Shown here in pieces: positions 1 to 64,000 of a stretch of 64,000 bases of DNA. A program made the position numbers and the translations under genes. Origin of the DNA: Salegentibacter sp. 24. GTDB lineage: Bacteria > Bacteroidota > Bacteroidia > Flavobacteriales > Flavobacteriaceae. The first letter of the stretch is position 1. Each line of letters opens with the position of its first letter. The stretch is from NCBI RefSeq assembly GCF_004362395.1, contig NZ_SNWE01000007.1, forward strand, positions 62,001-126,000. Reading direction: 5' to 3'. The notes under the pieces were generated by a model. The model ran no database searches and was not told the origin of the DNA. It saw nothing but the letters and a program-made list of their open reading frames with translations.

Positions 1-2
1 CC

Positions 3-896
3 ATTGCTCTACAAGTAGCTATTAAAGCCCTGGGACTAAGCGGTGAGATCATTACAACTTCATTTTCCTATGTAGCCACAACCTCGAGTATTGTTTGGGA
101 AAATTGCACTCCGGTTTTTGTAGATATTCACCCCGAATATTTGACTATAGACGAAACCAAAATTGAGGCTGCGATCACCTCCAAGACTTCGGCTATTCTT
201 GCAACCCATGTGTATGGCAACCCTTGTAATGTGGAAACCATTGATGCCATAGCTAAAAAGCATAACCTAAAAGTGATCTATGATGCTGCCCATTGTTTTG
301 GGGTAAAACATAAAGGAACTTCTATCTTTAATTATGGTGACGTAAGCATCTGCAGTTTTCACGCCACCAAGATCTTTCATACCGGAGAAGGAGGGGCGTT
401 GATTACTAAAGACCCCGATTTGCACTATAAGTTATATTACCATCATAATTTTGGACATAAAGGCCAGGAAGATTTTGAAGGTTTGGGTATAAATGCTAAA
501 ATGAGTGAATTCCAGGCAGCTATGGGACTAGCAGTTTTACCTTATATAGATGAGATTGTTAGCGAGAGAAAGAGGGTTATTAAGTTTTATCGAGAAAATT
601 TGCCGGAGTTTAAAACAGTTAAAATAAGGGAAGGTACTTCCTGGAATTACAGCTACTACCCGGTACTATTTGAGGATGAGGAAATGCTTTTAAAAGTGAA
701 GAAGAAACTGGAAGCAAATCAAATATTTCCCAGACGATATTTTTATCCTAGTTTGAATCAATTAGCGTATCTCGATTCTGAGAAAAAGTCTGTTTCTGAT
801 AAAATTGCAACAAAGGTACTCTGTTTGCCAAATTATAGTAATTTGGATGAGAGTATTCTAAAAACAGTTTGTTTATTAGTAAATGAAGTTTCTTAA
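3..896 (+). CDS. DegT/DnrJ/EryC1/StrS-family sugar aminotransferase (5' end cut by window)
   Basis: PLP-dependent aminotransferase that would convert a nucleotide-activated keto-sugar to an amino sugar for the polysaccharide built by this locus. The frame is open from the window edge, so the N-terminus is missing and 297 residues are visible. The family core is clear: the SFSYVATTSS segment, the PLP-contacting Asp in YDAAHCFG (about visible residue 94), and the Schiff-base Lys in SFHATKIFH (bases 369-371) followed by GEGG. The two genes that follow encode hexapeptide acyltransferases, which suggests an N-acylated amino sugar such as a 3- or 4-amino-deoxyhexose. The exact sugar is inference. 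Confidence 0.9.
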   Translation: MALQVAIKALGLSGEIITTSFSYVATTSSIVWENCTPVFVDIHPEYLTIDETKIEAAITSKTSAILATHVYGNPCNVETIDAIAKKHNLKVIYDAAHCFGVKHKGTSIFNYGDVSICSFHATKIFHTGEGGALITKDPDLHYKLYYHHNFGHKGQEDFEGLGINAKMSEFQAAMGLAVLPYIDEIVSERKRVIKFYRENLPEFKTVKIREGTSWNYSYYPVLFEDEEMLLKVKKKLEANQIFPRRYFYPSLNQLAYLDSEKKSVSDKIATKVLCLPNYSNLDESILKTVCLLVNEVS

Positions 897-907
897 AATT
901 AAATCTA

Positions 908-1855
908 GTGAAAATTTCTTTTGTTGATATTAAAATTTTTTTAAATAAACATGGTATTCCGTTCCAGGTTATTGGCGATGCCAAGGAAAATTATATTGTT
1001 GCCTCTATATATAACCCTGTAAAAAATGGATTTTATTTTTTACAAGCTTCAAATGATATCCCCAATTTTTCAGATTCTATTATTCTAACAGATTTTATTA
1101 ATAAACCTTTTAATGGTAATGTCATTTTAAAAATAAATGAATCGCCCCAAGTTGTTTTTTATAAAATTCTAAATGAGTATTTTAAGGAGGTTTCTAGTGG
1201 AGAAGTATGTTCATCTTCAAAAATCCACAATGAAGCAATTATTGGTAAAAATGTTCAAATTGATTCCTTCGTTGTAATAGGAATAAGTGAGATTGGTGAT
1301 AATTCTATAATAAAAAGCAACACTGTTATTAATGATAACTGTAAAATCGGTAAAAATACCATAATAGAATCAAATTGCTCCATTGGCGTTCGTGGAATTG
1401 CTTGGGTTTTTGAAGGCCAAGGTAATAGAGTAAATCAACCACAATTGGGAGGTGTTACTATAGGTGAAAATTGTATTATTGGTGCTAATAGTGCAATAGC
1501 CCGAGGTTCCTTAAATGAGGATACAAGAATTGGTGATCAAACGGTTATTGCTCCAGGAGCTAAAATTGGACATGGTGTAATAATTTCTGAAAGAGTACAT
1601 TTATCTAATAACGTTTGTGTTGCTGGTAATTCGAAAATAGAAGAAAGGTCCTTTATAGGAAGTGGGGCTATAATTTCCTCAAAAACAGTTATAAAAAAAG
1701 GAACCATAGTAGGGGCAGGAGCAATGGTGAATAAAAATTTTGAAAAGGAAAATTCTACTTTGATTGGTGTGCCAGCAAGACCAGTTAAAAAGGAAAAAAG
1801 AAATATTAACAAAGGAGTACCAGCTACATTAAGAAATATAAAAGATGAAGAATAG
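908..1855 (+). CDS. LpxD-like left-handed beta-helix N-acyltransferase
   Basis: Hexapeptide-repeat acyltransferase of 315 residues, close in layout to LpxD: a non-repeat N-terminal domain (about 1-95) followed by [LIV]-G-x4 repeats (about 105-300). The NRVNQPQLGGVTIG stretch and His222 in IGHGV match the LpxD core, where that His is catalytic. It starts at GTG 908, 11 bases after the aminotransferase, and overlaps the next gene by 11 bases. In this context it probably acylates the amino sugar made upstream rather than lipid A, but a true LpxD role cannot be excluded from sequence alone. Confidence 0.8.
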   Translation: MKISFVDIKIFLNKHGIPFQVIGDAKENYIVASIYNPVKNGFYFLQASNDIPNFSDSIILTDFINKPFNGNVILKINESPQVVFYKILNEYFKEVSSGEVCSSSKIHNEAIIGKNVQIDSFVVIGISEIGDNSIIKSNTVINDNCKIGKNTIIESNCSIGVRGIAWVFEGQGNRVNQPQLGGVTIGENCIIGANSAIARGSLNEDTRIGDQTVIAPGAKIGHGVIISERVHLSNNVCVAGNSKIEERSFIGSGAIISSKTVIKKGTIVGAGAMVNKNFEKENSTLIGVPARPVKKEKRNINKGVPATLRNIKDEE

Positions 1856-2387
1856 TTTAGTGTCATCCAGTGCAAAATTAGGACCAAACGTTAAAATTGG
1901 ATTATTCTGCATAATTGAAGATGATGTGGAAATAGGAGAAAATGTAGTAATTGAAAATTATTGTTTATTGAAGAGAGGAGTAAAAATCGGTAAAAACACT
2001 GTTATAAAAAGTTATGTTGAGCTTAGAGAAGATACCATAATTGGAGCAGATTGTTATATCGATTCAAAAGTTTCAAGTTCTGGGTATTGTAATATTGGGG
2101 ATAGGGTTACACTCAGATATGAATCTATTTTAGCTAGAGGTGTTCAGATTGGAGATGACTGTTATTTCAGCCCTCGTGTTATGACAAATAACTTAGATGA
2201 TGAGATGAACCAAATAGGTGGAGCCAAAATTGGAAAAAAATGTTTCATAGGTACAAATGCTGTAATTCAACATGGTATACAAATAGGGGATAATGTTATC
2301 ATAGGGGCAATGGCTTTCGTGAACAAAGATTGTGATAGTCAAAAGACTTATGTGGGAATACCTGCAAAATTGTTAAAGCAAAATTAA
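1845..2387 (+). CDS. Hexapeptide-repeat (WbbJ/FdtC-like) acetyltransferase
   Basis: A 180-residue protein made almost wholly of hexapeptide repeats (VKIGLFCIIED, VEIGENVVIEN and so on) that form a left-handed beta helix, ending in the GIPAKLL segment typical of sugar O- or N-acetyltransferases. It overlaps the preceding acyltransferase by 11 bases and shares one base with the next start (TAATG), so it is translated in the same operon. A DegT aminotransferase next to a short hexapeptide enzyme resembles the FdtB-FdtC pair for dTDP-3-acetamido-3,6-dideoxyhexose. That comparison is inference. Confidence 0.82.
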   Translation: MKNSLVSSSAKLGPNVKIGLFCIIEDDVEIGENVVIENYCLLKRGVKIGKNTVIKSYVELREDTIIGADCYIDSKVSSSGYCNIGDRVTLRYESILARGVQIGDDCYFSPRVMTNNLDDEMNQIGGAKIGKKCFIGTNAVIQHGIQIGDNVIIGAMAFVNKDCDSQKTYVGIPAKLLKQN

Positions 2388-3310
2388 TGACCATCCAAGA
2401 CTTTTTAAAGGCTTACCAAAAAAAGGAGGTAAATTCATTTAAAAATTCTTCCGTTGAAAAACCGTTGGTGTCCGTGTCTATTGTTACCTATCAACACGTA
2501 AATTACATCAAAGAATGTCTGGATGGAATCTTAATGCAAAAAACCAATTTTCCCTTTGAGATTTTATTAGGGGATGATGAAAGTACTGATGGTACAAGAG
2601 AAATTTGCTTGGAATATGCCAGAAAATACCCTGAGAAAATTAGATTCTTTCTCCATCACAGAGAGAATAATATTAAAATAAACGGCGCCCCCACAGGGCG
2701 ATTTAATTTTATTTATAATCTTTTTACAGCAAGAGGGAAATACATCGCTTTATGTGAAGGTGACGACTACTGGACAGATCCTTTAAAACTTCAAAAACAG
2801 GTTGATTTTTTGGAGGAGAATGAGGGTTATGAAGGTTGTTTTCATAGTACTTACATAAAAGATGAAATAAATAAAATTGAAGAAAAACTTTGGAGGGATT
2901 ATACAAAGTGTGTTTTCACCATAGAAGACACTCTTTCAAAGTTATCTTTATTTCATACCAGTTCATTTTTATTTAAGAGAGAAAACCTATTGATACCCAA
3001 ATGGTTCACCAGCATTGTTAGTGGTGATATGGCCTTATTTGCATTAATTGCTTCCAACGGTTTGCTTTATTTCATTAACGAGCCGATGAGTGTTTACCGA
3101 AAAAATGAGGGAGGTGTAACAAATTCGTTAAGTTTAATTAATTACCATACAAGTAGAATTGAGTTATTTGAGAATTTAAACAAAGAATTTGATTTTCAAT
3201 ATATAACTACGATTTCAGCTATTATTAGTTATCACAAAAATGAGCTAAAACAATGCAATGAAAGCAGACTAAGTCATTTAATCAAAAGAATCCAGAACAA
3301 AATTAAATGA
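2387..3310 (+). CDS. Family 2 glycosyltransferase
   Basis: GT-A fold inverting glycosyltransferase of 307 residues. The N-terminal signature VSVSIVTYQH (about 28-37) is followed by the nucleotide-binding acidic pair LGDDES (about 61-66) and a second acidic motif CEGDDYW (about 123-129) of the DxD type. It lacks obvious membrane segments, so it should act at the inner face of the inner membrane on the lipid-linked repeat unit. It is joined to its neighbours by TAATG and ATGA overlaps. Donor and acceptor are unknown. Confidence 0.88.
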   Translation: MTIQDFLKAYQKKEVNSFKNSSVEKPLVSVSIVTYQHVNYIKECLDGILMQKTNFPFEILLGDDESTDGTREICLEYARKYPEKIRFFLHHRENNIKINGAPTGRFNFIYNLFTARGKYIALCEGDDYWTDPLKLQKQVDFLEENEGYEGCFHSTYIKDEINKIEEKLWRDYTKCVFTIEDTLSKLSLFHTSSFLFKRENLLIPKWFTSIVSGDMALFALIASNGLLYFINEPMSVYRKNEGGVTNSLSLINYHTSRIELFENLNKEFDFQYITTISAIISYHKNELKQCNESRLSHLIKRIQNKIK

Positions 3311-4011
3311 AAAGTGATTTTATAAACATACAGCTTGAAAAATCAAATCTTGATATTTATTATATAAGAACTTCTATTTTTAACGCTTTAAAAAAAGCTT
3401 TACCGTTATTTCAAGGTTCAGTTTTAGATATAGGTTGCGGAAAGATGCCGTATAAAGAATACATATTAAATCACTCTAAAGTTGTAACCTACACCGGTCT
3501 TGATATTGAAACAGCACGTGACTATGATGCTAATATCCAACCTGATTTCACCTGGGACGGGATATCTATGCCCTTTAAAAGTGAAAGTTTTGACTGTGCT
3601 TTTGGAACAGAGGTTTTAGAACATTGCCCGGAGCCTGAAATTGTATTAAAAGAAATACATCGAATATTAAAACCAGGGGGCATTTTCTTTTTTACCGTAC
3701 CTTTTCTTTGGAACTTGCATGAAGTTCCAAATGATGAATATAGATACACACCTTTTGCTTTGAAAAGGCATTTTAAGAATAGTGGGTTTAAAGAAGTAGA
3801 GCTTAAGGCCACAGGTGGATGGCATGCTTCCATTGCCCAAATGCTGGGTTTATGGGTTCGCAGAAGTCCCCTGTCTGCGAGCAAGCGCAAATTTCTTTCC
3901 TGTCTTTTAAAACCCGTTATTAAGTATTTAATTAAACTGGATAGACCAAAACAAGTGCAGTTTAAAGAAGGACAAATGATTACGGGAATCAAAGGTGTAG
4001 CCAAAAAATAA
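3307..4011 (+). CDS. Class I SAM-dependent methyltransferase
   Basis: A 234-residue Methyltransf_11-type protein. SAM-binding motif I is VLDIGCG (residues 39-45), and the later CAFGTEVLEHCPEP and ILKPGGIFFFTVP segments are motifs typical of small-molecule and sugar methyltransferases. The start codon lies within the ATGA overlap with the upstream glycosyltransferase. Probably methylates a sugar or glycan end in this polysaccharide. The substrate is not predictable. Confidence 0.85.
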   Translation: MKSDFINIQLEKSNLDIYYIRTSIFNALKKALPLFQGSVLDIGCGKMPYKEYILNHSKVVTYTGLDIETARDYDANIQPDFTWDGISMPFKSESFDCAFGTEVLEHCPEPEIVLKEIHRILKPGGIFFFTVPFLWNLHEVPNDEYRYTPFALKRHFKNSGFKEVELKATGGWHASIAQMLGLWVRRSPLSASKRKFLSCLLKPVIKYLIKLDRPKQVQFKEGQMITGIKGVAKK

Positions 4012-4019
4012 TTTTATAA

Positions 4020-5120
4020 ATGAATATAGCCCTTATCTCTCCTTCCAGAAATGCCTATTCCGAAACTTTTATCCAGGCCCACAAGGAAAGGTTAAATGGA
4101 AACATTTTTTATTATTACAATGGAGAAGTACCTACAGAATTAGAGGGCGGAGTGGTAATTAATTCACGTAGTAAACGAATTCTCGATATTTTTAAAGGCC
4201 ATTTCAGGCTGAACCGTTTTTCATTAGCAGAGCAAGCGGTAATTACTTCGTTCAGGAAAAACAATATAGACCTGGTTTTTGCCGAATATGGAACTACCGG
4301 AGAAGCTCTTCTTCCTATTTGTAAAGAATTACAAATTCCAATAATTGTTCATTTTCACGGCTTCGATGCCTCAAGGAAAGAATTGATTAAGGCAAATGAG
4401 AGTTATTATAAACTGTTTGATTACGCAAGTTATGTAGTAGTAGTTTCGAACCAAATGTACCGGGACCTGCTTAAAATGGGCTGCCCGGAATCTAAACTTG
4501 TTTTTAATGTTTATGGTCCACGTGAAGACTTTTTAGAAGTTAAACCAACTGTTAAAAAACAGCAATTCATAGCTATTGGGAGGTTCACAGATAAAAAAGC
4601 CCCATATTACCTTATTCTTTCATTTATTAGAATTAAAAAGAAATTTCCAGAAGCCAGGATGGTACTAGCAGGGGATGGGGAATTATGGAATACCTGTAAG
4701 AACCTCATACATTACTACGGGCTGGATGAAAATATTTCTATGCCTGGTGTTATCTCTAAAGACCAATATATAGAATATTTAAAGTATTCTTTGGCAATGG
4801 TACAACATAGTATAACAGCTGAAGACGGGGATAGTGAAGGGACTCCGTTAGCAATCCTTGAAGCTTCAGCTGCGGGTTTGCCTGTTATTTCAACAAAACA
4901 TGCGGGCATAACGGATGTAATAATCGATGGAAAAACCGGCTTATTAGTTGAAGAACATGATGTAGTTGGAATGAGTAAAAAAATGCAGGAACTTCTTGAG
5001 AATAATAGCCTGGCAAAAAAAATGGGCAAAAACGGAAAAGATAATATCTCAGTAAATTTTTCTTTGAATAGGCATATAAAGGTACTTGATGATTTGATAG
5101 AAAAAACTCTTAAAGTTTAA
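4020..5120 (+). CDS. Family 4 glycosyltransferase
   Basis: Retaining GT-B glycosyltransferase of 366 residues. The C-terminal half carries the GT4 donor-site motif EGTPLAILEASAAGLPVIS with the two glutamates seven residues apart, followed by GKTGLLVEEHD. The N-terminal half has the FHGFDAS segment common in GT4 enzymes. It follows the methyltransferase by eight bases. Sugar specificity is unknown. Confidence 0.9.
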   Translation: MNIALISPSRNAYSETFIQAHKERLNGNIFYYYNGEVPTELEGGVVINSRSKRILDIFKGHFRLNRFSLAEQAVITSFRKNNIDLVFAEYGTTGEALLPICKELQIPIIVHFHGFDASRKELIKANESYYKLFDYASYVVVVSNQMYRDLLKMGCPESKLVFNVYGPREDFLEVKPTVKKQQFIAIGRFTDKKAPYYLILSFIRIKKKFPEARMVLAGDGELWNTCKNLIHYYGLDENISMPGVISKDQYIEYLKYSLAMVQHSITAEDGDSEGTPLAILEASAAGLPVISTKHAGITDVIIDGKTGLLVEEHDVVGMSKKMQELLENNSLAKKMGKNGKDNISVNFSLNRHIKVLDDLIEKTLKV

Positions 5121-5182
5121 ATCATTTATTTAAAACTTCATCCTTTAAGAAAGATTCTTAAATTGTGCAAAAATCATTTTTA

Positions 5183-6145
5183 ATGGAGCCTTTGGTTTCA
5201 ATCATAATCCCCACCTATAATCGGGCTCACCTTATCGGTGATACCATAGGATCTGTGATTACACAAAGCTATTCAAACTGGGAATGTCTCATAGTAGATG
5301 ACGGTTCTAACGATTATACAGAGGAACTATTGAAATTTTATAGCGAGAGGGACGGCCGGATTGAATTTCATAAAAGACCTAAAGACATACCAAAAGGAGC
5401 AAATGCCTGTAGAAATTATGGTTTTGAATTGAGTAAAGGGGAATTTGTAAATTGGTTTGATGATGATGATGTGATGCTACCGGAATTCCTTCAGAAAAAG
5501 GTAAAGAAATTTGAAAAACTAAAAAAACTGGTTATTTGTTCCGGGATTTTCACAAATGAATTTCTAAAAAAGACGGGGCGAATGAAAATTATCCAAGATG
5601 AAAGAATATTTCACAATTATCTTTTATGGCATTCACAGATAATTACCAATTCGGTAATGTTTCGAAGATCTTATTTGGTTGGAACGAAGTTATTTGATGA
5701 GAGTCTAAGTAGAGGACAGGAGGCTGAATTTTTTAGTCGAATATTTTATTCTTTAAAAAGAAATGAATACGACCTCATACCTTACGGCTTGTTTCTATAC
5801 AGGCAACACGCTGATACTAAAACAGAAAAGAATAAAGATTATATACCATCCTTTAAGTCCTCACAAACTAGTGTGATTCTCAAAAACTTTCAAAGAAGTT
5901 TGAGTTTAAAAGATAGAGTTTTAATTAATTATCTTTATGCTGAATTAATAGAACTGTTTTCTCAGGGTATCAAAAATCATCATGATTCTAATTCATTTAG
6001 AATTCTGTTTTTTTTAATCCCAGAAGTATTATTATACAACTTAAAATTATCAGCTGAGCTTCTTTTGTATGGAGTTATTGCGATATTAAAGAAGAAGATA
6101 AGTTTTGAAACATATAAACGTCTTAAAAGAAACATCATAAAATAA
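5183..6145 (+). CDS. Family 2 glycosyltransferase (paralogue of the next gene)
   Basis: GT2 enzyme. LVSIIIPTYNR near the N-terminus, the VDDGS nucleotide-binding motif and NWFDDDD are present. A GTG at 5165 would add six residues, but the ATG at 5183 places the core strand at the usual distance from the N-terminus and is preferred. The C-terminal quarter is hydrophobic and then basic, which suggests membrane association. It is clearly related to the next gene over at least the first 110 residues, so the two probably arose by tandem duplication. Confidence 0.88.
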   Translation: MEPLVSIIIPTYNRAHLIGDTIGSVITQSYSNWECLIVDDGSNDYTEELLKFYSERDGRIEFHKRPKDIPKGANACRNYGFELSKGEFVNWFDDDDVMLPEFLQKKVKKFEKLKKLVICSGIFTNEFLKKTGRMKIIQDERIFHNYLLWHSQIITNSVMFRRSYLVGTKLFDESLSRGQEAEFFSRIFYSLKRNEYDLIPYGLFLYRQHADTKTEKNKDYIPSFKSSQTSVILKNFQRSLSLKDRVLINYLYAELIELFSQGIKNHHDSNSFRILFFLIPEVLLYNLKLSAELLLYGVIAILKKKISFETYKRLKRNIIK

Positions 6146-6146
6146 G

Positions 6147-7094
6147 ATGAAAGAATTAGTTTCTATAATCATACCTTCTTATAATCGCCATGATTTCCTG
6201 AGTGAAACATTAGAATCTGTAGTTCTTCAAACTTATAAGAATTGGGAGTGTATTGTGGTAGATGACGGGTCTTTAGACTACACCCAAGAATTGATAGAAT
6301 TTTATTTAAAAAAGGATGAGAGGATTAAGTTTTTTTGCAGACCTGAAACAAAACAAAAAGGAGCGAGTTCTTGCAGAAATTTTGGTCTTTCAAAAGCTAA
6401 AGGAGAATTAATTCAGTTTTTAGATTCAGATGACCTTTTAGGAAGAACCAAGCTGGAAGAGCAAGTAAAATTTTATAAACCAGGAGGCCTATCCCTATTT
6501 ATCTGTAAATGGGGTTGGTTTAAAAATAGTAATGATCTCTATAAAAGATTTAAAAAAGACTACCATAGCTTTCGAAATTTCAAAGATAGTGAGAACTTAT
6601 TAAGTATTTTTGGATTGCACGATGAATATCTTCCTATTCATAACTATCTTATTCCAATGCGATTGATAATAAAAGCAGGTGAATGGAATGAAGACTTAAG
6701 CAATAACGATGATGGGGAGTTTATGACTCGTATTATCTTGAACTCGTCTAACATTATTTATACAGAAACAGCCGAGGTTTTTTATAGGTATGATAATAAT
6801 GATAAGCTCAGCGAGATCTCAACTAAAGAAAAAATCGATAGTTTTATTTCAAGTTGGAAGCTTATCGCAAACCATGTTTTGGAGGGTTCTAAACAAAAGC
6901 GAAATCCTTATGTTGCAAGAGCTAAAAATAACCTTTATAAGAAATTAAAGGATATAGCTCCAGATCAGATTGAGAAGGAGAAAGATTTTCTTAAGGGTAG
7001 AATTAATTTTGATCGTAAATATATTAGAAACTTTTATATAGTATTGGAAAAGTTAGGTTTGAAGAAGTATGAATTAACTTCGTTTAAAAAATGA
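6147..7094 (+). CDS. Family 2 glycosyltransferase (paralogue of the preceding gene)
   Basis: A 315-residue GT2 enzyme with LVSIIIPSYNR, VVDDGS and FLDSDD motifs. It starts one base after the previous stop and its 3' end overlaps the next gene by four bases. It shares the NWEC and CRNFG/CRNYG landmarks with the upstream paralogue, but the second acidic motif differs (LDSDD against FDDDD). The pair may therefore have diverged in donor or acceptor. Confidence 0.88.
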   Translation: MKELVSIIIPSYNRHDFLSETLESVVLQTYKNWECIVVDDGSLDYTQELIEFYLKKDERIKFFCRPETKQKGASSCRNFGLSKAKGELIQFLDSDDLLGRTKLEEQVKFYKPGGLSLFICKWGWFKNSNDLYKRFKKDYHSFRNFKDSENLLSIFGLHDEYLPIHNYLIPMRLIIKAGEWNEDLSNNDDGEFMTRIILNSSNIIYTETAEVFYRYDNNDKLSEISTKEKIDSFISSWKLIANHVLEGSKQKRNPYVARAKNNLYKKLKDIAPDQIEKEKDFLKGRINFDRKYIRNFYIVLEKLGLKKYELTSFKK

Positions 7095-8323
7095 AAAGAT
7101 CCATACTTTTTAAATTATGGACTTTTCCCGGAAGTTATGAAACCTTCCTGGTAAATCAAATTGGCACCGCAATAACTTGTGGTTATGATGTAAAGATACT
7201 TTTGAAGGATACAAACTATCTTAAAAATAGCCGACATAAAGACCTTATAGAAGAACTACAGCTCGAGAATAAACTTATAATTTCAAATTATAAAATTCCT
7301 TCCAGTAAATTTTTTAGAATCATTAAAAGCTTGATTTTAATTATACGAAATGTACATCGGCTACGTCCCTTACTTAATTTTTTAAAGGAGCACCGTAAGT
7401 TTGAATTGATTAACATTTATAAATTTCATTTTTATAAAAAGCTTACGGATTATGATATAATTCATGTGCAATATGGTACCAATGCAAAACCACTCGATAT
7501 ACTTAAGAAAACTGGAGTTTTAAAATCCAGACTAATTGTTTCGTTTCATGGTCATGACCTCCACTTTCCAATTAACAATAAAATACACGAATTAAATTAT
7601 TACAATAACCTATTTTTAAACGCAGACATATTAACAGTAAATACTCCCTACTTAAAGACCTTACTTTTAAAATATAATGCGCCACAGGAAAAAATAAAGG
7701 TAATACCAGTGGGTGTTGATACAGAATTTTTCATAGTATCGGATCAAAAAAAGAGAACCGACATATTTAAAATCATAACGGTGGGTAGATTGGATAAGTT
7801 AAAAGGCCAGGTCTATGGAATTGAAACAGCAAAAATATTACGTGATAGTGGCTATAATTTTACATATACAATAGTAGGTGATGGACCCGAATTTAATTTT
7901 CTTTCGCAATTAATAAAAAAGTATGATCTGGAAAATTATGTGACAATGATAGGAGAGAAGTCACGGTCGGAAGTACGGGATCTTTTAAAGAGCCATGATA
8001 TTTTTTTAATGACCTCGGTTGCAGGTCCTCGTAATGCTAAAGAAGCCCAGGGTTTGGTCACAGCTGAAGCACAGGCAAGTGGTTTGCCAGTTATCGCTTT
8101 TGATTCAGGAGGAGTGAAATATACAATTAAGAATGGGGAGACCGGTTTCTTAGCACCTGAAGGTGATACAAGGATAATGATGAATTATATAAAAACCTTA
8201 ATTCAAAATGATCAACTTCTAGATCGGATGTCCCAGGCAGCTGTGAAGTATGTTGATATGAATTTTGCTCAAAAAAAAATAAATAAAACCTGGCAAGAAG
8301 TTTATAATGCCTTAGTTGATTAA
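7091..8323 (+). CDS. Family 4 glycosyltransferase
   Basis: A 410-residue GT-B enzyme. N-terminal domain with SFHGHDL; C-terminal domain with VGRLDKLKGQ, VGDGPEF and the EAQASGLPVIAFDSGG donor-binding region. It is longer than the family average at its N-terminal acceptor domain. ATGA overlap with the preceding GT2 gene. Specificity unknown. Confidence 0.9.
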   Translation: MKRSILFKLWTFPGSYETFLVNQIGTAITCGYDVKILLKDTNYLKNSRHKDLIEELQLENKLIISNYKIPSSKFFRIIKSLILIIRNVHRLRPLLNFLKEHRKFELINIYKFHFYKKLTDYDIIHVQYGTNAKPLDILKKTGVLKSRLIVSFHGHDLHFPINNKIHELNYYNNLFLNADILTVNTPYLKTLLLKYNAPQEKIKVIPVGVDTEFFIVSDQKKRTDIFKIITVGRLDKLKGQVYGIETAKILRDSGYNFTYTIVGDGPEFNFLSQLIKKYDLENYVTMIGEKSRSEVRDLLKSHDIFLMTSVAGPRNAKEAQGLVTAEAQASGLPVIAFDSGGVKYTIKNGETGFLAPEGDTRIMMNYIKTLIQNDQLLDRMSQAAVKYVDMNFAQKKINKTWQEVYNALVD

Positions 8324-8352
8324 AATTTCATTGATTAATAAGCGAAAATAAT

Positions 8353-9081
8353 ATGTTTTTTTCAGATAGAATAAAGTCCATTAATCCAACCGATCGAGTT
8401 TTAGAAGTTGGACCTGGTGCCACACCTCATCCTCGCTCAGATATATTTCTGGAATTAAATTATGAGGATGAAAGAGAAAGAATTGCACAATCGGGAAATG
8501 TTGGTTTATTGAATACTAATAAGGAAATAGTATATTATGATGGAGGAAAATTTCCATTCGAGGATAAAGAATTCGATTATGTTATTTGTTCACATGTTCT
8601 TGAGCATGTTCCTGATGCAGATGAATTTCTGAAAGAGGTACAAAGGGTAGGTCGCAAAGGATATTTAGAGTTTCCCACAGTGTATTATGACTACTTATAT
8701 AATTTTCCTGAGCACCAATTATTTTTATTTGAGAATATGGGAGTAATTTATTGGATGACTAAAAAAGAGAGTGGATTACAAGATTTTAATGCAATTCAAA
8801 AATTCTTTAATATATCCTGCGAACTTAAATACTACGAAACGATTAATAATTTTAAGAATTATTTCTTTCAAGGGTTTGAATGGGAAGAAGTTATTATCTC
8901 TCAGAAAGTAAACGACTTACAGAAAATCACATATTCAGAAGACCAAATAAATTTAGAACCATATTGTTTTTCAGAGGAAAGGGCCAGAAAAATTTACCCC
9001 CTTATTTCGTTTAAGAGTTTCTTAAAATTCAAAATCGAAAAAAAGATTAAACAATTTAAACGAAAATTTAAGGATGCCTAA
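8353..9081 (+). CDS. Class I SAM-dependent methyltransferase-like protein
   Basis: A 242-residue protein with SAM motif I variant VLEVGPG (residues 16-22) and the ICSHVLEHVPD segment of Methyltransf_11 proteins. The C-terminal third is lysine-rich. It overlaps the fucosyltransferase gene by eight bases, so the two are probably co-translated. A role in O-methylating a sugar next to the fucosylation step is possible but unproven. Confidence 0.78.
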   Translation: MFFSDRIKSINPTDRVLEVGPGATPHPRSDIFLELNYEDERERIAQSGNVGLLNTNKEIVYYDGGKFPFEDKEFDYVICSHVLEHVPDADEFLKEVQRVGRKGYLEFPTVYYDYLYNFPEHQLFLFENMGVIYWMTKKESGLQDFNAIQKFFNISCELKYYETINNFKNYFFQGFEWEEVIISQKVNDLQKITYSEDQINLEPYCFSEERARKIYPLISFKSFLKFKIEKKIKQFKRKFKDA

Positions 9082-10021
9082 TAAAATAAAATCATTTAAA
9101 ACACCTGGGCAGATAAGTACAAAGAAGCAAAATATTATTATAAAATTAAGTGGTGGTTTGGGAAATCAAATGTTCCAGTTTGCCGTTGCTCAAGTTTTAA
9201 GCTATAAAACAAACTCTAAACTTCTCCTGGATAAAGAATTTTATAAGTCTACTAATATGTTCAGCAATCATACTGTTAGAGAATTTGAATTGGATATCTT
9301 TAATTTGGAGTATTCTGAAGCACAGCCAGAGGATATTTCTAGGTTTTTGCAATTATCCTTTTTAGATAAATTACGAAAAAAATTAAACCTTAACTATCCT
9401 GAAACTTATAGAGAAGGTAAATTTTACTGGGATAAAAACCTACTTCAGCGAGAGCCACCAATATATTTAATTGGTTATTTTCAAAGCTATAAGTATTTCA
9501 AGGATTATGATATCTTATTAAAAGATATCTTTAAATTTCCTATTGAAAATTTGGATGACAGAAATAAGGAAATTATGGGTAAAATATTAAAAAAGAGTAA
9601 TTCGGTCTCTATTCATGTAAGAAGGGGAGATTACGCTGAGGATTCTGTTACTAGAGAATATCATGGTCTATGTGATAAAAATTATTATTTAAAGGCTCTT
9701 GATCTCCTCAGTAAAAAACATAGTGATTTGAATTTGTTCTTTTTTTCTGATGACATTGAGTGGGTGAAGAAAGAATTTAAAAATTTACCTTTCCATAAAA
9801 CTTTTGTGAATTTTAATAGAGGGAAAAACGGTTGGATCGATATGTTATTAATGAGTAATTGTCAAATCAATATTATAGCTAATAGCTCATTTAGTTGGTG
9901 GGCTGCTTATTTAAATATCAATATTTCTAAAACTGTGATTGCACCAAAAAGATGGTTTGCGAATAATAAAAAAGAAAAAGAAACGCTTGATTTAATTCCA
10001 CCAAATTGGGTTAGATTATAA
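9074..10021 (+). CDS. GT11 alpha-1,2-fucosyltransferase-like protein
   Basis: Glycosyltransferase family 11 member of 315 residues. Three landmarks are visible: LSGGLGNQMFQFA (about 25-37), the GDP-fucose-binding HVRRGDY motif (about 179-185), and the C-terminal NSSFSWWAA segment. This family transfers fucose from GDP-fucose in alpha-1,2 linkage to galactose. A linker of about 20 residues precedes the usual family start. No GDP-fucose synthesis genes are in the window, so the donor must come from elsewhere. Confidence 0.9.
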   Translation: MPNKIKSFKTPGQISTKKQNIIIKLSGGLGNQMFQFAVAQVLSYKTNSKLLLDKEFYKSTNMFSNHTVREFELDIFNLEYSEAQPEDISRFLQLSFLDKLRKKLNLNYPETYREGKFYWDKNLLQREPPIYLIGYFQSYKYFKDYDILLKDIFKFPIENLDDRNKEIMGKILKKSNSVSIHVRRGDYAEDSVTREYHGLCDKNYYLKALDLLSKKHSDLNLFFFSDDIEWVKKEFKNLPFHKTFVNFNRGKNGWIDMLLMSNCQINIIANSSFSWWAAYLNINISKTVIAPKRWFANNKKEKETLDLIPPNWVRL

Positions 10022-10031
10022 AGAATATTAA

Positions 10032-10868
10032 ATGAAATCTTCTCTTCCTTCTGTTAGTATAGTCATTCCTTGTTATAACGATTCAAAGTATATAGAAACA
10101 GCGGTAGAATCAGCCTATTCTCAAAAACTGGAAAATTTAGAAATTATTATAGTAGATGATGGATCAGATGAAAAAACCAAGCTAGTTCTACAAAGCTTAC
10201 GCAGTAAAATAAATAAAATAATTACTCAAACCAATCTCGGCGTTAGCGCAGCGCGAAATGCCGGTATTAAAGAAAGTTCTGGTGATTATATTTTGGTTCT
10301 GGATAGTGATGACTTTTTTGAGCCAGGTTTTTGCAAAAAGGCATTGAGGGCCTTCCAGACAGGGGATAATGTCCGTCTGGTCACATGTTACGCAAAATGG
10401 TTTATTGATAGTACTAATTACCAAATTCATAAGCCGGCTGGAGGGGAACTCAAAAATTTCTTATATCGGAACTCGGCTTTAAGTAATTCTATGTTTTTAA
10501 AAAAAGATTGGAGAAAAGTTGGTGGGTACGATGAATCAATGAAAGATGGATGGGAAGACTGGGAATTCTTTATAAGATTGCATAAGGATGGGGGTAATAC
10601 AATTGTAATTCCTGAAGTGCTTTTTCATTATCGAATGAAAAAAAAATCCAAAACTAGTATTGCAAATCAGAATAGGTATGATTTGTTGAATTGTATTCTT
10701 GAAAAGCATTCAGATCTATATAAAGACAGATTTTCTGAAACTATAACTTACTTGATAAATGAATTAAAAAAGGAGGAAGCAGCAAGGAAGAGAGTTCAGA
10801 AAAAAATGGATTACAAAATCGGGCGTTTTGTTTTAAGCCCTGTAAGGTTTCTCAGAAGCTTATATTAA
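10032..10868 (+). CDS. Family 2 glycosyltransferase
   Basis: A 278-residue GT2 enzyme with VSIVIPCYND, IIVDDGS and LVLDSDDFFEPG motifs, and a late GWEDWEF motif often seen in bacterial GT2 proteins that act on repeat units. It is plus strand and 10 bases after the fucosyltransferase. Donor unknown. Confidence 0.88.
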   Translation: MKSSLPSVSIVIPCYNDSKYIETAVESAYSQKLENLEIIIVDDGSDEKTKLVLQSLRSKINKIITQTNLGVSAARNAGIKESSGDYILVLDSDDFFEPGFCKKALRAFQTGDNVRLVTCYAKWFIDSTNYQIHKPAGGELKNFLYRNSALSNSMFLKKDWRKVGGYDESMKDGWEDWEFFIRLHKDGGNTIVIPEVLFHYRMKKKSKTSIANQNRYDLLNCILEKHSDLYKDRFSETITYLINELKKEEAARKRVQKKMDYKIGRFVLSPVRFLRSLY

Positions 10869-10879
10869 TAATAACTTAT

Positions 10880-11656
10880 ATGATTTTAAAAAAAGTCCTG
10901 AAAAATTTAATACCTGAATACATGCATTCGAGTTTCAGAAAGCAATACTTTAGTTTTAAGGGCTTTATTTATAAAAAGGACCTTAGTCGTTTGGCAAAAA
11001 TTCATCAATGTGATAAATGGGGCACCCATTTTTATACTCCTCATTATCATAAACATTTCAAGAGTTTCAGAAAGGAAAAAATTAACCTTCTCGAAATAGG
11101 GGTAGGAGGTTATAAAAAGTCTCATAGGGGAGGTGCTTCTTTAAGGATGTGGAAAGATTATTTTAGAAAGGGCCAGATTTATGCCTTGGACATCTATGAT
11201 AAATCTTCTCTTCAGGAGGACCGCATAAAGATTTTTAAAGGTGATCAAACTGATACAACCTTTTTAAAACAATTGACCGAAAACATAGGAAATATAGATA
11301 TTATTATTGATGATGGTAGTCATATGAATTCGGATATTATTAAAACTTTCCAGTTTTTATTCCCCATTCTAAAAACCGAAGGAATATATGTTGTAGAAGA
11401 TTTACAATGCTCCTATTGGCCCTGGTATGGCGGGAATAGTAGAGATTTAACGGATAGTAATACTGCTATCAATTACTTTAAAAAATTAGTTCATGGATTA
11501 AATTATTCCGAATTTATCCAACCAGGATATAAGCCAACTTATTTTGATAAGAATATTATTTCCATTCATTTTTATCACAATATTGTATTCATTCACAAAG
11601 GTGAAAACGATGAACCATCTAGTTTTTTAAAAGATAATACACTACCAAATAAATAA
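10880..11656 (+). CDS. MycE/TylF-like sugar O-methyltransferase
   Basis: A 258-residue class I methyltransferase resembling the metal-dependent sugar O-methyltransferases of the MycE group. The SAM loop is LLEIGVGG (70-77), followed by GGASLRMWKDYF, FKGDQTD, the acidic IIIDDGSH (142-148) that in MycE holds the metal and catalytic residues, and VVEDLQCSYWP. This makes methylation of a sugar hydroxyl the best guess. It lies 11 bases after a GT2 gene. Confidence 0.8.
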   Translation: MILKKVLKNLIPEYMHSSFRKQYFSFKGFIYKKDLSRLAKIHQCDKWGTHFYTPHYHKHFKSFRKEKINLLEIGVGGYKKSHRGGASLRMWKDYFRKGQIYALDIYDKSSLQEDRIKIFKGDQTDTTFLKQLTENIGNIDIIIDDGSHMNSDIIKTFQFLFPILKTEGIYVVEDLQCSYWPWYGGNSRDLTDSNTAINYFKKLVHGLNYSEFIQPGYKPTYFDKNIISIHFYHNIVFIHKGENDEPSSFLKDNTLPNK

Positions 11657-11661
11657 AGAAA

Positions 11662-12453
11662 TTGAAGTTACAGGGGGAGATAGCAATAGTCACTACAGTT
11701 AACAACTGGGAGCTTTATAGAAAAACATCCCATAGTTTTCCACCCGAAGTCATTAGATACGTTATAGATGGCCGCAATCGATTTTATGGTTTAAAAAGTT
11801 TATTATTTATTCTTAAAAAATTAAGGACCAAAAACCTTACATGGTTGATAATGGTTGATGAGGATGCTGTTGTCTCTTCGGCAGAGAATCTATTTGCACT
11901 TATTCATTTTATGAGTGTAAATAATTATACTGCCTGTGGAATGCGTGATGGAGGTGAAATAAAATGGAGGAATTTTAGTCCTCATTCTATTAATACATTT
12001 TGTAGTATTCTTAACTTAAAAGATATTTATAAAATTTTTGATCAAAATGAGATTTTGCAAAATCAATTTATTCGAAATAATGAGTTTTCCTGGAATCTTG
12101 AAAATCTCAAATATAAAAACTATAGAAGGAATAGCCTGTTTGAAGAATATTATTGTTTTTTCTTTTGGTTATTAAGGAAGAACAAAAAAATTTATTATTT
12201 AAAGGCAAATAATCCCTACCATGATGAGACAACTGCTTTAATGAATCATAATAACAAGGTTTTTCTTTATCACGCATGGTATTCTCGATTCTATGGAAAA
12301 GACGAGAAGCATACCCACAGAATAAATAAGATGATAGAATTGGGAGAAGCCAATCCAATTAATCCTTCCCCACTTCTTTTAAAAAACCCTGCATATAAAT
12401 TGCGTTTCTTAGCTTATAAATATTACAGACGATTCTTGAGAAAATTTTTATAA
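11662..12453 (+). CDS. Uncharacterised protein, possible GT-A-like glycosyltransferase
   Basis: A 263-residue protein that I do not recognise as a standard family. The predicted start is TTG 11662, five bases after the upstream stop, and no closer ATG precedes the first conserved-looking strand IAIVTTVNNW. A central LIMVDEDAVV segment resembles the acidic DxD region of GT-A enzymes. The C-terminus is basic and aromatic. Its place between a methyltransferase and a GT2 gene supports a glycan role, but the catalytic assignment is inference. Confidence 0.55.
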   Translation: MKLQGEIAIVTTVNNWELYRKTSHSFPPEVIRYVIDGRNRFYGLKSLLFILKKLRTKNLTWLIMVDEDAVVSSAENLFALIHFMSVNNYTACGMRDGGEIKWRNFSPHSINTFCSILNLKDIYKIFDQNEILQNQFIRNNEFSWNLENLKYKNYRRNSLFEEYYCFFFWLLRKNKKIYYLKANNPYHDETTALMNHNNKVFLYHAWYSRFYGKDEKHTHRINKMIELGEANPINPSPLLLKNPAYKLRFLAYKYYRRFLRKFL

Positions 12454-12463
12454 GAGAATTAAA

Positions 12464-13417
12464 ATGATGAAATCCCAGATTAAAATTGGACCAAAAGTCT
12501 CTATTATAATGGCAACCTTTAATCGTTTTCATTATATCAGAGAAACTCTAATCTCTATTAGAAATCAGAGTTTTAAGGATTGGGAATGTTTGGTGATAGA
12601 TGATGGGTGCACGGACAAAACAAAAGAGCTGATAGAAAATTTGGCAGTCCAGGATAGCCGTTTTATTTACTTGAAGAGACCGTTTAATTACAATAAAGGG
12701 TTATCAGGATCTCGAAACCATGGTCTTGATTTTGCGCGGGGAAGATATTTAATCTTTTTTGATGATGATGATATTGTTCATCCAGAGAATCTTAGTATTT
12801 GTCTCGAAGTGTTGCAGAATAACGAATGGAATTTTTGCAGGTATAATAAAATGCCTTTTGTCACTCCGCATTTTGATAAGAAATTTAATCCCGTAAAAAA
12901 GATTAGTCCTTTATTATTTCAGCTGTCGGATCTCCATAAAATGATTACTGGGAAAATTCCTTTCGCCTCGTGTTGTGTAATGTGGAAAAAAGAATGTTTT
13001 GAAAAGGAGCGATTTAATGAGAAACTGATGTATGCTGAGGAATGGGAGTGTTACAGTCGAATTTTAGCAAAAGGTTATATTGGTGTTTCTCTGGATAAGG
13101 TGCTATACTATAATCGAAAACATCCTAATTCAAATACAGGGGAATTTCACAATAATAATCCGGTTCGTGTAAATTCAAAAATTAATGCCACTATACTCAT
13201 AATAAGTAATCTAGCTTCTAAAAATTTGATTAATTCGGAGATAAAAAATTTTTTTTTGCGGTTAGGTTTTGATTTAAAATCTTACAGAATAATAAAATTA
13301 ATATTAGACAAAAGTAAAGCTGATTTATGGGAGAAAATAAAGTACAAAACAGGTTATTTGATTTATCCATTTCTAAGACCTATACTCAAATTAAAAGCAA
13401 AAAGAAAGACGATTTAA
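12464..13417 (+). CDS. Family 2 glycosyltransferase
   Basis: A 317-residue GT2 enzyme: KVSIIMATFNR, LVIDDGC in place of the commoner DDGS, and the FFDDDD acidic run. A C-terminal basic tail (KAKRKTI) follows. Its last 27 bases overlap the 3' end of the oppositely oriented wecB gene, so the two genes converge without a terminator between them. Confidence 0.88.
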   Translation: MMKSQIKIGPKVSIIMATFNRFHYIRETLISIRNQSFKDWECLVIDDGCTDKTKELIENLAVQDSRFIYLKRPFNYNKGLSGSRNHGLDFARGRYLIFFDDDDIVHPENLSICLEVLQNNEWNFCRYNKMPFVTPHFDKKFNPVKKISPLLFQLSDLHKMITGKIPFASCCVMWKKECFEKERFNEKLMYAEEWECYSRILAKGYIGVSLDKVLYYNRKHPNSNTGEFHNNNPVRVNSKINATILIISNLASKNLINSEIKNFFLRLGFDLKSYRIIKLILDKSKADLWEKIKYKTGYLIYPFLRPILKLKAKRKTI

Positions 13418-14479
13418 TATTTTAATTATTCTTCCTCCGGTTTTACCGTCCCAAGATTCAGGAATTTTTCCTTTTTTCCACTTACCATTAAACAACTTTT
13501 CTAAGGTTGGAGCAATAGTTAAAGGATCAGTTCCAAGCAACTCATTGGTGCCCTCATTGATAGTTTCCGGTCTTTCCGTGCTATTCCTTACGGATAGACA
13601 AGGTACTCCAAGAACCGTAGTTTCTTCGGTAATACCACCGGAATCAGTAATTACTGCTTTTGCTCGTTCTACCATATAATTAAATTCCAAATAACTTAAA
13701 GGCTCAACAATATAGAGATTCTCATTTTGGCAGGTGCTTAATTTTAATATGTTTGCTGTTCGGGGATGAACAGGAAAAATTACAGGGAGGTTTCTGGAAT
13801 GGTCAAGAATAGTTTTAATTGTAATTTCCAAGTTTTTGATCTCATCAACATTACCGGGTCGGTGAAGGGTTAAAATAATGTAATTCCCTTCTGTGAGTTT
13901 CAATTTTTCCCAAATTGAAGGCCTGCGAAATTTATTTCTAAAATTCAATAAGGTATCTATCATAGTGTTGCCTACAAAGAATGTATTGTCTTCCTCTTTA
14001 CCTGTGTTCAAAAGTAATTGCTTCGCTTCTAATGTAGTGGTAAAACAATAATCACTTATACTATCAATTAAAATACGGTTTATTTCTTCTGGCATATTCC
14101 AGTCAAAAGAACGTAATCCGGCTTCGACATGAGCCACTTTTACTTGCATTTTTTTCGCTGTGATGGCACAAGCCATGCTGGAATTAACATCTCCCACCAC
14201 TAGGCAAAGCCCGGGTTTTTCATTTATAAGGATTTTTTCATAAGCAATCATTATTGCGCCGGTTTGAGCAGCTTGAGAACCACTCCCAACTTCCAAATTA
14301 ATATCAGGTTTTGGTATACTAAGATCTCTAAAGAAATTACCACTTAGAGACTCGTCATAATGCTGGCCGGTATGGATTAAACGATATTTAATAGGATGTT
14401 CTGATTTTTCGATAGCGTGAATAATGGCAGCTATCTTAACAAAATTTGGCCTGGCTCCGGCAATAAGATCGATTTTCAT
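13391..14479 (-). CDS. wecB: Non-hydrolysing UDP-N-acetylglucosamine 2-epimerase
   Basis: Interconverts UDP-GlcNAc and UDP-ManNAc. Family landmarks are present in order: IAGARPNFVK at the N-terminus, HTGQHYDESLSG, VVGDVNSSMA, HVEAGLRSFDWNMPEE, ITDSGGITEET, and the RNSTERPETINEGTN loop. The ATG at 14479 gives the standard start; a TTG at 14482 would add one residue. It is the only minus-strand gene inside the 35-kb glycan locus. ManNAc from this enzyme could feed either a ManNAc residue or, after hydrolysis, the NeuB-type synthases downstream. The latter link is inference. Confidence 0.93.
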   Translation of the reverse strand: MKIDLIAGARPNFVKIAAIIHAIEKSEHPIKYRLIHTGQHYDESLSGNFFRDLSIPKPDINLEVGSGSQAAQTGAIMIAYEKILINEKPGLCLVVGDVNSSMACAITAKKMQVKVAHVEAGLRSFDWNMPEEINRILIDSISDYCFTTTLEAKQLLLNTGKEEDNTFFVGNTMIDTLLNFRNKFRRPSIWEKLKLTEGNYIILTLHRPGNVDEIKNLEITIKTILDHSRNLPVIFPVHPRTANILKLSTCQNENLYIVEPLSYLEFNYMVERAKAVITDSGGITEETTVLGVPCLSVRNSTERPETINEGTNELLGTDPLTIAPTLEKLFNGKWKKGKIPESWDGKTGGRIIKILNRLSFCF

Positions 14480-14640
14480 CAAAAAAGGTTCAGTATAAAC
14501 GAAGGTAATAATTATATTTAATCCTATGAGTGCTTAAGTTGCACTTTACTTTTAAGCTTAATAGTAATTGATTTTCGATAATTCTAACTATTGGAAATTG
14601 AAGGGAGAAGTGATAGCTTTACCCCCAAAGCCCAATTTAA

Positions 14641-15888
14641 TTGAAACCTCCTCAGATAAAAAATATCCTTGTTGTTGCAGAGTCGATAGACGTAGAAGAT
14701 AGTAGTGGTACTAAGGGGCGGGTAGCTTTAATTAAAAATTTAAAAAAAGCTGGATTTGAGGTAGTCGTTTATCACTACACCCGAAGAGATATTCAATTGG
14801 AAGGAATACCCTGTGTAGCCATAAAAGAGGATAGAAAAAGCATTCTGTTTTTTTTAAGCAGGTTTGAGCGTTTTTTGCGGTATAAATTTAAATTGTTCCT
14901 TCATAAACCTTTGGAGAAAACTTTCGGTTTTTCATTTACTGTTTTTAATGATCGCAATAGTATTGTTGCCGCTTTGAAAAATGTGGATATGGAACCGGAT
15001 CTGGTTTTGACATTGAGCAAGGGGGGAAGTTTCAGGCCACATCATGCCCTTTTGAAAATACCGGAATGGCACTCTAAGTGGATGGCCTATATGCATGATC
15101 CATACCCTATGCACCATTACCCTAAGCCCTATACCTGGACGGAACCGGGAGCTCCTAAAAAGGAAGCATTTATAAGGGATATCTCAGAAAAAGCCGCTTT
15201 TTCCGCTTTTCCAAGTCAGTTACTTAAAGAATGGATGGTACAATTTTATTCTAGCTTTCTGAGAACAGGAGTGATTATTCCTCATCAGCTCGTAGAAAAA
15301 GAAATGGTGGATGTGAATTTTCCTGTGTATTTTAATCCCAGGGAATTTAATATATTACATGCAGGAAATCTTCTGGGAGCAAGAAATCCTAAGATTTTAG
15401 TGAATGCCTTTAAAAAATTCCTAAGGCTTAATCCCAGGGCCATGAAGTCTTCCAGGCTATTGTTTTTGGGTGGAAATAATCAACGTTTGGAAAAAGAAAG
15501 CAAAAGTGAAAATATCTTTGTGAGTAATGAATATGTAAGCTTCGATCTTGTATATCATATGCAGCAGCATACGGCAGTAAATATAATTCTTGAAGCAAAA
15601 TCTGATATTAGTCCGTTTTTACCGGGTAAGTTTCCCCATTGTATTAGTTCAAATAAGCCAATTTTATTATTAGGTCCCAGAAAGAGTGAAGCTCGCAGAC
15701 TATTAGGTGAGGAATATCCCTGGTGGTCTGAAATAGATGATGAGGAAAGAATAATTAACCTTCTTTCTCAATTATTTCTGAAATGGGAGGAAATTTCCGG
15801 AAATTTTAATGTTGATTATTCTGAAATTAAATACTATTTATCCGAGGAACATTTGAAAAATGTAATTCAAACTTTAGGTAGTCAATAA
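14641..15888 (+). CDS. GT-B-like glycosyltransferase, unassigned
   Basis: A 415-residue protein that looks like a GT4-type enzyme with weak motifs. The C-terminal domain has HAGNLLGARNP, VNIILEAKSD, FLPGKFPHCISSNKPILLLGP and a following glutamate, which match the donor-site loop of proteins often annotated as glycosyltransferases in capsule loci. The apparent start is TTG 14641. It is divergent from wecB across a 158-base spacer, so a new promoter for the second half of the locus may lie there. It shares one base with the next gene (TAATG). Confidence 0.7.
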   Translation: MKPPQIKNILVVAESIDVEDSSGTKGRVALIKNLKKAGFEVVVYHYTRRDIQLEGIPCVAIKEDRKSILFFLSRFERFLRYKFKLFLHKPLEKTFGFSFTVFNDRNSIVAALKNVDMEPDLVLTLSKGGSFRPHHALLKIPEWHSKWMAYMHDPYPMHHYPKPYTWTEPGAPKKEAFIRDISEKAAFSAFPSQLLKEWMVQFYSSFLRTGVIIPHQLVEKEMVDVNFPVYFNPREFNILHAGNLLGARNPKILVNAFKKFLRLNPRAMKSSRLLFLGGNNQRLEKESKSENIFVSNEYVSFDLVYHMQQHTAVNIILEAKSDISPFLPGKFPHCISSNKPILLLGPRKSEARRLLGEEYPWWSEIDDEERIINLLSQLFLKWEEISGNFNVDYSEIKYYLSEEHLKNVIQTLGSQ

Positions 15889-17039
15889 TGAAAATTCTAA
15901 TGATCTCTATATTTGCACCTCATTTTTTTAACTGGACAGAGCAGTTAAAAGATTCCGGCCACGAGGTTTATTGGATTGATGTTTTTGATTCTAATACTTA
16001 TGTGGAGAAGATAGATTTTATAGATCAAATTATCGGTTGGAAAAATCACATCAATTATCCCGGTCGATACTGGATAAAAAAGAACCTGCCGGGCTTATAC
16101 GGAGCAATAAACAGATTTAATCAAAGAGATTTAACAGGTGTCGTAGAGGAAAAAATTAAGCAAATAAATCCCGATATTGTTCAGAGCTTTGTACTTCAAT
16201 CTGGTGCTTACCCGATCTTATCTGTGATGAAAAAGTATCCCGAAATAAAATGGGTGTTTTCTGCCTGGGGGAATGATCTTTTTTTTAGACAGCAGAATGA
16301 AAAGGATTTGAAAGACATTAAAAACACTCTGCCTGAATTCGACTATATGTTTGCTGATTGCAACCGAGACTATATTGTGGCGCGCAATCATGGTTTTAAG
16401 GGTAAGTTCTTAGGAGCTTTCCCCGGAGGAGGAGGATATGATCTTCATAACTTGGAGACTCTAATGAAACCATTGAATCTGCGAAAAACAATTCTCATTA
16501 AAGGTTACCAGGGTAAGCTTGGGCGATGTAATAGGATTTTAGAGGCAGTGTATTCAATTAAAGATGAGTTGGCTAATTACTCAATCATTATTTTCGGAGA
16601 TAACAACGCAGTTAGTGACTACTTAAATAATAAAGAAATGAATTTATGGCCTAATCTTTCTCAATTAGGATTGGTGTCTCAAGAAGAGGTTTTACATTTA
16701 ATGGGGCAATCTATAATTTATATCGGGAACAGTATTTCAGACGGTATGCCCAACACTCTTTTAGAGGCAATTGTAATGGGGGCTTTCCCCATTCAGTCTA
16801 ATCCCGGAGGTGCCACTGCAGAAATTGTGGAACATGCTAAGGGAGGTTTTCTTATTGAAAATCCTGAAGATCCGAAAGAAATAAGAAAATGGATTTTAAA
16901 AGCTGTGAATAATCATCATAAAATAAGGCAAGGTATTGAGTATAATCTTAAAAATATAAGACCAGAGCTTGAAAGAAAAATTATAAGAAATCGTGTTCTT
17001 GAGCAATATTCAATTATAGAAGAGGAATTAAAAAATTAG
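15888..17039 (+). CDS. Family 4 glycosyltransferase
   Basis: A 383-residue GT-B enzyme. The N-terminal part has FSAWGNDLFF (a variant of the family's GxDL region). The C-terminal part has the GNSISDGMPNTLLEAIVMG donor-binding motif and the NPGGATAEIV loop. Start is in the TAATG overlap with the upstream gene. Specificity unknown. Confidence 0.88.
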   Translation: MKILMISIFAPHFFNWTEQLKDSGHEVYWIDVFDSNTYVEKIDFIDQIIGWKNHINYPGRYWIKKNLPGLYGAINRFNQRDLTGVVEEKIKQINPDIVQSFVLQSGAYPILSVMKKYPEIKWVFSAWGNDLFFRQQNEKDLKDIKNTLPEFDYMFADCNRDYIVARNHGFKGKFLGAFPGGGGYDLHNLETLMKPLNLRKTILIKGYQGKLGRCNRILEAVYSIKDELANYSIIIFGDNNAVSDYLNNKEMNLWPNLSQLGLVSQEEVLHLMGQSIIYIGNSISDGMPNTLLEAIVMGAFPIQSNPGGATAEIVEHAKGGFLIENPEDPKEIRKWILKAVNNHHKIRQGIEYNLKNIRPELERKIIRNRVLEQYSIIEEELKN

Positions 17040-17040
17040 A

Positions 17041-18225
17041 ATGATAGTCATTAATAAGCCGAAATTATTTATTGAAGCTGAATTTGTAATAATTTCTTCA
17101 GAGATAAATATTTTTGAAGAAAAGGAAATCTTGTGGTATAAATTCCCGGTGGAGTTCCAGAATTATCTAGTAACGGAGAATTTAGATGCTTTCCTGGTAG
17201 GGTTATTGTTTTTGGGTTTAAAAAATGGGTATGATATTAGACTGGAAAGTCAGGTATCTGAAAAATTATATTATAATTTAACTCACTATTTAATTCCAGC
17301 TCTTTGCCTTGCTAATCCGGCTTTAACCAGAATTGAAATTCTTCCAAAAGAATTAAACGGCCAAAATCTAAATACTGGTAATATTGCAGGGACCGGACTC
17401 TCCTGTGGTATAGATTCTTTTGCTACATATTATGATCATATTAAGGAAAATGGAAGATTTTCAATAGGATATTTCACCTTTTTCAACGTGGGATCCCATG
17501 GTGATATGGGAGGGGAGAGGGCTAGAAAAGTTTACAAGGAACGCTTACATGCAGTTCGTGAATTTGCAATGGGTGAGAATAAAAAAGTTATAACCGTGGA
17601 TTCCAACTTAAGTGAAATTCTTCAGGTTAATTTTCAGAAATCTCATAGCCTAAGAAGTATTTCTTGTGTTCTTCATCTTCAAAAATTGTTTAGAAATTAT
17701 TATTATGCTTCTGCTTATAGATTTGATCATTTCAAGCTGAATCTAATAGATACCAGTGATTCAGATATTTTTAATCTCAATATGCTAAGCACCGAATCCA
17801 CCAGTTTTTATTCATCCGTTGCACAACTTTCCAGAGTAGAAAGAAGTCAATTGGTTAGCCAAAATCCTTCCACATATCCATTTCTGGATGTTTGTACAAA
17901 TCCGTGGATAGATAAGCCATATCTTAATTGTTCCTATTGCTATAAATGCCTTAGAACTCAATTGACTCTTGAAATTGGAGATAATCTAAAATTTTACAAT
18001 CAGGTATTTGACTTAAAAAAATATCAGGAAATAAAGTATAAATATATAGGGGAATTATTGGGCAAAAATGGAAAGTCTCCATTGGATCAGGAGCTTATTG
18101 CATATTTAAAGGAGAGAAATTACCATCTTCCTACAAAAGTTTACATTTATGGATTACTTTATAGGTATAATTTCTATAAACTTAAATTAAAAAGATATTT
18201 TAAAGAAATCATTGAAAATAATTGA
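17041..18225 (+). CDS. PP-loop (N-type ATP pyrophosphatase-like) protein with C-terminal Cys cluster
   Basis: A 394-residue protein with no clear named family. It has a PP-loop-like motif GLSCGIDSFATYY (about 119-131), in which the usual SGGxDS reads SCGIDS, and a C-terminal cluster DVCTNPW ... NCSYCYKCLRTQ (four cysteines at about 284-302) that looks like a metal site. The layout recalls QueC-like or tRNA-thiolation-like ATP pyrophosphatases, which activate a carboxylate or carbonyl by adenylation. Its place between a GT4 and a GT2 gene with only one-base spacing suggests amidation or another ATP-driven change of a glycan. That role is inference. Confidence 0.6.
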   Translation: MIVINKPKLFIEAEFVIISSEINIFEEKEILWYKFPVEFQNYLVTENLDAFLVGLLFLGLKNGYDIRLESQVSEKLYYNLTHYLIPALCLANPALTRIEILPKELNGQNLNTGNIAGTGLSCGIDSFATYYDHIKENGRFSIGYFTFFNVGSHGDMGGERARKVYKERLHAVREFAMGENKKVITVDSNLSEILQVNFQKSHSLRSISCVLHLQKLFRNYYYASAYRFDHFKLNLIDTSDSDIFNLNMLSTESTSFYSSVAQLSRVERSQLVSQNPSTYPFLDVCTNPWIDKPYLNCSYCYKCLRTQLTLEIGDNLKFYNQVFDLKKYQEIKYKYIGELLGKNGKSPLDQELIAYLKERNYHLPTKVYIYGLLYRYNFYKLKLKRYFKEIIENN

Positions 18226-19331
18226 GCCGTCAGATGATAAGTATTATTTACGCAAATAGGAATCGTGATATTAAACGAATAAAAGATTCTTTAGATTCCC
18301 TGGCATCTCAAAACTCCAAAAATTTTAAGGTAATTTTCGTTGATTATGGTAGTCGCAAAGATCTTGTAAATGATCTAAAAATGATTGTTCAAAAATACGA
18401 GTTTACCATTTTTTTTAATTTAGAAGTTTCTCAATTATTATGGAACAAGAGTAAGGCTTTAAATTATGGAATAAATCATGTAGATACACCATTTACCTTT
18501 ATCGCTGATACAGACCTTATTTTTCATCCTAATACTATTTCATACCTTCAGAGTTTAGAAGTAGGTGAAAAATTTTTCTTATTCCGCTTAGGATATTTAA
18601 GTCAGGCGCAATCTAAAAATGTTGGAATAAAGGATTTTGAGGAATTGGAACCTTCAAGATTTGGAAAGGTTAATGGGATGGTACTTGCCTCTACAAAGTC
18701 ACTACGGAAAGTAAACGGGCTGGATGAGTTTTTCCATTTTTATGGTGCAGAGGACGAAGATCTGTTTGCTCGCCTCGAGAACGCAGGTTATAAGAGGGAA
18801 ATGAATAAAGCGAAAATCTTCTATCACAATTGGCACCGAACATTTTCTAGTTCAAAAGATAAATTACTAACAGGAAATCCAAGAGTAGAGAATATAATGC
18901 GGGTAAACCAGCGGCATTATCAGCGTAACAGAGAGCGTGGAATTTTGCAACCTATTGGTCAAGATGGGATGGGACAGGTATTAGATCCTGCGCTGGTAAA
19001 GGCGTTAAGTAATCCAGGTAAAACTTTTAAAATCTTCAACATTCTCGCACATGTAGAGCATTTTTTAAGAGAAGAGTTACCTTCGCATTCAGCAGGGGAA
19101 ATAGTAAAAGTAGAATTCGTAGAAGATTCTTATTACTCCTCACTTAAATATAAATTAAAAAAGATATTAGGAAAGCAGACGCAACCCTACTGTTCAATGA
19201 AAGAAGTGAATGATCTGGTGTTAAAGGAGATTCTTTATAATTATCGGAACCATAATTATTCATTCGAAATAAAAACAAACCTAAAAAGCATTGTTTTTTG
19301 TATTCAGTTATTAGGCAAAAATTCAGGTTAA
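18222..19331 (+). CDS. Family 2 glycosyltransferase with galactosyltransferase-type C-terminal motif
   Basis: A 369-residue GT2 enzyme. The N-terminal ISIIYANRN strand and VDYGS replace the usual DDGS. FIADTDLIF supplies the DxD-like acidic pair, and FYGAEDEDLFARL matches the Glyco_transf_7C region seen in galactosyltransferase-like proteins. ATGA-type overlap with the preceding PP-loop gene. The C-terminal 100 residues match nothing I know. Confidence 0.85.
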   Translation: MSRQMISIIYANRNRDIKRIKDSLDSLASQNSKNFKVIFVDYGSRKDLVNDLKMIVQKYEFTIFFNLEVSQLLWNKSKALNYGINHVDTPFTFIADTDLIFHPNTISYLQSLEVGEKFFLFRLGYLSQAQSKNVGIKDFEELEPSRFGKVNGMVLASTKSLRKVNGLDEFFHFYGAEDEDLFARLENAGYKREMNKAKIFYHNWHRTFSSSKDKLLTGNPRVENIMRVNQRHYQRNRERGILQPIGQDGMGQVLDPALVKALSNPGKTFKIFNILAHVEHFLREELPSHSAGEIVKVEFVEDSYYSSLKYKLKKILGKQTQPYCSMKEVNDLVLKEILYNYRNHNYSFEIKTNLKSIVFCIQLLGKNSG

Positions 19332-19449
19332 ATTTTTTTTGGTAGTTTTCGAGATAAAGGCAATTTTAGTAGGAGTAGAAAAGCAAATATGATGATCTAA
19401 TTAACCGTGTTTAAAGAACGGATTGGGTAAAATGAAATAATAGTAGGGT

Positions 19450-20445
19450 ATGTATATAATAGCTGAGGTCGGGCAGGCCCATGAAGGAAGTTTAGGTTTA
19501 GCGTTATCCTATATCGATGCTCTGGTTGAAACAGGAGTAGATGCCGTAAAGTTTCAGGTGCATATAGCAGAAGCGGAAAGCAGTAAATTTGAAAATTTTC
19601 GGGTGAAATTTAGCCAGCAGGACAAAACCCGTTTTGATTACTGGAAGCGTATGGAATTCAGTTTGGATCAGTGGAAGCTTCTTAAGCAAAGGTGTGACGA
19701 AAAAGAGGTGGAGTTTCTGGCCTCTCCTTTTAGCAATGCAGCTGTTGACCTTTTAGAAAAAGTGGGAGTGAAGCGTTATAAAATAGGTTCAGGAGAGGTC
19801 AATAACTTTCTATTGCTGGAAAAAATAGCAAAGACTGGGAAACCGGTGATCCTTTCTTCCGGGATGAGTTCATTTGAGGAAATTGATAGAACGGTGGAGT
19901 TTCTAAAAAAACGAGAAGTGGGGTTTTCAATTCTACAATGTACCACAGCCTATCCTACAAAGCCGGAAGACTATGGATTAAATGTGATTAAGCAGCTTAC
20001 GGATCGCTACAAGGTATCGGTAGGCTATTCCGATCATTCAGCACGCCTTGAGACCTGCATCGCAGCAACTGCAATGGGGGCTGAAATCTTGGAATTTCAC
20101 GCGGTTTTTGACCGCCGAAGCTTCGGGCCAGATGCTACTTCTTCCTTGGAAATTAATGAGATAAAAAGTTTGGTAAAGGCCGTAAGAAATATTGAAAGCT
20201 CTCTAAATCACCCTGAAGATAAATCGAATAATTCCTTTTTTAGTAGTCTAAAAAGCATCTTTGAAAAATCCCTTTCAGTAAATAAAGATTTGCCTGAAGG
20301 TCATAAACTGACATTTGAAGACCTGGAAACAAAAAAGCCTAAAGGTTATGGGATTGAAGCCGCAAACTTTGAAGAGGTGCTTGATAGGGAACTGAAAAGA
20401 GGCATGAAGCAGTGGGAGTTTTTAAATCGGGAAGACTTCTTTTGA
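19450..20445 (+). CDS. NeuB-type nonulosonic acid synthase (sialic/legionaminic acid synthase-like)
   Basis: Condenses phosphoenolpyruvate with a six-carbon N-acyl sugar to make a nine-carbon acidic sugar. The TIM barrel begins at once with YIIAEVGQAHEG and includes AVKFQ, FLASPFSNAAVDLLE, YKIGSGEVNN, ILSSGMSS, LQCTTAYPT, GYSDHS and EFHAVFDRR. The C-terminus (about 275-331) has LTFEDLETKKP, the start of an SAF/antifreeze-like domain. At 331 residues it is slightly short for the family. It lies alone between two spacers of 118 and 312 bases. It is not a close duplicate of the second synthase at 25420. Confidence 0.85.
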   Translation: MYIIAEVGQAHEGSLGLALSYIDALVETGVDAVKFQVHIAEAESSKFENFRVKFSQQDKTRFDYWKRMEFSLDQWKLLKQRCDEKEVEFLASPFSNAAVDLLEKVGVKRYKIGSGEVNNFLLLEKIAKTGKPVILSSGMSSFEEIDRTVEFLKKREVGFSILQCTTAYPTKPEDYGLNVIKQLTDRYKVSVGYSDHSARLETCIAATAMGAEILEFHAVFDRRSFGPDATSSLEINEIKSLVKAVRNIESSLNHPEDKSNNSFFSSLKSIFEKSLSVNKDLPEGHKLTFEDLETKKPKGYGIEAANFEEVLDRELKRGMKQWEFLNREDFF

Positions 20446-20757
20446 TTCTTATTCTTCATTGCGAACTTTTTTAGGGTAAAGTAATCGGTATTATGTTGAA
20501 TGGATTGTTGAAAGGAAATAAAATATGATTTCGATAGATTGCTTTAGTTGTTCCTTTCGTAATGTTGGTTTTTTAGTTTCTACTTACAACTATTAAAAAC
20601 CTAACGATCCCCCTCAGAGAATACGGATGTGCAAGAATTGAATTGGTAAAGAGGTTGCTATTTTCCAATCAACCAATTTCCAAACAAAAAACTAAAGACC
20701 ACATTCTACTGACAGATGTCAAATTTATTTACATTTGTTTAAATCCGAAATACTTCC
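20446..20757 (+). other. 312-base intergenic spacer
   Basis: No convincing gene or strong terminator was found between the NeuB-type gene and the GT2 fusion. A TACATTTG at 20730-20737 resembles the Bacteroidota TAnnTTTG -7 element and lies 20 bases before the next ATG, but no TTG-type -33 box is visible at the right distance. The spacer may hold a promoter for the downstream block. Confidence 0.3.
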
Positions 20758-22332
20758 ATGATACTAATCCTCCATCAACATGCTAAGATACTTGTCCGTG
20801 TTAGTTATAATCGGGAAGAGCTGAAATTTGAGGAGACTGATTTATGCCGGGTTTTCTGGAAATTAGCTGAAGATTATCCGAAGGAAATTATCGCTTGGTG
20901 TGCAGAGGAATTTGAAAATGATTTGAATCAGGATAATTGGAGTGAGGTTTTTCATCACGATCTAATTATGGCCTCCTATGGAATTAAATCTGACTATCTC
21001 TCTGAAAAAATTGGCTATATCGATCAGCTTCCATTTGTAAATATAAATCGTGAAGTGCAATACCCAACCTGGAGGATGAGCTCAGATGTAGGAGGTATAG
21101 TAGGGAATGTTTTACTGCCGTTTAAGGAAATGTTTGGACAGATTAGAGATTTTGGGTTTTTACTCAATTCCATTGCAAAATTGGGACAGCAAAACGGACT
21201 TTTTTGTTATTCTAGTCCTAAATTGATAAAACAGGAATTGGAGAAAAGAGTTATCGAAACGAAAGTGAAAGCCAAGGCCGGAAACCGAAAACTTTTTTTC
21301 TTTGTGAAGGCACATTATAAAAGCGTCCGCCTCTGGTTGCTTTTTTGGTGCTTTATAAAATATGAGAAGTCATTTCCTATAGAAGTCTTGATTATGAGCT
21401 TTTTTCAGGAAAAATACTTTAAAAAGAAGATAAACCTAAGCCAAATAGAATTGCAATCAAAAATAGCGGGAAACCCTGTTAATTCCATAGATGTTATTAT
21501 CCCAACTCTAGGGCGTAGAGAATATCTTCTTCAAATGCTGGAAGATTTGAAAGTTCAGATCTTGTTTCCAAAAAAAGTAATCGTGGTTGAACAGAACCCT
21601 GATCCAGTAACCCAAAGCGAACTCCCGGAACTAAGGGAACAAAACTGGCCCTTTGAGATTGTACATCATTTTACCCATAAAACCGGAGCCTGCCATGCTC
21701 GGAATCTAGCCTTAAAAGAAGTGAATGCCAACTGGGTATTTTTCGCCGACGATGATATAAGATTTGAAGCAGGTTTATTACAAAAGAGCCTGGATGAATT
21801 AGAAAGGCTTGGCGCAGATTGTCTCAATATAAATTGTAAGCAAGAAAGTGAAAAAACCGTTTTCCATAAAATTAAACAGTGGGGTAGTTTTGGTTCAGGA
21901 ACCAGTATAGTAAACGCAAGATATTGTAAAAAAATTAGCTTCAATGAAATTTTTGAATATGGATTCGGAGAGGATCAGGATTACGGGATGCAGTTACGAA
22001 ATGCTGGCTGTGATGTGATTTACCATCCAGATATAGAGATACTGCATTTAAAAGCACCCCGCGGTGGATTCCGAGAATTAAGTGTTCCTCCCTGGGAGGA
22101 TGATAAGGCAAAACCTTCTCCTACCTTAATGATCTATGCAAAGAAATATTATACTGAGGAACAACAGAAAGGCTATAAAAATGAGCTGCTTCTGCGATTT
22201 TACTCTCAACAGGAAATAAAGAATCCTTTTAATTATTTAAAAAGGATGAAAAAAGGTTGGAGAGCTAGCGAGGCCTGGGCTGAAAAATTACAAAAAGAAA
22301 GATCTGAAAAAGATATGATAACTTCTGGTTGA
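20758..22332 (+). CDS. Two-domain protein: unknown N-terminal domain fused to a family 2 glycosyltransferase
   Basis: A 524-residue protein. The first 235 residues match no family I recognise and include VQYPTWRMSSDVGG and a hydrophobic, aromatic-rich stretch near 190-215. A GT2 domain follows from about 243: SIDVIIPTLGRR, VVEQNPDP, the CHARN motif, FFADDDIRFE and YGFGEDQDYGMQ. The next gene begins directly after its stop, so the two are almost certainly co-translated. The N-terminal domain may be an acceptor-recognition or partner-binding domain; that is a guess. Confidence 0.75.
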   Translation: MILILHQHAKILVRVSYNREELKFEETDLCRVFWKLAEDYPKEIIAWCAEEFENDLNQDNWSEVFHHDLIMASYGIKSDYLSEKIGYIDQLPFVNINREVQYPTWRMSSDVGGIVGNVLLPFKEMFGQIRDFGFLLNSIAKLGQQNGLFCYSSPKLIKQELEKRVIETKVKAKAGNRKLFFFVKAHYKSVRLWLLFWCFIKYEKSFPIEVLIMSFFQEKYFKKKINLSQIELQSKIAGNPVNSIDVIIPTLGRREYLLQMLEDLKVQILFPKKVIVVEQNPDPVTQSELPELREQNWPFEIVHHFTHKTGACHARNLALKEVNANWVFFADDDIRFEAGLLQKSLDELERLGADCLNINCKQESEKTVFHKIKQWGSFGSGTSIVNARYCKKISFNEIFEYGFGEDQDYGMQLRNAGCDVIYHPDIEILHLKAPRGGFRELSVPPWEDDKAKPSPTLMIYAKKYYTEEQQKGYKNELLLRFYSQQEIKNPFNYLKRMKKGWRASEAWAEKLQKERSEKDMITSG

Positions 22333-24201
22333 ATGATGAAATTCTTAGTTACAAATAGGCAGAATCTAGACATGCTGAATCTACCCAGGGGGTGCCACCT
22401 TTATCAATTGGGGAAGTTATCACTTATTTCAGAAAACAAAATTGCTCCGAAGAATATTGATCAAATGTATCTTTTTAATGATGGGTATTTGAAAGATTTA
22501 GACAAGGATGTCTCAGAGCTGACATCTCAGAAAATAGGCGTATTAAAGGCTATTTCCGGAGGATGGCCCCTGCCTGAAAATATTACTGGTTCTTTTTCAG
22601 CCGTAATGATTGCAGAACAAGAAGAAACAATAAGCCTCTGCACAGATCTGATTGGACTTTACCCTCTATATTATCTCATGGACGATAATGATTTCTTTTT
22701 TTCAAATTCTATTATTTTAACAGGAATAATCTCCTGTGCTAAGATTGATCCCACGGGAGTTTTGCAACGCAGTTTGGGACCCGATTTTTCCAATCAGGGC
22801 TCCCGTAGTATTTTAAAAAATTGTAAGCGATTATTACCAGGAGAATGCCGAAGATATGATTTCGAGGGAAATTTGATCTGCGTCGAATTTGATAACCGAT
22901 TGTATGAAAATTTAAGTAAATCCGATCAGGATCACGATCTGGCGAAAGATTACTGGAAGGCTTATAAAAAGGAAGTCCTGTATTGCTTGAATGATTCTGA
23001 AAAAGTAAATATAGCCCTTAGTGGAGGAATAGATAGTAGGGTAGCTCTGGGCTCAATTCCGGAGGGGAAAGATATTACCTGTTATACTTTTGGCAGTCGT
23101 GAGAATTATGAATCAAAGATTGCGGCTAGATTGGCGAAGTTAAAACCGGCAAAATTTAAGGCCTGCTACCAACCTGAATTATATTTCCCTTCTTCAGAAT
23201 TACTAAGAGAATATACATGGCAAAGCGAGGGGCTGGAACTCTGCTCCTGGCTGGAAATTACCGAAAATGTAAATAACCGGGAAAAAGAACCTTTGTTATT
23301 AGGTGAGCTCTGTGAAGCCCTGCCTGCAAGAAAAATTGCCAAGTTTTCTTCAAGAGATTTTCGACAAAATAATTTCATAAAGTATTATCTTAAAAATGAG
23401 GATTATAATTTTGAAGCTTCCTCTCCTTCTAAGTTCGAGAAATGGAAGCAGAAAAAGCTAAAGACTTATCTAATTTTCTTTCACGAGAAAAACCTAGCAA
23501 AGTTTGATTTGGATTTTGATCATGAACAGGTAAGGAAAGAGCTTACCGCTGATCTAGAAGAGATCTTTGGTAGGATTGAAGCGCATAATTTAGCCTATAC
23601 TGAATTATACGATGAACTTTTCTCCTGGTATACTTATACCCGAATGCGTCTCTCCAAACAACTTCTTGTTGCCAATACTAAGTTTAATGCGTATTCTCCG
23701 GCGATGTCGTTGCAAATGTTGAAAAGGACAAGTAGCTTGCATCCTAATATTCGTTTAAATTATCGCTTTGTAAATAAGCTGTTTTCTGTAAATAAAGAAT
23801 TGAGGAGATTTTACAGAGTTCCCACTAATCAAGCCCCCTGGGTGCCTCAGAGTGCACCGGATCTATTTAAATTTGTCAGTTGGGGCTTGCGCTCCAAGAT
23901 CGATCAATTTTTTATAAAACGTCTCATGAAAGCTGGTAACCCGAATAAACGTTACCGACTTTTTAAATCAATTAACTGGGTGCAAGTTTATCAAAACCCC
24001 AATATGGAGAAAAACCTGTATGAGTATTTCCAAAACGATCATTTAGGAAGACAGTATGTTGAAAGTATAAAAACCCAGGCTAAAAACCGTAGGGATTTGA
24101 AACAATGGCCTTTTGCCAATATGAACATCATTAATGCTGGGGCTTTAAATGCTGAGTTAGATCAAATATTTAAAAATAGGGAATTTAAAAATGATTGTTA
24201 A
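22333..24201 (+). CDS. Asparagine-synthase-like protein lacking the glutaminase nucleophile
   Basis: A 622-residue AsnB-like protein. The N-terminal half keeps traces of the class II amidotransferase fold (GSFSAVMI, TDLIGLYPLYYL, FFFSNS), but the chain starts MMKFLV, so there is no Cys at position 2 to hydrolyse glutamine. The synthetase half has an intact PP-loop ALSGGIDSR (about 227-235). Similar proteins in O-antigen loci are proposed to amidate uronic acids. This one would need free ammonia or another acyl-adenylate acceptor. It abuts the upstream GT2 fusion with no spacer. Confidence 0.75.
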   Translation: MMKFLVTNRQNLDMLNLPRGCHLYQLGKLSLISENKIAPKNIDQMYLFNDGYLKDLDKDVSELTSQKIGVLKAISGGWPLPENITGSFSAVMIAEQEETISLCTDLIGLYPLYYLMDDNDFFFSNSIILTGIISCAKIDPTGVLQRSLGPDFSNQGSRSILKNCKRLLPGECRRYDFEGNLICVEFDNRLYENLSKSDQDHDLAKDYWKAYKKEVLYCLNDSEKVNIALSGGIDSRVALGSIPEGKDITCYTFGSRENYESKIAARLAKLKPAKFKACYQPELYFPSSELLREYTWQSEGLELCSWLEITENVNNREKEPLLLGELCEALPARKIAKFSSRDFRQNNFIKYYLKNEDYNFEASSPSKFEKWKQKKLKTYLIFFHEKNLAKFDLDFDHEQVRKELTADLEEIFGRIEAHNLAYTELYDELFSWYTYTRMRLSKQLLVANTKFNAYSPAMSLQMLKRTSSLHPNIRLNYRFVNKLFSVNKELRRFYRVPTNQAPWVPQSAPDLFKFVSWGLRSKIDQFFIKRLMKAGNPNKRYRLFKSINWVQVYQNPNMEKNLYEYFQNDHLGRQYVESIKTQAKNRRDLKQWPFANMNIINAGALNAELDQIFKNREFKNDC

Positions 24202-24308
24202 TTTAGAATGGTTTATGGCTTAATTTCCAATATGGCTATGTAAATACTTTGAAAGGTATCCATGGTGTTGAGCGAACCTCTTAAATTAGAACTCCTAAAC
24301 TATAGAAA

Positions 24309-25466
24309 ATGAAAAAAATAGGATTTATTCCACTCAGAAAAAATTCAAAGGGAATAAGGGGAAAGAATAAAAAAAAGTTATTAGGGAGACCTTTGTTTTG
24401 TTGGGTATTAACTGAAGCCATTTTTTCGAACCTTGATAGAATTTATGTCTATACCGATGATGAAGATATTTTCAACTTTATTGAGATACAATTTTCCTGG
24501 TCTTCCAAAGTAGAAGTGATGAATCGCTCTATAGAAAGTGCAACTGATGAGGCTTCTACAGAACAAGCAATTTTTGAATTTTGTGAGAAAATAGATTATA
24601 ATTTCGAAATATTCTGTTTACTACAGGCAACATCCCCATTTACATCTCGAATTCATATTAACGAGGCTTTAAATCAAATTGATAAAGGGAGAGATACCGT
24701 GCTTAGCGTCGTGCGAGCCTACAGATTTTATTGGGATGAAAACGGGAGTCCCATTAATTATAAACCAGAACAAAGACCACGCAGACAGGATTTTAAAGGT
24801 AATTTGGTAGAAAACGGGGCGCTCTATATGAGTAAAAAACAAGCGCTAAAAAGTAGTAAAACTCGAATAAGTGGTAAGATTGGTTTTATAGAAATGCCGG
24901 AATATTCATATACTGAAATAGATTCGGAAACCGATTGGAGCATTGCAGAAAAATTAATATTTCGAAATTTACAAAGCTTAAGATCAGCTGCAAAAATAAC
25001 GCATTTATTTTTGGACGTAGACGGGGTTTTTACTGACGGGAGAGTTCTTTTTTCAGAAAGTGGTGAATTGGCTAAAGTTTTTGATATGCGGGATGGTATG
25101 GGTTTGGAAATATTAAGGCAGCAGGATGTCGAGGTAGCGGTAATGACTTCAGAGGATTCAGCCCTGGTATCAAAAAGGATGGAGAAATTGAAAATTGGTG
25201 AAACTTATCTTGGTGTAAAGGATAAATATGCTTTTTTGCATAAAATTATTTTAGATAAAAAAATATCATTCTCACAAATAGCATATATTGGAGATGATAT
25301 AAATGATATGGCCTGTATGAGTGCCGTTGGATGGGCCATTGCTCCTAAAAATGCTATGGCCGAGATAAAAGAAATAGCCGACTTGAATCTTTCGTCAGAT
25401 TCTGGATCGGGGGCTATTCGTGAAGCCTGCAACTTTATTATTAAATATAACAAAAGATTTGAATAA
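24309..25466 (+). CDS. CMP-nonulosonate cytidylyltransferase fused to KdsC-like HAD phosphatase
   Basis: A 385-residue fusion. Residues 1-225 form a NeuA-type CMP-sugar synthetase: IPLRKNSKGIRGKN, VYTDDEDI, LLQATSPF and TEIDSETDW. Residues 228-385 form a type C0 HAD phosphatase of the KdsC/Kdn-9-phosphatase group: FLDVDGVFTDG with nucleophile Asp236 and Asp238, AVMTSED, GVKDKYAF and IGDDINDM. The fusion would dephosphorylate a 9-phosphate product and activate the free sugar with CTP. The gene overlaps the next synthase gene. Similar synthase/phosphatase/CMP-synthetase sets are known for KDN in Bacteroides. Confidence 0.88.
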   Translation: MKKIGFIPLRKNSKGIRGKNKKKLLGRPLFCWVLTEAIFSNLDRIYVYTDDEDIFNFIEIQFSWSSKVEVMNRSIESATDEASTEQAIFEFCEKIDYNFEIFCLLQATSPFTSRIHINEALNQIDKGRDTVLSVVRAYRFYWDENGSPINYKPEQRPRRQDFKGNLVENGALYMSKKQALKSSKTRISGKIGFIEMPEYSYTEIDSETDWSIAEKLIFRNLQSLRSAAKITHLFLDVDGVFTDGRVLFSESGELAKVFDMRDGMGLEILRQQDVEVAVMTSEDSALVSKRMEKLKIGETYLGVKDKYAFLHKIILDKKISFSQIAYIGDDINDMACMSAVGWAIAPKNAMAEIKEIADLNLSSDSGSGAIREACNFIIKYNKRFE

Positions 25467-26331
25467 GTATAAAGAACCCTACGTAATAGCGGAGATTGGC
25501 TGTAATCATAAAGGAGATATGAATATAGCCCGGGATATGATTAAAACAGCAAAAATATTTTGCAATGTAGATGCTGTAAAATTTCAGAAAAGAAATAATA
25601 AGGAATTATTAAGCCAAGAACAGTATGTGAAGCCACATCCTAATCCTGTCAATTCCTATGGATCTTCCTATGGAGAGCACAGGGAGTTTTTGGAATTTTC
25701 TGTAGCACAACATCAGCAGCTTAAGGAATATTGTGAAGAATTAAAAATCACCTATTCAACTTCGGTGTGGGACCTTACTTCGGCTAAGGAAATTTCCGGT
25801 TTAAATCCAAAGTTCATTAAAATTCCTTCGGCTTGTAATAATAATCAGGTAATGTTATCCTGGCTTTGTGATAATTACCCTGGGGAAATTCATATTTCAA
25901 CTGGGATGACTACTAGTGATGAAATAGGAAAGATTGTTGATTTATTTAAAGAGAAGAAAAGAAATAGGGATTTAATACTATATAATTGTACTTCCGGATA
26001 TCCTGTTCCCTTTCAGGATGTATGTCTATTAGAAATAAATAAACTAAGAGAAAAGTACCAGGAGAGCATTAAAGAAGTAGGTTTTTCTGGACACCACCTG
26101 GGGATAGCTGTAGATGTGGCGGCATATACCTTAGGTGCCTCTGTAATCGAGAGGCATTTTACCCTGGACAGAACCTGGCGTGGAACAGATCATGCTGCTT
26201 CTTTAGAGCCAGAAGGTTTGCGGAAACTTAACCGAAATTTATGGGCGGTAAACGAGGCGCTTAATTTCAAAGAAAAGGAAGTTCTGGATATTGAACAGGA
26301 ACAAAGAAAGAAGTTAAAATTCCGTTCGTAA
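25420..26331 (+). CDS. NeuB-type nonulosonate synthase lacking the SAF domain (sialate/KDN-9-phosphate synthase-like)
   Basis: A PEP-dependent aldol synthase barrel of about 290-303 residues: YVIAEIGCNHKGD, AVKFQKRNNK, the ST motif YSTSVWD, FIKIPSACNNN, HISTGMT, YNCTSGYPV, GFSGHHLG and ERHFTLDR. The chain stops soon after the barrel, so the antifreeze-like domain is missing. Two starts are possible: GTG 25420 or TTG 25459; the latter leaves only an eight-base overlap with the upstream fusion and may be the real one. Together with the phosphatase domain upstream, this fits a 9-phosphate route. Confidence 0.85.
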   Translation: MKPATLLLNITKDLNKYKEPYVIAEIGCNHKGDMNIARDMIKTAKIFCNVDAVKFQKRNNKELLSQEQYVKPHPNPVNSYGSSYGEHREFLEFSVAQHQQLKEYCEELKITYSTSVWDLTSAKEISGLNPKFIKIPSACNNNQVMLSWLCDNYPGEIHISTGMTTSDEIGKIVDLFKEKKRNRDLILYNCTSGYPVPFQDVCLLEINKLREKYQESIKEVGFSGHHLGIAVDVAAYTLGASVIERHFTLDRTWRGTDHAASLEPEGLRKLNRNLWAVNEALNFKEKEVLDIEQEQRKKLKFRS

Positions 26332-26351
26332 TATAAAAGGAAATCCACTTC

Positions 26352-27347
26352 ATGAAATTCACCTTAATTGTTTGTACTTATCAGCGTCCTAGACCTTTGA
26401 TTCAGCTATTGGATTCAGTGGTTGAGCAAAGCCTTTATCCAAATCAAATTCTTATCATTGACGGTTCCAAAGACGAAGATACCCAAAAAATACTTAGGGA
26501 TTCTTCTTTTTCCAACCTGGAGTATTTTAAGGTGAAAGAAAGCGAAAGGGGACTAACAAAACAACGCAATTTCGGCATAAAAAAAGTGAATTCATATTCT
26601 AATTTTGTTTGTTTTCTTGATGATGATATCATCCTGGAATCAGAATATTTCGAAAAACTTATTGATACTTATGTAGTTTATCCCGATGCCATCGGGGTGG
26701 GTGGATATATAAGCAATGAAGTCCACTGGAACAAAAATGATGCAGCACCTTACTTCGATGAATTTAAAATGGATGGCTATATTAGAAATCTGGGCAGCCG
26801 GAATCTTCTTCGAAAGAAACTTGGTTTCTTAAGTGACCGTCCTCCGGGAATAATGCCGGAATTTTCCAATGGCTTATCAATCGGCTTCTTACCTCCTTCA
26901 GGAGAGACCTATCCGGTGGAGTACTTTATGGGAGGGGTGGCTTCTTACCGAAAGAATATCTTTGATAAGTTTGGTTTTTCCGAATACTTCCAGGGCTACG
27001 GACTATATGAGGATATGGACTTTTGTTTAAGGGCATCTCGACTGGGACAGTTATATGTTAACACCGCCGCCCGGGTAAAGCATCATCACGAACAATCAGG
27101 TAGGCCGGATAAATTTAAGTACGGGAAAATGGTAATCAGGAACGGCTGGTATGTGTGGCGTGTTAAATATCCCACTCCCTATTTAAAGGCCAGGTTGAAG
27201 TGGCATGGCACGGCATTTTTATTAACTTTAGTGCGACTGGGAAATGTGATTACAACCCAAAATCGAAAAGAAGCATTCGACGAAAGCCTTGGCAGGATAG
27301 CCGGATGGTGGAGCCTGCTGCTAAATAAGCCTAAACATGAAGTCTGA
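26352..27347 (+). CDS. Family 2 glycosyltransferase
   Basis: A 331-residue GT2 enzyme with FTLIVCTYQRP, LIIDGSKD, KQRNFG, CFLDDDIIL and YGLYEDMDF motifs, the layout seen in rhamnosyl- and galactosyl-type transferases. The C-terminal part is basic and hydrophobic. It overlaps the following methyltransferase gene by 11 bases. Directly after the nonulosonate genes, so it may act near that sugar, which is inference only. Confidence 0.87.
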   Translation: MKFTLIVCTYQRPRPLIQLLDSVVEQSLYPNQILIIDGSKDEDTQKILRDSSFSNLEYFKVKESERGLTKQRNFGIKKVNSYSNFVCFLDDDIILESEYFEKLIDTYVVYPDAIGVGGYISNEVHWNKNDAAPYFDEFKMDGYIRNLGSRNLLRKKLGFLSDRPPGIMPEFSNGLSIGFLPPSGETYPVEYFMGGVASYRKNIFDKFGFSEYFQGYGLYEDMDFCLRASRLGQLYVNTAARVKHHHEQSGRPDKFKYGKMVIRNGWYVWRVKYPTPYLKARLKWHGTAFLLTLVRLGNVITTQNRKEAFDESLGRIAGWWSLLLNKPKHEV

Positions 27348-28143
27348 ACGTAAACTCCTAAACGATAGGCAGAAAGAATTTTATGATACCAAGCAAAAAA
27401 ATGCTGCTACCCGGCTGTGGTCTTTTTTTAGAAATGGTGTTTTGAACCGGATTAAAAAAGACATAGGAGTAGAGCGGGATATTTATGATTTACACAAAAG
27501 CTGGTTCGGAGACCTTTCACAAAAAAAAGTACTCGACCTGGGATGTTATGCCGGAAATTCACTGAGTTTTTACCTGGCCCAAAATTCCAAAGAATACCTG
27601 GGGATAGATCTAAGTCCAAAAGGTATAAGCAACTTGAGTCGACGACTGGAAAAGCTGCCGGGGGCTAGGGCAGAGGTAATGGACTTTCTTTCAGAAGACT
27701 TCAAGGAAAAAGATTTTGATGTGATCTATGCCTATGGGGTACTGCATCATTTTAAGAATGTCGATGAAATCATCGCTAAACTTAATGAAAAACTTAACCA
27801 GGACGGAATTATTGTAAGTCATGATCCATTGCAATCCAGTTTGCCTATAAAATTCATTAGAGGTATTTATCGCCCCTTTCAAAGTGATAAAGCCTGGGAG
27901 TGGCCTTTTTCAAAGAAAACCTATTATAAGTTTGAAGAAGCATTTGATATAAAGGAGCGCCGGGGAGTGCTTGGAAAGGCAAAATGGAGCGCATTTATCG
28001 GTTTTATACCGATTTCAGAGGCTAAGAGAATGGAAAAGGCTAAAGCCTGGCACAGGGGTGATTGGGAGAACTCTCTAAAATCAGATAAGCACATGTTTGA
28101 TTGTATGCATTTAAGTCTTCTAATGCAAAAAAAAACTCAGTAA
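27337..28143 (+). CDS. Class I SAM-dependent methyltransferase
   Basis: A 268-residue methyltransferase with motif I VLDLGCYAGNS (65-75), the acidic YLGIDLSPKG strand, and DVIYAYGVLHHF followed by NQDGIIVSHDP. These are typical of the Methyltransf_11/25 group. The gene overlaps its neighbours on both sides (11 bases upstream, one base downstream in TAATG). Substrate unknown, probably a sugar or glycan terminus. Confidence 0.85.
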   Translation: MKSERKLLNDRQKEFYDTKQKNAATRLWSFFRNGVLNRIKKDIGVERDIYDLHKSWFGDLSQKKVLDLGCYAGNSLSFYLAQNSKEYLGIDLSPKGISNLSRRLEKLPGARAEVMDFLSEDFKEKDFDVIYAYGVLHHFKNVDEIIAKLNEKLNQDGIIVSHDPLQSSLPIKFIRGIYRPFQSDKAWEWPFSKKTYYKFEEAFDIKERRGVLGKAKWSAFIGFIPISEAKRMEKAKAWHRGDWENSLKSDKHMFDCMHLSLLMQKKTQ

Positions 28144-29429
28144 TGCGATTCGCAGTATTTACCCACGTGATACACAAACAACTTGCAGATAGGTTATATG
28201 CCTATAGTCCTTATGTGAGAGAGATGAATTTGTGGTTCAAAAATGTAAAGGAGGTGGAAATAATAGCACCAGCCCTCCAGATGGCGAAGAAGAAACATTC
28301 ATCAGATGAACCTTACAAGCATTCTAATATTGTTTTTATCAAGATTCCGTCTTTCCATCTACTGAATTTTCCTGCGGTTTTGGATGCTGTCATTAAAATT
28401 CCTTTTATTTTTTTTAAAATTGTGGGGGCAATGCGACGGGCTGATCATTTACACTTAAGGTGCCCAGGAAATATTGGTTTACTAGCCGCAATTTCGCAGA
28501 TTTTTTTTCCAAAAAAACCTAAAACCGTAAAATACGCAGGAAACTGGGATCCAAAAGCTAAACAGCCCTGGACTTATAAACTTCAACGAAAAATATTAAG
28601 CAATACTTTTTTAAGCAGAAATATTAAAGTATTGGTGTATGGTAACTGGACAAATCAATCAACTAATATATTACCTTTTTTTACGGCGAGCTTTTCAGAA
28701 AAAGAAAGAGAATCCACTGTGAAGAATTTCAAACCACCTTATAAGTTTATATTCACGGGAAATCTTGTGAAAGGAAAAGGAATTTTTAAGGCTATTAAAC
28801 TTATTGAAACCCTTAAAAATAGAGGATTGAAATCTGAATTAGAAATCTATGGGGATGGAATTTTAAAAGACTCAATCCATGAATATATTCAGAGGAAAAA
28901 TTTTCAAAATGTCATAGAATTAAAGGGTCGGAAAAGCCTGGAAGAATTAAAAGAGGCCTACAAAAAAGCGCATTTTGTTATTTTGCTTTCAAAAAGCGAG
29001 GGATGGCCAAAAACGATAGCAGAGGGAATGTGGTATGGTTGTATACCCATAGCTTCGGCTGTGAGCTGTGTGCCATGGATGTTGAACGCCCCCCCTATCC
29101 CGGTAGAAGGACCTAGTCTAATTATTCCTGCAAAAAGAGGAATTTTGCTAAGTAATAGACTTCTCTATAAATTGCAGGATAACGGGCAGTTTAAATGGTT
29201 TCAGAATGATGCGAGAGGAATACCTGAAGATAGAGCGAGAACAGGTTTTTCTCAGTCACCTGAAGATACATCCCGTGAAGAAATTGATTTGTCAGCAGTA
29301 GTCAAAATTCTGAAACATTCCGAGAATTTAAGGGAAATGTCAAGAGCGGGACAGGAAATCAGTCAGCAATATACTTTAGAGAGATTTGAGGCAGAAATTA
29401 AGAAACTGTTGGTTTCGAAGAAAACTTAA
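28143..29429 (+). CDS. Family 4 glycosyltransferase
   Basis: A GT-B enzyme of 428 residues from the ATG at 28143, which shares one base with the upstream stop. An upstream in-frame extension to 28101 lies inside the methyltransferase gene and is unlikely. Motifs: FTGNLVKGKG, EIYGDGIL, SKSEGWPKTIAEGMWYGC (donor site) and ASAVSCVPWML. A long insert follows the donor site and ends in a typical C-terminal helix. Specificity unknown. Confidence 0.85.
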   Translation: MRFAVFTHVIHKQLADRLYAYSPYVREMNLWFKNVKEVEIIAPALQMAKKKHSSDEPYKHSNIVFIKIPSFHLLNFPAVLDAVIKIPFIFFKIVGAMRRADHLHLRCPGNIGLLAAISQIFFPKKPKTVKYAGNWDPKAKQPWTYKLQRKILSNTFLSRNIKVLVYGNWTNQSTNILPFFTASFSEKERESTVKNFKPPYKFIFTGNLVKGKGIFKAIKLIETLKNRGLKSELEIYGDGILKDSIHEYIQRKNFQNVIELKGRKSLEELKEAYKKAHFVILLSKSEGWPKTIAEGMWYGCIPIASAVSCVPWMLNAPPIPVEGPSLIIPAKRGILLSNRLLYKLQDNGQFKWFQNDARGIPEDRARTGFSQSPEDTSREEIDLSAVVKILKHSENLREMSRAGQEISQQYTLERFEAEIKKLLVSKKT

Positions 29430-29475
29430 ACCCTGAAAAAAATCAGAGTAACGGTTAAACCACTAATATTAAAAA

Positions 29476-30543
29476 GTGAAAATACTCCAATTAATAGATA
29501 GTTTAAGACCAGGTGGTGCGGAAAGGATGGCAGTGAACCTTGCCAATGCTTTAATTGACGAAATAAGCGCTTCCTATCTATGTTGTACGCGCTTTGAAGG
29601 AATGTTGAAGGAAGAAATGAATGAGCAGGTTGGCTACCTTTTTTTAAACAAAAAACACAGTTTCGACCTGCAGGCTTTATGGAGGATAAGAACATTTATT
29701 AAAAAGGAACAAATAAATATAGTACACGCTCATGGGACATCCTGGTTTTGGGGAGTATTATTGAAAATGTCAGGTTTGGAAATAAAACTGGTTTGGCATG
29801 ATCACTATGGAGAATCAGAATTACTCAATAAGCGCGATATTAAATTTCTACGACCGCTTTCTAAAAATTTTAACGGAATAATTGTGGTGAATGATGGTTT
29901 GAAGACGTGGGCACAAAAAGAATTAAATTGCGCGACTGTAGTACAACTGAATAACTTTATAGAACCATCAAAAGTGATGGATTCTGGAGTACAACTCAAA
30001 GGCGAGCTTACTGATTTTAAAATTGTTTGTGTTGCCAATCTAAGACTACAGAAGGATCATTTAAACTTACTTGCTGCTTTTGAAATGATAAAGATGGAGA
30101 AAATCAGTTTACATTTGATTGGTATAGATCCTGGTACTGCCTACGCTCAAGAAGTCAGGGAAAAGATAAGTAATTCAGACAAGAAAATTTTTTACTATGG
30201 AAGTATCTCGAATGTCTTTGGTTTGTTAGGACAGGTTGATCTTGGGGTTCTGAGTTCACGCTCAGAAGGGCTACCTCTGGCTCTATTGGAATATGGAATG
30301 GTGGGAATTCCAGTGATTTGTACCGAAGTGGGGCAATGTAGAGAGGTGCTTGATGATGCAGCGCTACTTATTCCACCTTCAAGTCCTGAAGTGCTGGCCG
30401 AGGCAATTGAGTATTATTTTTATAACCCAATTAGGAGAAAAAAAGATGCCCAGAAATTACACGAAAAAATTAAAGAGGCTTATTCCAAAGAATCCTTAAT
30501 GCCCGTGCTATGTAATTTTTATAGAAAACTGATTGAGATTTAA
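29476..30543 (+). CDS. Family 4 glycosyltransferase
   Basis: A 355-residue GT4 enzyme with a GTG start. The N-terminal ILQLIDSLRPGGAERMAVNLA is the classic GT4 opening with the GGAE loop. WHDHYG, VANLRLQKDH, and SSRSEGLPLALLEYGMVGIPVI complete the donor site. It shares one base with the downstream polymerase start (TAATG). Confidence 0.92.
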   Translation: MKILQLIDSLRPGGAERMAVNLANALIDEISASYLCCTRFEGMLKEEMNEQVGYLFLNKKHSFDLQALWRIRTFIKKEQINIVHAHGTSWFWGVLLKMSGLEIKLVWHDHYGESELLNKRDIKFLRPLSKNFNGIIVVNDGLKTWAQKELNCATVVQLNNFIEPSKVMDSGVQLKGELTDFKIVCVANLRLQKDHLNLLAAFEMIKMEKISLHLIGIDPGTAYAQEVREKISNSDKKIFYYGSISNVFGLLGQVDLGVLSSRSEGLPLALLEYGMVGIPVICTEVGQCREVLDDAALLIPPSSPEVLAEAIEYYFYNPIRRKKDAQKLHEKIKEAYSKESLMPVLCNFYRKLIEI

Positions 30544-31904
30544 TGGCAGTTAAAAGTAGATACAAATACAATTATATTGAGTTGCTCCTCATACATTTGG
30601 GGATGGCTGTGGCTATCTACCTTTATCGTCCAGCTTCACAGTTTATTTTGTTAGGGGTTTTAGCTTATTTTACTTTTCTAATAATTATTAAAGAAAATCG
30701 GAATAATGAAGCCTTAATGGCCGCGGCTTATATAGCAGGAGCCGAAGTTTTTTTTAGGCAAACCGACGGCATGATTTTTTATGAAACCGGGAAATATATG
30801 GTGATTGTTTTCTTGTTGATGGGCATGTTTTTTAAAGGCACCTCTTCCCGTACTATTCCGTATTGGATATTCTTGCTTATACTTATCCCGGGTATTGTTA
30901 TAGGGGCCATGAATATAGGTTTTAAAACCGATTTCAGGGAGGCGGTTGCGTTTAATCTCAGTGGTCCGGTTGCTTTGGGAGTTTCTGCACTTTACTGTTA
31001 TTATAAAAAAATAAATACAGAGGATTTCCAAAGGGTGATCATAATGTTGTTGATGCCGCTTCTTGCACAGATGTTCTATCTCTACCTGTATACCCCGAGC
31101 ATGATGGATGTTGGAATAAATCTACAGGCGAATTACGCCGCCACCGGTGGCTATGGGCCAAATCAAATATCAACTGTGTTTGGTTTGGGCGCGGTTTTAC
31201 TGGCTATGAGGCTATTTACAATTAAACATAAACTTATTAATATTCTCGACCTGGTTCTTCTGGGAATGATGGGCTACCGTGCCCTGATTACCTTTTCCCG
31301 GGGGGGAGTCTTTACCGCTATTCTCTGTATTGTAGCATTTATTATTATTTTATATTATAAAAGAGGCGCCAGGGAACAAGTCCAACTGAATTTTAAGCTT
31401 TTTCTCCTATCAGTAGCAACCTTATTGCTTTGGTTATTTTCCTTGGCCCAAACCAAAGGCCTTTTAAGTAATCGATACACCAATAGGGATGCGGCAGGGC
31501 AATTGAAAGATGATATCACAACCGGCAGGGTGGAGCTGGTTGAGACAGAATTGCATGCATTCATTAATAATCCGGTTACGGGAATCGGTGTAGGGAAAGG
31601 TTATGAATATCGGGAAGAAAACCTGGATGTATCCATAGCCACTCACAATGAAATTAGCCGATTGCTCTCAGAACATGGACTTTTAGGATTGGTTGCCATT
31701 CTAATTCTTATCTTAGTTCCTATAATTTTCTGGACAAAGTTTAAGAACAATTATTATTTTTTGGCGTTCTTAGCATTTTGGTTTTTAACCATTAATCATT
31801 CGGCGATGCGAATTGCCCTGCCGGGTTTTGTTTATGGGCTGGCCTTATTATATATAGTAGATGACAAAAAGCATCCTGTACATAGGAAACGACTTACAGA
31901 TTAA
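30543..31904 (+). CDS. O-antigen/capsule polymerase (Wzy-like, O-antigen ligase family)
   Basis: A 453-residue integral membrane protein with about ten to twelve hydrophobic segments spread over its length. A large loop lies between about residues 300 and 365, and THNEISRLLSEHGLLGLVA near 360-380 matches the conserved part of the Wzy_C/O-antigen ligase family. It is the only candidate polymerase in the locus and sits near the 3' end. The last 44 bases overlap the next glycosyltransferase gene. Wzy polymerase and WaaL ligase are hard to tell apart by sequence; polymerase is preferred from context. Confidence 0.8.
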   Translation: MAVKSRYKYNYIELLLIHLGMAVAIYLYRPASQFILLGVLAYFTFLIIIKENRNNEALMAAAYIAGAEVFFRQTDGMIFYETGKYMVIVFLLMGMFFKGTSSRTIPYWIFLLILIPGIVIGAMNIGFKTDFREAVAFNLSGPVALGVSALYCYYKKINTEDFQRVIIMLLMPLLAQMFYLYLYTPSMMDVGINLQANYAATGGYGPNQISTVFGLGAVLLAMRLFTIKHKLINILDLVLLGMMGYRALITFSRGGVFTAILCIVAFIIILYYKRGAREQVQLNFKLFLLSVATLLLWLFSLAQTKGLLSNRYTNRDAAGQLKDDITTGRVELVETELHAFINNPVTGIGVGKGYEYREENLDVSIATHNEISRLLSEHGLLGLVAILILILVPIIFWTKFKNNYYFLAFLAFWFLTINHSAMRIALPGFVYGLALLYIVDDKKHPVHRKRLTD

Positions 31905-32877
31905 TAGCTTTACGGCTACCTACATCTCTTTCTTTAGTAAAATGTTGCGCAAGGAAGGTTATAAGGTAAAGACAGCTTCTACCAGAAGCAATAAAGCGCT
32001 GCGCTTAATCGAAATGCTCGGCCTTATTGTTCGATATCATAAAACCACGGATATTGTTCTTATCGATACTTATGGTGCGATGAATTTTTACTATGCCTAC
32101 CTCGTAGCTAAAACCTGCCAGGCCTATAAAGTAGATTATATACCCATTCTTCATGGTGGAAATCTCCCCGAACGTCTACGTGCGAACATAAAATATAGTA
32201 AAAGTCTTTTTGGAAAAGCAAAAATAAATATTGCGCCTTCTGAATTTTTATATGATATTTTCCAGGCCGAAGGATTTTATAATACTCGGATTATTCCTAA
32301 TGCGATTCAGATGGAGAATTATCCGTTTAAAAAACGGGAGAATTTTAAGCCTAAATTACTTTGGGTGAGACGATTTCAGAAACGTTATAATCCGGTAATG
32401 GCTCTGGAAGTATTATTGATGCTGAAAAAAGATTATCCTGATGCCGAGCTTTGTATGGTGGGTCCTGATAAGGATGGAACTATGAAAACCTGCAAAAAAT
32501 TTGCTAAAAAGCATCAGCTGAATTTAAAATTTACCGGAAAATTAAAGAAAAAAGACTGGGCTAGACTTTCCAAAAACTATGATTTTTTTATCAATACCAC
32601 TAATATTGATAATACACCTATTAGCGTAATCGAAGCAATGAGCCTGGGACTGGCCGTTGTTTCTACAGACGTGGGGGGCATGCCGGTGCTAATTAATAAT
32701 AATTCCGATGGGGTATTGGTTCCGGTTAATAATGCCAAAACGATGGCCGCTGAAATTGATGATCTGATAAAGAATCCAGAAAAAGCCATTTCTCTTACCG
32801 GGAATGCCCGGGAAAAAGTAGCGGCTTTTTCCTGGGAGAACGTGAAATCTCAGTGGAACAGGGTTCTTAACTCATGA
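31861..32877 (+). CDS. Family 4 glycosyltransferase (tandem paralogue 1)
   Basis: A 338-residue GT4 protein: ILYIGNDLQ opening, LHGGNLPERL, NIAPSEFLY, IPNAI, LLWVRRF, MVGPDKDG, FTGKLKKKDW and NTTNIDNTPISVIEAMSLG at the donor site. Its start lies 44 bases inside the polymerase gene. It is plainly homologous along its length to the next gene, so the pair is a tandem duplication that has diverged. Confidence 0.9.
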   Translation: MTKSILYIGNDLQINSFTATYISFFSKMLRKEGYKVKTASTRSNKALRLIEMLGLIVRYHKTTDIVLIDTYGAMNFYYAYLVAKTCQAYKVDYIPILHGGNLPERLRANIKYSKSLFGKAKINIAPSEFLYDIFQAEGFYNTRIIPNAIQMENYPFKKRENFKPKLLWVRRFQKRYNPVMALEVLLMLKKDYPDAELCMVGPDKDGTMKTCKKFAKKHQLNLKFTGKLKKKDWARLSKNYDFFINTTNIDNTPISVIEAMSLGLAVVSTDVGGMPVLINNNSDGVLVPVNNAKTMAAEIDDLIKNPEKAISLTGNAREKVAAFSWENVKSQWNRVLNS

Positions 32878-33887
32878 AAAACCTGCTTTATATTGGCAAT
32901 GAGTTGGAATCACGAGGAGGTTCTCCCACCACTATAGACCGATTAACTCCCTTGTTTAGAAAAGAAGGTTTCCAGGTCAAAACAGCCTCTGCAAAGAGAA
33001 ATCAATGGTTGAGGTTGTTTGAAATGCTGACAAGTATAATTAACAATAAGTCCTGGACAGAGTTAGTGCTTATTGATACTTACAGCACCCGAAATTTCTG
33101 GTACGCTTTGCTTTCGGCAGAACTTTGTGAAAAACTGGATTTAGATTATATGCTCCTGCTTCACGGCGGAGATCTTCCCCAGCGATTAAAAAGGAGCCCT
33201 CATTTATCAGCTTCCATATTTAAGAATTCAAAATTGAATATTGCGCCCTCAGCATATCTTTTTGAGGTTTTTCATAAAACAGGCTACAATAATCTTAAAT
33301 ATATTCCGAATGCTATTTTTCTAAAGGATTACCCATTTAAAGTCCGAAAGATTTTGAAACCCAAGCTGCTTTGGGTACGCGCTTTTGCAGCAATTTATAA
33401 TCCCATGTTAGCTTTAAAGGTCTTTGAAGCTTTGTTAAAGAAATATCCAGAAGCGGAGCTTTGTATGGTTGGTCCCGAAAAGGATAGATCTTTTGAAGAA
33501 TGTTTGAAGTATACTCAGCAAAATAAGTTGCCGGTTAATTTCACCGGAAAACTAAGCAAATCAGAATGGATCAAACTTTCTAAAGATTACGATATTTTTC
33601 TCAATACGACCAATATTGATAACACTCCTGTAAGTTTAATCGAAGCAATGGCACTGGGTTTACCTATTGTATCTACAAGGGTAGGCGGTATTCCATATTT
33701 GATTGAGCACGAAAAAACTGGGTTATTGGTGCCACCCGATGATAAATCCGCGATGCTAATCGCTATAGAAAACTTGCTTGAGAAGCCTGACTTCGCTAAA
33801 AACCTTAGTCAAAATGGCCGGTTACAGGCAGAAAAATTTGATTGGAAAGTCGTAAAGGAGGATTGGAAAGAAGTTTTGCTCTCCTAA
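32874..33887 (+). CDS. Family 4 glycosyltransferase (tandem paralogue 2)
   Basis: A 337-residue GT4 protein sharing with its upstream paralogue the LYIGNEL opening, LLHGGDLPQRL, NIAPSAYLF, the NTTNIDNTPVSLIEAMALG donor site and the VSTRVGG loop. The ATGA overlap shows coupled translation. The N-terminal variable loops differ most, where acceptor choice is usually set. Confidence 0.9.
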   Translation: MKNLLYIGNELESRGGSPTTIDRLTPLFRKEGFQVKTASAKRNQWLRLFEMLTSIINNKSWTELVLIDTYSTRNFWYALLSAELCEKLDLDYMLLLHGGDLPQRLKRSPHLSASIFKNSKLNIAPSAYLFEVFHKTGYNNLKYIPNAIFLKDYPFKVRKILKPKLLWVRAFAAIYNPMLALKVFEALLKKYPEAELCMVGPEKDRSFEECLKYTQQNKLPVNFTGKLSKSEWIKLSKDYDIFLNTTNIDNTPVSLIEAMALGLPIVSTRVGGIPYLIEHEKTGLLVPPDDKSAMLIAIENLLEKPDFAKNLSQNGRLQAEKFDWKVVKEDWKEVLLS

Positions 33888-33979
33888 TACTTTTCTACTT
33901 AAAGCTTATCTTCATTTTCCCCTATTAAAAGGTGCAGAAATCAAAAAAATTCTATCTTTAGCCCATAAGTAGGTAAGCT

Positions 33980-35374
33980 ATGTCCCAACGGCCACTTGTA
34001 CATTTTGAAATCTCTGAGCGCAAGGTGTTGTTGCGCTTGTTTGACTCGGTGTGTATATTAATCTCTCTTAGCCTGATAGGTATTATCTTTGAATTTGATT
34101 ATTTCAGGATCGATTCTCAAAACTGGTACTGGACGCTGGTTTTACTGTTGTATTTTAATCTTTTTGCCAGTATTTTTGAACTCTATGATCTTCAAAAAGC
34201 ATCCAATTTTGATAGCATTTTACAAAATTCGATATTAAGTTCAGGAGCTACGGTTTTATTCTATATGCTTACCCCGCTATTAACCCCCAGCCTTCCTGAA
34301 AATCGGGTGCAAATTCTATTCTTCTTTCTCGCTATTTTGATTCCGCTGCTGTTATGGCGCCTGGTGTATATCACTTTAATTTCTTCCCCGCGATTTTATA
34401 AACGTGTTTTAGTGGTTGGAAATTCTTTTGATATCAACCTCATAAGTTCAGACCTTCAAAAATCTGATCCCAATTATGTAGTGGTGGGATATATAAAAAC
34501 CGAAGACCGAATCCCTTCAGAAATTGATGAAGATAAACTGATACGCTTTGAAATTAAGGATCTAAGGGAAGCCATTAAGAAACATCATATCAACGAAATC
34601 GTTGTGGCCAGCGGATATAAAAAAGGTTTAATGTTATCGCTGTATAATCAACTGAGTTATCTGCTTAAAGAAGGTTTTCCCATTAAAGATTATACCCAGG
34701 TATACGAGGAGGTCACCCAGAGAATCCCTGTACAGCACGTGGATAAGGACTTTTACAGGTATTTTCCATTTAGCCGAAGCAATCAGAATAAATTCTACCA
34801 GTTTTTCTTCAGGATCTTTGATATCATTATAGCTCTGATCGGACTCACCTTTTTTGTCTTCATCCTTCCTATAATTTTATTGGCTAATCTTATTGGAAAC
34901 CGGGGATCGCTTTTTTATCGCCAGGAAAGAATTGGGAAATTCGGTAAAGTCTTCAGGATTTCAAAGTTGAGGACGATGGTGAAAGATGCCGAACCAAATG
35001 GCCCTCAATATGCAGATAAAAATGATTTGCGGACAACCAGTTTCGGAAAGTTTTTAAGAAGATCCCGTCTTGATGAAATTCCGCAATTTTATAATGTATT
35101 AAAAGGGGAAATGAGCCTGATAGGACCGAGGCCAGAAAGACCTGTCTTTGTCAAGGAATTGTCGGAAGTAATTCCCTTTTATGAAACGCGGCATGTGATA
35201 AAACCCGGGTTAACCGGATGGGCCCAGGTAAAAGCGGATTATGGGAATTGTCACACCGATAGCCTGGTGAAACTCCAGTACGATCTTTATTATATTAAAC
35301 ATCGTGGCATCTTCCTGGATTTAAATATTATCCTGAAAACCTTAAGTACTGTTATTTTCTTCCGGGGACAATAA
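33980..35374 (+). CDS. Polyprenyl-phosphate sugar-1-phosphate transferase (initiating glycosyltransferase, WcaJ type)
   Basis: A 464-residue inner-membrane enzyme that starts each repeat unit by moving sugar-1-phosphate onto undecaprenyl phosphate. Several membrane segments occupy residues 15-140, a soluble NAD-fold-like domain about 140-270, then a re-entrant helix near 275-305 and the catalytic PF02397 domain: SKLRTMVKDAE, RRSRLDEIPQF with the catalytic Asp-Glu pair, GEMSLIGPRPERP and KPGLTGWAQV. It is preceded by a 92-base spacer with a TATCTTTA at 33953-33960 that could be a weak -7 element. It ends the glycan locus. Confidence 0.92.
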   Translation: MSQRPLVHFEISERKVLLRLFDSVCILISLSLIGIIFEFDYFRIDSQNWYWTLVLLLYFNLFASIFELYDLQKASNFDSILQNSILSSGATVLFYMLTPLLTPSLPENRVQILFFFLAILIPLLLWRLVYITLISSPRFYKRVLVVGNSFDINLISSDLQKSDPNYVVVGYIKTEDRIPSEIDEDKLIRFEIKDLREAIKKHHINEIVVASGYKKGLMLSLYNQLSYLLKEGFPIKDYTQVYEEVTQRIPVQHVDKDFYRYFPFSRSNQNKFYQFFFRIFDIIIALIGLTFFVFILPIILLANLIGNRGSLFYRQERIGKFGKVFRISKLRTMVKDAEPNGPQYADKNDLRTTSFGKFLRRSRLDEIPQFYNVLKGEMSLIGPRPERPVFVKELSEVIPFYETRHVIKPGLTGWAQVKADYGNCHTDSLVKLQYDLYYIKHRGIFLDLNIILKTLSTVIFFRGQ

Positions 35375-35422
35375 TTCAGTAAGTTCCAGTGTTTCCGTAA
35401 TTGTAACGTAAGGGTTTTTTAT

Positions 35423-37015
35423 CTAAGAAGGCCTGTTTCTTTTATATTTAACAATGGCAAACAAAAAAATGAACAACGCCAGGAATTGGGCTATTCTTGC
35501 CAGGTAATCCCCGTATTTTACGTAAAAAGTTTTCTCTGTATTGAGATGAATATCCGACTTTATACTGCCCCGCTTCTCATATCCAAGGCTTTTAGTAACT
35601 TCCCCCTTTTGATTTATAAAGGCTGAAATACCCGTATTGGCACTTCGCACCACATCACGACGGGTTTCTATAGCACGCAGCTTTGCATAGCTAAGGTGCT
35701 GTTTGTGGCCCTGGGTATTTCCCCACCAGGCATCATTGGTAATGATACTCAGAAAATCAGCACCGTTTTTCACATACCCGGTTACATAGGCTCCATAAAC
35801 GGACTCATAGCAAATTATTGGCGCGGTGGCCCATCTGTTGTTTAATAAAAAGACTTCACGATCTTCCTGGGTGGTTTTCATGGCCACAGTCCCGCCAAGG
35901 TCGATCATAACATCGCCTAAGATGGGTTTTAGGATTTCCTGGTATGGGAAGTTTTCTACCCCTACCACGAGTTTAGATTTATGATAAAGCTGCGGCTCAC
36001 TATCGGCAGTCATTAAAAAGGCTGAATTATAATCATCATACCAGTCATTGGGACCTAACTGATTGCTTTGAGCCCTGACTTTATCAGGATCACCGAATCT
36101 TTCGAAAAAAGAAATTCCGCTGAGAAAATTGACCTGGGGGTAGCGGTTTATGATCTGCCTGGCAAAAAATGCTGCTTCAGAGCGTTCGAAATTTGGCAGT
36201 ACGGTGCCATCGGCAAAAACCGTTTCTGGTGCTACAATAAGTTTAGTGTCCTTACTGACCTTTTCTTCACTCAATTCCAGAAGTAATTCCCCTATTCGGG
36301 TATCGGTGGTGTTGTATTTTTCAGTGTAAGGATTAATATTTGGCTGTAGTATAACTACTTCCAGGGTTTCTCCTTCTTCGTTTACTTGGTTTAGTATGAG
36401 GTATGAAACCCCTATCGGAATTAAGATCAGTAATCCCATTTTGAAGATTCCGCGGTAAATAAAAGTTTTGTCTTGGAATTCCTTATAAAGTAGCACCGCT
36501 TTAAAGCAGGCGATATTTGCAAGCCAGATCCAAAGTGTGCCCCCGAAGGTGCCTGTATATTCATACCACTGTACCCAGTTCTGGAATTCTGAAAAAGCAT
36601 TTCCAAGGTTTAACCAGGGCCAGGAAAATTCCCAGGCCAGATGCATTTTTTCAAAAACCATCCAGATGCTTATCAGAAAAGCTGAAGCTGCACTAAAACC
36701 TGTTCGTTTTGCTACTATATGATAGAGTAAAAAAACCAGTGCCATAAGTAAGGAGTTCACCAGGATCGCAAAGGCGCCACCAAAAGGGGTAGAAAAATAG
36801 AGCCAGTAGGTGGTGGTGAGATTCCAGAGAAAAAAACTGAGATAAGCCAGGCCTAATATCTTCCATTTTATATACTTCTTTTTTGAGTTTCTGACCTTGA
36901 ATTCTACATATAGTAGGGGAACAAAGGCAAAAAATAAAAGTAAGGGGAAGCCATATGTCGGCCAGGCCAATGCCAGTAAAAGTCCGCTTGAAATAGCGTA
37001 AAGTAGATTTTTCAT
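35423..37015 (-). CDS. lnt: Apolipoprotein N-acyltransferase
   Basis: Adds the third acyl chain to the N-terminal cysteine of lipoproteins in the inner membrane. The 530-residue chain has several membrane segments before residue 210 and one at the C-terminus, with a nitrilase-fold domain between. The catalytic triad is complete: Glu264 in APETVF, Lys346 in YHKSKLV, and Cys402 in ICYESVYG. Length and layout are normal for the family. It is divergent from pssA across 159 bases. Confidence 0.93.
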   Translation of the reverse strand: MKNLLYAISSGLLLALAWPTYGFPLLLFFAFVPLLYVEFKVRNSKKKYIKWKILGLAYLSFFLWNLTTTYWLYFSTPFGGAFAILVNSLLMALVFLLYHIVAKRTGFSAASAFLISIWMVFEKMHLAWEFSWPWLNLGNAFSEFQNWVQWYEYTGTFGGTLWIWLANIACFKAVLLYKEFQDKTFIYRGIFKMGLLILIPIGVSYLILNQVNEEGETLEVVILQPNINPYTEKYNTTDTRIGELLLELSEEKVSKDTKLIVAPETVFADGTVLPNFERSEAAFFARQIINRYPQVNFLSGISFFERFGDPDKVRAQSNQLGPNDWYDDYNSAFLMTADSEPQLYHKSKLVVGVENFPYQEILKPILGDVMIDLGGTVAMKTTQEDREVFLLNNRWATAPIICYESVYGAYVTGYVKNGADFLSIITNDAWWGNTQGHKQHLSYAKLRAIETRRDVVRSANTGISAFINQKGEVTKSLGYEKRGSIKSDIHLNTEKTFYVKYGDYLARIAQFLALFIFLFAIVKYKRNRPS

Positions 37016-37174
37016 ACCAGGTAATTCTATTCAAAAATAGCAAACTATTATTTTCTAATGTGATTTTAGCCGTTACTTTGAAGTTAAAGCTTTTGTAATT
37101 CTCTACCGGGAAAGTAAAAAAACTTGTGGAAACAGGCCGCAATTGATTAGTTTAGTATTTCAGAAAACCAACCT

Positions 37175-37939
37175 ATGAGCATACAAAGACATATTCCGAA
37201 TTTAATAACGCTTTTAAATTTACTCTGTGGCATCATCGCAGTGATTTTCGCGGTACAGGGCAATCTTATTATGGCTGCAATTTTTGTTGCCGGTGGAATT
37301 TTCTTTGATTTTTTTGATGGCCTTGCTGCCAGAAGTCTAAATGTTTCCAGTGATATTGGTTTGCAACTTGACTCCCTGGCTGATGTTGTGACCAGTGGCG
37401 TTGTCCCGGGCATTGTGATGTTCCAGTTGCTGGATAATGCGCTGCCTGGAAGCTCAGGGGTGGGGAATACCGGCTGGGTAGTTAACTCCGGATGGTGGGA
37501 GTGGAATTTCAATACGCTGGCTTTAACTGGCTTGCTCATTTGTCTGGCCTCTGCTTATAGATTGGCTAAATTCAATGTGGACGATCGTCAAACCGATTCG
37601 TTTATTGGAGTACCTACTCCGGCCAATGCACTTTTAATTCTGAGTTTTCCACTTATACTGACCTATCAACCTGATAGTTTTTTAACCGGGTTTATTTTAA
37701 ATGAATGGTTTTTAATCGCGATCACCTTATTGAGCTGTTACCTGTTGAATGCGGAAATCAAACTTTTTGCCCTGAAATTTTCAAACTGGGGTTTTGCCGA
37801 TAATAAGCTTAGGTATTTGTTTTTGCTTTTGTGTCTGGTACTGATACTGGTATTTCAGTTCGTTGCCGTACCTCTGATCATAATCAGTTATGTGATTTTA
37901 TCGGTAATTTTTCCCAAGAAAGAGGAGAGCTTATCATAA
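37175..37939 (+). CDS. pssA: CDP-diacylglycerol-serine O-phosphatidyltransferase
   Basis: Makes phosphatidylserine, the precursor of phosphatidylethanolamine. The CDP-alcohol phosphotransferase motif DG-x2-AR-x8-G-x3-D-x3-D is seen from FFDGLAARSL to DSLAD (about 49-71), followed by VTSGVVPG. Around seven to eight hydrophobic segments fill the 254 residues. It converges on lptB with a shared hairpin terminator between the stops. Confidence 0.9.
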   Translation: MSIQRHIPNLITLLNLLCGIIAVIFAVQGNLIMAAIFVAGGIFFDFFDGLAARSLNVSSDIGLQLDSLADVVTSGVVPGIVMFQLLDNALPGSSGVGNTGWVVNSGWWEWNFNTLALTGLLICLASAYRLAKFNVDDRQTDSFIGVPTPANALLILSFPLILTYQPDSFLTGFILNEWFLIAITLLSCYLLNAEIKLFALKFSNWGFADNKLRYLFLLLCLVLILVFQFVAVPLIIISYVILSVIFPKKEESLS

Positions 37940-37942
37940 AAA

Positions 37943-37974
37943 TAAACCTCATAGTTTAAAGTTTATGAGGTTTA
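37943..37974. terminator. Bidirectional hairpin terminator between pssA and lptB
   Basis: A perfect 11-base inverted repeat (37943-37953 with 37964-37974) with a 10-base loop sits between the two convergent stop codons. On the minus strand it is followed by a T-rich run, so it should terminate lptB transcripts best and probably pssA as well. Confidence 0.75.
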
Positions 37975-37997
37975 GAATTTAATACAGATCCTACTTG

Positions 37998-38738
37998 TTA
38001 TTTAAAGAGTTTCTTTTTTCTCAGCTCAAAGTTCTGCCCCAGGTAAACCTTTCTTACCATTTGGTCTTCTGCAAGTTCTTCGGGTTGACCGTGTTTTAGG
38101 ATACTTCCTTCAAACATCAGGTAGGTTCTATCGGTTATAGCCAGGGTTTCCTGAACATTGTGGTCGGTAATAAGTATACCTATATTTTTGTCCTTTAACT
38201 GGGCTACAATACGCTGAATATCCTCTACGGCAACAGGGTCCACCCCTGCAAAGGGTTCATCTAGAAGTATAAAATTAGGATCGGTGGCCAAGGCACGGGC
38301 AATTTCCGTACGGCGCCGCTCCCCACCACTTAAAAGGTCACCGCGGTTTTTGCGAATATGATTTAAACCAAACTCTTCAATAAGGGTTTCCATTTTATCA
38401 TATCGTTCTTTTTTAGAAAGTTCGGTAAGTTCCAGCACGCTCATAATATTATCTTCAATACTGAGCTTTCTGAACACAGAAGCTTCCTGAGCAAGATAGC
38501 CAATACCGTACTGCGCCCGTTTATACATGGGGTATTTGGTAATATTGGTCTTATCCAAAATAATCTTCCCGGAATTTGGCTTAATAAGTCCCACGATCAT
38601 ATAAAAAGAAGTGGTCTTCCCGGCGCCGTTTGGCCCCAGTAATCCAACGATCTCTCCCTGGTTAACTTCCAAGGAGATTCCTTTTACAACTTCTTTCCTC
38701 TTGTAGGCTTTAACTAAATTCTCGGCGCGTAATTTCAT
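37998..38738 (-). CDS. lptB: LPS export ABC transporter ATP-binding protein LptB
   Basis: A 246-residue ABC ATPase that powers LPS extraction by LptFG. Walker [10 protein letters not shown] (about 35-43), the Q-loop in YLAQEASVF, signature LSGGERRR and Walker [13 protein letters not shown] are all present, with the HN in [10 protein letters not shown] as the switch His. The sequence is of the LptB subtype rather than a generic importer. Last gene of a minus-strand run starting at kpsF, although a 49-base gap separates it from the AhpD-like gene. Confidence 0.92.
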
Positions 38739-38783
38739 TCAAAAAGCATTTTGGAGCTAAGTTACATTTTTTATGCCAGCCTG

Positions 38784-39134
38784 TTATTCCTTAGCATCTT
38801 CCAAAGCCTCCCAGTATTCGTGGGCTCTTCGAAGATGAGGGATAACAATAGTGCCGCCGATTAAGGTGCCGATACTAAGGGTTTCCATCACCTGTTCCCG
38901 GCTTAAACCTTCCTTATAACTGGATTCCAGGTGGTATTTTACACAGTCATCACAACGCAAAACCAGCGAGGCTACAAGGCCCAGCAATTCTTTTGTTTTT
39001 TTATCTACGGCACCCTCAGAAAAAGCATTGGTGTCTAAATTAAATATCCTTTTGAGCACTTTGTTGTTCTCACCCAGGATCTTATCGTTCATCTGCTGAC
39101 GGTAAGCATTGAATTCGTCAACTTTATTAATCAT
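38784..39134 (-). CDS. Carboxymuconolactone decarboxylase (AhpD-like) family protein
   Basis: A 116-residue all-helical protein of the CMD family. The RCDDCVKYH motif gives the CxxC plus downstream His of AhpD-like thiol-redox proteins, and the ETLSIGTLIGGTI helix follows. A peroxide-related redox role is likely by family but the partner is unknown. It lies two bases downstream of tatC. Confidence 0.85.
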   Translation of the reverse strand: MINKVDEFNAYRQQMNDKILGENNKVLKRIFNLDTNAFSEGAVDKKTKELLGLVASLVLRCDDCVKYHLESSYKEGLSREQVMETLSIGTLIGGTIVIPHLRRAHEYWEALEDAKE

Positions 39135-39136
39135 AG

Positions 39137-39964
39137 CTATTTTTTATTTAATTTTTTCTGTTCTTGTTTGTAGATCACACGTGAGATAAGAATACTTACC
39201 TCATAGAGAATCAGTACTGGTATAGCCACTATTATCTGGCTAACAATATCCGGTGGCGTAATTACTGCTGAAATAATTAGCACTATAACTAGCGCATATT
39301 TTCTGTATTTTCTAAGGAATTGTGGTGTTACTACACCAACCCTGGTAAGAAAATAGATGACGATGGGCAATTCAAAAATAAGTCCACTGGCAATCACCGA
39401 GGCTCTAACCAGGCCGATATAACTGCTAAGGTCAAAATCGTTAAAAACAGCTTCACTAACCTGGTATTTTCCCAGGAAATTAATAGATAATGGTGTTATT
39501 ACATAATATCCAAAAACTACTCCTATAAAAAAGAGCAGGGAGGTTACAAAGATAAATCCTTTAGCATGTTTTCTTTCGTTATCGTGCATGGCAGGAGCCA
39601 CAAATAGCCAAAACTGGTAAATCACATAAGGGAATGCGATAATAAAACCAGCGGTTATAGAGGTCCAGACATGGGCAGAGAATTGTCCCCCCATCGTTCT
39701 ACTCTGAATTCTAAAGGGCATCTCCTCAAAACAAAATCCCGCATCCATACCCAGGGAGGTAGAAATTCTACACAAGATGTCATAGGAAAAGAAATCACCC
39801 CTACTAGGTCCAAAAAGTAAAACGTCAAAAATAAAGCCCTTTAGGAAAAAGGCTATGGAGCCAGCAACTATAATTGCTACAACGGAACGGATTAGGTGCC
39901 ATCTTAAATCTTCTAAATGGTCCAGAAAGGACATCTCAGGTTCTGGGGTGCCAATTTGCTTCAT
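39137..39964 (-). CDS. tatC: Sec-independent protein translocase TatC
   Basis: Core receptor of the twin-arginine translocon, 275 residues with six membrane helices. The N-terminal SFLDHLEDLRWHL motif with the signal-peptide-binding Glu, and the later FELPIVIYFL and SAVITPPDIVSQ segments, are standard. A longer first periplasmic loop (residues about 40-100, with two Cys) is present, as usual in Bacteroidota. TatA is not in the window. It shares one base with the stop of kpsF. Confidence 0.95.
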   Translation of the reverse strand: MKQIGTPEPEMSFLDHLEDLRWHLIRSVVAIIVAGSIAFFLKGFIFDVLLFGPSRGDFFSYDILCRISTSLGMDAGFCFEEMPFRIQSRTMGGQFSAHVWTSITAGFIIAFPYVIYQFWLFVAPAMHDNERKHAKGFIFVTSLLFFIGVVFGYYVITPLSINFLGKYQVSEAVFNDFDLSSYIGLVRASVIASGLIFELPIVIYFLTRVGVVTPQFLRKYRKYALVIVLIISAVITPPDIVSQIIVAIPVLILYEVSILISRVIYKQEQKKLNKK

Positions 39965-40929
39965 TATAAAATTCCTTCTCGGATTAAGTTATGGATATGT
40001 ACGACACCTGCATAGGTTTGGTTTTCCAGGGCCAGTAATTGGGATATTTTATTTTCTTCCAGCATTTCTAAAGCATCTACGGCCAGGGATTCCTGGTCTA
40101 TGGTTTTGGGTGCTGGGCTCATAATATCCCGTGCGGTTAGATTCTTGAATTCAGTATTGTTTTTAAGCATGCGCCTAATATCGCCATCGGTGATTATACC
40201 TACAATCTTATCGTTTTCAATAACTGCGGTTACTCCCAGCATTTTCTCTGAAATCTCGATGATCGCATCGGTAACGGAAGTTTCCGGGCTTACCTGGGGT
40301 TTCATATTTTGAGCAGTAATATCACTAACTCGCAGGTACAGCTTTTTGCCAAGGGAACCACCGGGGTGGTATTTAGCAAAATCTTTTCTGGAAAATCCTT
40401 TGAGTTTTAACAGGCAAATAGCCAGGGCATCGCCAATGACCATCTGTGCGGTCGTACTTGTGGTAGGCGCAAGATTATTAGGGCAGGCCTCTTTTTCGAC
40501 AAAAGAGTTTAAAACATAATCAGATTCCCTTCCCAGAAAAGATTCCTTATCGGCGGTAATTCCTATAAGTAGGTTTTTGAAATCCTTGATATACGGAACC
40601 AGGACTTTAATTTCCGGACTGTTTCCACTTTTGGAAATACAAATTACTACATCGTCTTTTTGAATGGTGCCAAGGTCGCCGTGAATCGCATCTGCAGCGT
40701 GCATAAAAATTGCGGGAGTCCCGGTAGAATTAAGGGTAGCTACTATTTTTGTGGCAATCACCGCGCTTTTCCCTATGCCGGTTACAATTACCCTACCTTT
40801 AGCCCGGTATATATTCTCTACGGCTTCAGCAAACTCACTATCGATATAATTTTCCAGGTTTGCAATTGCTTTGGCTTCAATGGAAATGGTTTCTTTTGCT
40901 GCCGTAAGAATTTTTTCCTTCAGTTTCAA
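39964..40929 (-). CDS. kdsD: KpsF/GutQ/KdsD-type arabinose-5-phosphate isomerase
   Basis: Interconverts ribulose-5-phosphate and arabinose-5-phosphate, the first step toward Kdo. SIS domain with VTGIGKSAVIATKI, the GDLG motif and ISKSGNSPE, then two CBS domains (about 205-321) with GIITDGDIRR. The 321-residue length is typical. The start appears to be TTG 40929; no ATG is nearby upstream. Divergent from recQ. Confidence 0.9.
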   Translation of the reverse strand: MKLKEKILTAAKETISIEAKAIANLENYIDSEFAEAVENIYRAKGRVIVTGIGKSAVIATKIVATLNSTGTPAIFMHAADAIHGDLGTIQKDDVVICISKSGNSPEIKVLVPYIKDFKNLLIGITADKESFLGRESDYVLNSFVEKEACPNNLAPTTSTTAQMVIGDALAICLLKLKGFSRKDFAKYHPGGSLGKKLYLRVSDITAQNMKPQVSPETSVTDAIIEISEKMLGVTAVIENDKIVGIITDGDIRRMLKNNTEFKNLTARDIMSPAPKTIDQESLAVDALEMLEENKISQLLALENQTYAGVVHIHNLIREGIL

Positions 40930-40948
40930 ATTTAGATAAAATTAAGGA

Positions 40949-40977
40949 TTGTGAGTTTAAAGAAATATGTATCTTTA
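40949..40977 (+). promoter_or_regulatory. Putative recQ promoter
   Basis: TTG at 40949-40951 is followed after 18 bases by TATCTTTA at 40970-40977, a good match to the Bacteroidota primary sigma pattern (TTG, about 19 bases, TAnnTTTG). It lies 36 bases before the recQ ATG. Confidence 0.5.
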
Positions 40978-41013
40978 GTTATGCAAATGTATGTAAAATT
41001 GTAACACAATTGA

Positions 41014-43212
41014 ATGAGTTTGACGGAAATTGATTTACACCAACAGCTAAAGAAGTACTTTGGGTTCAGCCAGTTCAAAGGGCTTCAGGAAGAGGTGATT
41101 ACCAGCATTGTGAATAAGAATAATTCCTTTGTGGTAATGCCTACCGGAGGAGGGAAATCCCTATGTTACCAACTCCCTGCGTTGATCGAAGAAGGAACGG
41201 CAATTGTGGTATCGCCCCTTATCGCCCTTATGAAAAACCAGGTAGATGCTATACGTAGTATTTCAGAGCAGCACGGCGTGGCGCATGTGCTCAATTCCTC
41301 ATTGAACAAAACCGAAGTAAGACAGGTAAAAGAAGACATTGCCAACGGGGTCACCAAGTTGCTGTATGTAGCGCCTGAATCACTTACCAAGGAAGATCAC
41401 GTAGAGTTTTTAAAGCAGCAAAAGATATCTTTCCTGGCTATAGACGAGGCCCACTGTATCAGTGAATGGGGTCATGACTTTAGACCGGAATACAGGAACT
41501 TAAGGAGTATTATTCAGCGAATAGGGGATAATATTCCCATTATAGCCCTTACGGCCACGGCCACTCCAAAGGTGCAGGAAGATATATTGAAAAACCTGGG
41601 AATTCCCGATGCAAATACATTTAAAGCGAGTTTTAACCGTCCCAATTTATATTACGAGGTACGTCCAAAAACCAAAAATGTAGATGCGGATATTATTCGT
41701 TTTATAAAACAGAATGATGGTAAATCCGGAATCATTTATTGTTTAAGCAGAAAAAAAGTAGAGGAACTCGCGCAAACCCTTCAGGTAAACGGTATTAATG
41801 CCGTTCCTTATCATGCAGGTCTTGATGCAAAGACCAGAAGCAGGCACCAGGATCAGTTTCTTATGGAAGAAATTGATGTAGTGGTGGCCACCATTGCCTT
41901 TGGTATGGGAATAGACAAACCTGATGTTCGGTTTGTTATTCACCATGATATACCTAAAAGTATAGAGAGTTATTACCAGGAAACCGGCCGTGCCGGAAGG
42001 GATGGAGGGGAAGGACATTGTCTTGCCTTTTATTCTTATAAAGATATAGAGAAGCTCGAAAAATTTATGAGCGGCAAGCCGGTGGCCGAACAGGAAATTG
42101 GCCATGCCCTTTTACAGGAAGTTGTGGCTTATGCAGAGACATCAATTTCACGCCGGAAATTTATTCTTCACTACTTCGGGGAAGAATTTGACGGGGAAAC
42201 CGGGGAAGGGGCTTCCATGGATGATAATGTAAGGCATCCTAAAAAACAGCATGAAGCCGGAAAAGATGTAGAATTACTCATAAAGACCATTAAGGAAACC
42301 AAGGAATTGTATAAGTCAAAAGAGGTGGTCAAAACACTTATAGGTAAATCCAACGCAGTGATTTTATCTCATAAAACGGATGCCCATCCACTCTTTGGAA
42401 AAGGAAAGCATAAGGACGGTAAATACTGGATGGCATTAATTCGGCAGGCATTGGTCGCTGGCTATTTGAAGAAAGATATTGAAACCTATGGCGTTATAAA
42501 ACTTACCGCCAAAGGGGAGGATTTTCTAAAAAACCCCCAGCCATTTATGATGACCGATGATCATATTTTTGATAGCACTACGGAGGCCGTTCCTACACCC
42601 AGCAAATCAGCAGGAGGGGGCATGGATATAGCCCTTGTGAAAATGTTAAAAGATCTTCGGAAAAAAGTTGCTGTCAAAAATGAGGTTCCCCCATTTGTGG
42701 TGTTTCAGGATCCTTCACTGGAAGATATGGCAATTAAATACCCGGTTAGCATAGAAGAGCTTACCAACATTTATGGCGTTGGTGAGAACAAGGCCAAAAA
42801 GTTCGGAAAAGAATTTGTGGATTTAATTAAGCGCTATGTTGATGAAAATGAAATTGTTCGTCCCGATGACCTGGTGGTTAAGTCCACCGGAGCCAATTCT
42901 GCTTTAAAATTATATATCATCCAAAATGTAGATCGAAAACTGCCATTGGATGATATTGCTTCCGCTAAGGGAATGGAGATGAAGGAATTTATAAAAGAAA
43001 TGGAGGCCATTGTTTACAGTGGTACCAAATTGAATATAAATTACTGGATTGATGATATTTTAGATGAGGACCAGCAGGAAGAAATTCACGAATACTTCCT
43101 GGAAGCTGATACCGATAAAATTGACGAAGCTATCAAAGAGTTTGACGGGGATTACGACGATGAGGAGCTTCGCCTATACAGAATTAAGTTTATAAGCGAT
43201 GTTGCCAATTAA
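41014..43212 (+). CDS. recQ: ATP-dependent DNA helicase RecQ
   Basis: A 3'-5' DNA helicase for repair and recombination, 732 residues. Motif I is PTGGGKSLCYQLPA, motif II AIDEAHCISEWGHDFR, motif III TATATP, motif VI QETGRAGRDG. After the helicase core come a RQC-type region (about 390-510) and an HRDC-like domain (about 530-610). The zinc-binding cysteines of the standard RecQ insertion are not evident: the region after YFGEEFDG is acidic instead, as in many Bacteroidota RecQ proteins. Additional C-terminal residues are acidic. Confidence 0.95.
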   Translation: MSLTEIDLHQQLKKYFGFSQFKGLQEEVITSIVNKNNSFVVMPTGGGKSLCYQLPALIEEGTAIVVSPLIALMKNQVDAIRSISEQHGVAHVLNSSLNKTEVRQVKEDIANGVTKLLYVAPESLTKEDHVEFLKQQKISFLAIDEAHCISEWGHDFRPEYRNLRSIIQRIGDNIPIIALTATATPKVQEDILKNLGIPDANTFKASFNRPNLYYEVRPKTKNVDADIIRFIKQNDGKSGIIYCLSRKKVEELAQTLQVNGINAVPYHAGLDAKTRSRHQDQFLMEEIDVVVATIAFGMGIDKPDVRFVIHHDIPKSIESYYQETGRAGRDGGEGHCLAFYSYKDIEKLEKFMSGKPVAEQEIGHALLQEVVAYAETSISRRKFILHYFGEEFDGETGEGASMDDNVRHPKKQHEAGKDVELLIKTIKETKELYKSKEVVKTLIGKSNAVILSHKTDAHPLFGKGKHKDGKYWMALIRQALVAGYLKKDIETYGVIKLTAKGEDFLKNPQPFMMTDDHIFDSTTEAVPTPSKSAGGGMDIALVKMLKDLRKKVAVKNEVPPFVVFQDPSLEDMAIKYPVSIEELTNIYGVGENKAKKFGKEFVDLIKRYVDENEIVRPDDLVVKSTGANSALKLYIIQNVDRKLPLDDIASAKGMEMKEFIKEMEAIVYSGTKLNINYWIDDILDEDQQEEIHEYFLEADTDKIDEAIKEFDGDYDDEELRLYRIKFISDVAN

Positions 43213-43350
43213 AGTGAAAAAGTACCTGGAGTAAGCTTCTGACTTTAAAAATTTTAACTGTCATTTTTCGAACTGTTTGAAGCTCGTAACAGGCCGGCTA
43301 AAACGATGAATACGGCAGATGTTTTATTTTTTCTACGGAGTAATTGTAAA

Positions 43351-44133
43351 CTAGCGCCCTCCGGCGGCTTGCAGGTCACGTATGCACTGTTCTCCTAATT
43401 GCGGGATGCGGCCTCCATCAATTTCATCTATAATTCCCGATCCAAATTCAATGGAAGATTGCATCAGGCAATTATCTACGATACAATGGCCTTCATTATC
43501 TTCATCTTTATGGTCAGATTGTGGCTCTGTGCCGATATCAACCAAACCGAATAAATGCCCAAATTCATGGTTATAAACCGCCGCTTCAATATCACTTTCA
43601 GCCGGGGCATTGGCTCTGGCCGCAAAGTTCTCTATGGTTTCCCCAAAAATTACCATGGAAGTATTTCTAAATGCTGAGCCCAGGGTGAATTTATTCTCTT
43701 CATCCTTCTCGCTTTTTCCATCAGCTACATAAATATAGACAGCTATTTCGTCTCCAGCATTATAAATGGTCCGGGTCTCTTCCTCAATGTCTACGATCTC
43801 ATCTATGGAAAATGGCGCCTTACCCGAAGATGGAACGGCTCTTAAACTAATTTTAATACCATCGGGTTTAAATGTGCGTTCCATTAAAAACTCCTTGAAA
43901 TTTGTAAGGGCTGCCTGGCTAGGGGCATATCCGTTTACATACACGATCTCTATATGCATCGAAGTAAATTCAGCATCACTTAAAAGGTGGGAAGCTGAAT
44001 CTCCCAATCCCTGTAAATTGGCAGTTTTATCTATTCCTGGTTCTCCATCTTCATTTTCATCATTTTCTGAAGTACACGAAATACTAAAAACAGAAATAAA
44101 AAATAGGAGCAGCGCGTATTTATAATTGAACAT
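43351..44133 (-). CDS. Metzincin-like metalloprotease lipoprotein
   Basis: A 260-residue secreted lipoprotein: signal peptide with lipobox SISC (Cys20) then an acidic linker. The catalytic zinc motif HEFGHLFGLVD spans 189-199 (His189, Glu190, His193, Asp199 as in HExxHxxGxxD) and a Met-turn candidate lies at CLMQS (Met224). Substrate unknown. The acidic linker would keep it on the outer surface or in the periplasm. It converges on recQ across a 138-base spacer with no obvious terminator. Confidence 0.75.
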   Translation of the reverse strand: MFNYKYALLLFFISVFSISCTSENDENEDGEPGIDKTANLQGLGDSASHLLSDAEFTSMHIEIVYVNGYAPSQAALTNFKEFLMERTFKPDGIKISLRAVPSSGKAPFSIDEIVDIEEETRTIYNAGDEIAVYIYVADGKSEKDEENKFTLGSAFRNTSMVIFGETIENFAARANAPAESDIEAAVYNHEFGHLFGLVDIGTEPQSDHKDEDNEGHCIVDNCLMQSSIEFGSGIIDEIDGGRIPQLGEQCIRDLQAAGGR

Positions 44134-44163
44134 TTAAAAATGATTTTTTGTAAAAATAGAAAT

Positions 44164-44898
44164 TTATTGGTTTGTAGGCTGTAATTCAGCTAAATAATCG
44201 AAATGCGTACCTTCTTTTAAGCGCTCACAGCTGAAATTATTGGTTTCCGCGGCAAATTTAAGCGTTTGGAAATCTATATAAAGCCAGTCAAAATAAGCTG
44301 AACTTTCACCTTTATAACTAACCTTGAATTCCAATTCCCCGTAATATGGCGCTTCAGAGTCTATCCATATACCCCCGTCCTCTTCCCGATCAAATAAATA
44401 ACTTAAATCCGAAGAGTCCAATAAAATCTTTCCCCCGGGATTTAGCAGTTCCCTTGTTTTTTTAAAGAATTGATCCAGGTTTTTGAGCTTTCCGATAATG
44501 CCACTCCCATTCATTAGCATTAAAATAGTGTCGAATTTTTCATCTTTTAAGTTGAAAAAATCAATGTTTTTAACCTTGCTAATTCCACGAAGACCAGCAA
44601 TTTCTACAGCACCTGGGGAAGAATCAATAGCCATCACATCCAGCTTTCGCTCTTTCTGAAGATAGAGCGCATGGCTTCCCGCCCCGCATCCTACATCTAA
44701 AACACGACCGGAACACAGTTGCAATGCTTTTTGCTCCAGTGGAGGCATTTCTTCATAATCTCGGAATAAATAGGTTACCGGAATTATATCATCATCAAAA
44801 TCGGGGGAATGTACCTGGATATCGGTACTGTCATCCTGGTGATAGTAAGCTGAAATCGCTTTTCCAAAAATGTCTTTTGCGGAAGTTTGCTTATTCAT
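44164..44898 (-). CDS. Class I SAM-dependent methyltransferase
   Basis: Methyltransferase of 244 residues from the ATG at 44898; an upstream extension to 45006 would run into the divergent gene. Motif I is VLDVGCGAGSHALYL, followed by VMAIDSSPGAVEIA and FDTILMLMNGSGI, then LNPGGKILLDSSD. Substrate not predictable. It is divergent from the YkgJ-family gene with only 35 bases between the starts, so they probably share a regulatory region. Confidence 0.85.
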   Translation of the reverse strand: MNKQTSAKDIFGKAISAYYHQDDSTDIQVHSPDFDDDIIPVTYLFRDYEEMPPLEQKALQLCSGRVLDVGCGAGSHALYLQKERKLDVMAIDSSPGAVEIAGLRGISKVKNIDFFNLKDEKFDTILMLMNGSGIIGKLKNLDQFFKKTRELLNPGGKILLDSSDLSYLFDREEDGGIWIDSEAPYYGELEFKVSYKGESSAYFDWLYIDFQTLKFAAETNNFSCERLKEGTHFDYLAELQPTNQ

Positions 44899-44933
44899 CG
44901 ATGCGGTGTAGGTTGGTTTTATATCTTTGTCCA

Positions 44934-45428
44934 ATGGAAGAAATTCTAAAAAATCTCCCTGAAAAGGCCAAAGATAAGCATAAGGAGAATAAAAAGTTTT
45001 TTTCAAAGCTTAGAAAAAAGGCGCCTAAGGACCTGGACCGGCAGATGCAGGAAATGCACCAGGAGGAATTTTCCCGAACCAATTGTTTGGACTGTGCAAA
45101 TTGCTGTAAAACAACTGGGCCGCTTTTCACCAATAAGGATATAGAGCGAATAAGTAAGCATTTGAAGCAAAAACCACAGCAGTTCATCGAGCAATATTTG
45201 AGGATTGATGAAGACAACGATTATGTGCTTCAACAAGTGCCCTGTACCTTTCTGGCTGCAGACAATTATTGTTTAATTTATGATGTTCGTCCAAAGGCCT
45301 GTCGGGAATTTCCCCACACCGACAGAAAGGATTTTCATAAAATCTCTAACCTAACCATAAAGAACACCGCTATCTGCCCTGCTGCATATAATATAGTAGA
45401 GGAGATGAAACGCAGGATGAAGAACTAA
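44934..45428 (+). CDS. YkgJ-family cysteine cluster protein
   Basis: A 164-residue protein of the UPF0153/YkgJ type. The CLDCANCCK cluster (about 43-51) plus later CTF, YCLIY and KACREFPH cysteines form the CxxCxxCC ... C metal site (zinc or iron-sulfur) of the family. The ATG at 44934 is chosen because it begins just before the N-terminal helix; the frame is open upstream inside the divergent methyltransferase gene. Function unknown. Confidence 0.85.
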   Translation: MEEILKNLPEKAKDKHKENKKFFSKLRKKAPKDLDRQMQEMHQEEFSRTNCLDCANCCKTTGPLFTNKDIERISKHLKQKPQQFIEQYLRIDEDNDYVLQQVPCTFLAADNYCLIYDVRPKACREFPHTDRKDFHKISNLTIKNTAICPAAYNIVEEMKRRMKN

Positions 45429-45483
45429 TAAAAATTACTGTTTTCTTTATTTTTTTTAAATTGCTTCTCCAATAACTTGTTTT

Positions 45484-46332
45484 ATGAGAAAGATCACTAC
45501 GATTCTTTTGTTAGTTTTTTGTATTTCTTCAGCAGCTGCCCAAAATGGCACCTGGCTTACTTCTTTCGAGGATGCACAAAAGCTTTCTATCGCCACCAAT
45601 TAACTCATCTTTATTGATTTTTATGCTTCCTGGTGCGGACCTTGTAAAAAGATGGAAATGGAAGCTTTTTCGGATCCTGAAATAAAAAAGGTTTTAGATA
45701 ATTTTATACTATTAAGATTGAATTTTGACAATGAAATTGCTTTAAGGAATAAATATGGGGTTAGGGCAATTCCCTATGTGTTTATCGTGGATAGCCAGGG
45801 ACATGTAATCAATGAGCAGAAAGGTTATCGCGATAAAAATAATGTCAAAGACCTACTGGATACTTATAATTTGAATACTGAATTTTTACAAAGAGAAAAC
45901 CTTCAGTATTTTCAAAATCAGAACTACGTAACTGCGATGAGACTCGCCCAAAAATACCTTGATTTTAGTTTGTTTTTAAAAAAGGAAATCAGGCCTGAAT
46001 TTATACGTGTTGCTGATGCTTATATCGGTTACTCCGAAGACCTTTTGGATAAGGAGCAATCCAACTATAAGCTTATGTCGCAAAAGATTGAATTACTGGA
46101 ATTGACTTCGGCACTGTATGATGAAAGATATGGGAAACTGGAGCGAGGCCTTAAGGATATAGAGAAGGAAGGAGTAGAGGAACTTAACAAGGATGTTTAT
46201 AATTTCCTGAAATACTGCCTTGCCTTTGAGCATGGGGAACCAGCTGAGACGGAAAAATGGGAAGCCCAGGTTCTGGCTTCCTCAGCTGCAGAAGTTTATA
46301 TGAAAAGGAAAGACGAACTTTTCGGTCTATAA
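45484..46332 (+). pseudogene. Secreted thioredoxin-fold protein interrupted by an in-frame stop
   Basis: ATG 45484 opens a signal peptide (MRKITTILLLVFCISSAAAQ) and about 19 further residues before TAA at 45601-45603. The same frame continues without another stop to 46332 and at once encodes FIDFYASWCGPCKKME, a thioredoxin active site with both cysteines, then a thioredoxin fold and a helical C-terminal part. A single A-to-T change (AAA Lys to TAA) would explain the break; restored, the protein would have 282 residues. The only ATG after the stop (45652) would drop the active site. Real nonsense mutation or sequencing error cannot be told apart here. Confidence 0.8.
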
Positions 46333-46333
46333 T

Positions 46334-47566
46334 TTAGTAAAGCAGGTATTGCTGTCTTTTCTTATCAAAGTCAGCAAGTCCATCTTGCCAGGTTTTTCTG
46401 ATTTCCTGGGCTGATAAACCTTTCTCTATCTGGGATTGTAATGCTTTAGTTCCGGCTAATTTTGTGAAAAAGTCGTTGAAGAATTCATCCTGATTTTCGG
46501 TATTTTTATAAGCTTCGATCAACCATTCTAAATTTATCTGGCTTAGATGCGGAAACTCGCTAAGATCTCGTCCATAACACTGCTTTCCTAAATGTTTTGG
46601 ATATTTTGCTCCAGGTTTTGACTGTGGAGTGTACGTGAAATTGAAATGGCTTTTATCTAAAAACGGCGAACCAAAAACCTGAAATTGCTTATCGGTTCCG
46701 CGTCCGGCATTTACATTGGTGCCTTCAAAAAAGCACAGGCTTGGGTATAAATTAATAGCCTGGGCGTTGGGTAAATTTGGAGATGGTTTTACGGGAAGCT
46801 CATAAGGCCTGGAATGCTCATAGTTTTCCATTTCAATAACTTTTAAATCGCATTGAATTCCATTTTTCAACCATTTTTCTCCATTGATCATTTTTGCATA
46901 TTCTCCCATGGTTAATCCGTGCACCGTAGGGATCGGGTGCATTCCTACAAAACTTTTATATTCGGTTTCCAGGATTGGTCCGTCTATATAATGCCCATTG
47001 GGGTTGGGACGGTCAAATACAATTAGCTGGACATCGTTTTCGGCACAGGCTTCCATAACATAATGCAGCGAAGAAATATAGGTGTAGAACCTGGTACCTA
47101 CATCCTGTAAATCGAAAATCAAAATATCAAGATCTTCCAGTTGTGATGCATTGGGTTTTTTATTATCACCGTAGAGCGAGATTACCGGTAAACCTGTTTG
47201 TGGGTCTTTGCCATCTTCCACCACTTCCCCTGCATCGGTGGTACCACGAAATCCGTGTTCCGGAGCAAATACTTTTACCAAATTTACATCAAGGGCCAAT
47301 AAAGAGTCTACAACGTGGGTATATTCGCCTTTTCCATTTTTCATAATGGAGGTCTGGTTACCTACCAGGCCTATTTTTTTATTTTCGAGAAGACCTAAGT
47401 AGGACTGTGTGCGATTTGCAGCTAAAACAATTGCTTCAGGGCTTGTCTCCTTGGCCTGATTTAGAGCCATTTCTTTGGAAGTTTGTTCTTTCTTATTTTG
47501 GTTTCCGCAGGAAAGAATACTTATAAAAGCGAATAAAAATGTACTTTTGAATAACCTTTTAAGCAT
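46334..47566 (-). CDS. namZ: NamZ-like exo-beta-N-acetylmuramidase lipoprotein (DUF1343)
   Basis: Peptidoglycan-fragment hydrolase that by family removes terminal MurNAc residues. The ATG at 47566 gives a lipoprotein signal (lipobox ILSC, Cys20); an extension to 47626 would place 20 residues before the signal and is rejected. DUF1343 landmarks: GLVGNQTSIM, FAPEHGFRG, GLPVISLYGD, FDLQDVGTRFYTYIS and FDRPNPNG. The stop is one base from the end of the thioredoxin-like pseudogene, and the start lies nine bases from the divergent permease gene. Confidence 0.88.
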   Translation of the reverse strand: MLKRLFKSTFLFAFISILSCGNQNKKEQTSKEMALNQAKETSPEAIVLAANRTQSYLGLLENKKIGLVGNQTSIMKNGKGEYTHVVDSLLALDVNLVKVFAPEHGFRGTTDAGEVVEDGKDPQTGLPVISLYGDNKKPNASQLEDLDILIFDLQDVGTRFYTYISSLHYVMEACAENDVQLIVFDRPNPNGHYIDGPILETEYKSFVGMHPIPTVHGLTMGEYAKMINGEKWLKNGIQCDLKVIEMENYEHSRPYELPVKPSPNLPNAQAINLYPSLCFFEGTNVNAGRGTDKQFQVFGSPFLDKSHFNFTYTPQSKPGAKYPKHLGKQCYGRDLSEFPHLSQINLEWLIEAYKNTENQDEFFNDFFTKLAGTKALQSQIEKGLSAQEIRKTWQDGLADFDKKRQQYLLY

Positions 47567-47575
47567 CGTGATAAT

Positions 47576-48808
47576 TTGAATTTCGAGTTTTTTGTTGTTA
47601 AGCGTCTTATTGGTGGTAAAAGCCATAAAAGTAGTATTTCTGCACCTATTATAAAAATAGCGATCGTAGCAATTGCTATTGGCGTAATTATGATGCTGGT
47701 TTCATTTGCCACCGGCCTTGGTTTGCAGGAAAAAATCAGGGAAAAACTCGCTGCATTTAATGGGCATATTAATATTTCCAATTACGATAATAACAGCTCC
47801 CAGGTTAGCCTGGTACCTGTAGATAAGAACCAGGAATTTTATCCAGAATTCAATTCGGTTGAAGGTATTTCCCATGTGCAGGCCGTGGCCACGAAATTTG
47901 GAATAATCAGAACCGAGACCGATTTTGAAGGAGTGGTGGTAAAAGGTGTTGGCACCGATTATAACTGGAGTTATTTTAAAGATTTTTTAGTTAAAGGCAG
48001 GTTACCCAATGTTGACCAGCAGTTAAACGATGAAGTATTAATTTCGGATTATCTATCCAGAAGGCTAAAATTAAAGGTAGGGGATAAGATGCCTACTTAT
48101 TTTCTAAGAGAGGGCAGTGAGCGGCCCCTAACCCGTGCTTTTGAGATTACAGGAATTTATGATTCCGGGTTTATGGAGTTTGATAAACTCTATGTGTTAA
48201 CAGATATTAGGCATATCCAACGGCTTAACCGCTGGGAAGATAATGAAGTCGGTAATTTTGAAGTTTTTCTTAATGATTTTGATGAAATAGATGAAAAAGG
48301 GCAGGAGGTATACGAAAACACCGGTTCGTTTTTAGACACCCAGACCATAACTAAAAAATACTATTCCATATTTGAGTGGCTGGCGCTTTTTGATTTTAAT
48401 ATCGCGCTTATCATTGGAATAATGATTTTGGTGGCCGGGATAAATATGATTACCGCTTTATTGGTTTTAATCCTGGAACGCACCCAAATGATCGGGATTT
48501 TAAAAGCTTTGGGAAGCAATGACTGGACCATTAGGAAAATCTTTTTGTATAATGCCGCGTACCTGATTATCAAAGGACTCTTTTGGGGGAACTTAATAGG
48601 ACTCGGAATTTTACTTGCTCAAAAATATTTTAAACTTATTCCGCTAAATCCGAAAACCTATTATGTGACCGAAGTACCCGTTTATTTAAGTTGGGACTAC
48701 ATTTTAGCGGTCAACCTGGGTACCTTGTTGTTATGTATGTTGATGCTGATAATCCCTTCCGTGATTATTTCAAAAATTTCTCCATCCCGGGCAATTAAGT
48801 TTGAATAA
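47576..48808 (+). CDS. FtsX-like ABC transporter permease (LolC/LolE type)
   Basis: A 410-residue permease. One membrane segment lies at about 27-47 and three at about 275-300, 325-350 and 375-400, with a periplasmic MacB-like domain between: the layout of LolC/E. The N-terminal NFEFFVVKRL is characteristic of the Bacteroidota family. The start is TTG 47576, with no ATG in range. A role in lipoprotein release is likely by family, but no ATPase gene is next to it. Confidence 0.85.
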   Translation: MNFEFFVVKRLIGGKSHKSSISAPIIKIAIVAIAIGVIMMLVSFATGLGLQEKIREKLAAFNGHINISNYDNNSSQVSLVPVDKNQEFYPEFNSVEGISHVQAVATKFGIIRTETDFEGVVVKGVGTDYNWSYFKDFLVKGRLPNVDQQLNDEVLISDYLSRRLKLKVGDKMPTYFLREGSERPLTRAFEITGIYDSGFMEFDKLYVLTDIRHIQRLNRWEDNEVGNFEVFLNDFDEIDEKGQEVYENTGSFLDTQTITKKYYSIFEWLALFDFNIALIIGIMILVAGINMITALLVLILERTQMIGILKALGSNDWTIRKIFLYNAAYLIIKGLFWGNLIGLGILLAQKYFKLIPLNPKTYYVTEVPVYLSWDYILAVNLGTLLLCMLMLIIPSVIISKISPSRAIKFE

Positions 48809-48841
48809 AATATATAATCCAGGGAGTATTTGGTATTTCCG

Positions 48842-48869
48842 TTGAAATAGATTCAATTTTCTACCTTTG
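48842..48869 (+). promoter_or_regulatory. Putative promoter of the cysteine synthase-like gene
   Basis: TTG at 48842-48844 and TACCTTTG at 48862-48869, 17 bases apart, match the Bacteroidota -33/-7 consensus well. The -7 element ends 19 bases before the ATG at 48889. Confidence 0.6.
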
Positions 48870-48888
48870 CAACCTGAAAAATAAAACT

Positions 48889-49869
48889 ATGGATTACGTA
48901 GAAAATATATTGGGGACTATTGGCAATACGCCAATGGTGAAAATGAATAAAATTACTAAAGAAATTGAGGCATTAGTCTTGGCTAAATACGAGACTTTTA
49001 ATCCGGGAAACTCGGTAAAGGACCGTATGGCAGTGAAGATGGTGGAAGAGGCTGAAGCTAGCGGAAAATTAAAACCAGGAGGAACAATTATTGAAGGAAC
49101 TTCCGGGAATACCGGGATGGGCCTGGCGCTTGCGGCAATTGTAAAAGGTTACAAAATGGTTTGCGTGCTGTCTGATAAGCAGAGTAAGGAAAAGATAGAT
49201 ATTTTAAAGGCAGTAGGCTGCCAGGTGGTCGTTTGCCCAACCGATGTTGCTCCCGATGATCCGAAGTCTTATTATTCAACCTCTAAACGAATGGCCGAGG
49301 AAACGCCAAATTCCTGGTATGTGAACCAGTATGATAACCTGGCAAATACCAAAGCTCATTACGAAAGTACAGGCCCTGAAATTTGGGAACAAACCGATGG
49401 AAAAGTAACGCATTTTGTTGTAGGTGTTGGTACCGGTGGGACAATTTCCGGGGTTGGCAAATATTTGAAGGAGAAGAACCCCAATATAAAGGTTTGGGGA
49501 ATTGATACTTATGGTTCAGTTTTTAAAAAATACCATGAAACCGGAGAATTCGATGAGAAGGAGATCTACCCGTACATTACGGAAGGAATTGGGGAAGATA
49601 TTCTTCCAAAAAATGTTGATTTTAGTGTGATAGATGGATTTACCAAGGTAACGGATAAAGATGCTGCCATTTACACCCGCAAGTTGGCAGAAGAGGAAGG
49701 TTTCTTCCTGGGTAATTCAGCAGGAGCTGCAGCGAAAGGATTACTCCAGTTAAAAGAACATTTTACCAAGGATGATGTAGTTGTTGTTTTATTCCATGAT
49801 CATGGAAGTCGTTATGTGGGTAAGATCTTTAATGATGAATGGATGAAAAAACAAGGCTTTTTAGATTAA
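48889..49869 (+). CDS. Cysteine synthase / cystathionine beta-synthase-type PLP enzyme
   Basis: A 326-residue fold-type II PLP enzyme. Schiff-base Lys44 lies in NSVKDRM, the phosphate loop is GTGGTISG, and EGTSGNTG binds the substrate carboxylate. The ITEGIGEDILP and HDHGSRYVGK segments are closer to the catalytic core of cystathionine beta-synthase than to CysK. Either O-acetylserine sulfhydrylase or cystathionine synthesis is therefore possible. It has its own promoter candidate upstream and a strong terminator downstream. Confidence 0.88.
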   Translation: MDYVENILGTIGNTPMVKMNKITKEIEALVLAKYETFNPGNSVKDRMAVKMVEEAEASGKLKPGGTIIEGTSGNTGMGLALAAIVKGYKMVCVLSDKQSKEKIDILKAVGCQVVVCPTDVAPDDPKSYYSTSKRMAEETPNSWYVNQYDNLANTKAHYESTGPEIWEQTDGKVTHFVVGVGTGGTISGVGKYLKEKNPNIKVWGIDTYGSVFKKYHETGEFDEKEIYPYITEGIGEDILPKNVDFSVIDGFTKVTDKDAAIYTRKLAEEEGFFLGNSAGAAAKGLLQLKEHFTKDDVVVVLFHDHGSRYVGKIFNDEWMKKQGFLD

Positions 49870-49890
49870 AAAGTTGACAATAATAATTAT

Positions 49891-49917
49891 AAAAGCTGCC
49901 ACCTGGTGGCTTTTTTT
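49891..49917 (+). terminator. Rho-independent terminator after the PLP enzyme gene
   Basis: AAAAGC at 49891-49896 pairs with GCTTTT at 49909-49914; the helix continues inward through TGCC/GGTG with two wobble pairs and an ACCT loop. It is followed by a run of seven T bases, as expected for an intrinsic terminator on the plus strand. Confidence 0.85.
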
Positions 49918-50001
49918 GTTAAGGAATAGCTTAAAATTTATTTCGGCTTATTTAAAAACTTTAAATTGCTAGAAATATAATTTGAGGCTAAACAAACTTC
50001 T

Positions 50002-50712
50002 ATGAAAAATCTCTACTTCGTACTTTTTGCGTTTTTAATTATCGGGTGTAGTACTTCGAATTCCGTAACTCAAAATGAAGTAACTCAAACAGACAATCCA
50101 TCAGGAAAGGATTATAGTTATCTGGCCCTTGGTGATTCTTACACCATTGGAGAAAGTGTTCCGGCTAGTGAACGCTGGCCAGTGCAGTTGGTAGAGGAGC
50201 TTAATGAAAGAGGGTATAAGGTTGCGCCACCTAAAATTATCGCAAAGACCGGGTGGACAACCGGTAACCTGTTAAGCGCGATGCGATCAGAATTGAATTA
50301 TACCCGGGAATTTGACCTGGTGTCAATCCTTATAGGTGTAAATAATCAATACCAGGGGAAAAGCATCGAAGAATATGAAGAGGAATTACGGGAGATATTT
50401 AAACTGGCACTTAATCATTCAAAACTCCGGGAAAAAGGAGTTTTTGCATTAAGTATTCCCGATTATGGAGCAACCCCGTTTGGCGAGGGAAATGCAGAAA
50501 CTATAGGGGAGGAGATCGATGAATTTAATGCGGTTTTTAGAGAGGTTGCCAAGGATTTTAATGTAGATTTTTATAATATCACTCCAATTTCCCGGGAAGC
50601 CGAAAGAGATCCGGATCTTGTTGCGGATGACGGCCTTCATCCTAGCGGGTTAATGTATCGCTACTGGGTTGATGAAATTATTGAAGAGATCCCCACTATG
50701 CTGCCTCAATAG
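50002..50712 (+). CDS. SGNH/GDSL-hydrolase lipoprotein
   Basis: A 236-residue secreted esterase-like lipoprotein with lipobox IIGC (about Cys16). Block I is ALGDSYTIGES with the nucleophile Ser, a glycine-rich ILIGVNNQY is block III, and DDGLHPSG carries the Asp-x-x-His pair of block V. Substrate unknown: acyl groups on glycans or lipids are typical. It is transcribed alone after the terminator at 49891. Confidence 0.88.
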   Translation: MKNLYFVLFAFLIIGCSTSNSVTQNEVTQTDNPSGKDYSYLALGDSYTIGESVPASERWPVQLVEELNERGYKVAPPKIIAKTGWTTGNLLSAMRSELNYTREFDLVSILIGVNNQYQGKSIEEYEEELREIFKLALNHSKLREKGVFALSIPDYGATPFGEGNAETIGEEIDEFNAVFREVAKDFNVDFYNITPISREAERDPDLVADDGLHPSGLMYRYWVDEIIEEIPTMLPQ

Positions 50713-50863
50713 TCGGTTTTCTTACCATAATATCTTTATATTTTCTGGAGAAAGTAAAAGCTTTTTTAGGAATAGGTTTGCCTATCCAAAGAATTCGAAT
50801 ATCCCATAAAGGCACCTCATAAGAATGAATAATTTCATAGAATTCCGAAATGATATAATTAAT
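50696..50863 (-). pseudogene. Decayed coding remnant, family unknown
   Basis: On the minus strand a 55-codon open stretch ends at a TAG (50696-50698) and begins right after an in-frame TAG. Its composition looks protein-like (for example EVPLWDIRILWIGKPIP), and further upstream the frame is broken by stops. No start fits. It overlaps the last 17 bases of the SGNH gene in convergent orientation. I read it as the 3' end of an otherwise lost gene. A chance open frame remains possible. Confidence 0.3.
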
Positions 50864-51239
50864 CTATTGGGGCAAAAACTCCTGCGGGATAATAAGGAGC
50901 ATTTAAAATCTAATGGGATTCCTGAGGGAGAAGAAAATTTCTAAAATATCACACTATTTACATAGAAAATGATTTGCCTTTAAAGTTCAACATTTGCCTG
51001 TGGTGTCTTTTTTTTTGCGATATGACACTCATAGTCAAATGTTTAATCTGAAAGTTAAATATTTTTTTGTTACTTTATCATTATTAATTGTAGGAGAAGA
51101 TTTTTAAAGGTTTGGAATTTAAAAATCCGATGGGCATCAATTTTTTGAGAATTTAGGTTTCAAAATGAGTATCCTGATTTTCAATAACTAATTACAACTA
51201 ACTATACTTTTATGCATTGAAATTTAGTTTCTGATAATC
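50864..51239. other. AT-rich intergenic region, no gene seen
   Basis: Contains no convincing reading frame on either strand. A 5-base inverted repeat (51003-51007 with 51024-51028) flanks a T-run, which is weak. The promoter of the downstream STAS-like gene presumably lies in its last 150 bases, but no clean TTG/TAnnTTTG pair is seen. Confidence 0.3.
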
Positions 51240-51251
51240 TTGTGGAGAAAG

Positions 51252-51617
51252 ATGGAAGGCGAATACGTAAATATGTGGATAGAGGATGGTATTCTATTTG
51301 TAGAATACGGGGATAACCTTGGCCTAAACCAGGACATAGCTAGTGAAGTTATAAAAAACAGACTGGTTTTTCAACAAAATAAGGAATATCCGGTTTTTTG
51401 CGATACCTCGGGTGTAAATGATACAAACCTCCAAGCATTGGAAAAATTCGCAACAGAAGGGGTATTGCTCGTCAGTGCGATTGCATTCTACACTAAAAAG
51501 CCTCTTGATTACTACCTTACCGAATATTTCATAAAGACTTACAAAATAAAAATTTCAGCTAAGATATTTAAACATAAATTCGAGGCTCTTCAATTTTTAA
51601 AACCCTACATCCAATGA
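51252..51617 (+). CDS. Small STAS-like / SpoIIAA-like protein
   Basis: A 121-residue protein from ATG 51252 (a TTG at 51240 would add four residues). Alternating strands and helices (VNMWIEDGILFVEYGDNLGLN, YPVFCDTSGV, LLVSAIAFYTKK) resemble a SpoIIAA/STAS-like fold common in small Flavobacteriia proteins. No catalytic residues are visible. It is followed 23 bases later by an AraC-type regulator, so the pair is probably one signalling unit. Function unknown. Confidence 0.55.
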   Translation: MEGEYVNMWIEDGILFVEYGDNLGLNQDIASEVIKNRLVFQQNKEYPVFCDTSGVNDTNLQALEKFATEGVLLVSAIAFYTKKPLDYYLTEYFIKTYKIKISAKIFKHKFEALQFLKPYIQ

Positions 51618-51640
51618 AGTAATTCTTAAAATTTAAAATT

Positions 51641-52561
51641 ATGGGACGGGAGATTACAGGGGCACTATTGCAAAGTGTTTTCAATATGTTATATGAAACA
51701 GCAAAGGGGAATTTTAAAGTTCAATTTAAAAGAACGGAGTTTCGGGATGAGCTGGAAAGTATAATAGCAATAGCTAACTTAAATATTCAAAGAATAAACC
51801 AGAACAGGGATCAGTTCCTTTGGATAAACCGCCATAATGAGGTAGTGATCATTAGTACCGCTATGTTTATCCTGGATGAACAGCTAAAAATTTTGGATTA
51901 TAAATTTCAAGGTGATGTTTTTCAAGCAATAAAACACCTGGAGCATCTAGAGGGCGAATTATTTGAATCCTTACTAGCTATGGATTCTCAGGACGAATGG
52001 AGAAATAAAATCCAGGATTTGATAAGCAATGAAGAACGTTTTTTAAGCCTTGTCTTAGCCTTCGAATTTCATGATGGTTTAGTGCTTAAGTTGAGCACAG
52101 AAATTATCAAAATATCCCATAACATTGATACCAGGTTTACCATCTACGCTTCCATGCTTGATACCCAAAAAGATGAATTTTATAATCTGAGGATGAATGA
52201 TTCAGTTCAAACGATCTCTATATGGGATCAGGAACTTTTCCTAAAAATTGAAGCGGATATCTTGCAACATCTCAATGAACCCTCACGTAAAAATTATGAA
52301 CTGGCACTTATTTATGGTACTAATGAGCATAAAATAAAGACCGGCTTTAAAAAAGTATATGGACTCACTCCCACACAGTATCATAAGAAACAGCGAATCA
52401 AACACTGCAAAATCTTAATCGATAATACAGATCTTTCTTTAAAGGCTATAGCCTTAAAAATGGGCTTTAAAACCTATCCCAAGTTTTCAAGGTATTTCAA
52501 AAGCGAGGTGAAGATGACACCCAAGGCTTATCGGGAACGTGGTGAAAATCACGCTATTTAA
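51641..52561 (+). CDS. AraC-family transcriptional regulator with unusual N-terminal domain
   Basis: A 306-residue protein. The C-terminal 90 residues form an AraC/XylS DNA-binding domain: FKKVYGLTPTQYHKKQRIKHCKIL, the second helix-turn-helix LKAIALKMGFKTYPKFSRYFK, and MTPKAYR. The N-terminal 210 residues are helical and acidic with no known sensor domain that I recognise. It is probably co-transcribed with the small STAS-like gene upstream. Its targets are unknown; the DUF6520 gene lies 209 bases downstream. Confidence 0.82.
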   Translation: MGREITGALLQSVFNMLYETAKGNFKVQFKRTEFRDELESIIAIANLNIQRINQNRDQFLWINRHNEVVIISTAMFILDEQLKILDYKFQGDVFQAIKHLEHLEGELFESLLAMDSQDEWRNKIQDLISNEERFLSLVLAFEFHDGLVLKLSTEIIKISHNIDTRFTIYASMLDTQKDEFYNLRMNDSVQTISIWDQELFLKIEADILQHLNEPSRKNYELALIYGTNEHKIKTGFKKVYGLTPTQYHKKQRIKHCKILIDNTDLSLKAIALKMGFKTYPKFSRYFKSEVKMTPKAYRERGENHAI

Positions 52562-52691
52562 TCATCTTCTTCCGATTTGATAAGGATACCTCCACTTCTG
52601 TTATGTTTTAATCTACATCTTTACACCATTGATAATCAATAAAGGTTTATCAAGCTTTTTTACTAAAGCATTTAATCACGAAGATGAAATT

Positions 52692-52703
52692 TTGTTGCAA
52701 CAA
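52692..52703. promoter_or_regulatory. Palindrome upstream of the DUF6520 gene
   Basis: A perfect 12-base palindrome, TTGTTGCAACAA, lies 67 bases before the DUF6520 ATG. It could be an operator for a dimeric regulator, but a 12-base palindrome alone is weak evidence. Confidence 0.2.
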
Positions 52704-52770
52704 TTGTAGGGTGCACCGGCACCTGAATTAAAAAACGGGAACTTTTTATTAATCTTTAAATTTTAATATC

Positions 52771-53061
52771 ATGAAACAATTAAAAATGATTTTACCCATG
52801 ATGGCAATTATTTTTGCTATAGGATTGACTTTTGCAAACGTTAATTCAGAGCCGATGCCAGAAGTACAAACTTCTGATTTTATTTATCTCGGGAATGACA
52901 ATTGGCAGCCAATACCAGAGCAGGGATGCGAGGGAACTGCAGAGAACTGTCAAGTTCAGATTGGTGCAGGGGGGCCTGTCTATGATGTGTATGATGAAAT
53001 GGATCTTAGTACAGTAAAATTAAGCCCTCCAGGTCAAGATCCTACCGTAATTAATCTTTAG
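52771..53061 (+). CDS. DUF6520-like small exported protein
   Basis: A 96-residue protein with a signal peptide (KMILPMMAIIFAIGLTFA, then a likely cleavage near residue 23) and a mature part containing NDNWQPIPEQGC and a second Cys in ENCQV, spaced like a disulfide pair. This fits the DUF6520 family of Bacteroidota. Function unknown. It converges on the M16 peptidase operon with a shared hairpin terminator. Confidence 0.7.
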   Translation: MKQLKMILPMMAIIFAIGLTFANVNSEPMPEVQTSDFIYLGNDNWQPIPEQGCEGTAENCQVQIGAGGPVYDVYDEMDLSTVKLSPPGQDPTVINL

Positions 53062-53083
53062 GATTATAAAGTAAACTTGTAAT

Positions 53084-53118
53084 ATTAACCCATTGTAGTT
53101 CTGCTGCAATGGGTTAAT
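53084..53118. terminator. Bidirectional hairpin between DUF6520 gene and M16 peptidase gene
   Basis: A perfect 12-base inverted repeat (53084-53095 with 53107-53118) extends inward by three more pairs, one of them a wobble, to a five-base TTCTG loop. It lies between the two convergent stops and should end transcripts from both sides. Confidence 0.75.
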
Positions 53119-53139
53119 TATTGATAATTTTAAAAAACA

Positions 53140-55989
53140 TTATTCCATTTTTACTTCGTGCATGTATTCTGGTTTTAAATATCTTTTAGCTGTTTGAATG
53201 ATTTCCTTAAAAGTTAGGTCTTTGAGATAATTTTCTATAATTGATGATGCTATTGGAGGTTCCTCAAATCTGTAATATCGATACAACTTCCTTGCAATAT
53301 AAGAAGGCTGATTGAGTGCCTGGGGAGTGTAAATGGATCTTATTCTGTTTTTTTGATTTTCAAATACTTTTCCCGAAATATCACCTTCTTTTAAATTCTC
53401 AATTATTTTATTTGTTTTTTCTCTTATGATAGGTAATTGTTCAGGTAGGCAGCTGAAACGGAACTGTACTTCAAATCGTTGTGTCCTTCTATCAAAATAG
53501 GCACCAGCACTAATTTTATATAATGAAAGTTCCTCTTTATCCCTTAAGTCATAAATTAAACTATTAAGCACCATGCCTAATACCCTCATCTTTAGTTCTT
53601 CTTGCCAAACTTTTTTGCCTGGAGGATTATGAACAAATCTTATTCCATAAAATGAATTTTCTGTTTGATAAAGGTCTGAGGCACTTAGCTCATAATATTT
53701 GGGACCATTAGGTATACTAATTGCTTTGTTTTTCCTATTACAATCCGTTTTTGCATTGGAAGGAATATTCCCTACATACTTCTGAAAACTAGTGACCACC
53801 TCATCACTATCAAAATCACCAGTAACAATAAAAGTGAAGTTTTCCATATTCCTAAAAAGTTCTAGATAATTTCTATGTGCTACATTAAGATTCACCCTTT
53901 GAGATGCTTTTACCAAATCTGAGGCTATGGGAAGCCTTGTGGAGTCTCTCGTTACTTTCTTCAAAGCATCAATAAGGTCGTTTGAGGGGTTTATAATATA
54001 TTTAGCATCCTGTAAATACCCTTTTTTCCAGTTTTCAAAAGCTGCTTGGTCTTTACGAGGTTTAGTAAAATATAAATATAAAAGCTGAAGAAATTTATCT
54101 AATTCTTTAATAGATAATTCAGATTCAAACCCACTTTCATTACTGAAGATATAAGGATTAAACCCCAATTTTATTGATTCCGTGTTTTCATAAAAATTTT
54201 TTAAATCCTTCTTTTCATAAGATCCGACTCCTGAGCTTCTCATAATTGATGTAGCAAACATTGTACTGGTGTATTCTTCTTTAGGATAACAAGAAGCCCC
54301 AAATGGTGAAAATCCCCGAATAGTTAAAGTGTTGGAATTTTTGCTTTTCATAGGTTTTAGGATGAGTCTAGATCCATTCTTTAATATATATACTTCAGAA
54401 TCTAACTTTCCTACTTTACCGATCAATTTTTTACCATTTGGCAGTGAATCCAGTTGGTTTTGGCTCAATAATCTTTTTATTTCAGATTGAGGTTTATATG
54501 GAAGCACTTTTTCCATAGCTTTTTTCTTAATTATTTCCTGGGTCTTTTCTTTTGAGGACAAAGAAGATTCGCTGTCCTCAGGAAATATCAAACCCATTTT
54601 ATCGGGGCAAGGTTTTATTATTTCCTTAATTAAACGATTTATTTCCTCCTTGGAAAGTTTTGATAGCCAATTTGTAATGATTTCCTTTTTATTAGACGGC
54701 AGGGCTTGGTTGTTTACAAAATACCTCTCTATTTCTTTTACCCAATATGGGTTTTCCGAAGTATTATAAGATTCTAGGGTTTCTAAACTATTATCTTTGG
54801 CATTTTCAAATTCTTCTTTTTTAATTCCATATTCTACGAATTGTCTTAATATATATAAAGTATTTTCCAGTGCTATTTTTTCATATTGCAATTCAGTATT
54901 GATAGTAATATTTAACATATCTCGTGGGATATCCCAGACTGGGGTATATGAACTATAAATAGTTGTTTTATCGTCTATTTTAGAACTTTCATTAAATCTC
55001 GTTTTAAGTATATCCGCAATAATTTCTCCCTTTATTTGTCTTTGTAGTCTGCCCAAACCTTCATCCTTTTTTTTGTCGACCTTATGTTTATAAAAAAGAT
55101 ACATGTTGACAGCTTTAAACTCATATTTAGAATTTCCATTTGAATTTCGCACAACGCTTGTAAAATTCTTTTCACTCTTTGGATTACTTTGTTCCTTATC
55201 TTTGGGTTCTATTTTATTTTCTGAGGACTTTAATTCCTGGAAAATGGATTTAATGTTCTCTTCTAGTTGTGCAGTATTTTCTATATTCCCAACAATTATC
55301 ACAGCCATTCGCTGCGGTTGATACCATTTATTATAAAATTTTTGTAAATCATGGTGCGGAAAATTTCTATTATGGTAAGAAAAAGATTTTGTTCTATTAA
55401 CTATAGAGAAGAGTGTGCTGTGCACATCATTGTACGCTGTTTTTTGAGCACGACTGGCCACACCACCTCGATATTCCTGCAACAGTACACCTCTTTCCCT
55501 ATCTATACTTTTTTTGGTAAGGTCCAGACCTGAAGCAATGTCTTTAAACCAGAGTAAACCAGTATTAATTGCCTTCTCATTTTCATAGGGAACATTATAG
55601 AAATATCGTGTAACCCCTGCGCCTGTTCTTCCATAAATATCATACATATTCATCCCAAACTGGCTCAATATTTTAGAATTATTTTTAAGACCATCAGGGA
55701 AATTAACGCTCGGTCTAAAGGAGAGGTGTTCAATATGATGAGCGAAATTTAACTCATGTTGTTGCTCATCTAAGGAACCTACTTTTACTAGAAAATTCAT
55801 GGTTATTTGTTGATTAGAATTTTCCAGAGGTTTTATAAAATAAGTAAGGCCATTGTCTAATACACCTGTTCTTATGCTTTTATCCAGAGTCAAACTATCC
55901 TCAGAATTACGGGAGGAAGTTTGTGCTAGCACTGGTAAAACCCATACGAATATCAAAATCCGGGTTATTGATGTTTTTAATAATTTCAT
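53140..55989 (-). CDS. M16-family (insulinase/pitrilysin-type) zinc peptidase, secreted
   Basis: A 949-residue two-half M16 peptidase. The signal peptide (about 1-23) ends near VLAQ. The inverted zinc motif HHIEH is at 84-88 (His84, Glu87, His88), and QEYRG near Glu172 supplies the third ligand. The C-terminal half repeats the fold without the motif, as usual in pitrilysin-type enzymes. It is the last gene of an operon with susD- and susC-like genes, so it probably cleaves peptides taken up through, or at, the SusCD channel. Its substrate is unknown. Confidence 0.87.
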   Translation of the reverse strand: MKLLKTSITRILIFVWVLPVLAQTSSRNSEDSLTLDKSIRTGVLDNGLTYFIKPLENSNQQITMNFLVKVGSLDEQQHELNFAHHIEHLSFRPSVNFPDGLKNNSKILSQFGMNMYDIYGRTGAGVTRYFYNVPYENEKAINTGLLWFKDIASGLDLTKKSIDRERGVLLQEYRGGVASRAQKTAYNDVHSTLFSIVNRTKSFSYHNRNFPHHDLQKFYNKWYQPQRMAVIIVGNIENTAQLEENIKSIFQELKSSENKIEPKDKEQSNPKSEKNFTSVVRNSNGNSKYEFKAVNMYLFYKHKVDKKKDEGLGRLQRQIKGEIIADILKTRFNESSKIDDKTTIYSSYTPVWDIPRDMLNITINTELQYEKIALENTLYILRQFVEYGIKKEEFENAKDNSLETLESYNTSENPYWVKEIERYFVNNQALPSNKKEIITNWLSKLSKEEINRLIKEIIKPCPDKMGLIFPEDSESSLSSKEKTQEIIKKKAMEKVLPYKPQSEIKRLLSQNQLDSLPNGKKLIGKVGKLDSEVYILKNGSRLILKPMKSKNSNTLTIRGFSPFGASCYPKEEYTSTMFATSIMRSSGVGSYEKKDLKNFYENTESIKLGFNPYIFSNESGFESELSIKELDKFLQLLYLYFTKPRKDQAAFENWKKGYLQDAKYIINPSNDLIDALKKVTRDSTRLPIASDLVKASQRVNLNVAHRNYLELFRNMENFTFIVTGDFDSDEVVTSFQKYVGNIPSNAKTDCNRKNKAISIPNGPKYYELSASDLYQTENSFYGIRFVHNPPGKKVWQEELKMRVLGMVLNSLIYDLRDKEELSLYKISAGAYFDRRTQRFEVQFRFSCLPEQLPIIREKTNKIIENLKEGDISGKVFENQKNRIRSIYTPQALNQPSYIARKLYRYYRFEEPPIASSIIENYLKDLTFKEIIQTAKRYLKPEYMHEVKME

Positions 55990-55992
55990 ATT

Positions 55993-57378
55993 TTAATATC
56001 CAGGGTTTTGAGTTAGGTTAGCGTTCTTTATTCTTTCCTCTGCTGGGATAGGATAGCGCAGATCCGTTTCTTCCCATAATGGATTATTCTCCCATATATG
56101 TTCATACCTGCCTGTTCTCTTAAGATCTAACCATCTATGACCCCATTCGGTAAATAATTCTTTGCTACGTTGTTCCATTATTTCATCAAGGAGTACTTCA
56201 GTTTCGAGATTATCCGTATTGGAAAGTGGTGCCAGGCCTGCTCTATTTCGTATTGTATTAATATCTTCTATTGCACCGGTAAAATTTTTTTGCATAAGCC
56301 TGGCTTCAGCCCTTATTAAATACTGTTCGGCTAATCGTAGCACCATAGAATGCTCTGTAATTGGCTGCTCATTACTATTCCATATTTTGTATTTAAAAGG
56401 GAAGTAGGCGTTAAGGCTTTCATTATAGCTGATCCATTTTGACAATCGAAGATCATCCTCACTGAAATTTTCTGTAAAATTTTCATCTAATTTTACACTT
56501 GCCAAGAATGAAAAAACAGGATCTATGATAAAAAAATTACCTTCATTAGTATGTGTTGTTGCCGCTCCTCTTCCTGCAGGGGAGATCTGCCATATAGCTT
56601 CTTGGCTGTTAGCCAGAAAAACGTCATTCAACTCTTCTAGTAATACATAGGAGTTATCCGAAATAACCTGACTGCTCAATTCTTCGGCCTTTAGCCACTC
56701 TTGGTTGTAGAGGTGGACCCTAGCAAGTAAAGCCATTGCTGTATACTTATTGACCTGTGTGCTTATATTATTATCATCTGGAAGAACTTCAATTGCATCC
56801 TCTAAATCCAAGATAATTTGAGTATACACCTCCTCAGGAAAAGATCGGGAAGCAAGTTCATTCCGCTTGTAGTCGGTTGTGAGTATAAGAGGAACATCTC
56901 CGTAAAGGTTAACTAAATAGAAATAGGTAAATGCTCTAACAAATTTGGCCTCTCCCTTCAACTTATTTTTAACCTCAGAACTAATATTTTCAGATGATTG
57001 TAATCCTTCCAAAAAAGCATTTGTAATATAAATCATATTATAGGCACTGGTCCAAAGAAATAGGTTTGAAGTGTTTTCAGGAGTAATCTCGTGCTGTTGA
57101 AATTCCATTCGGGTAAGGTTCGTTTCCCTGATGTTTTTAAGGAGGTTTCCTGAGAGGGCACCTAAAACTGTCACCCCATACTGCGTTCCATTACTAAAAG
57201 ACGTCCTGAATAATTCATTATAGATTCCCTTCATAGCGCTTTTAGCTGTTTCTTCACTACTAAAAACATCATCTCTTATAATTTTATAATCGGGAGCATC
57301 AACCTCCACAAAGTCTTCGCAGCCAATCAAAATGGATGCGATAAAAATGACAACTATCTGTTTTATTCTTTTTTTCAT
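55993..57378 (-). CDS. SusD/RagB-family outer-membrane nutrient-binding lipoprotein
   Basis: A 461-residue lipoprotein from the ATG at 57378 (two codons inside an alternative at 57384). The lipobox is ILIGC. The TPR-rich N-terminal part has YNMIYITNAFLEGL and AKFVRAFTYFYLVNLYGDVPL, hallmarks of SusD proteins, and the C-terminal domain ends AEARLMQKNFTGAIEDINTIR then ELFTEWGHRWLDLKR. It forms the lid of the SusC channel. Eleven to seventeen bases separate it from susC upstream. Confidence 0.93.
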   Translation of the reverse strand: MKKRIKQIVVIFIASILIGCEDFVEVDAPDYKIIRDDVFSSEETAKSAMKGIYNELFRTSFSNGTQYGVTVLGALSGNLLKNIRETNLTRMEFQQHEITPENTSNLFLWTSAYNMIYITNAFLEGLQSSENISSEVKNKLKGEAKFVRAFTYFYLVNLYGDVPLILTTDYKRNELASRSFPEEVYTQIILDLEDAIEVLPDDNNISTQVNKYTAMALLARVHLYNQEWLKAEELSSQVISDNSYVLLEELNDVFLANSQEAIWQISPAGRGAATTHTNEGNFFIIDPVFSFLASVKLDENFTENFSEDDLRLSKWISYNESLNAYFPFKYKIWNSNEQPITEHSMVLRLAEQYLIRAEARLMQKNFTGAIEDINTIRNRAGLAPLSNTDNLETEVLLDEIMEQRSKELFTEWGHRWLDLKRTGRYEHIWENNPLWEETDLRYPIPAEERIKNANLTQNPGY

Positions 57379-57395
57379 GATCATAATTTTTATAA

Positions 57396-60386
57396 TTAAA
57401 AGTAAATCTGAAGACCGGCAGTTAGTGTACGCAGGTTTGCAAATGAAGTATTCGAATATGACAGTTCAGGATCTAGACCTAAATAAGGAGAGATTGTAAG
57501 CAGGTTCTGGCCCGCAATAAAAATTTTTCCATCCCTTAATCTGAAAGATTGTAGAAGACTTTCTGGTAAATTATATCCTATCGAAAGTGTTTTTAACCGT
57601 AAAAAAGAAGCATCCTGAATAGGTAAATTCGAATTTAGGACATTGTTATAAGCTTGGCTGAAGGATGGTAGCTGAGAAATTCGTTGGAAATCTTCGTTTG
57701 AATTTAAAGCGTCTAAAACTATATCCCGTTGATTACTAGGTCTACCGGCATTAAAAAAGGAAGCAATACCTTCCTGTTTTATATACTGCCATAAAAATTG
57801 GAGGGTAAAATTTTTAAAACTAAGGTTGTTATTTATTCCGCCATAATATTCTCTGGTTAAATCCTGGATTACTACCCGGTCTTCATAATCAAAGCTTCCA
57901 TCATCGTTAATATCCATAACCTTGTATAACCCCGTTTCTGGATCAATTCCTTCATATTGATACAATAGAGATATATTTACAGGATGGCCAATCCGATAAG
58001 TATTTGCGTAAGAAGATTGTTCAATTCCCGGATAACTTATTAATCTGTTTTTTGGGATACTAAAATTCAATGAAGTCTGCCAGCGAAAATCATCTGTGTG
58101 GAAATTTAAAGAAGATAATTCCACTTCCCATCCACTATTCTCTACAGTTGCAGGAAGATTGGCCTGTACGGTATTGAATCCTGTTATAGCAGGTAAGGGA
58201 TATCCTACCAATTGGTTTGAAGAACGGTTACGATACCAGCTTATCCCAAGGTTCAGTTTGTCCTTAGAAAAACCTAATTCTAGTGCGGCTTCCAGCTTTT
58301 TGTTGACTTCCCATGAAAATGAGGGGTTAGCCAAGGAAACTGGGTATAATCCTCCAGGGCCAGGAGTTGCTTCGTATGCATCCAGGTATCCGTAATCGCC
58401 AATTTGGTCATTTCCAGTAGTACCATAACTACCCCTTAACTTTCCAAATGAAAGAAATGACAGTGCATTTTCAATTAATTCTTCCTCAGTGAAAATCCAA
58501 GCGGCACCTATTGCGCCGAAATTCGAAAAACGATTTTCCGGACCAAAGCGCGAAGAGCCATCACGTCTGCCGGTGAAATTTATAAATACTTTTTTCTTCC
58601 AGTTAGTGCCGATCCGTGCAAAGACTGCTGCATACCTGTACTGGTTTGTTTGGCTTGAGGCATTTATCACGCGCTCAGCTGCATCTAGATTTCCAATTAA
58701 GGATTCCGTTACATATCCAGCTCCTTGGAATCTCAGCTGGCTATTTGTATTATCCTGAAAGGTGGCACCTATTATGGCGTCTATGTTGAAATTACCGAAA
58801 CTATCATTAAAGATTAACTGAGGTTCCAGAATCCAGGATCTTCTATGGGAATTTAAATGAAAGGAATTGTTAGGTTCTCCTTCTGCTGGATTATATGATC
58901 TGCCCGGGCGTTTCATTAACTCCTGACTTTCAAAATATGTATAACCAGCATTTAATCGTACCAGTAAGTTATTTAACACCCGGTACGATAAACCAAGGTT
59001 TGACAATATATTACTGGTTTTTGTTCTGCCACGATTATAATAACCGGCTAGAGGATTTTCTAAATCTGATACTGCCCATTCTTCCCAATTTAAACTACCA
59101 TCTTCCGCAAAGATTTCAGGTGCATTTGGGGGCAGCAAAACAGTTGACGAACTTAAGCTATTGCTCCAGAAAAGGTCATTCATATCTACCCCGTAATTAG
59201 CAGAAAAATTAATTTTTAATTTGTCATCTTTAGAGGAATGGTTTAGGTTAAGATTTCCAGTTATTTTATTATAGCTATTTTCTCCTGGATAAACCGTACC
59301 CTGTGAAAAATATGAGCCACCTAACCTAAAGAAAGTTTTATCGCTCCCTCCTGAAAAAGAAAGATTGGCATTAGTGGTTTCTGCATTTCCCCCAAAGAGA
59401 AAATCTTGCCAGTCTGTATATCGATCCTGATCCCAAACAAGTAGGTCATATGCATTATTCACTGTAGGCTCAACTCCATCATTTTCAAAAGCTCTTCTTC
59501 GAATTTGTAAATACTCTTCTGTATTTAATAAGTCCAATCGATTAGCCACTGTTGCTACCCCTGAATATATACTGGCTTCTAAACCAGTTCCACTTTGTTT
59601 CCCATTTTTGGTAGTTATTAATACAACCCCGTTAGCTCCTCGAGATCCATAAATAGCGGTGGCATCTGCATCTTTTAAAACTTCAATACTTTCAATATTT
59701 GAAACACTTAGGTTGTTGAGTGGATCAAAACCGGCATTACCTATCATGGAATTTGTTTCAACAGGGCTGGAATTAATAGGTACTCCATCAATAATATAAA
59801 GCGGAAAGTTTCCTTCATCCCGTAAACTGTTTATACCTCTAATTCTTATTGTGGAAGCTGTTCCGGGGACACTTCCACCGGGAGTAATTTCTACCCCGGC
59901 CATTCTACCTTGTAATGCTTGTAAAGGGCTTACTACAGGTTGAAATTCTATCTCCTCGGCCGTAACCTTAGAAATATTTCCCGTGCTTTCTCTCTCTGTG
60001 GTATTATAATACCCGGCATTTATTTTAACTTCACCAAGTGCTGCAATATCTTCCTCCAGTTGGATATTGATTAATTCTCTTCCATCTATATCAATTTCCT
60101 GGGTTTTGAAACCTATGAAAGAGAACACCAAAGTCCCGTTTTCTGGAGCTACAATGGTATATTCCCCATCCAAATTGGTTACACTACCTAGTGAAGTACC
60201 TTTAACTGTAATTGTTACACCGGGAATAGAAATTCCCTTCTCATCTTTTACTATTCCCGAAATTTCATGCTGTTGTAAGAGAGGGGAAGAGATTATTGCT
60301 GCGTTTGCAGACTTTGACAGAAAGAATATTATCCCGCCAAGAATAATTAGCGCCACCCATTTAAGGCGCGAGTAATTATTTTTCAT
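57396..60386 (-). CDS. SusC/RagA-family TonB-linked outer-membrane transporter
   Basis: A 996-residue TonB-dependent channel. Signal peptide, then a carboxypeptidase-like domain (about 42-115: SGIVKDEKGISIPGVTITVKG), a plug with RIRGINSL and LYIIDGVPIN (about 180-205), and a 22-strand beta barrel ending in a terminal aromatic residue. With the SusD and M16 genes it makes a three-gene uptake operon. No glycoside hydrolase is near, so peptides are a better guess than glycans as cargo, but that is inference. Confidence 0.95.
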   Translation of the reverse strand: MKNNYSRLKWVALIILGGIIFFLSKSANAAIISSPLLQQHEISGIVKDEKGISIPGVTITVKGTSLGSVTNLDGEYTIVAPENGTLVFSFIGFKTQEIDIDGRELINIQLEEDIAALGEVKINAGYYNTTERESTGNISKVTAEEIEFQPVVSPLQALQGRMAGVEITPGGSVPGTASTIRIRGINSLRDEGNFPLYIIDGVPINSSPVETNSMIGNAGFDPLNNLSVSNIESIEVLKDADATAIYGSRGANGVVLITTKNGKQSGTGLEASIYSGVATVANRLDLLNTEEYLQIRRRAFENDGVEPTVNNAYDLLVWDQDRYTDWQDFLFGGNAETTNANLSFSGGSDKTFFRLGGSYFSQGTVYPGENSYNKITGNLNLNHSSKDDKLKINFSANYGVDMNDLFWSNSLSSSTVLLPPNAPEIFAEDGSLNWEEWAVSDLENPLAGYYNRGRTKTSNILSNLGLSYRVLNNLLVRLNAGYTYFESQELMKRPGRSYNPAEGEPNNSFHLNSHRRSWILEPQLIFNDSFGNFNIDAIIGATFQDNTNSQLRFQGAGYVTESLIGNLDAAERVINASSQTNQYRYAAVFARIGTNWKKKVFINFTGRRDGSSRFGPENRFSNFGAIGAAWIFTEEELIENALSFLSFGKLRGSYGTTGNDQIGDYGYLDAYEATPGPGGLYPVSLANPSFSWEVNKKLEAALELGFSKDKLNLGISWYRNRSSNQLVGYPLPAITGFNTVQANLPATVENSGWEVELSSLNFHTDDFRWQTSLNFSIPKNRLISYPGIEQSSYANTYRIGHPVNISLLYQYEGIDPETGLYKVMDINDDGSFDYEDRVVIQDLTREYYGGINNNLSFKNFTLQFLWQYIKQEGIASFFNAGRPSNQRDIVLDALNSNEDFQRISQLPSFSQAYNNVLNSNLPIQDASFLRLKTLSIGYNLPESLLQSFRLRDGKIFIAGQNLLTISPYLGLDPELSYSNTSFANLRTLTAGLQIYF

Positions 60387-61470
60387 AATTTTACGTGTGA
60401 TTTAAATGAAACTTTGTTTTATTTAAGCCTAGGCCTTCCCCACCAGACGGCAATCTTAGGGGAAGGTCCTCTGCTTAAGGCTAATTTGCTCTTATTTTCA
60501 TAAACAATTTTTTTTTATTCTAAACCGGTGCCCAAATACCGGTTTCACTAAAACCTATTAACCAATACTATTTGCCCAAGGCTCCAGTGGAGCCCCGCCC
60601 AAAAGCCGTTGAAAAATATAGGGCTTACAACGGCAACCCACGGGATTGTTTAAGAGATTTTTCCTGCTCCCGCAAGCGAGGAATTAGTGAATACAGCTGC
60701 GATATTGAACCGTTGGCCGCTTTGGCCTGAAATAAATTATAGTGTATATTAGTTTATAAAGTATCAAAAACCGGCCCTGCTCACCTAAGAATGCAAATTT
60801 TAGATTTGCACGAATAGGTAAAACCTATTACATTTATAGCATTGCGAATAACCATATAATGTAGTGGTCTTATCCCATGTGCAACGCCTATGTAGTTTGC
60901 ACAGGTAGCGGACCGGTATAACCGGGCAAAAGGCAGAGCTTTTTGCTACCGGTTACGCCCTCATTATTCTGGGGCGCATTTAATGTTTTTTGATATCAAT
61001 TGTAGGGATAGGGGCTGTGGTTTACTGCTTTGAAGCGAGTGAGAGAACTTTACCATTAATGAATGGTATGTACGCCTTAAGATATTTATTTTTCTCGTTT
61101 TCATAGTCGTAGATTATGTAAACGATGTGTTTAAAAGAAGCACGAAGGGATTCATGATTGGTAAGAATACCAATAGGACGAACTCCAATGCTCTGGTAGT
61201 GGCACCGCTAAGAGCCGCCACGATTAAATCATGGTTCCACAGAGGCTAACATGGAGAACGCCTTATTGGATTTATTACGAAAATACGATAAAATCCAATA
61301 TTAGGCGACTCCACGATCAGCTCACATGGAAATTTAGCGGTTTTCTACTGTGACTGACATCGTTTTGAGAGAATTTAATTCACTCTCTTAATTATCGCTA
61401 ATACTATTGGGATCAAATATACAAAAACTTTTTAAATAACCCACTATAGTGGAGTAAAAAAAATTAATTG
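60387..61470. other. 1.08-kb hairpin-rich non-coding region
   Basis: No gene-like frame on either strand, yet perfect inverted repeats lie side by side. Paired arms: 60431-60441 with 60459-60470 (11 pairs, one bulge, extended by 60423-60428 with 60473-60478); 60522-60529 with 60538-60545; 60580-60585 with 60589-60594; 60605-60611 with 60628-60634; 60663-60668 with 60675-60681; 60792-60798 with 60804-60810; 60813-60819 with 60823-60829; 60878-60884 with 60897-60903; 60904-60909 with 60945-60950; 61051-61057 with 61062-61068; 61157-61163 with 61168-61174; 61260-61273 with 61291-61306; 61367-61371 with 61383-61387. Loops are mostly 3-13 bases. GC content looks higher than in flanking spacers. 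It may be a large structured RNA or several stacked elements. Strand unknown. Confidence 0.5.
61441..61452. promoter_or_regulatory. Palindromic operator candidate of the XRE-zeta module
   Basis: A perfect 12-base palindrome, CCACTATAGTGG, ends 18 bases before the ATG of the XRE regulator at 61471. Its position suits binding by a dimeric helix-turn-helix protein that controls its own operon. Confidence 0.45.
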
Positions 61471-61830
61471 ATGGTAGAGGAACTTAAGGTTATAACAATG
61501 GCAGAATTTGACTATCACTTAATGCTCCACATAAAAAAATTGAGGGAAGGAAGGTTTAGCCAAGAGGAACTAAGTAAAAAGATGGGGCTAAATAAAAGCT
61601 TTGTAGGTAATGTCGAATCTCTACTACAACCTCAAAAATATGGTACAAGGCATATTTCTCTTTTAGCTAAGGCTTTCGGATACAATAGTATTGATAAGCT
61701 TTTAAACTTTTCTACACCAAAATACGACAAAGTTCATATTACTATACGGGTTACATCTAAAATGAATAGTGTGGGTTTACCATCCAGAGGAAAAGTAGTT
61801 GAGGTCAAGAAGGTTGAACCGGTTGAATAG
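61471..61830 (+). CDS. XRE-family helix-turn-helix regulator
   Basis: A 119-residue protein from ATG 61471; an alternative ATG at 61498 would drop nine residues. The HTH lies at about 20-70 (HIKKLREGRFSQEELSKKMG then LNKSFVGNVES). The C-terminal part is basic and short. It is the first gene of a three-gene set ending in a zeta-type toxin, so it is the likely repressor of that module. Confidence 0.8.
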   Translation: MVEELKVITMAEFDYHLMLHIKKLREGRFSQEELSKKMGLNKSFVGNVESLLQPQKYGTRHISLLAKAFGYNSIDKLLNFSTPKYDKVHITIRVTSKMNSVGLPSRGKVVEVKKVEPVE

Positions 61831-61983
61831 TATAATATATTCGATAATACCTTTATTCTTCGAAGCATTTGAAAGTAAACCCAATGCCAATAATAATGAT
61901 CCAGAATGCTTAGCTTACAACAGTAATTTGTTTGCATAAATCCTCGAAAAATTGTAAGTTTATAACTTAGTTTCTTAGTGCAA

Positions 61984-62271
61984 ATGGAAAATAATAGAAA
62001 ATATAAATTAAGAAAGGCAGCTTTAAAGCCTGGCGTAAAAAATAGGAGGTTTAAAGTGTTGGAAGATGATAGAGATCTTTCCTTTATAGGAGCGATTGCT
62101 GCTAGTGCTACAAATGAGGCTTATCATAAGGCTATAGCGATTTCAGAGAGTATTATCGAAGTAGAAGATGGTAAAGTAATTCGCAAACAAAAGGATGGAA
62201 GTTTTGAAGTTATTCAAACCTTAGCACCTCGAAAGTCAGTACAAAAAGGAAAAACAATTACCATACCTTAA
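61984..62271 (+). CDS. Small basic protein preceding the zeta-type gene (candidate antitoxin)
   Basis: A 95-residue protein from ATG 61984 (GTG 61978 would add two residues). Basic N-terminus (NRKYKLRKAALKPGVKNRRF), then FIGAIAASATNEAYHKAI and a short VEDGKVIRKQKDGS hairpin. I know no family for it. It ends six bases before the zeta-like gene, the usual place of an antitoxin. An antitoxin role is inferred from position only. Confidence 0.55.
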   Translation: MENNRKYKLRKAALKPGVKNRRFKVLEDDRDLSFIGAIAASATNEAYHKAIAISESIIEVEDGKVIRKQKDGSFEVIQTLAPRKSVQKGKTITIP

Positions 62272-62277
62272 TTTATT

Positions 62278-63006
62278 ATGGCCAGCAAAAGATTGCGAAT
62301 GTTTGCAGGTCCTAATGGCTCCGGAAAAAGTACCATTTTTAATAAAATACGTTCGCAATTTAGTCTGGGTATTTATCTTAATGCCGATGAGATTGAGAAT
62401 CTTCTGCGCAACCGGAACCAGTTGTCCTTAAAGGCATTTAACCTTAGTGAATCCCACGGAATAAAATTTAATAAATTTCTTCAAAATCATTCTCTTTTCC
62501 AAAAAGCTTCTTCCCAAGGTTATAGCATAGACCTTAATTGCCAAAATGGTATAATATCTAACCCTAATAATGCCACGCATTCGTATGAGGCTTCAATTCT
62601 TACGGATTTTTTAAGAACCGAATTAATTCAGGCTGGTCAAAAAATTACATTTGAAACGGTAATGTCACATCCTTCTAAAATAGAAACACTAAAGAAAGCC
62701 AAGAAATTAGGTTATAAGAACTACTTATATTTTATATGTACAGAGAATGTAGAAATTAATAAAGCGAGGGTTGAAGAGCGTGTGAAGAGCGGTGGTCATA
62801 ATGTGCCTCCCGAGAAAACAGAACAACGATATTACAGAAGTCTTGAACTACTGCCGAAAGCAATAGAAAATTCTTACCGGTCATTTATTTTTGATAATAG
62901 TGAAAATACCTCGAAATTAATACTCGATGTTTATCAGGGCAAAAAAGTTACTTTTCAAACTGAAGAAGTACCGCTTTGGGTAGATAAGTATTTTTTGAAT
63001 TTATAA
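62278..63006 (+). CDS. Zeta-toxin-like P-loop kinase
   Basis: A 242-residue P-loop protein. Walker A is AGPNGSGKST (about 10-19), followed by YLNADEIEN with the catalytic-type Asp and ITFETVMSH, then a lid region rich in Arg (ARVEERVKSGGHNVPPEK, QRYYRSLELL). This is the layout of zeta-type toxins, which phosphorylate UDP-N-acetyl sugars. It lies six bases after a small gene and shares an operon with an XRE regulator. Confidence 0.8.
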   Translation: MASKRLRMFAGPNGSGKSTIFNKIRSQFSLGIYLNADEIENLLRNRNQLSLKAFNLSESHGIKFNKFLQNHSLFQKASSQGYSIDLNCQNGIISNPNNATHSYEASILTDFLRTELIQAGQKITFETVMSHPSKIETLKKAKKLGYKNYLYFICTENVEINKARVEERVKSGGHNVPPEKTEQRYYRSLELLPKAIENSYRSFIFDNSENTSKLILDVYQGKKVTFQTEEVPLWVDKYFLNL

Positions 63007-63035
63007 ATATAAGTTACTTAAATTTATTCAGGATT

Positions 63036-63185
63036 ATGTATACCCCTAGAATATTTAATAGTTACTTAGGTTTGAATTTGCCGTGTTTTAATGTTTTTGA
63101 AGGTAACCAAAATGTAGATTGTAATAAATTGGCGAAATTAATTAACAAACATAATTTGGAAGGCTTCTTTGCGGCTCTTGAATAA
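63036..63185 (+). CDS. Possible small protein of 49 residues
   Basis: A short plus-strand frame after the zeta-type gene reads as a plausible protein end (GLNLPCFNVFEGNQ ... LAKLINKHNLEGFF). The ATG lies 29 bases after the zeta stop. No family is recognised and there is no independent evidence for expression. It may be a fourth member of the toxin module or a chance frame. Confidence 0.3.
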   Translation: MYTPRIFNSYLGLNLPCFNVFEGNQNVDCNKLAKLINKHNLEGFFAALE

Positions 63186-63341
63186 TCTAAAACGAAAAAT
63201 AAATCTTCATCCACCTTACATCTTTATTATGTCATTATTCAATAGGTTTAATTTTCCAGCGGGAATAGGAGCGCGGATTGTACTGTAAATACGAATTTTT
63301 TCATTAAACTCATAAAAACTTAAAATCCTATCTTTGTACTA
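63186..63341 (+). promoter_or_regulatory. Spacer with candidate -7 element for the PspC gene
   Basis: TATCTTTG at 63329-63336 matches the Bacteroidota -7 consensus but has no clear -33 TTG. It ends only five bases before ATG 63342, so the mRNA would be nearly leaderless, or translation starts at the ATG at 63351. Confidence 0.35.
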
Positions 63342-63572
63342 ATGCAGAAGATGGTCCACAATATTCGTTATTTTTTTGAAAGACACGGCTTCTATGTGTC
63401 TTCGCGCATGGCCGACAAATTGGGGATGCGTGCTAAGAGTGTGCGCTTATTCTTTATCTATGCTTCGTTTTTTACTTTGGGATCCTGGTTTATAGTTTAT
63501 TTAGTTCTGGCTTTTTGGCTAAAACTTAAGGATTTGGTCTATACTAAAAGAACTTCGGTTTTTGACCTTTAA
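63342..63572 (+). CDS. PspC-domain small membrane protein
   Basis: A 76-residue protein of the PspC domain group. A cytosolic helical N-terminus (RYFFERHGFYVSSRMADKLGM) precedes VRLFFIYASFFTLG and one or two membrane segments up to WLKLKDL. A related domain acts in phage-shock signalling elsewhere; in Flavobacteriia these short proteins are common and of unknown role. The ATG at 63351 is a possible alternative start. Confidence 0.75.
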   Translation: MQKMVHNIRYFFERHGFYVSSRMADKLGMRAKSVRLFFIYASFFTLGSWFIVYLVLAFWLKLKDLVYTKRTSVFDL

Positions 63573-63742
63573 ACCGCTTTAAGATGCATTTTTTGCAATT
63601 TTAAACCTGATTTGAAGGGTTTATTCAATTTTTATTTAACAGTATCTTTACATTTTAACTTGTAAAAATTTGATAAAGCCTATTTTTTTAGCATCTTGCT
63701 TCGCGGAAATATTCATTCTAAACTTAACAACCAATATTCTAT

Positions 63743-64000
63743 ATGAGAAAGTATCTGCTTTCAATGTTCTTTTTGTTTTCAATTTTCACAATTAATGCAC
63801 AAGAACTTGATGTACAGGCCAAAGTTGGCAACCCTTCAAGAATTATTAATAATGGTTTTGTAGACCTTGAAGTAACAGGAGGAGAACCCCCATATATTTA
63901 TCAATGGTCAAATCCTGAAACGTCTTTAGAATCTTCCCGGGCCGAAAACCTAACGGAAGGGGTTCCTTACAAAGTTGTAGTAACCGATAGCCAGGGCAAT
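63743..64000 (+). CDS. SprB-repeat-like secreted protein (3' end cut by window)
   Basis: ATG 63743 opens a signal peptide (LLSMFFLFSIFTINAQ) followed by a beta-sandwich-like segment VTGGEPPYIYQWS and VVVTDSQGN, the hallmark of SprB/PKD-like repeats on large Bacteroidota surface proteins exported by the type IX system. The frame stays open to the window edge. The full length and any C-terminal sorting domain lie outside. Confidence 0.75.
   Translation, partial: MRKYLLSMFFLFSIFTINAQELDVQAKVGNPSRIINNGFVDLEVTGGEPPYIYQWSNPETSLESSRAENLTEGVPYKVVVTDSQGN

Follow-up and report, generated by a model that had tools for sequence, protein, structure and literature searches.

A conserved RNA leader of several modules precedes a susC-susD operon in Salegentibacter sp. 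24 and its relatives

Introduction

In the stretch of DNA analysed here (the window, 64,000 nucleotides from a contig of Salegentibacter sp. 24), about 1.1 kb lies between the start of a susC gene (60386, minus strand) and a divergent HTH gene (61498-61830, plus strand), with no open reading frame longer than 52 codons and with short hairpins standing almost in a row. The question raised by this locus is what such a region represents. The original prediction stated that there was no gene on either strand, which holds insofar as the reading frames are this short, and it read the region as one large structured RNA or a stack of several elements, not covered by any gene call; a joint lack of homologues, covarying pairs and a transcript, or a match to a known repeat or intron family, were named as observations that would speak against it.

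The claimed excess of hairpins is real. Between 60423 and 61452 there are five perfect inverted repeats with arms of at least 7 bases and loops of 3-8 (60523, 60792, 60813, 61051 and 61157), whereas dinucleotide shuffles carry 0.48 on average, in line with the earlier estimate of fewer than one by chance, and 3 at most, with 0/300 shuffles reaching five. With arms of at least 6 and loops of 3-10, seven occur in the same stretch against 2.3 expected, and 1/200 shuffles had as many. Folding of 60400-61390 as a whole yielded z-scores of -9.0 for the minus strand and -6.2 for the plus strand (20 shuffles each).

The adjoining operon and its relatives

The genes flanking the region are the following.

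57396-60386, minus strand: susC, of the TonB-linked SusC/RagA type (996 aa), first gene of the operon (Pfam Plug, CarbopepD_reg_2 and TonB barrel)
55993-57384, minus strand: susD (Pfam SusD-like_3 and SusD_RagB)
53140-55989, minus strand: M16 (insulinase-type) peptidase, third gene (Pfam Peptidase_M16 and M16_C)
61498-61830, plus strand: divergent small HTH gene, Cro/C1-like, with its frame open from 61468 (HTH_3, E 0.00099, below the Pfam cut-off)

Searches with the leader DNA revealed three further places in the same genome and matches in 14 of 99 genomes, the window's own included, three of which (G021, G089 and G091) gave short weak matches only. Strong matches mostly start within 5 bases of the base adjoining the susC start. 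All 25 first-round loci, window included, carry a susC relative (52-100% identity; 47-100% across all the loci seen), and in 24 of them the match reaches the susC start, the exception being L040 (genome G044), where it stops some 430-560 nt before susC. The 340 nt at the 3' end recur directly before susC paralogues in the same and in related genomes, and similarity to the M16 gene follows susC-susD in 6 of the 17 susC contexts checked. On these sequence comparisons, the hairpin-rich region is the roughly 1.0-kb 5' leader, on the minus strand, of the susC-susD-M16 operon, facing the divergent HTH gene. A standalone RNA unrelated to susC was considered and set back, since the match adjoins susC in 24/25 loci.

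Two points were absent from the original prediction: the region is the minus-strand leader of the adjoining susC operon, and its copies recur together with a divergent HTH-like gene. The latter, of varying type, was seen upstream in most loci (by eye, with a 70-aa cut-off, at which L038 has none). Pfam scans of ten divergent proteins gave an HTH model at E<=0.001 for six (the window's at 0.00099) and at 0.0011-0.035 for three, with no HTH match for one; five of the ten pass a Pfam cut-off. Genes further upstream vary between loci.

Behind the HTH gene, at 61978-63006, stand a putative antitoxin gene (97 aa, no Pfam match) and a zeta-toxin gene (Pfam Zeta_toxin), whose opening residues look nearly identical in the copy at L026 (genome G014), where leader and susC diverge much more. 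Downstream of the operon, 51240-52561 holds an AraC-like gene (by eye) and a 125-aa gene, and similar DNA was found about 8-9 kb from the susC start in several other copies. A conserved insertion site between shared flanks was dropped as an idea: in G014 the window's downstream flank is found at a different place, except for weak matches of the AraC-type gene. Small secreted-looking proteins are encoded downstream of the operon on the opposite strand in L084 (13700-13984) and L089 (16550-16885), and we take them to be DUF6520-like.

Conserved folds in the 3' part of the leader

The 3' part was resolved into a core domain, P1-P4, and a row of hairpins, P5-P7. The elements placed in the window are listed from the 5' side, all on the minus strand.

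60554-60681, minus strand: core domain B (counts from alignment A1, 20 sequences)
60663-60681, minus strand: P1, with loop GCGGG pairing with CCCGU at 60640-60644
60605-60634, minus strand: P2, in core domain B
60580-60596, minus strand: P3, in core domain B
60554-60561, minus strand: AAUAGG strand, in core domain B
60522-60545, minus strand: P4 hairpin (AAACCGGU/ACCGGUUU), with compensatory changes in relatives
60423-60478, minus strand: P6 hairpin with a conserved loop (counts from alignment A3)
60404-60424, minus strand: P7 hairpin just before the susC start, AAAUAAAAC/GUUUCAUUU (counts from alignment A3; double change at 1/8 pairs)

Two of the inverted repeats noted earlier, that at 60423-60478 and the element with 8-base arms at 60522-60545, are thus P6 and P4, respectively.

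P1 with its loop pairing downstream as a pseudoknot, P2, P3 and P4 are common to 20 leaders, in the susC sense. Across these sequences (L028, L040, L044, L045 and L046 of the 25 loci were left aside as lacking the core or carrying an insertion) 84.9% of cells are paired, and both bases have changed at 17 of 39 pairs, a result reached by 0/500 shuffles; when the structure was slid along the alignment as a control, 35-48% of cells paired. Counts of G.U against A.C (63 vs 17) favour the susC strand. Two alternative pairings of the P2 loop, GCCC with GGGU and CCUAUU with AAUAGG, share bases and were counted separately, and no double-changed pair was found in either. Covariation demonstrates a conserved pseudoknotted domain (P1-P4) into which the 3' half of these paralogous susC leaders is predicted to fold.

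The hairpin domain P5-P7 that follows P1-P4 is likewise predicted from covariation to be conserved, the covariation being thin here. In the last 100 nt (P6 and P7; L040 omitted, as was L030, a near-copy of L023) 93.6% of cells pair with little variation, 3 of 21 pairs are double-changed, and G.U and A.C counts are 11 and 10. A conserved upstream reading frame, MKRKVN, before P5 was dropped as a candidate, since the frame is not kept in the alignment (by eye). As a separate observation, at L034 (5857-5930) the opposite strand of P6 is followed by a U-run and resembles a terminator for an antisense RNA (sub-threshold Rfam matches).

Covariance models of domains B and C recover the window at full length, in the right place and orientation, with 122.2 bits (R1) and 106.7 bits (R2), the window copy being among the training sequences. 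By these models, the window belongs to the susC leader family for both domains.

The candidate promoter

A candidate start for the transcript was located by the position statistics of TAnnTTTG.

61414-61421, minus strand: Bacteroidota -7 promoter box TATATTTG

Of 30 loci (L038 omitted), 24 have this motif on the susC strand no more than 120 nt from the HTH start, where 3.8 would be expected, and one has it on the opposite strand; on the susC strand it was not found at L023, L028, L029, L035, L044 and L088. The full two-box promoter motif occurs at nine places against 2.2 expected, and is not found in the window. We infer that the leader is transcribed from a promoter at this box (about 61414-61421), next to the divergent HTH gene; the box positions imply 5' UTRs of roughly 0.6-1.1 kb.

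The S-RNA at the 5' end of related leaders

A sequence pattern identified a conserved RNA, some 185 nt long and referred to here as S-RNA, shortly after the promoter box in 19 of 31 leaders; a covariance model adds at least one leader, L087. Its nested helices pair in 88.4% of cells, with double changes at 14 of 43 pairs (0/500 shuffles) and G.U against A.C counts of 44 vs 27 (alignment A4). For 79 distinct sequences (alignment A5), 39 of the 43 pairs are double-changed, with 453 double-changed cells against 146 expected, in an alignment that was fitted to the S-RNA model and for which the search pattern itself had fixed helix S4. A pseudoknot-like extra pairing was also seen by eye.

The tail of the S-RNA repeats the 5' strand of two inner helices, S6/S7, and can pair with their 3' strand. 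The tail competes for this shared strand, so main fold and terminator would be mutually exclusive. The tail (T) helix has predicted energies of -19 to -26 kcal/mol and a mean z of -5.2 in 18 of the 19 S-RNAs, in a parse that required a U-run, so that the U-run of these 18 is not independent; one was not parsed. In the wider set of the pattern scan, at least five T follow the tail in 67 of 80 S-RNAs (on the susC strand; the other strand was not counted) and the T helix is modest, with z<-3 in 33/80. The main fold as a whole, at -51 to -66 kcal/mol, is stronger than the T duplexes, so that termination would need kinetics or a partner. The arrangement expected of an attenuator, mutually exclusive terminator and antiterminator helices with a U-run, is predicted in 18 of the 19 S-RNAs. 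A T helix that excludes the main fold is also predicted in six diverged leaders, the window's included.

The 5' domain of the window

The window carries a domain of its own in the place of the S-RNA.

61165-61400, minus strand: domain A1, S-like in layout (from folding)
61334-61341 with 61204-61211, minus strand: S4-like helix (from folding)
61250-61269 and 61170-61192, minus strand: terminator-like T arms (T duplex -21.1 kcal/mol, z -5.3)
60964-61104, minus strand: 46-codon open reading frame, with start, length and stop kept in five loci, window included (possibly coding)

The T helix of the window is followed by UAUUCUU, not a full U-run. The repeat noted earlier at 61260-61306 overlaps the 5' T arm (61250-61269). 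With filters off, the S-RNA model (R3) scores the window at best 9.5 bits, at 60730-60822 and not at the A1 domain, which we regard as diverged and, on modelled folds, S-RNA-like only in its layout of nested helices and a T helix. The domain is common to three relatives (L026 in G014, L027 in G002 and L089 in G044), and L023 and L028 carry a third version of the S-like layout.

The short reading frame invites a different explanation, in which the 5' part would be what remains of a small gene and its hairpins would be due to chance. Start, length and C-terminus (SI/LxKNIxCAPE) are the same in the five loci, in a nearly gapless part of the alignment. Between the window and L026, changes are spread over codon positions as 14/19/14, with no third-position excess, and 20 of the 27 changed codons are non-synonymous, which goes against both a small protein gene in domain A, a candidate that is not supported, and its remnant. 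The hairpins, moreover, exceed chance and have compensatory counterparts, and we consider a gene remnant very improbable.

Distribution of the S-RNA

At E<=0.01, the S-RNA model matches 67 of 397 genomes of the window's family, a lower bound given the strict filters, in 55 of 237 genera, and 12 of 15 genomes of its genus. An exact pattern scan of named genomes gave at least 117 stretches; all 80 of those listed match the model (L303 in part), and they include Flavobacterium, Chryseobacterium, Mucilaginibacter, Parabacteroides and others, together with two MAG contigs labelled Lentisphaerae and Pelotomaculum.

No Rfam 15 family reached the gathering threshold in the window. For eight further leader loci there was no match at the leaders, the only matches being to a group II intron and a tmRNA elsewhere (L041, 10601-10869; L043, 10322-10724); 12 of the 80 listed S-RNA loci gave none, and searches at E<=10 yielded sub-threshold matches only. 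A known non-coding RNA or intron is ruled out on the basis that neither the region nor the S-RNAs searched match Rfam. The proposal of a large structured RNA or several stacked elements has stood up well: there are homologues in relatives, the base pairs covary, no known repeat or intron family matched, and the region resolves into a row of stacked RNA modules.

Among 40 contexts chosen from the family and genus match lists, 17 S-RNAs stand with susC, 13 with a sigma gene and a gene of about 365 aa, and 10 with neither. For the 80 listed loci the corresponding numbers are 30 with susC, 5 with sigma/dCas12f and 36 with other genes, while 9 lie too near a contig end. A divergent reading frame is present upstream in 28/30 of the susC loci, 4/5 of the sigma/dCas12f loci and 16/45 of the remainder. 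Away from susC (L303, L322, L335, L336, L345, L287 and L352), the S-RNA precedes various genes, whose products we take by eye to be RteC, DHFR-like, LytTR and response-regulator proteins.

These contexts bear on two other explanations. The first is that the S-type RNA is an independent small RNA ending at its own terminator, the rest being a separate susC promoter region activated by dCas12f-sigmaE. It has its own promoter box and terminator, 45 of the 80 listed S-RNAs were not seen before susC or sigmaE (some being too near a contig end), and the P6 site discussed below lies 65-80 nt before the susC ATG; set against this, susC or sigmaE-dCas12f follows in 35/80 listed loci and 30/40 chosen contexts, and the downstream core domain is also a conserved RNA. 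We consider this a minority possibility. The second, a strict riboswitch in which the S-RNA or domain B would be an aptamer for the SusC substrate, could account for the highly conserved loops, the pseudoknots and the mutually exclusive terminator. It appears unlikely given the widely differing genes downstream of S-RNAs and the lack of a match to any Rfam aptamer.

dCas12f-sigmaE and candidate guides

In preprints from the Sternberg laboratory, pairs of dCas12f and sigmaE reportedly carry out transcription guided by RNA, at targets adjoined by a 5'-G. The effector genes, dCas12f and, in the copy scanned, the sigma partner, are present in the window's own genome, which has five dCas12f matches, on contigs C4, C21, C30, C32 and C38; those on C21, C30 and C32 stand with a sigma-like gene and an S-RNA leader. 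One of these five, at the L177 locus, was compared: the protein of about 365 aa matches the 'Nuclease-deactivated Cas12f' chain of PDB 9n9c from end to end (366 aa, E 3.4e-173), and the sigma protein beside it matches the RpoE chain of PDB 9n9q (E 6.3e-88). The protein is judged dCas12f-like, its probable nuclease-dead state being taken from the similarity to 9n9c alone.

All 13 dcas12f genes examined are followed by units that share a scaffold and differ at the 3' end, and the window's own genome has 11 strong scaffold matches; from their place and make-up the units are probably guide RNAs. Leader strands that the variable ends resemble are GCGTGGGCTC in the S-RNA (the strand for which main fold and terminator compete), CCTTCCC..AAGATT in P6, AATTAGCCTT in P5 and TTTGTGCCCTA in the P2 loop. 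The collection comprised 43 guides. Leaders from the same genome were available for comparison with 40 of them, and for 18 of these 40, which are not independent since guides are related to each other, the longest exact match was reached by at most 5 of 100 shuffles (p<=0.05); two of the 18 match best in antisense and one from inner offset 4, and a G directly precedes the matched stretch in only six. The other 22 match no better than shuffles. The best matches reach 14 nt in G004 and 13 nt in the window's own genome, with 12-14 nt in G000 (the latter genome), G004, G010 and G013.

For the window leader itself, the best guide matches are of 10-11 nt only. The P6 site CCTTCCCCTAAGATTG (16 nt, 60451-60466) resembles one guide class and is preceded by A. 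The exact 16-mer occurs in its genome in the window leader and one other susC leader and nowhere else, and with three mismatches allowed there is no excess over a reversed control. Since the A1 domain escapes the S-RNA model and the guide matches are short, the links to a guided target are weak for the window copy, which is no more than a candidate for this role.

Matches to dCas12f occur in 19 of the 397 family genomes (fragments in G317 and G429), 18 of which also carry S-RNA; 49 further family genomes have S-RNA without this dCas12f. Core model R1 matches four of the 397, all four with dCas12f. Within the genus, ten of the 15 genomes have P6-type leaders, and each of these ten belongs to the 12 in which dCas12f is matched; two of the ten (G006 and G008) hold fragments of it only, and G003 and G009 have dCas12f without such a leader. 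The idea that the S-RNA is itself the guide RNA was rejected, because guide-like units with another scaffold sit after dcas12f and because of the 49 S-RNA genomes that lack dCas12f.

Guides of this kind would act on DNA, and this, with the divergent HTH genes, can also be accommodated by a pure DNA element, in which the hairpins would be protein-binding or recombination sites (HTH operators, cassette exchange) and the RNA fold incidental. The copies are indeed multi-copy and modular with blocks of different origin, as in the L027 leader, where one stretch of 330 nt shares 86% identity with another genus and the remainder 89% with a locus of the window's own genome. What makes a DNA element improbable is that base pairing is maintained despite sequence changes, in helices that have loops, pseudoknots and a G.U bias, and that the tail runs into a stretch of U on the susC strand (the only one counted).

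A model for the leader

The region is a real, conserved RNA leader of several modules, and it very likely has a regulatory role. We propose that it is ordinarily transcribed from the HTH-side promoter at about 61414-61421 and that its 5' part would act as a transcription attenuator, which in most relatives is the S-RNA, with one strand common to its main fold and its terminator, and in the window would be the diverged domain of similar layout in the same place. Attenuation by this part is likely on the modelled folds. The divergent HTH gene probably encodes a repressor that acts on the promoter region it shares with the leader. Across the family, dCas12f-sigmaE could also switch the operons on, given that guides resemble sites in S-RNA, P2, P5 and P6, and transcripts initiated beyond the terminator would escape attenuation; judged from sequence, such RNA-guided activation is plausible for the family. 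To this explanation as a whole, a cis-acting leader with conserved RNA, an attenuator and guided activation in the family, we assign a probability of about two in three.

A bolder version is offered only tentatively. Leaders of outer-membrane transporter operons might combine an RNA attenuator with DNA target sites of dCas12f-sigmaE, such that transcripts from the HTH promoter stop at the S-RNA terminator while transcripts whose start is guide-directed, within that terminator or beyond it, avoid the attenuator; with the same leader before it, the effector operon would also be targeted, rendering the circuit self-controlling, and the guide repertoire would tune the susC paralogues of each genome. 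The finding that only 6 of the 18 matches lie next to a G lowered its odds slightly.

Comparison with known systems

A literature search found no description of the leader or of a link between guides and leaders; preprints and most subscription papers lay outside its coverage, so it is no proof of novelty. The main text of PMC13418256 makes no mention of Cas12f. PMC8040213 reportedly describes thousands of candidate structured RNAs from microbiomes, which may include relatives of the leader.

Among the Bacteroidetes RNAs in Rfam are 6S-Flavo, Bacteroidales-1 and others. They are likewise structured, intergenic and from Bacteroidota, but none gave a gathering-level match to the window region or the S-RNAs searched. 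The S-RNA appears to be a widespread RNA family with strong covariation that is absent from Rfam 15.

As in attenuators and riboswitches, one strand of the S-RNA has two alternative partners, one upstream (S6/S7) and the other a 3' tail ending in a U-run. It differs in having no known ligand, leader peptide or protein, in its length of about 185 nt with a pseudoknot-like extra pairing (by eye), and in standing before unrelated genes. A structured RNA of this kind would offer a reason for the very long non-coding leaders of some Bacteroidota susC genes.

The likeness to the dCas12f-sigmaE systems (9n9c, 9n9q) lies in the five dCas12f matches of the window's genome, the L177 pair that matches both chains, and the scaffold units with a variable 3' end that follow; the difference is that the window holds a candidate target leader and not an effector. 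The S-RNA family is tied to two gene sets, the susCD transporter operons and the dCas12f-sigmaE effector itself. To our knowledge, neither an S-RNA leader with a divergent HTH-like gene common to effector and susC operons, nor guides resembling strands inside such a leader, have appeared in print. If the proposed links are true, they would provide concrete natural targets and a testable circuit for these newly described RNA-guided transcription systems.
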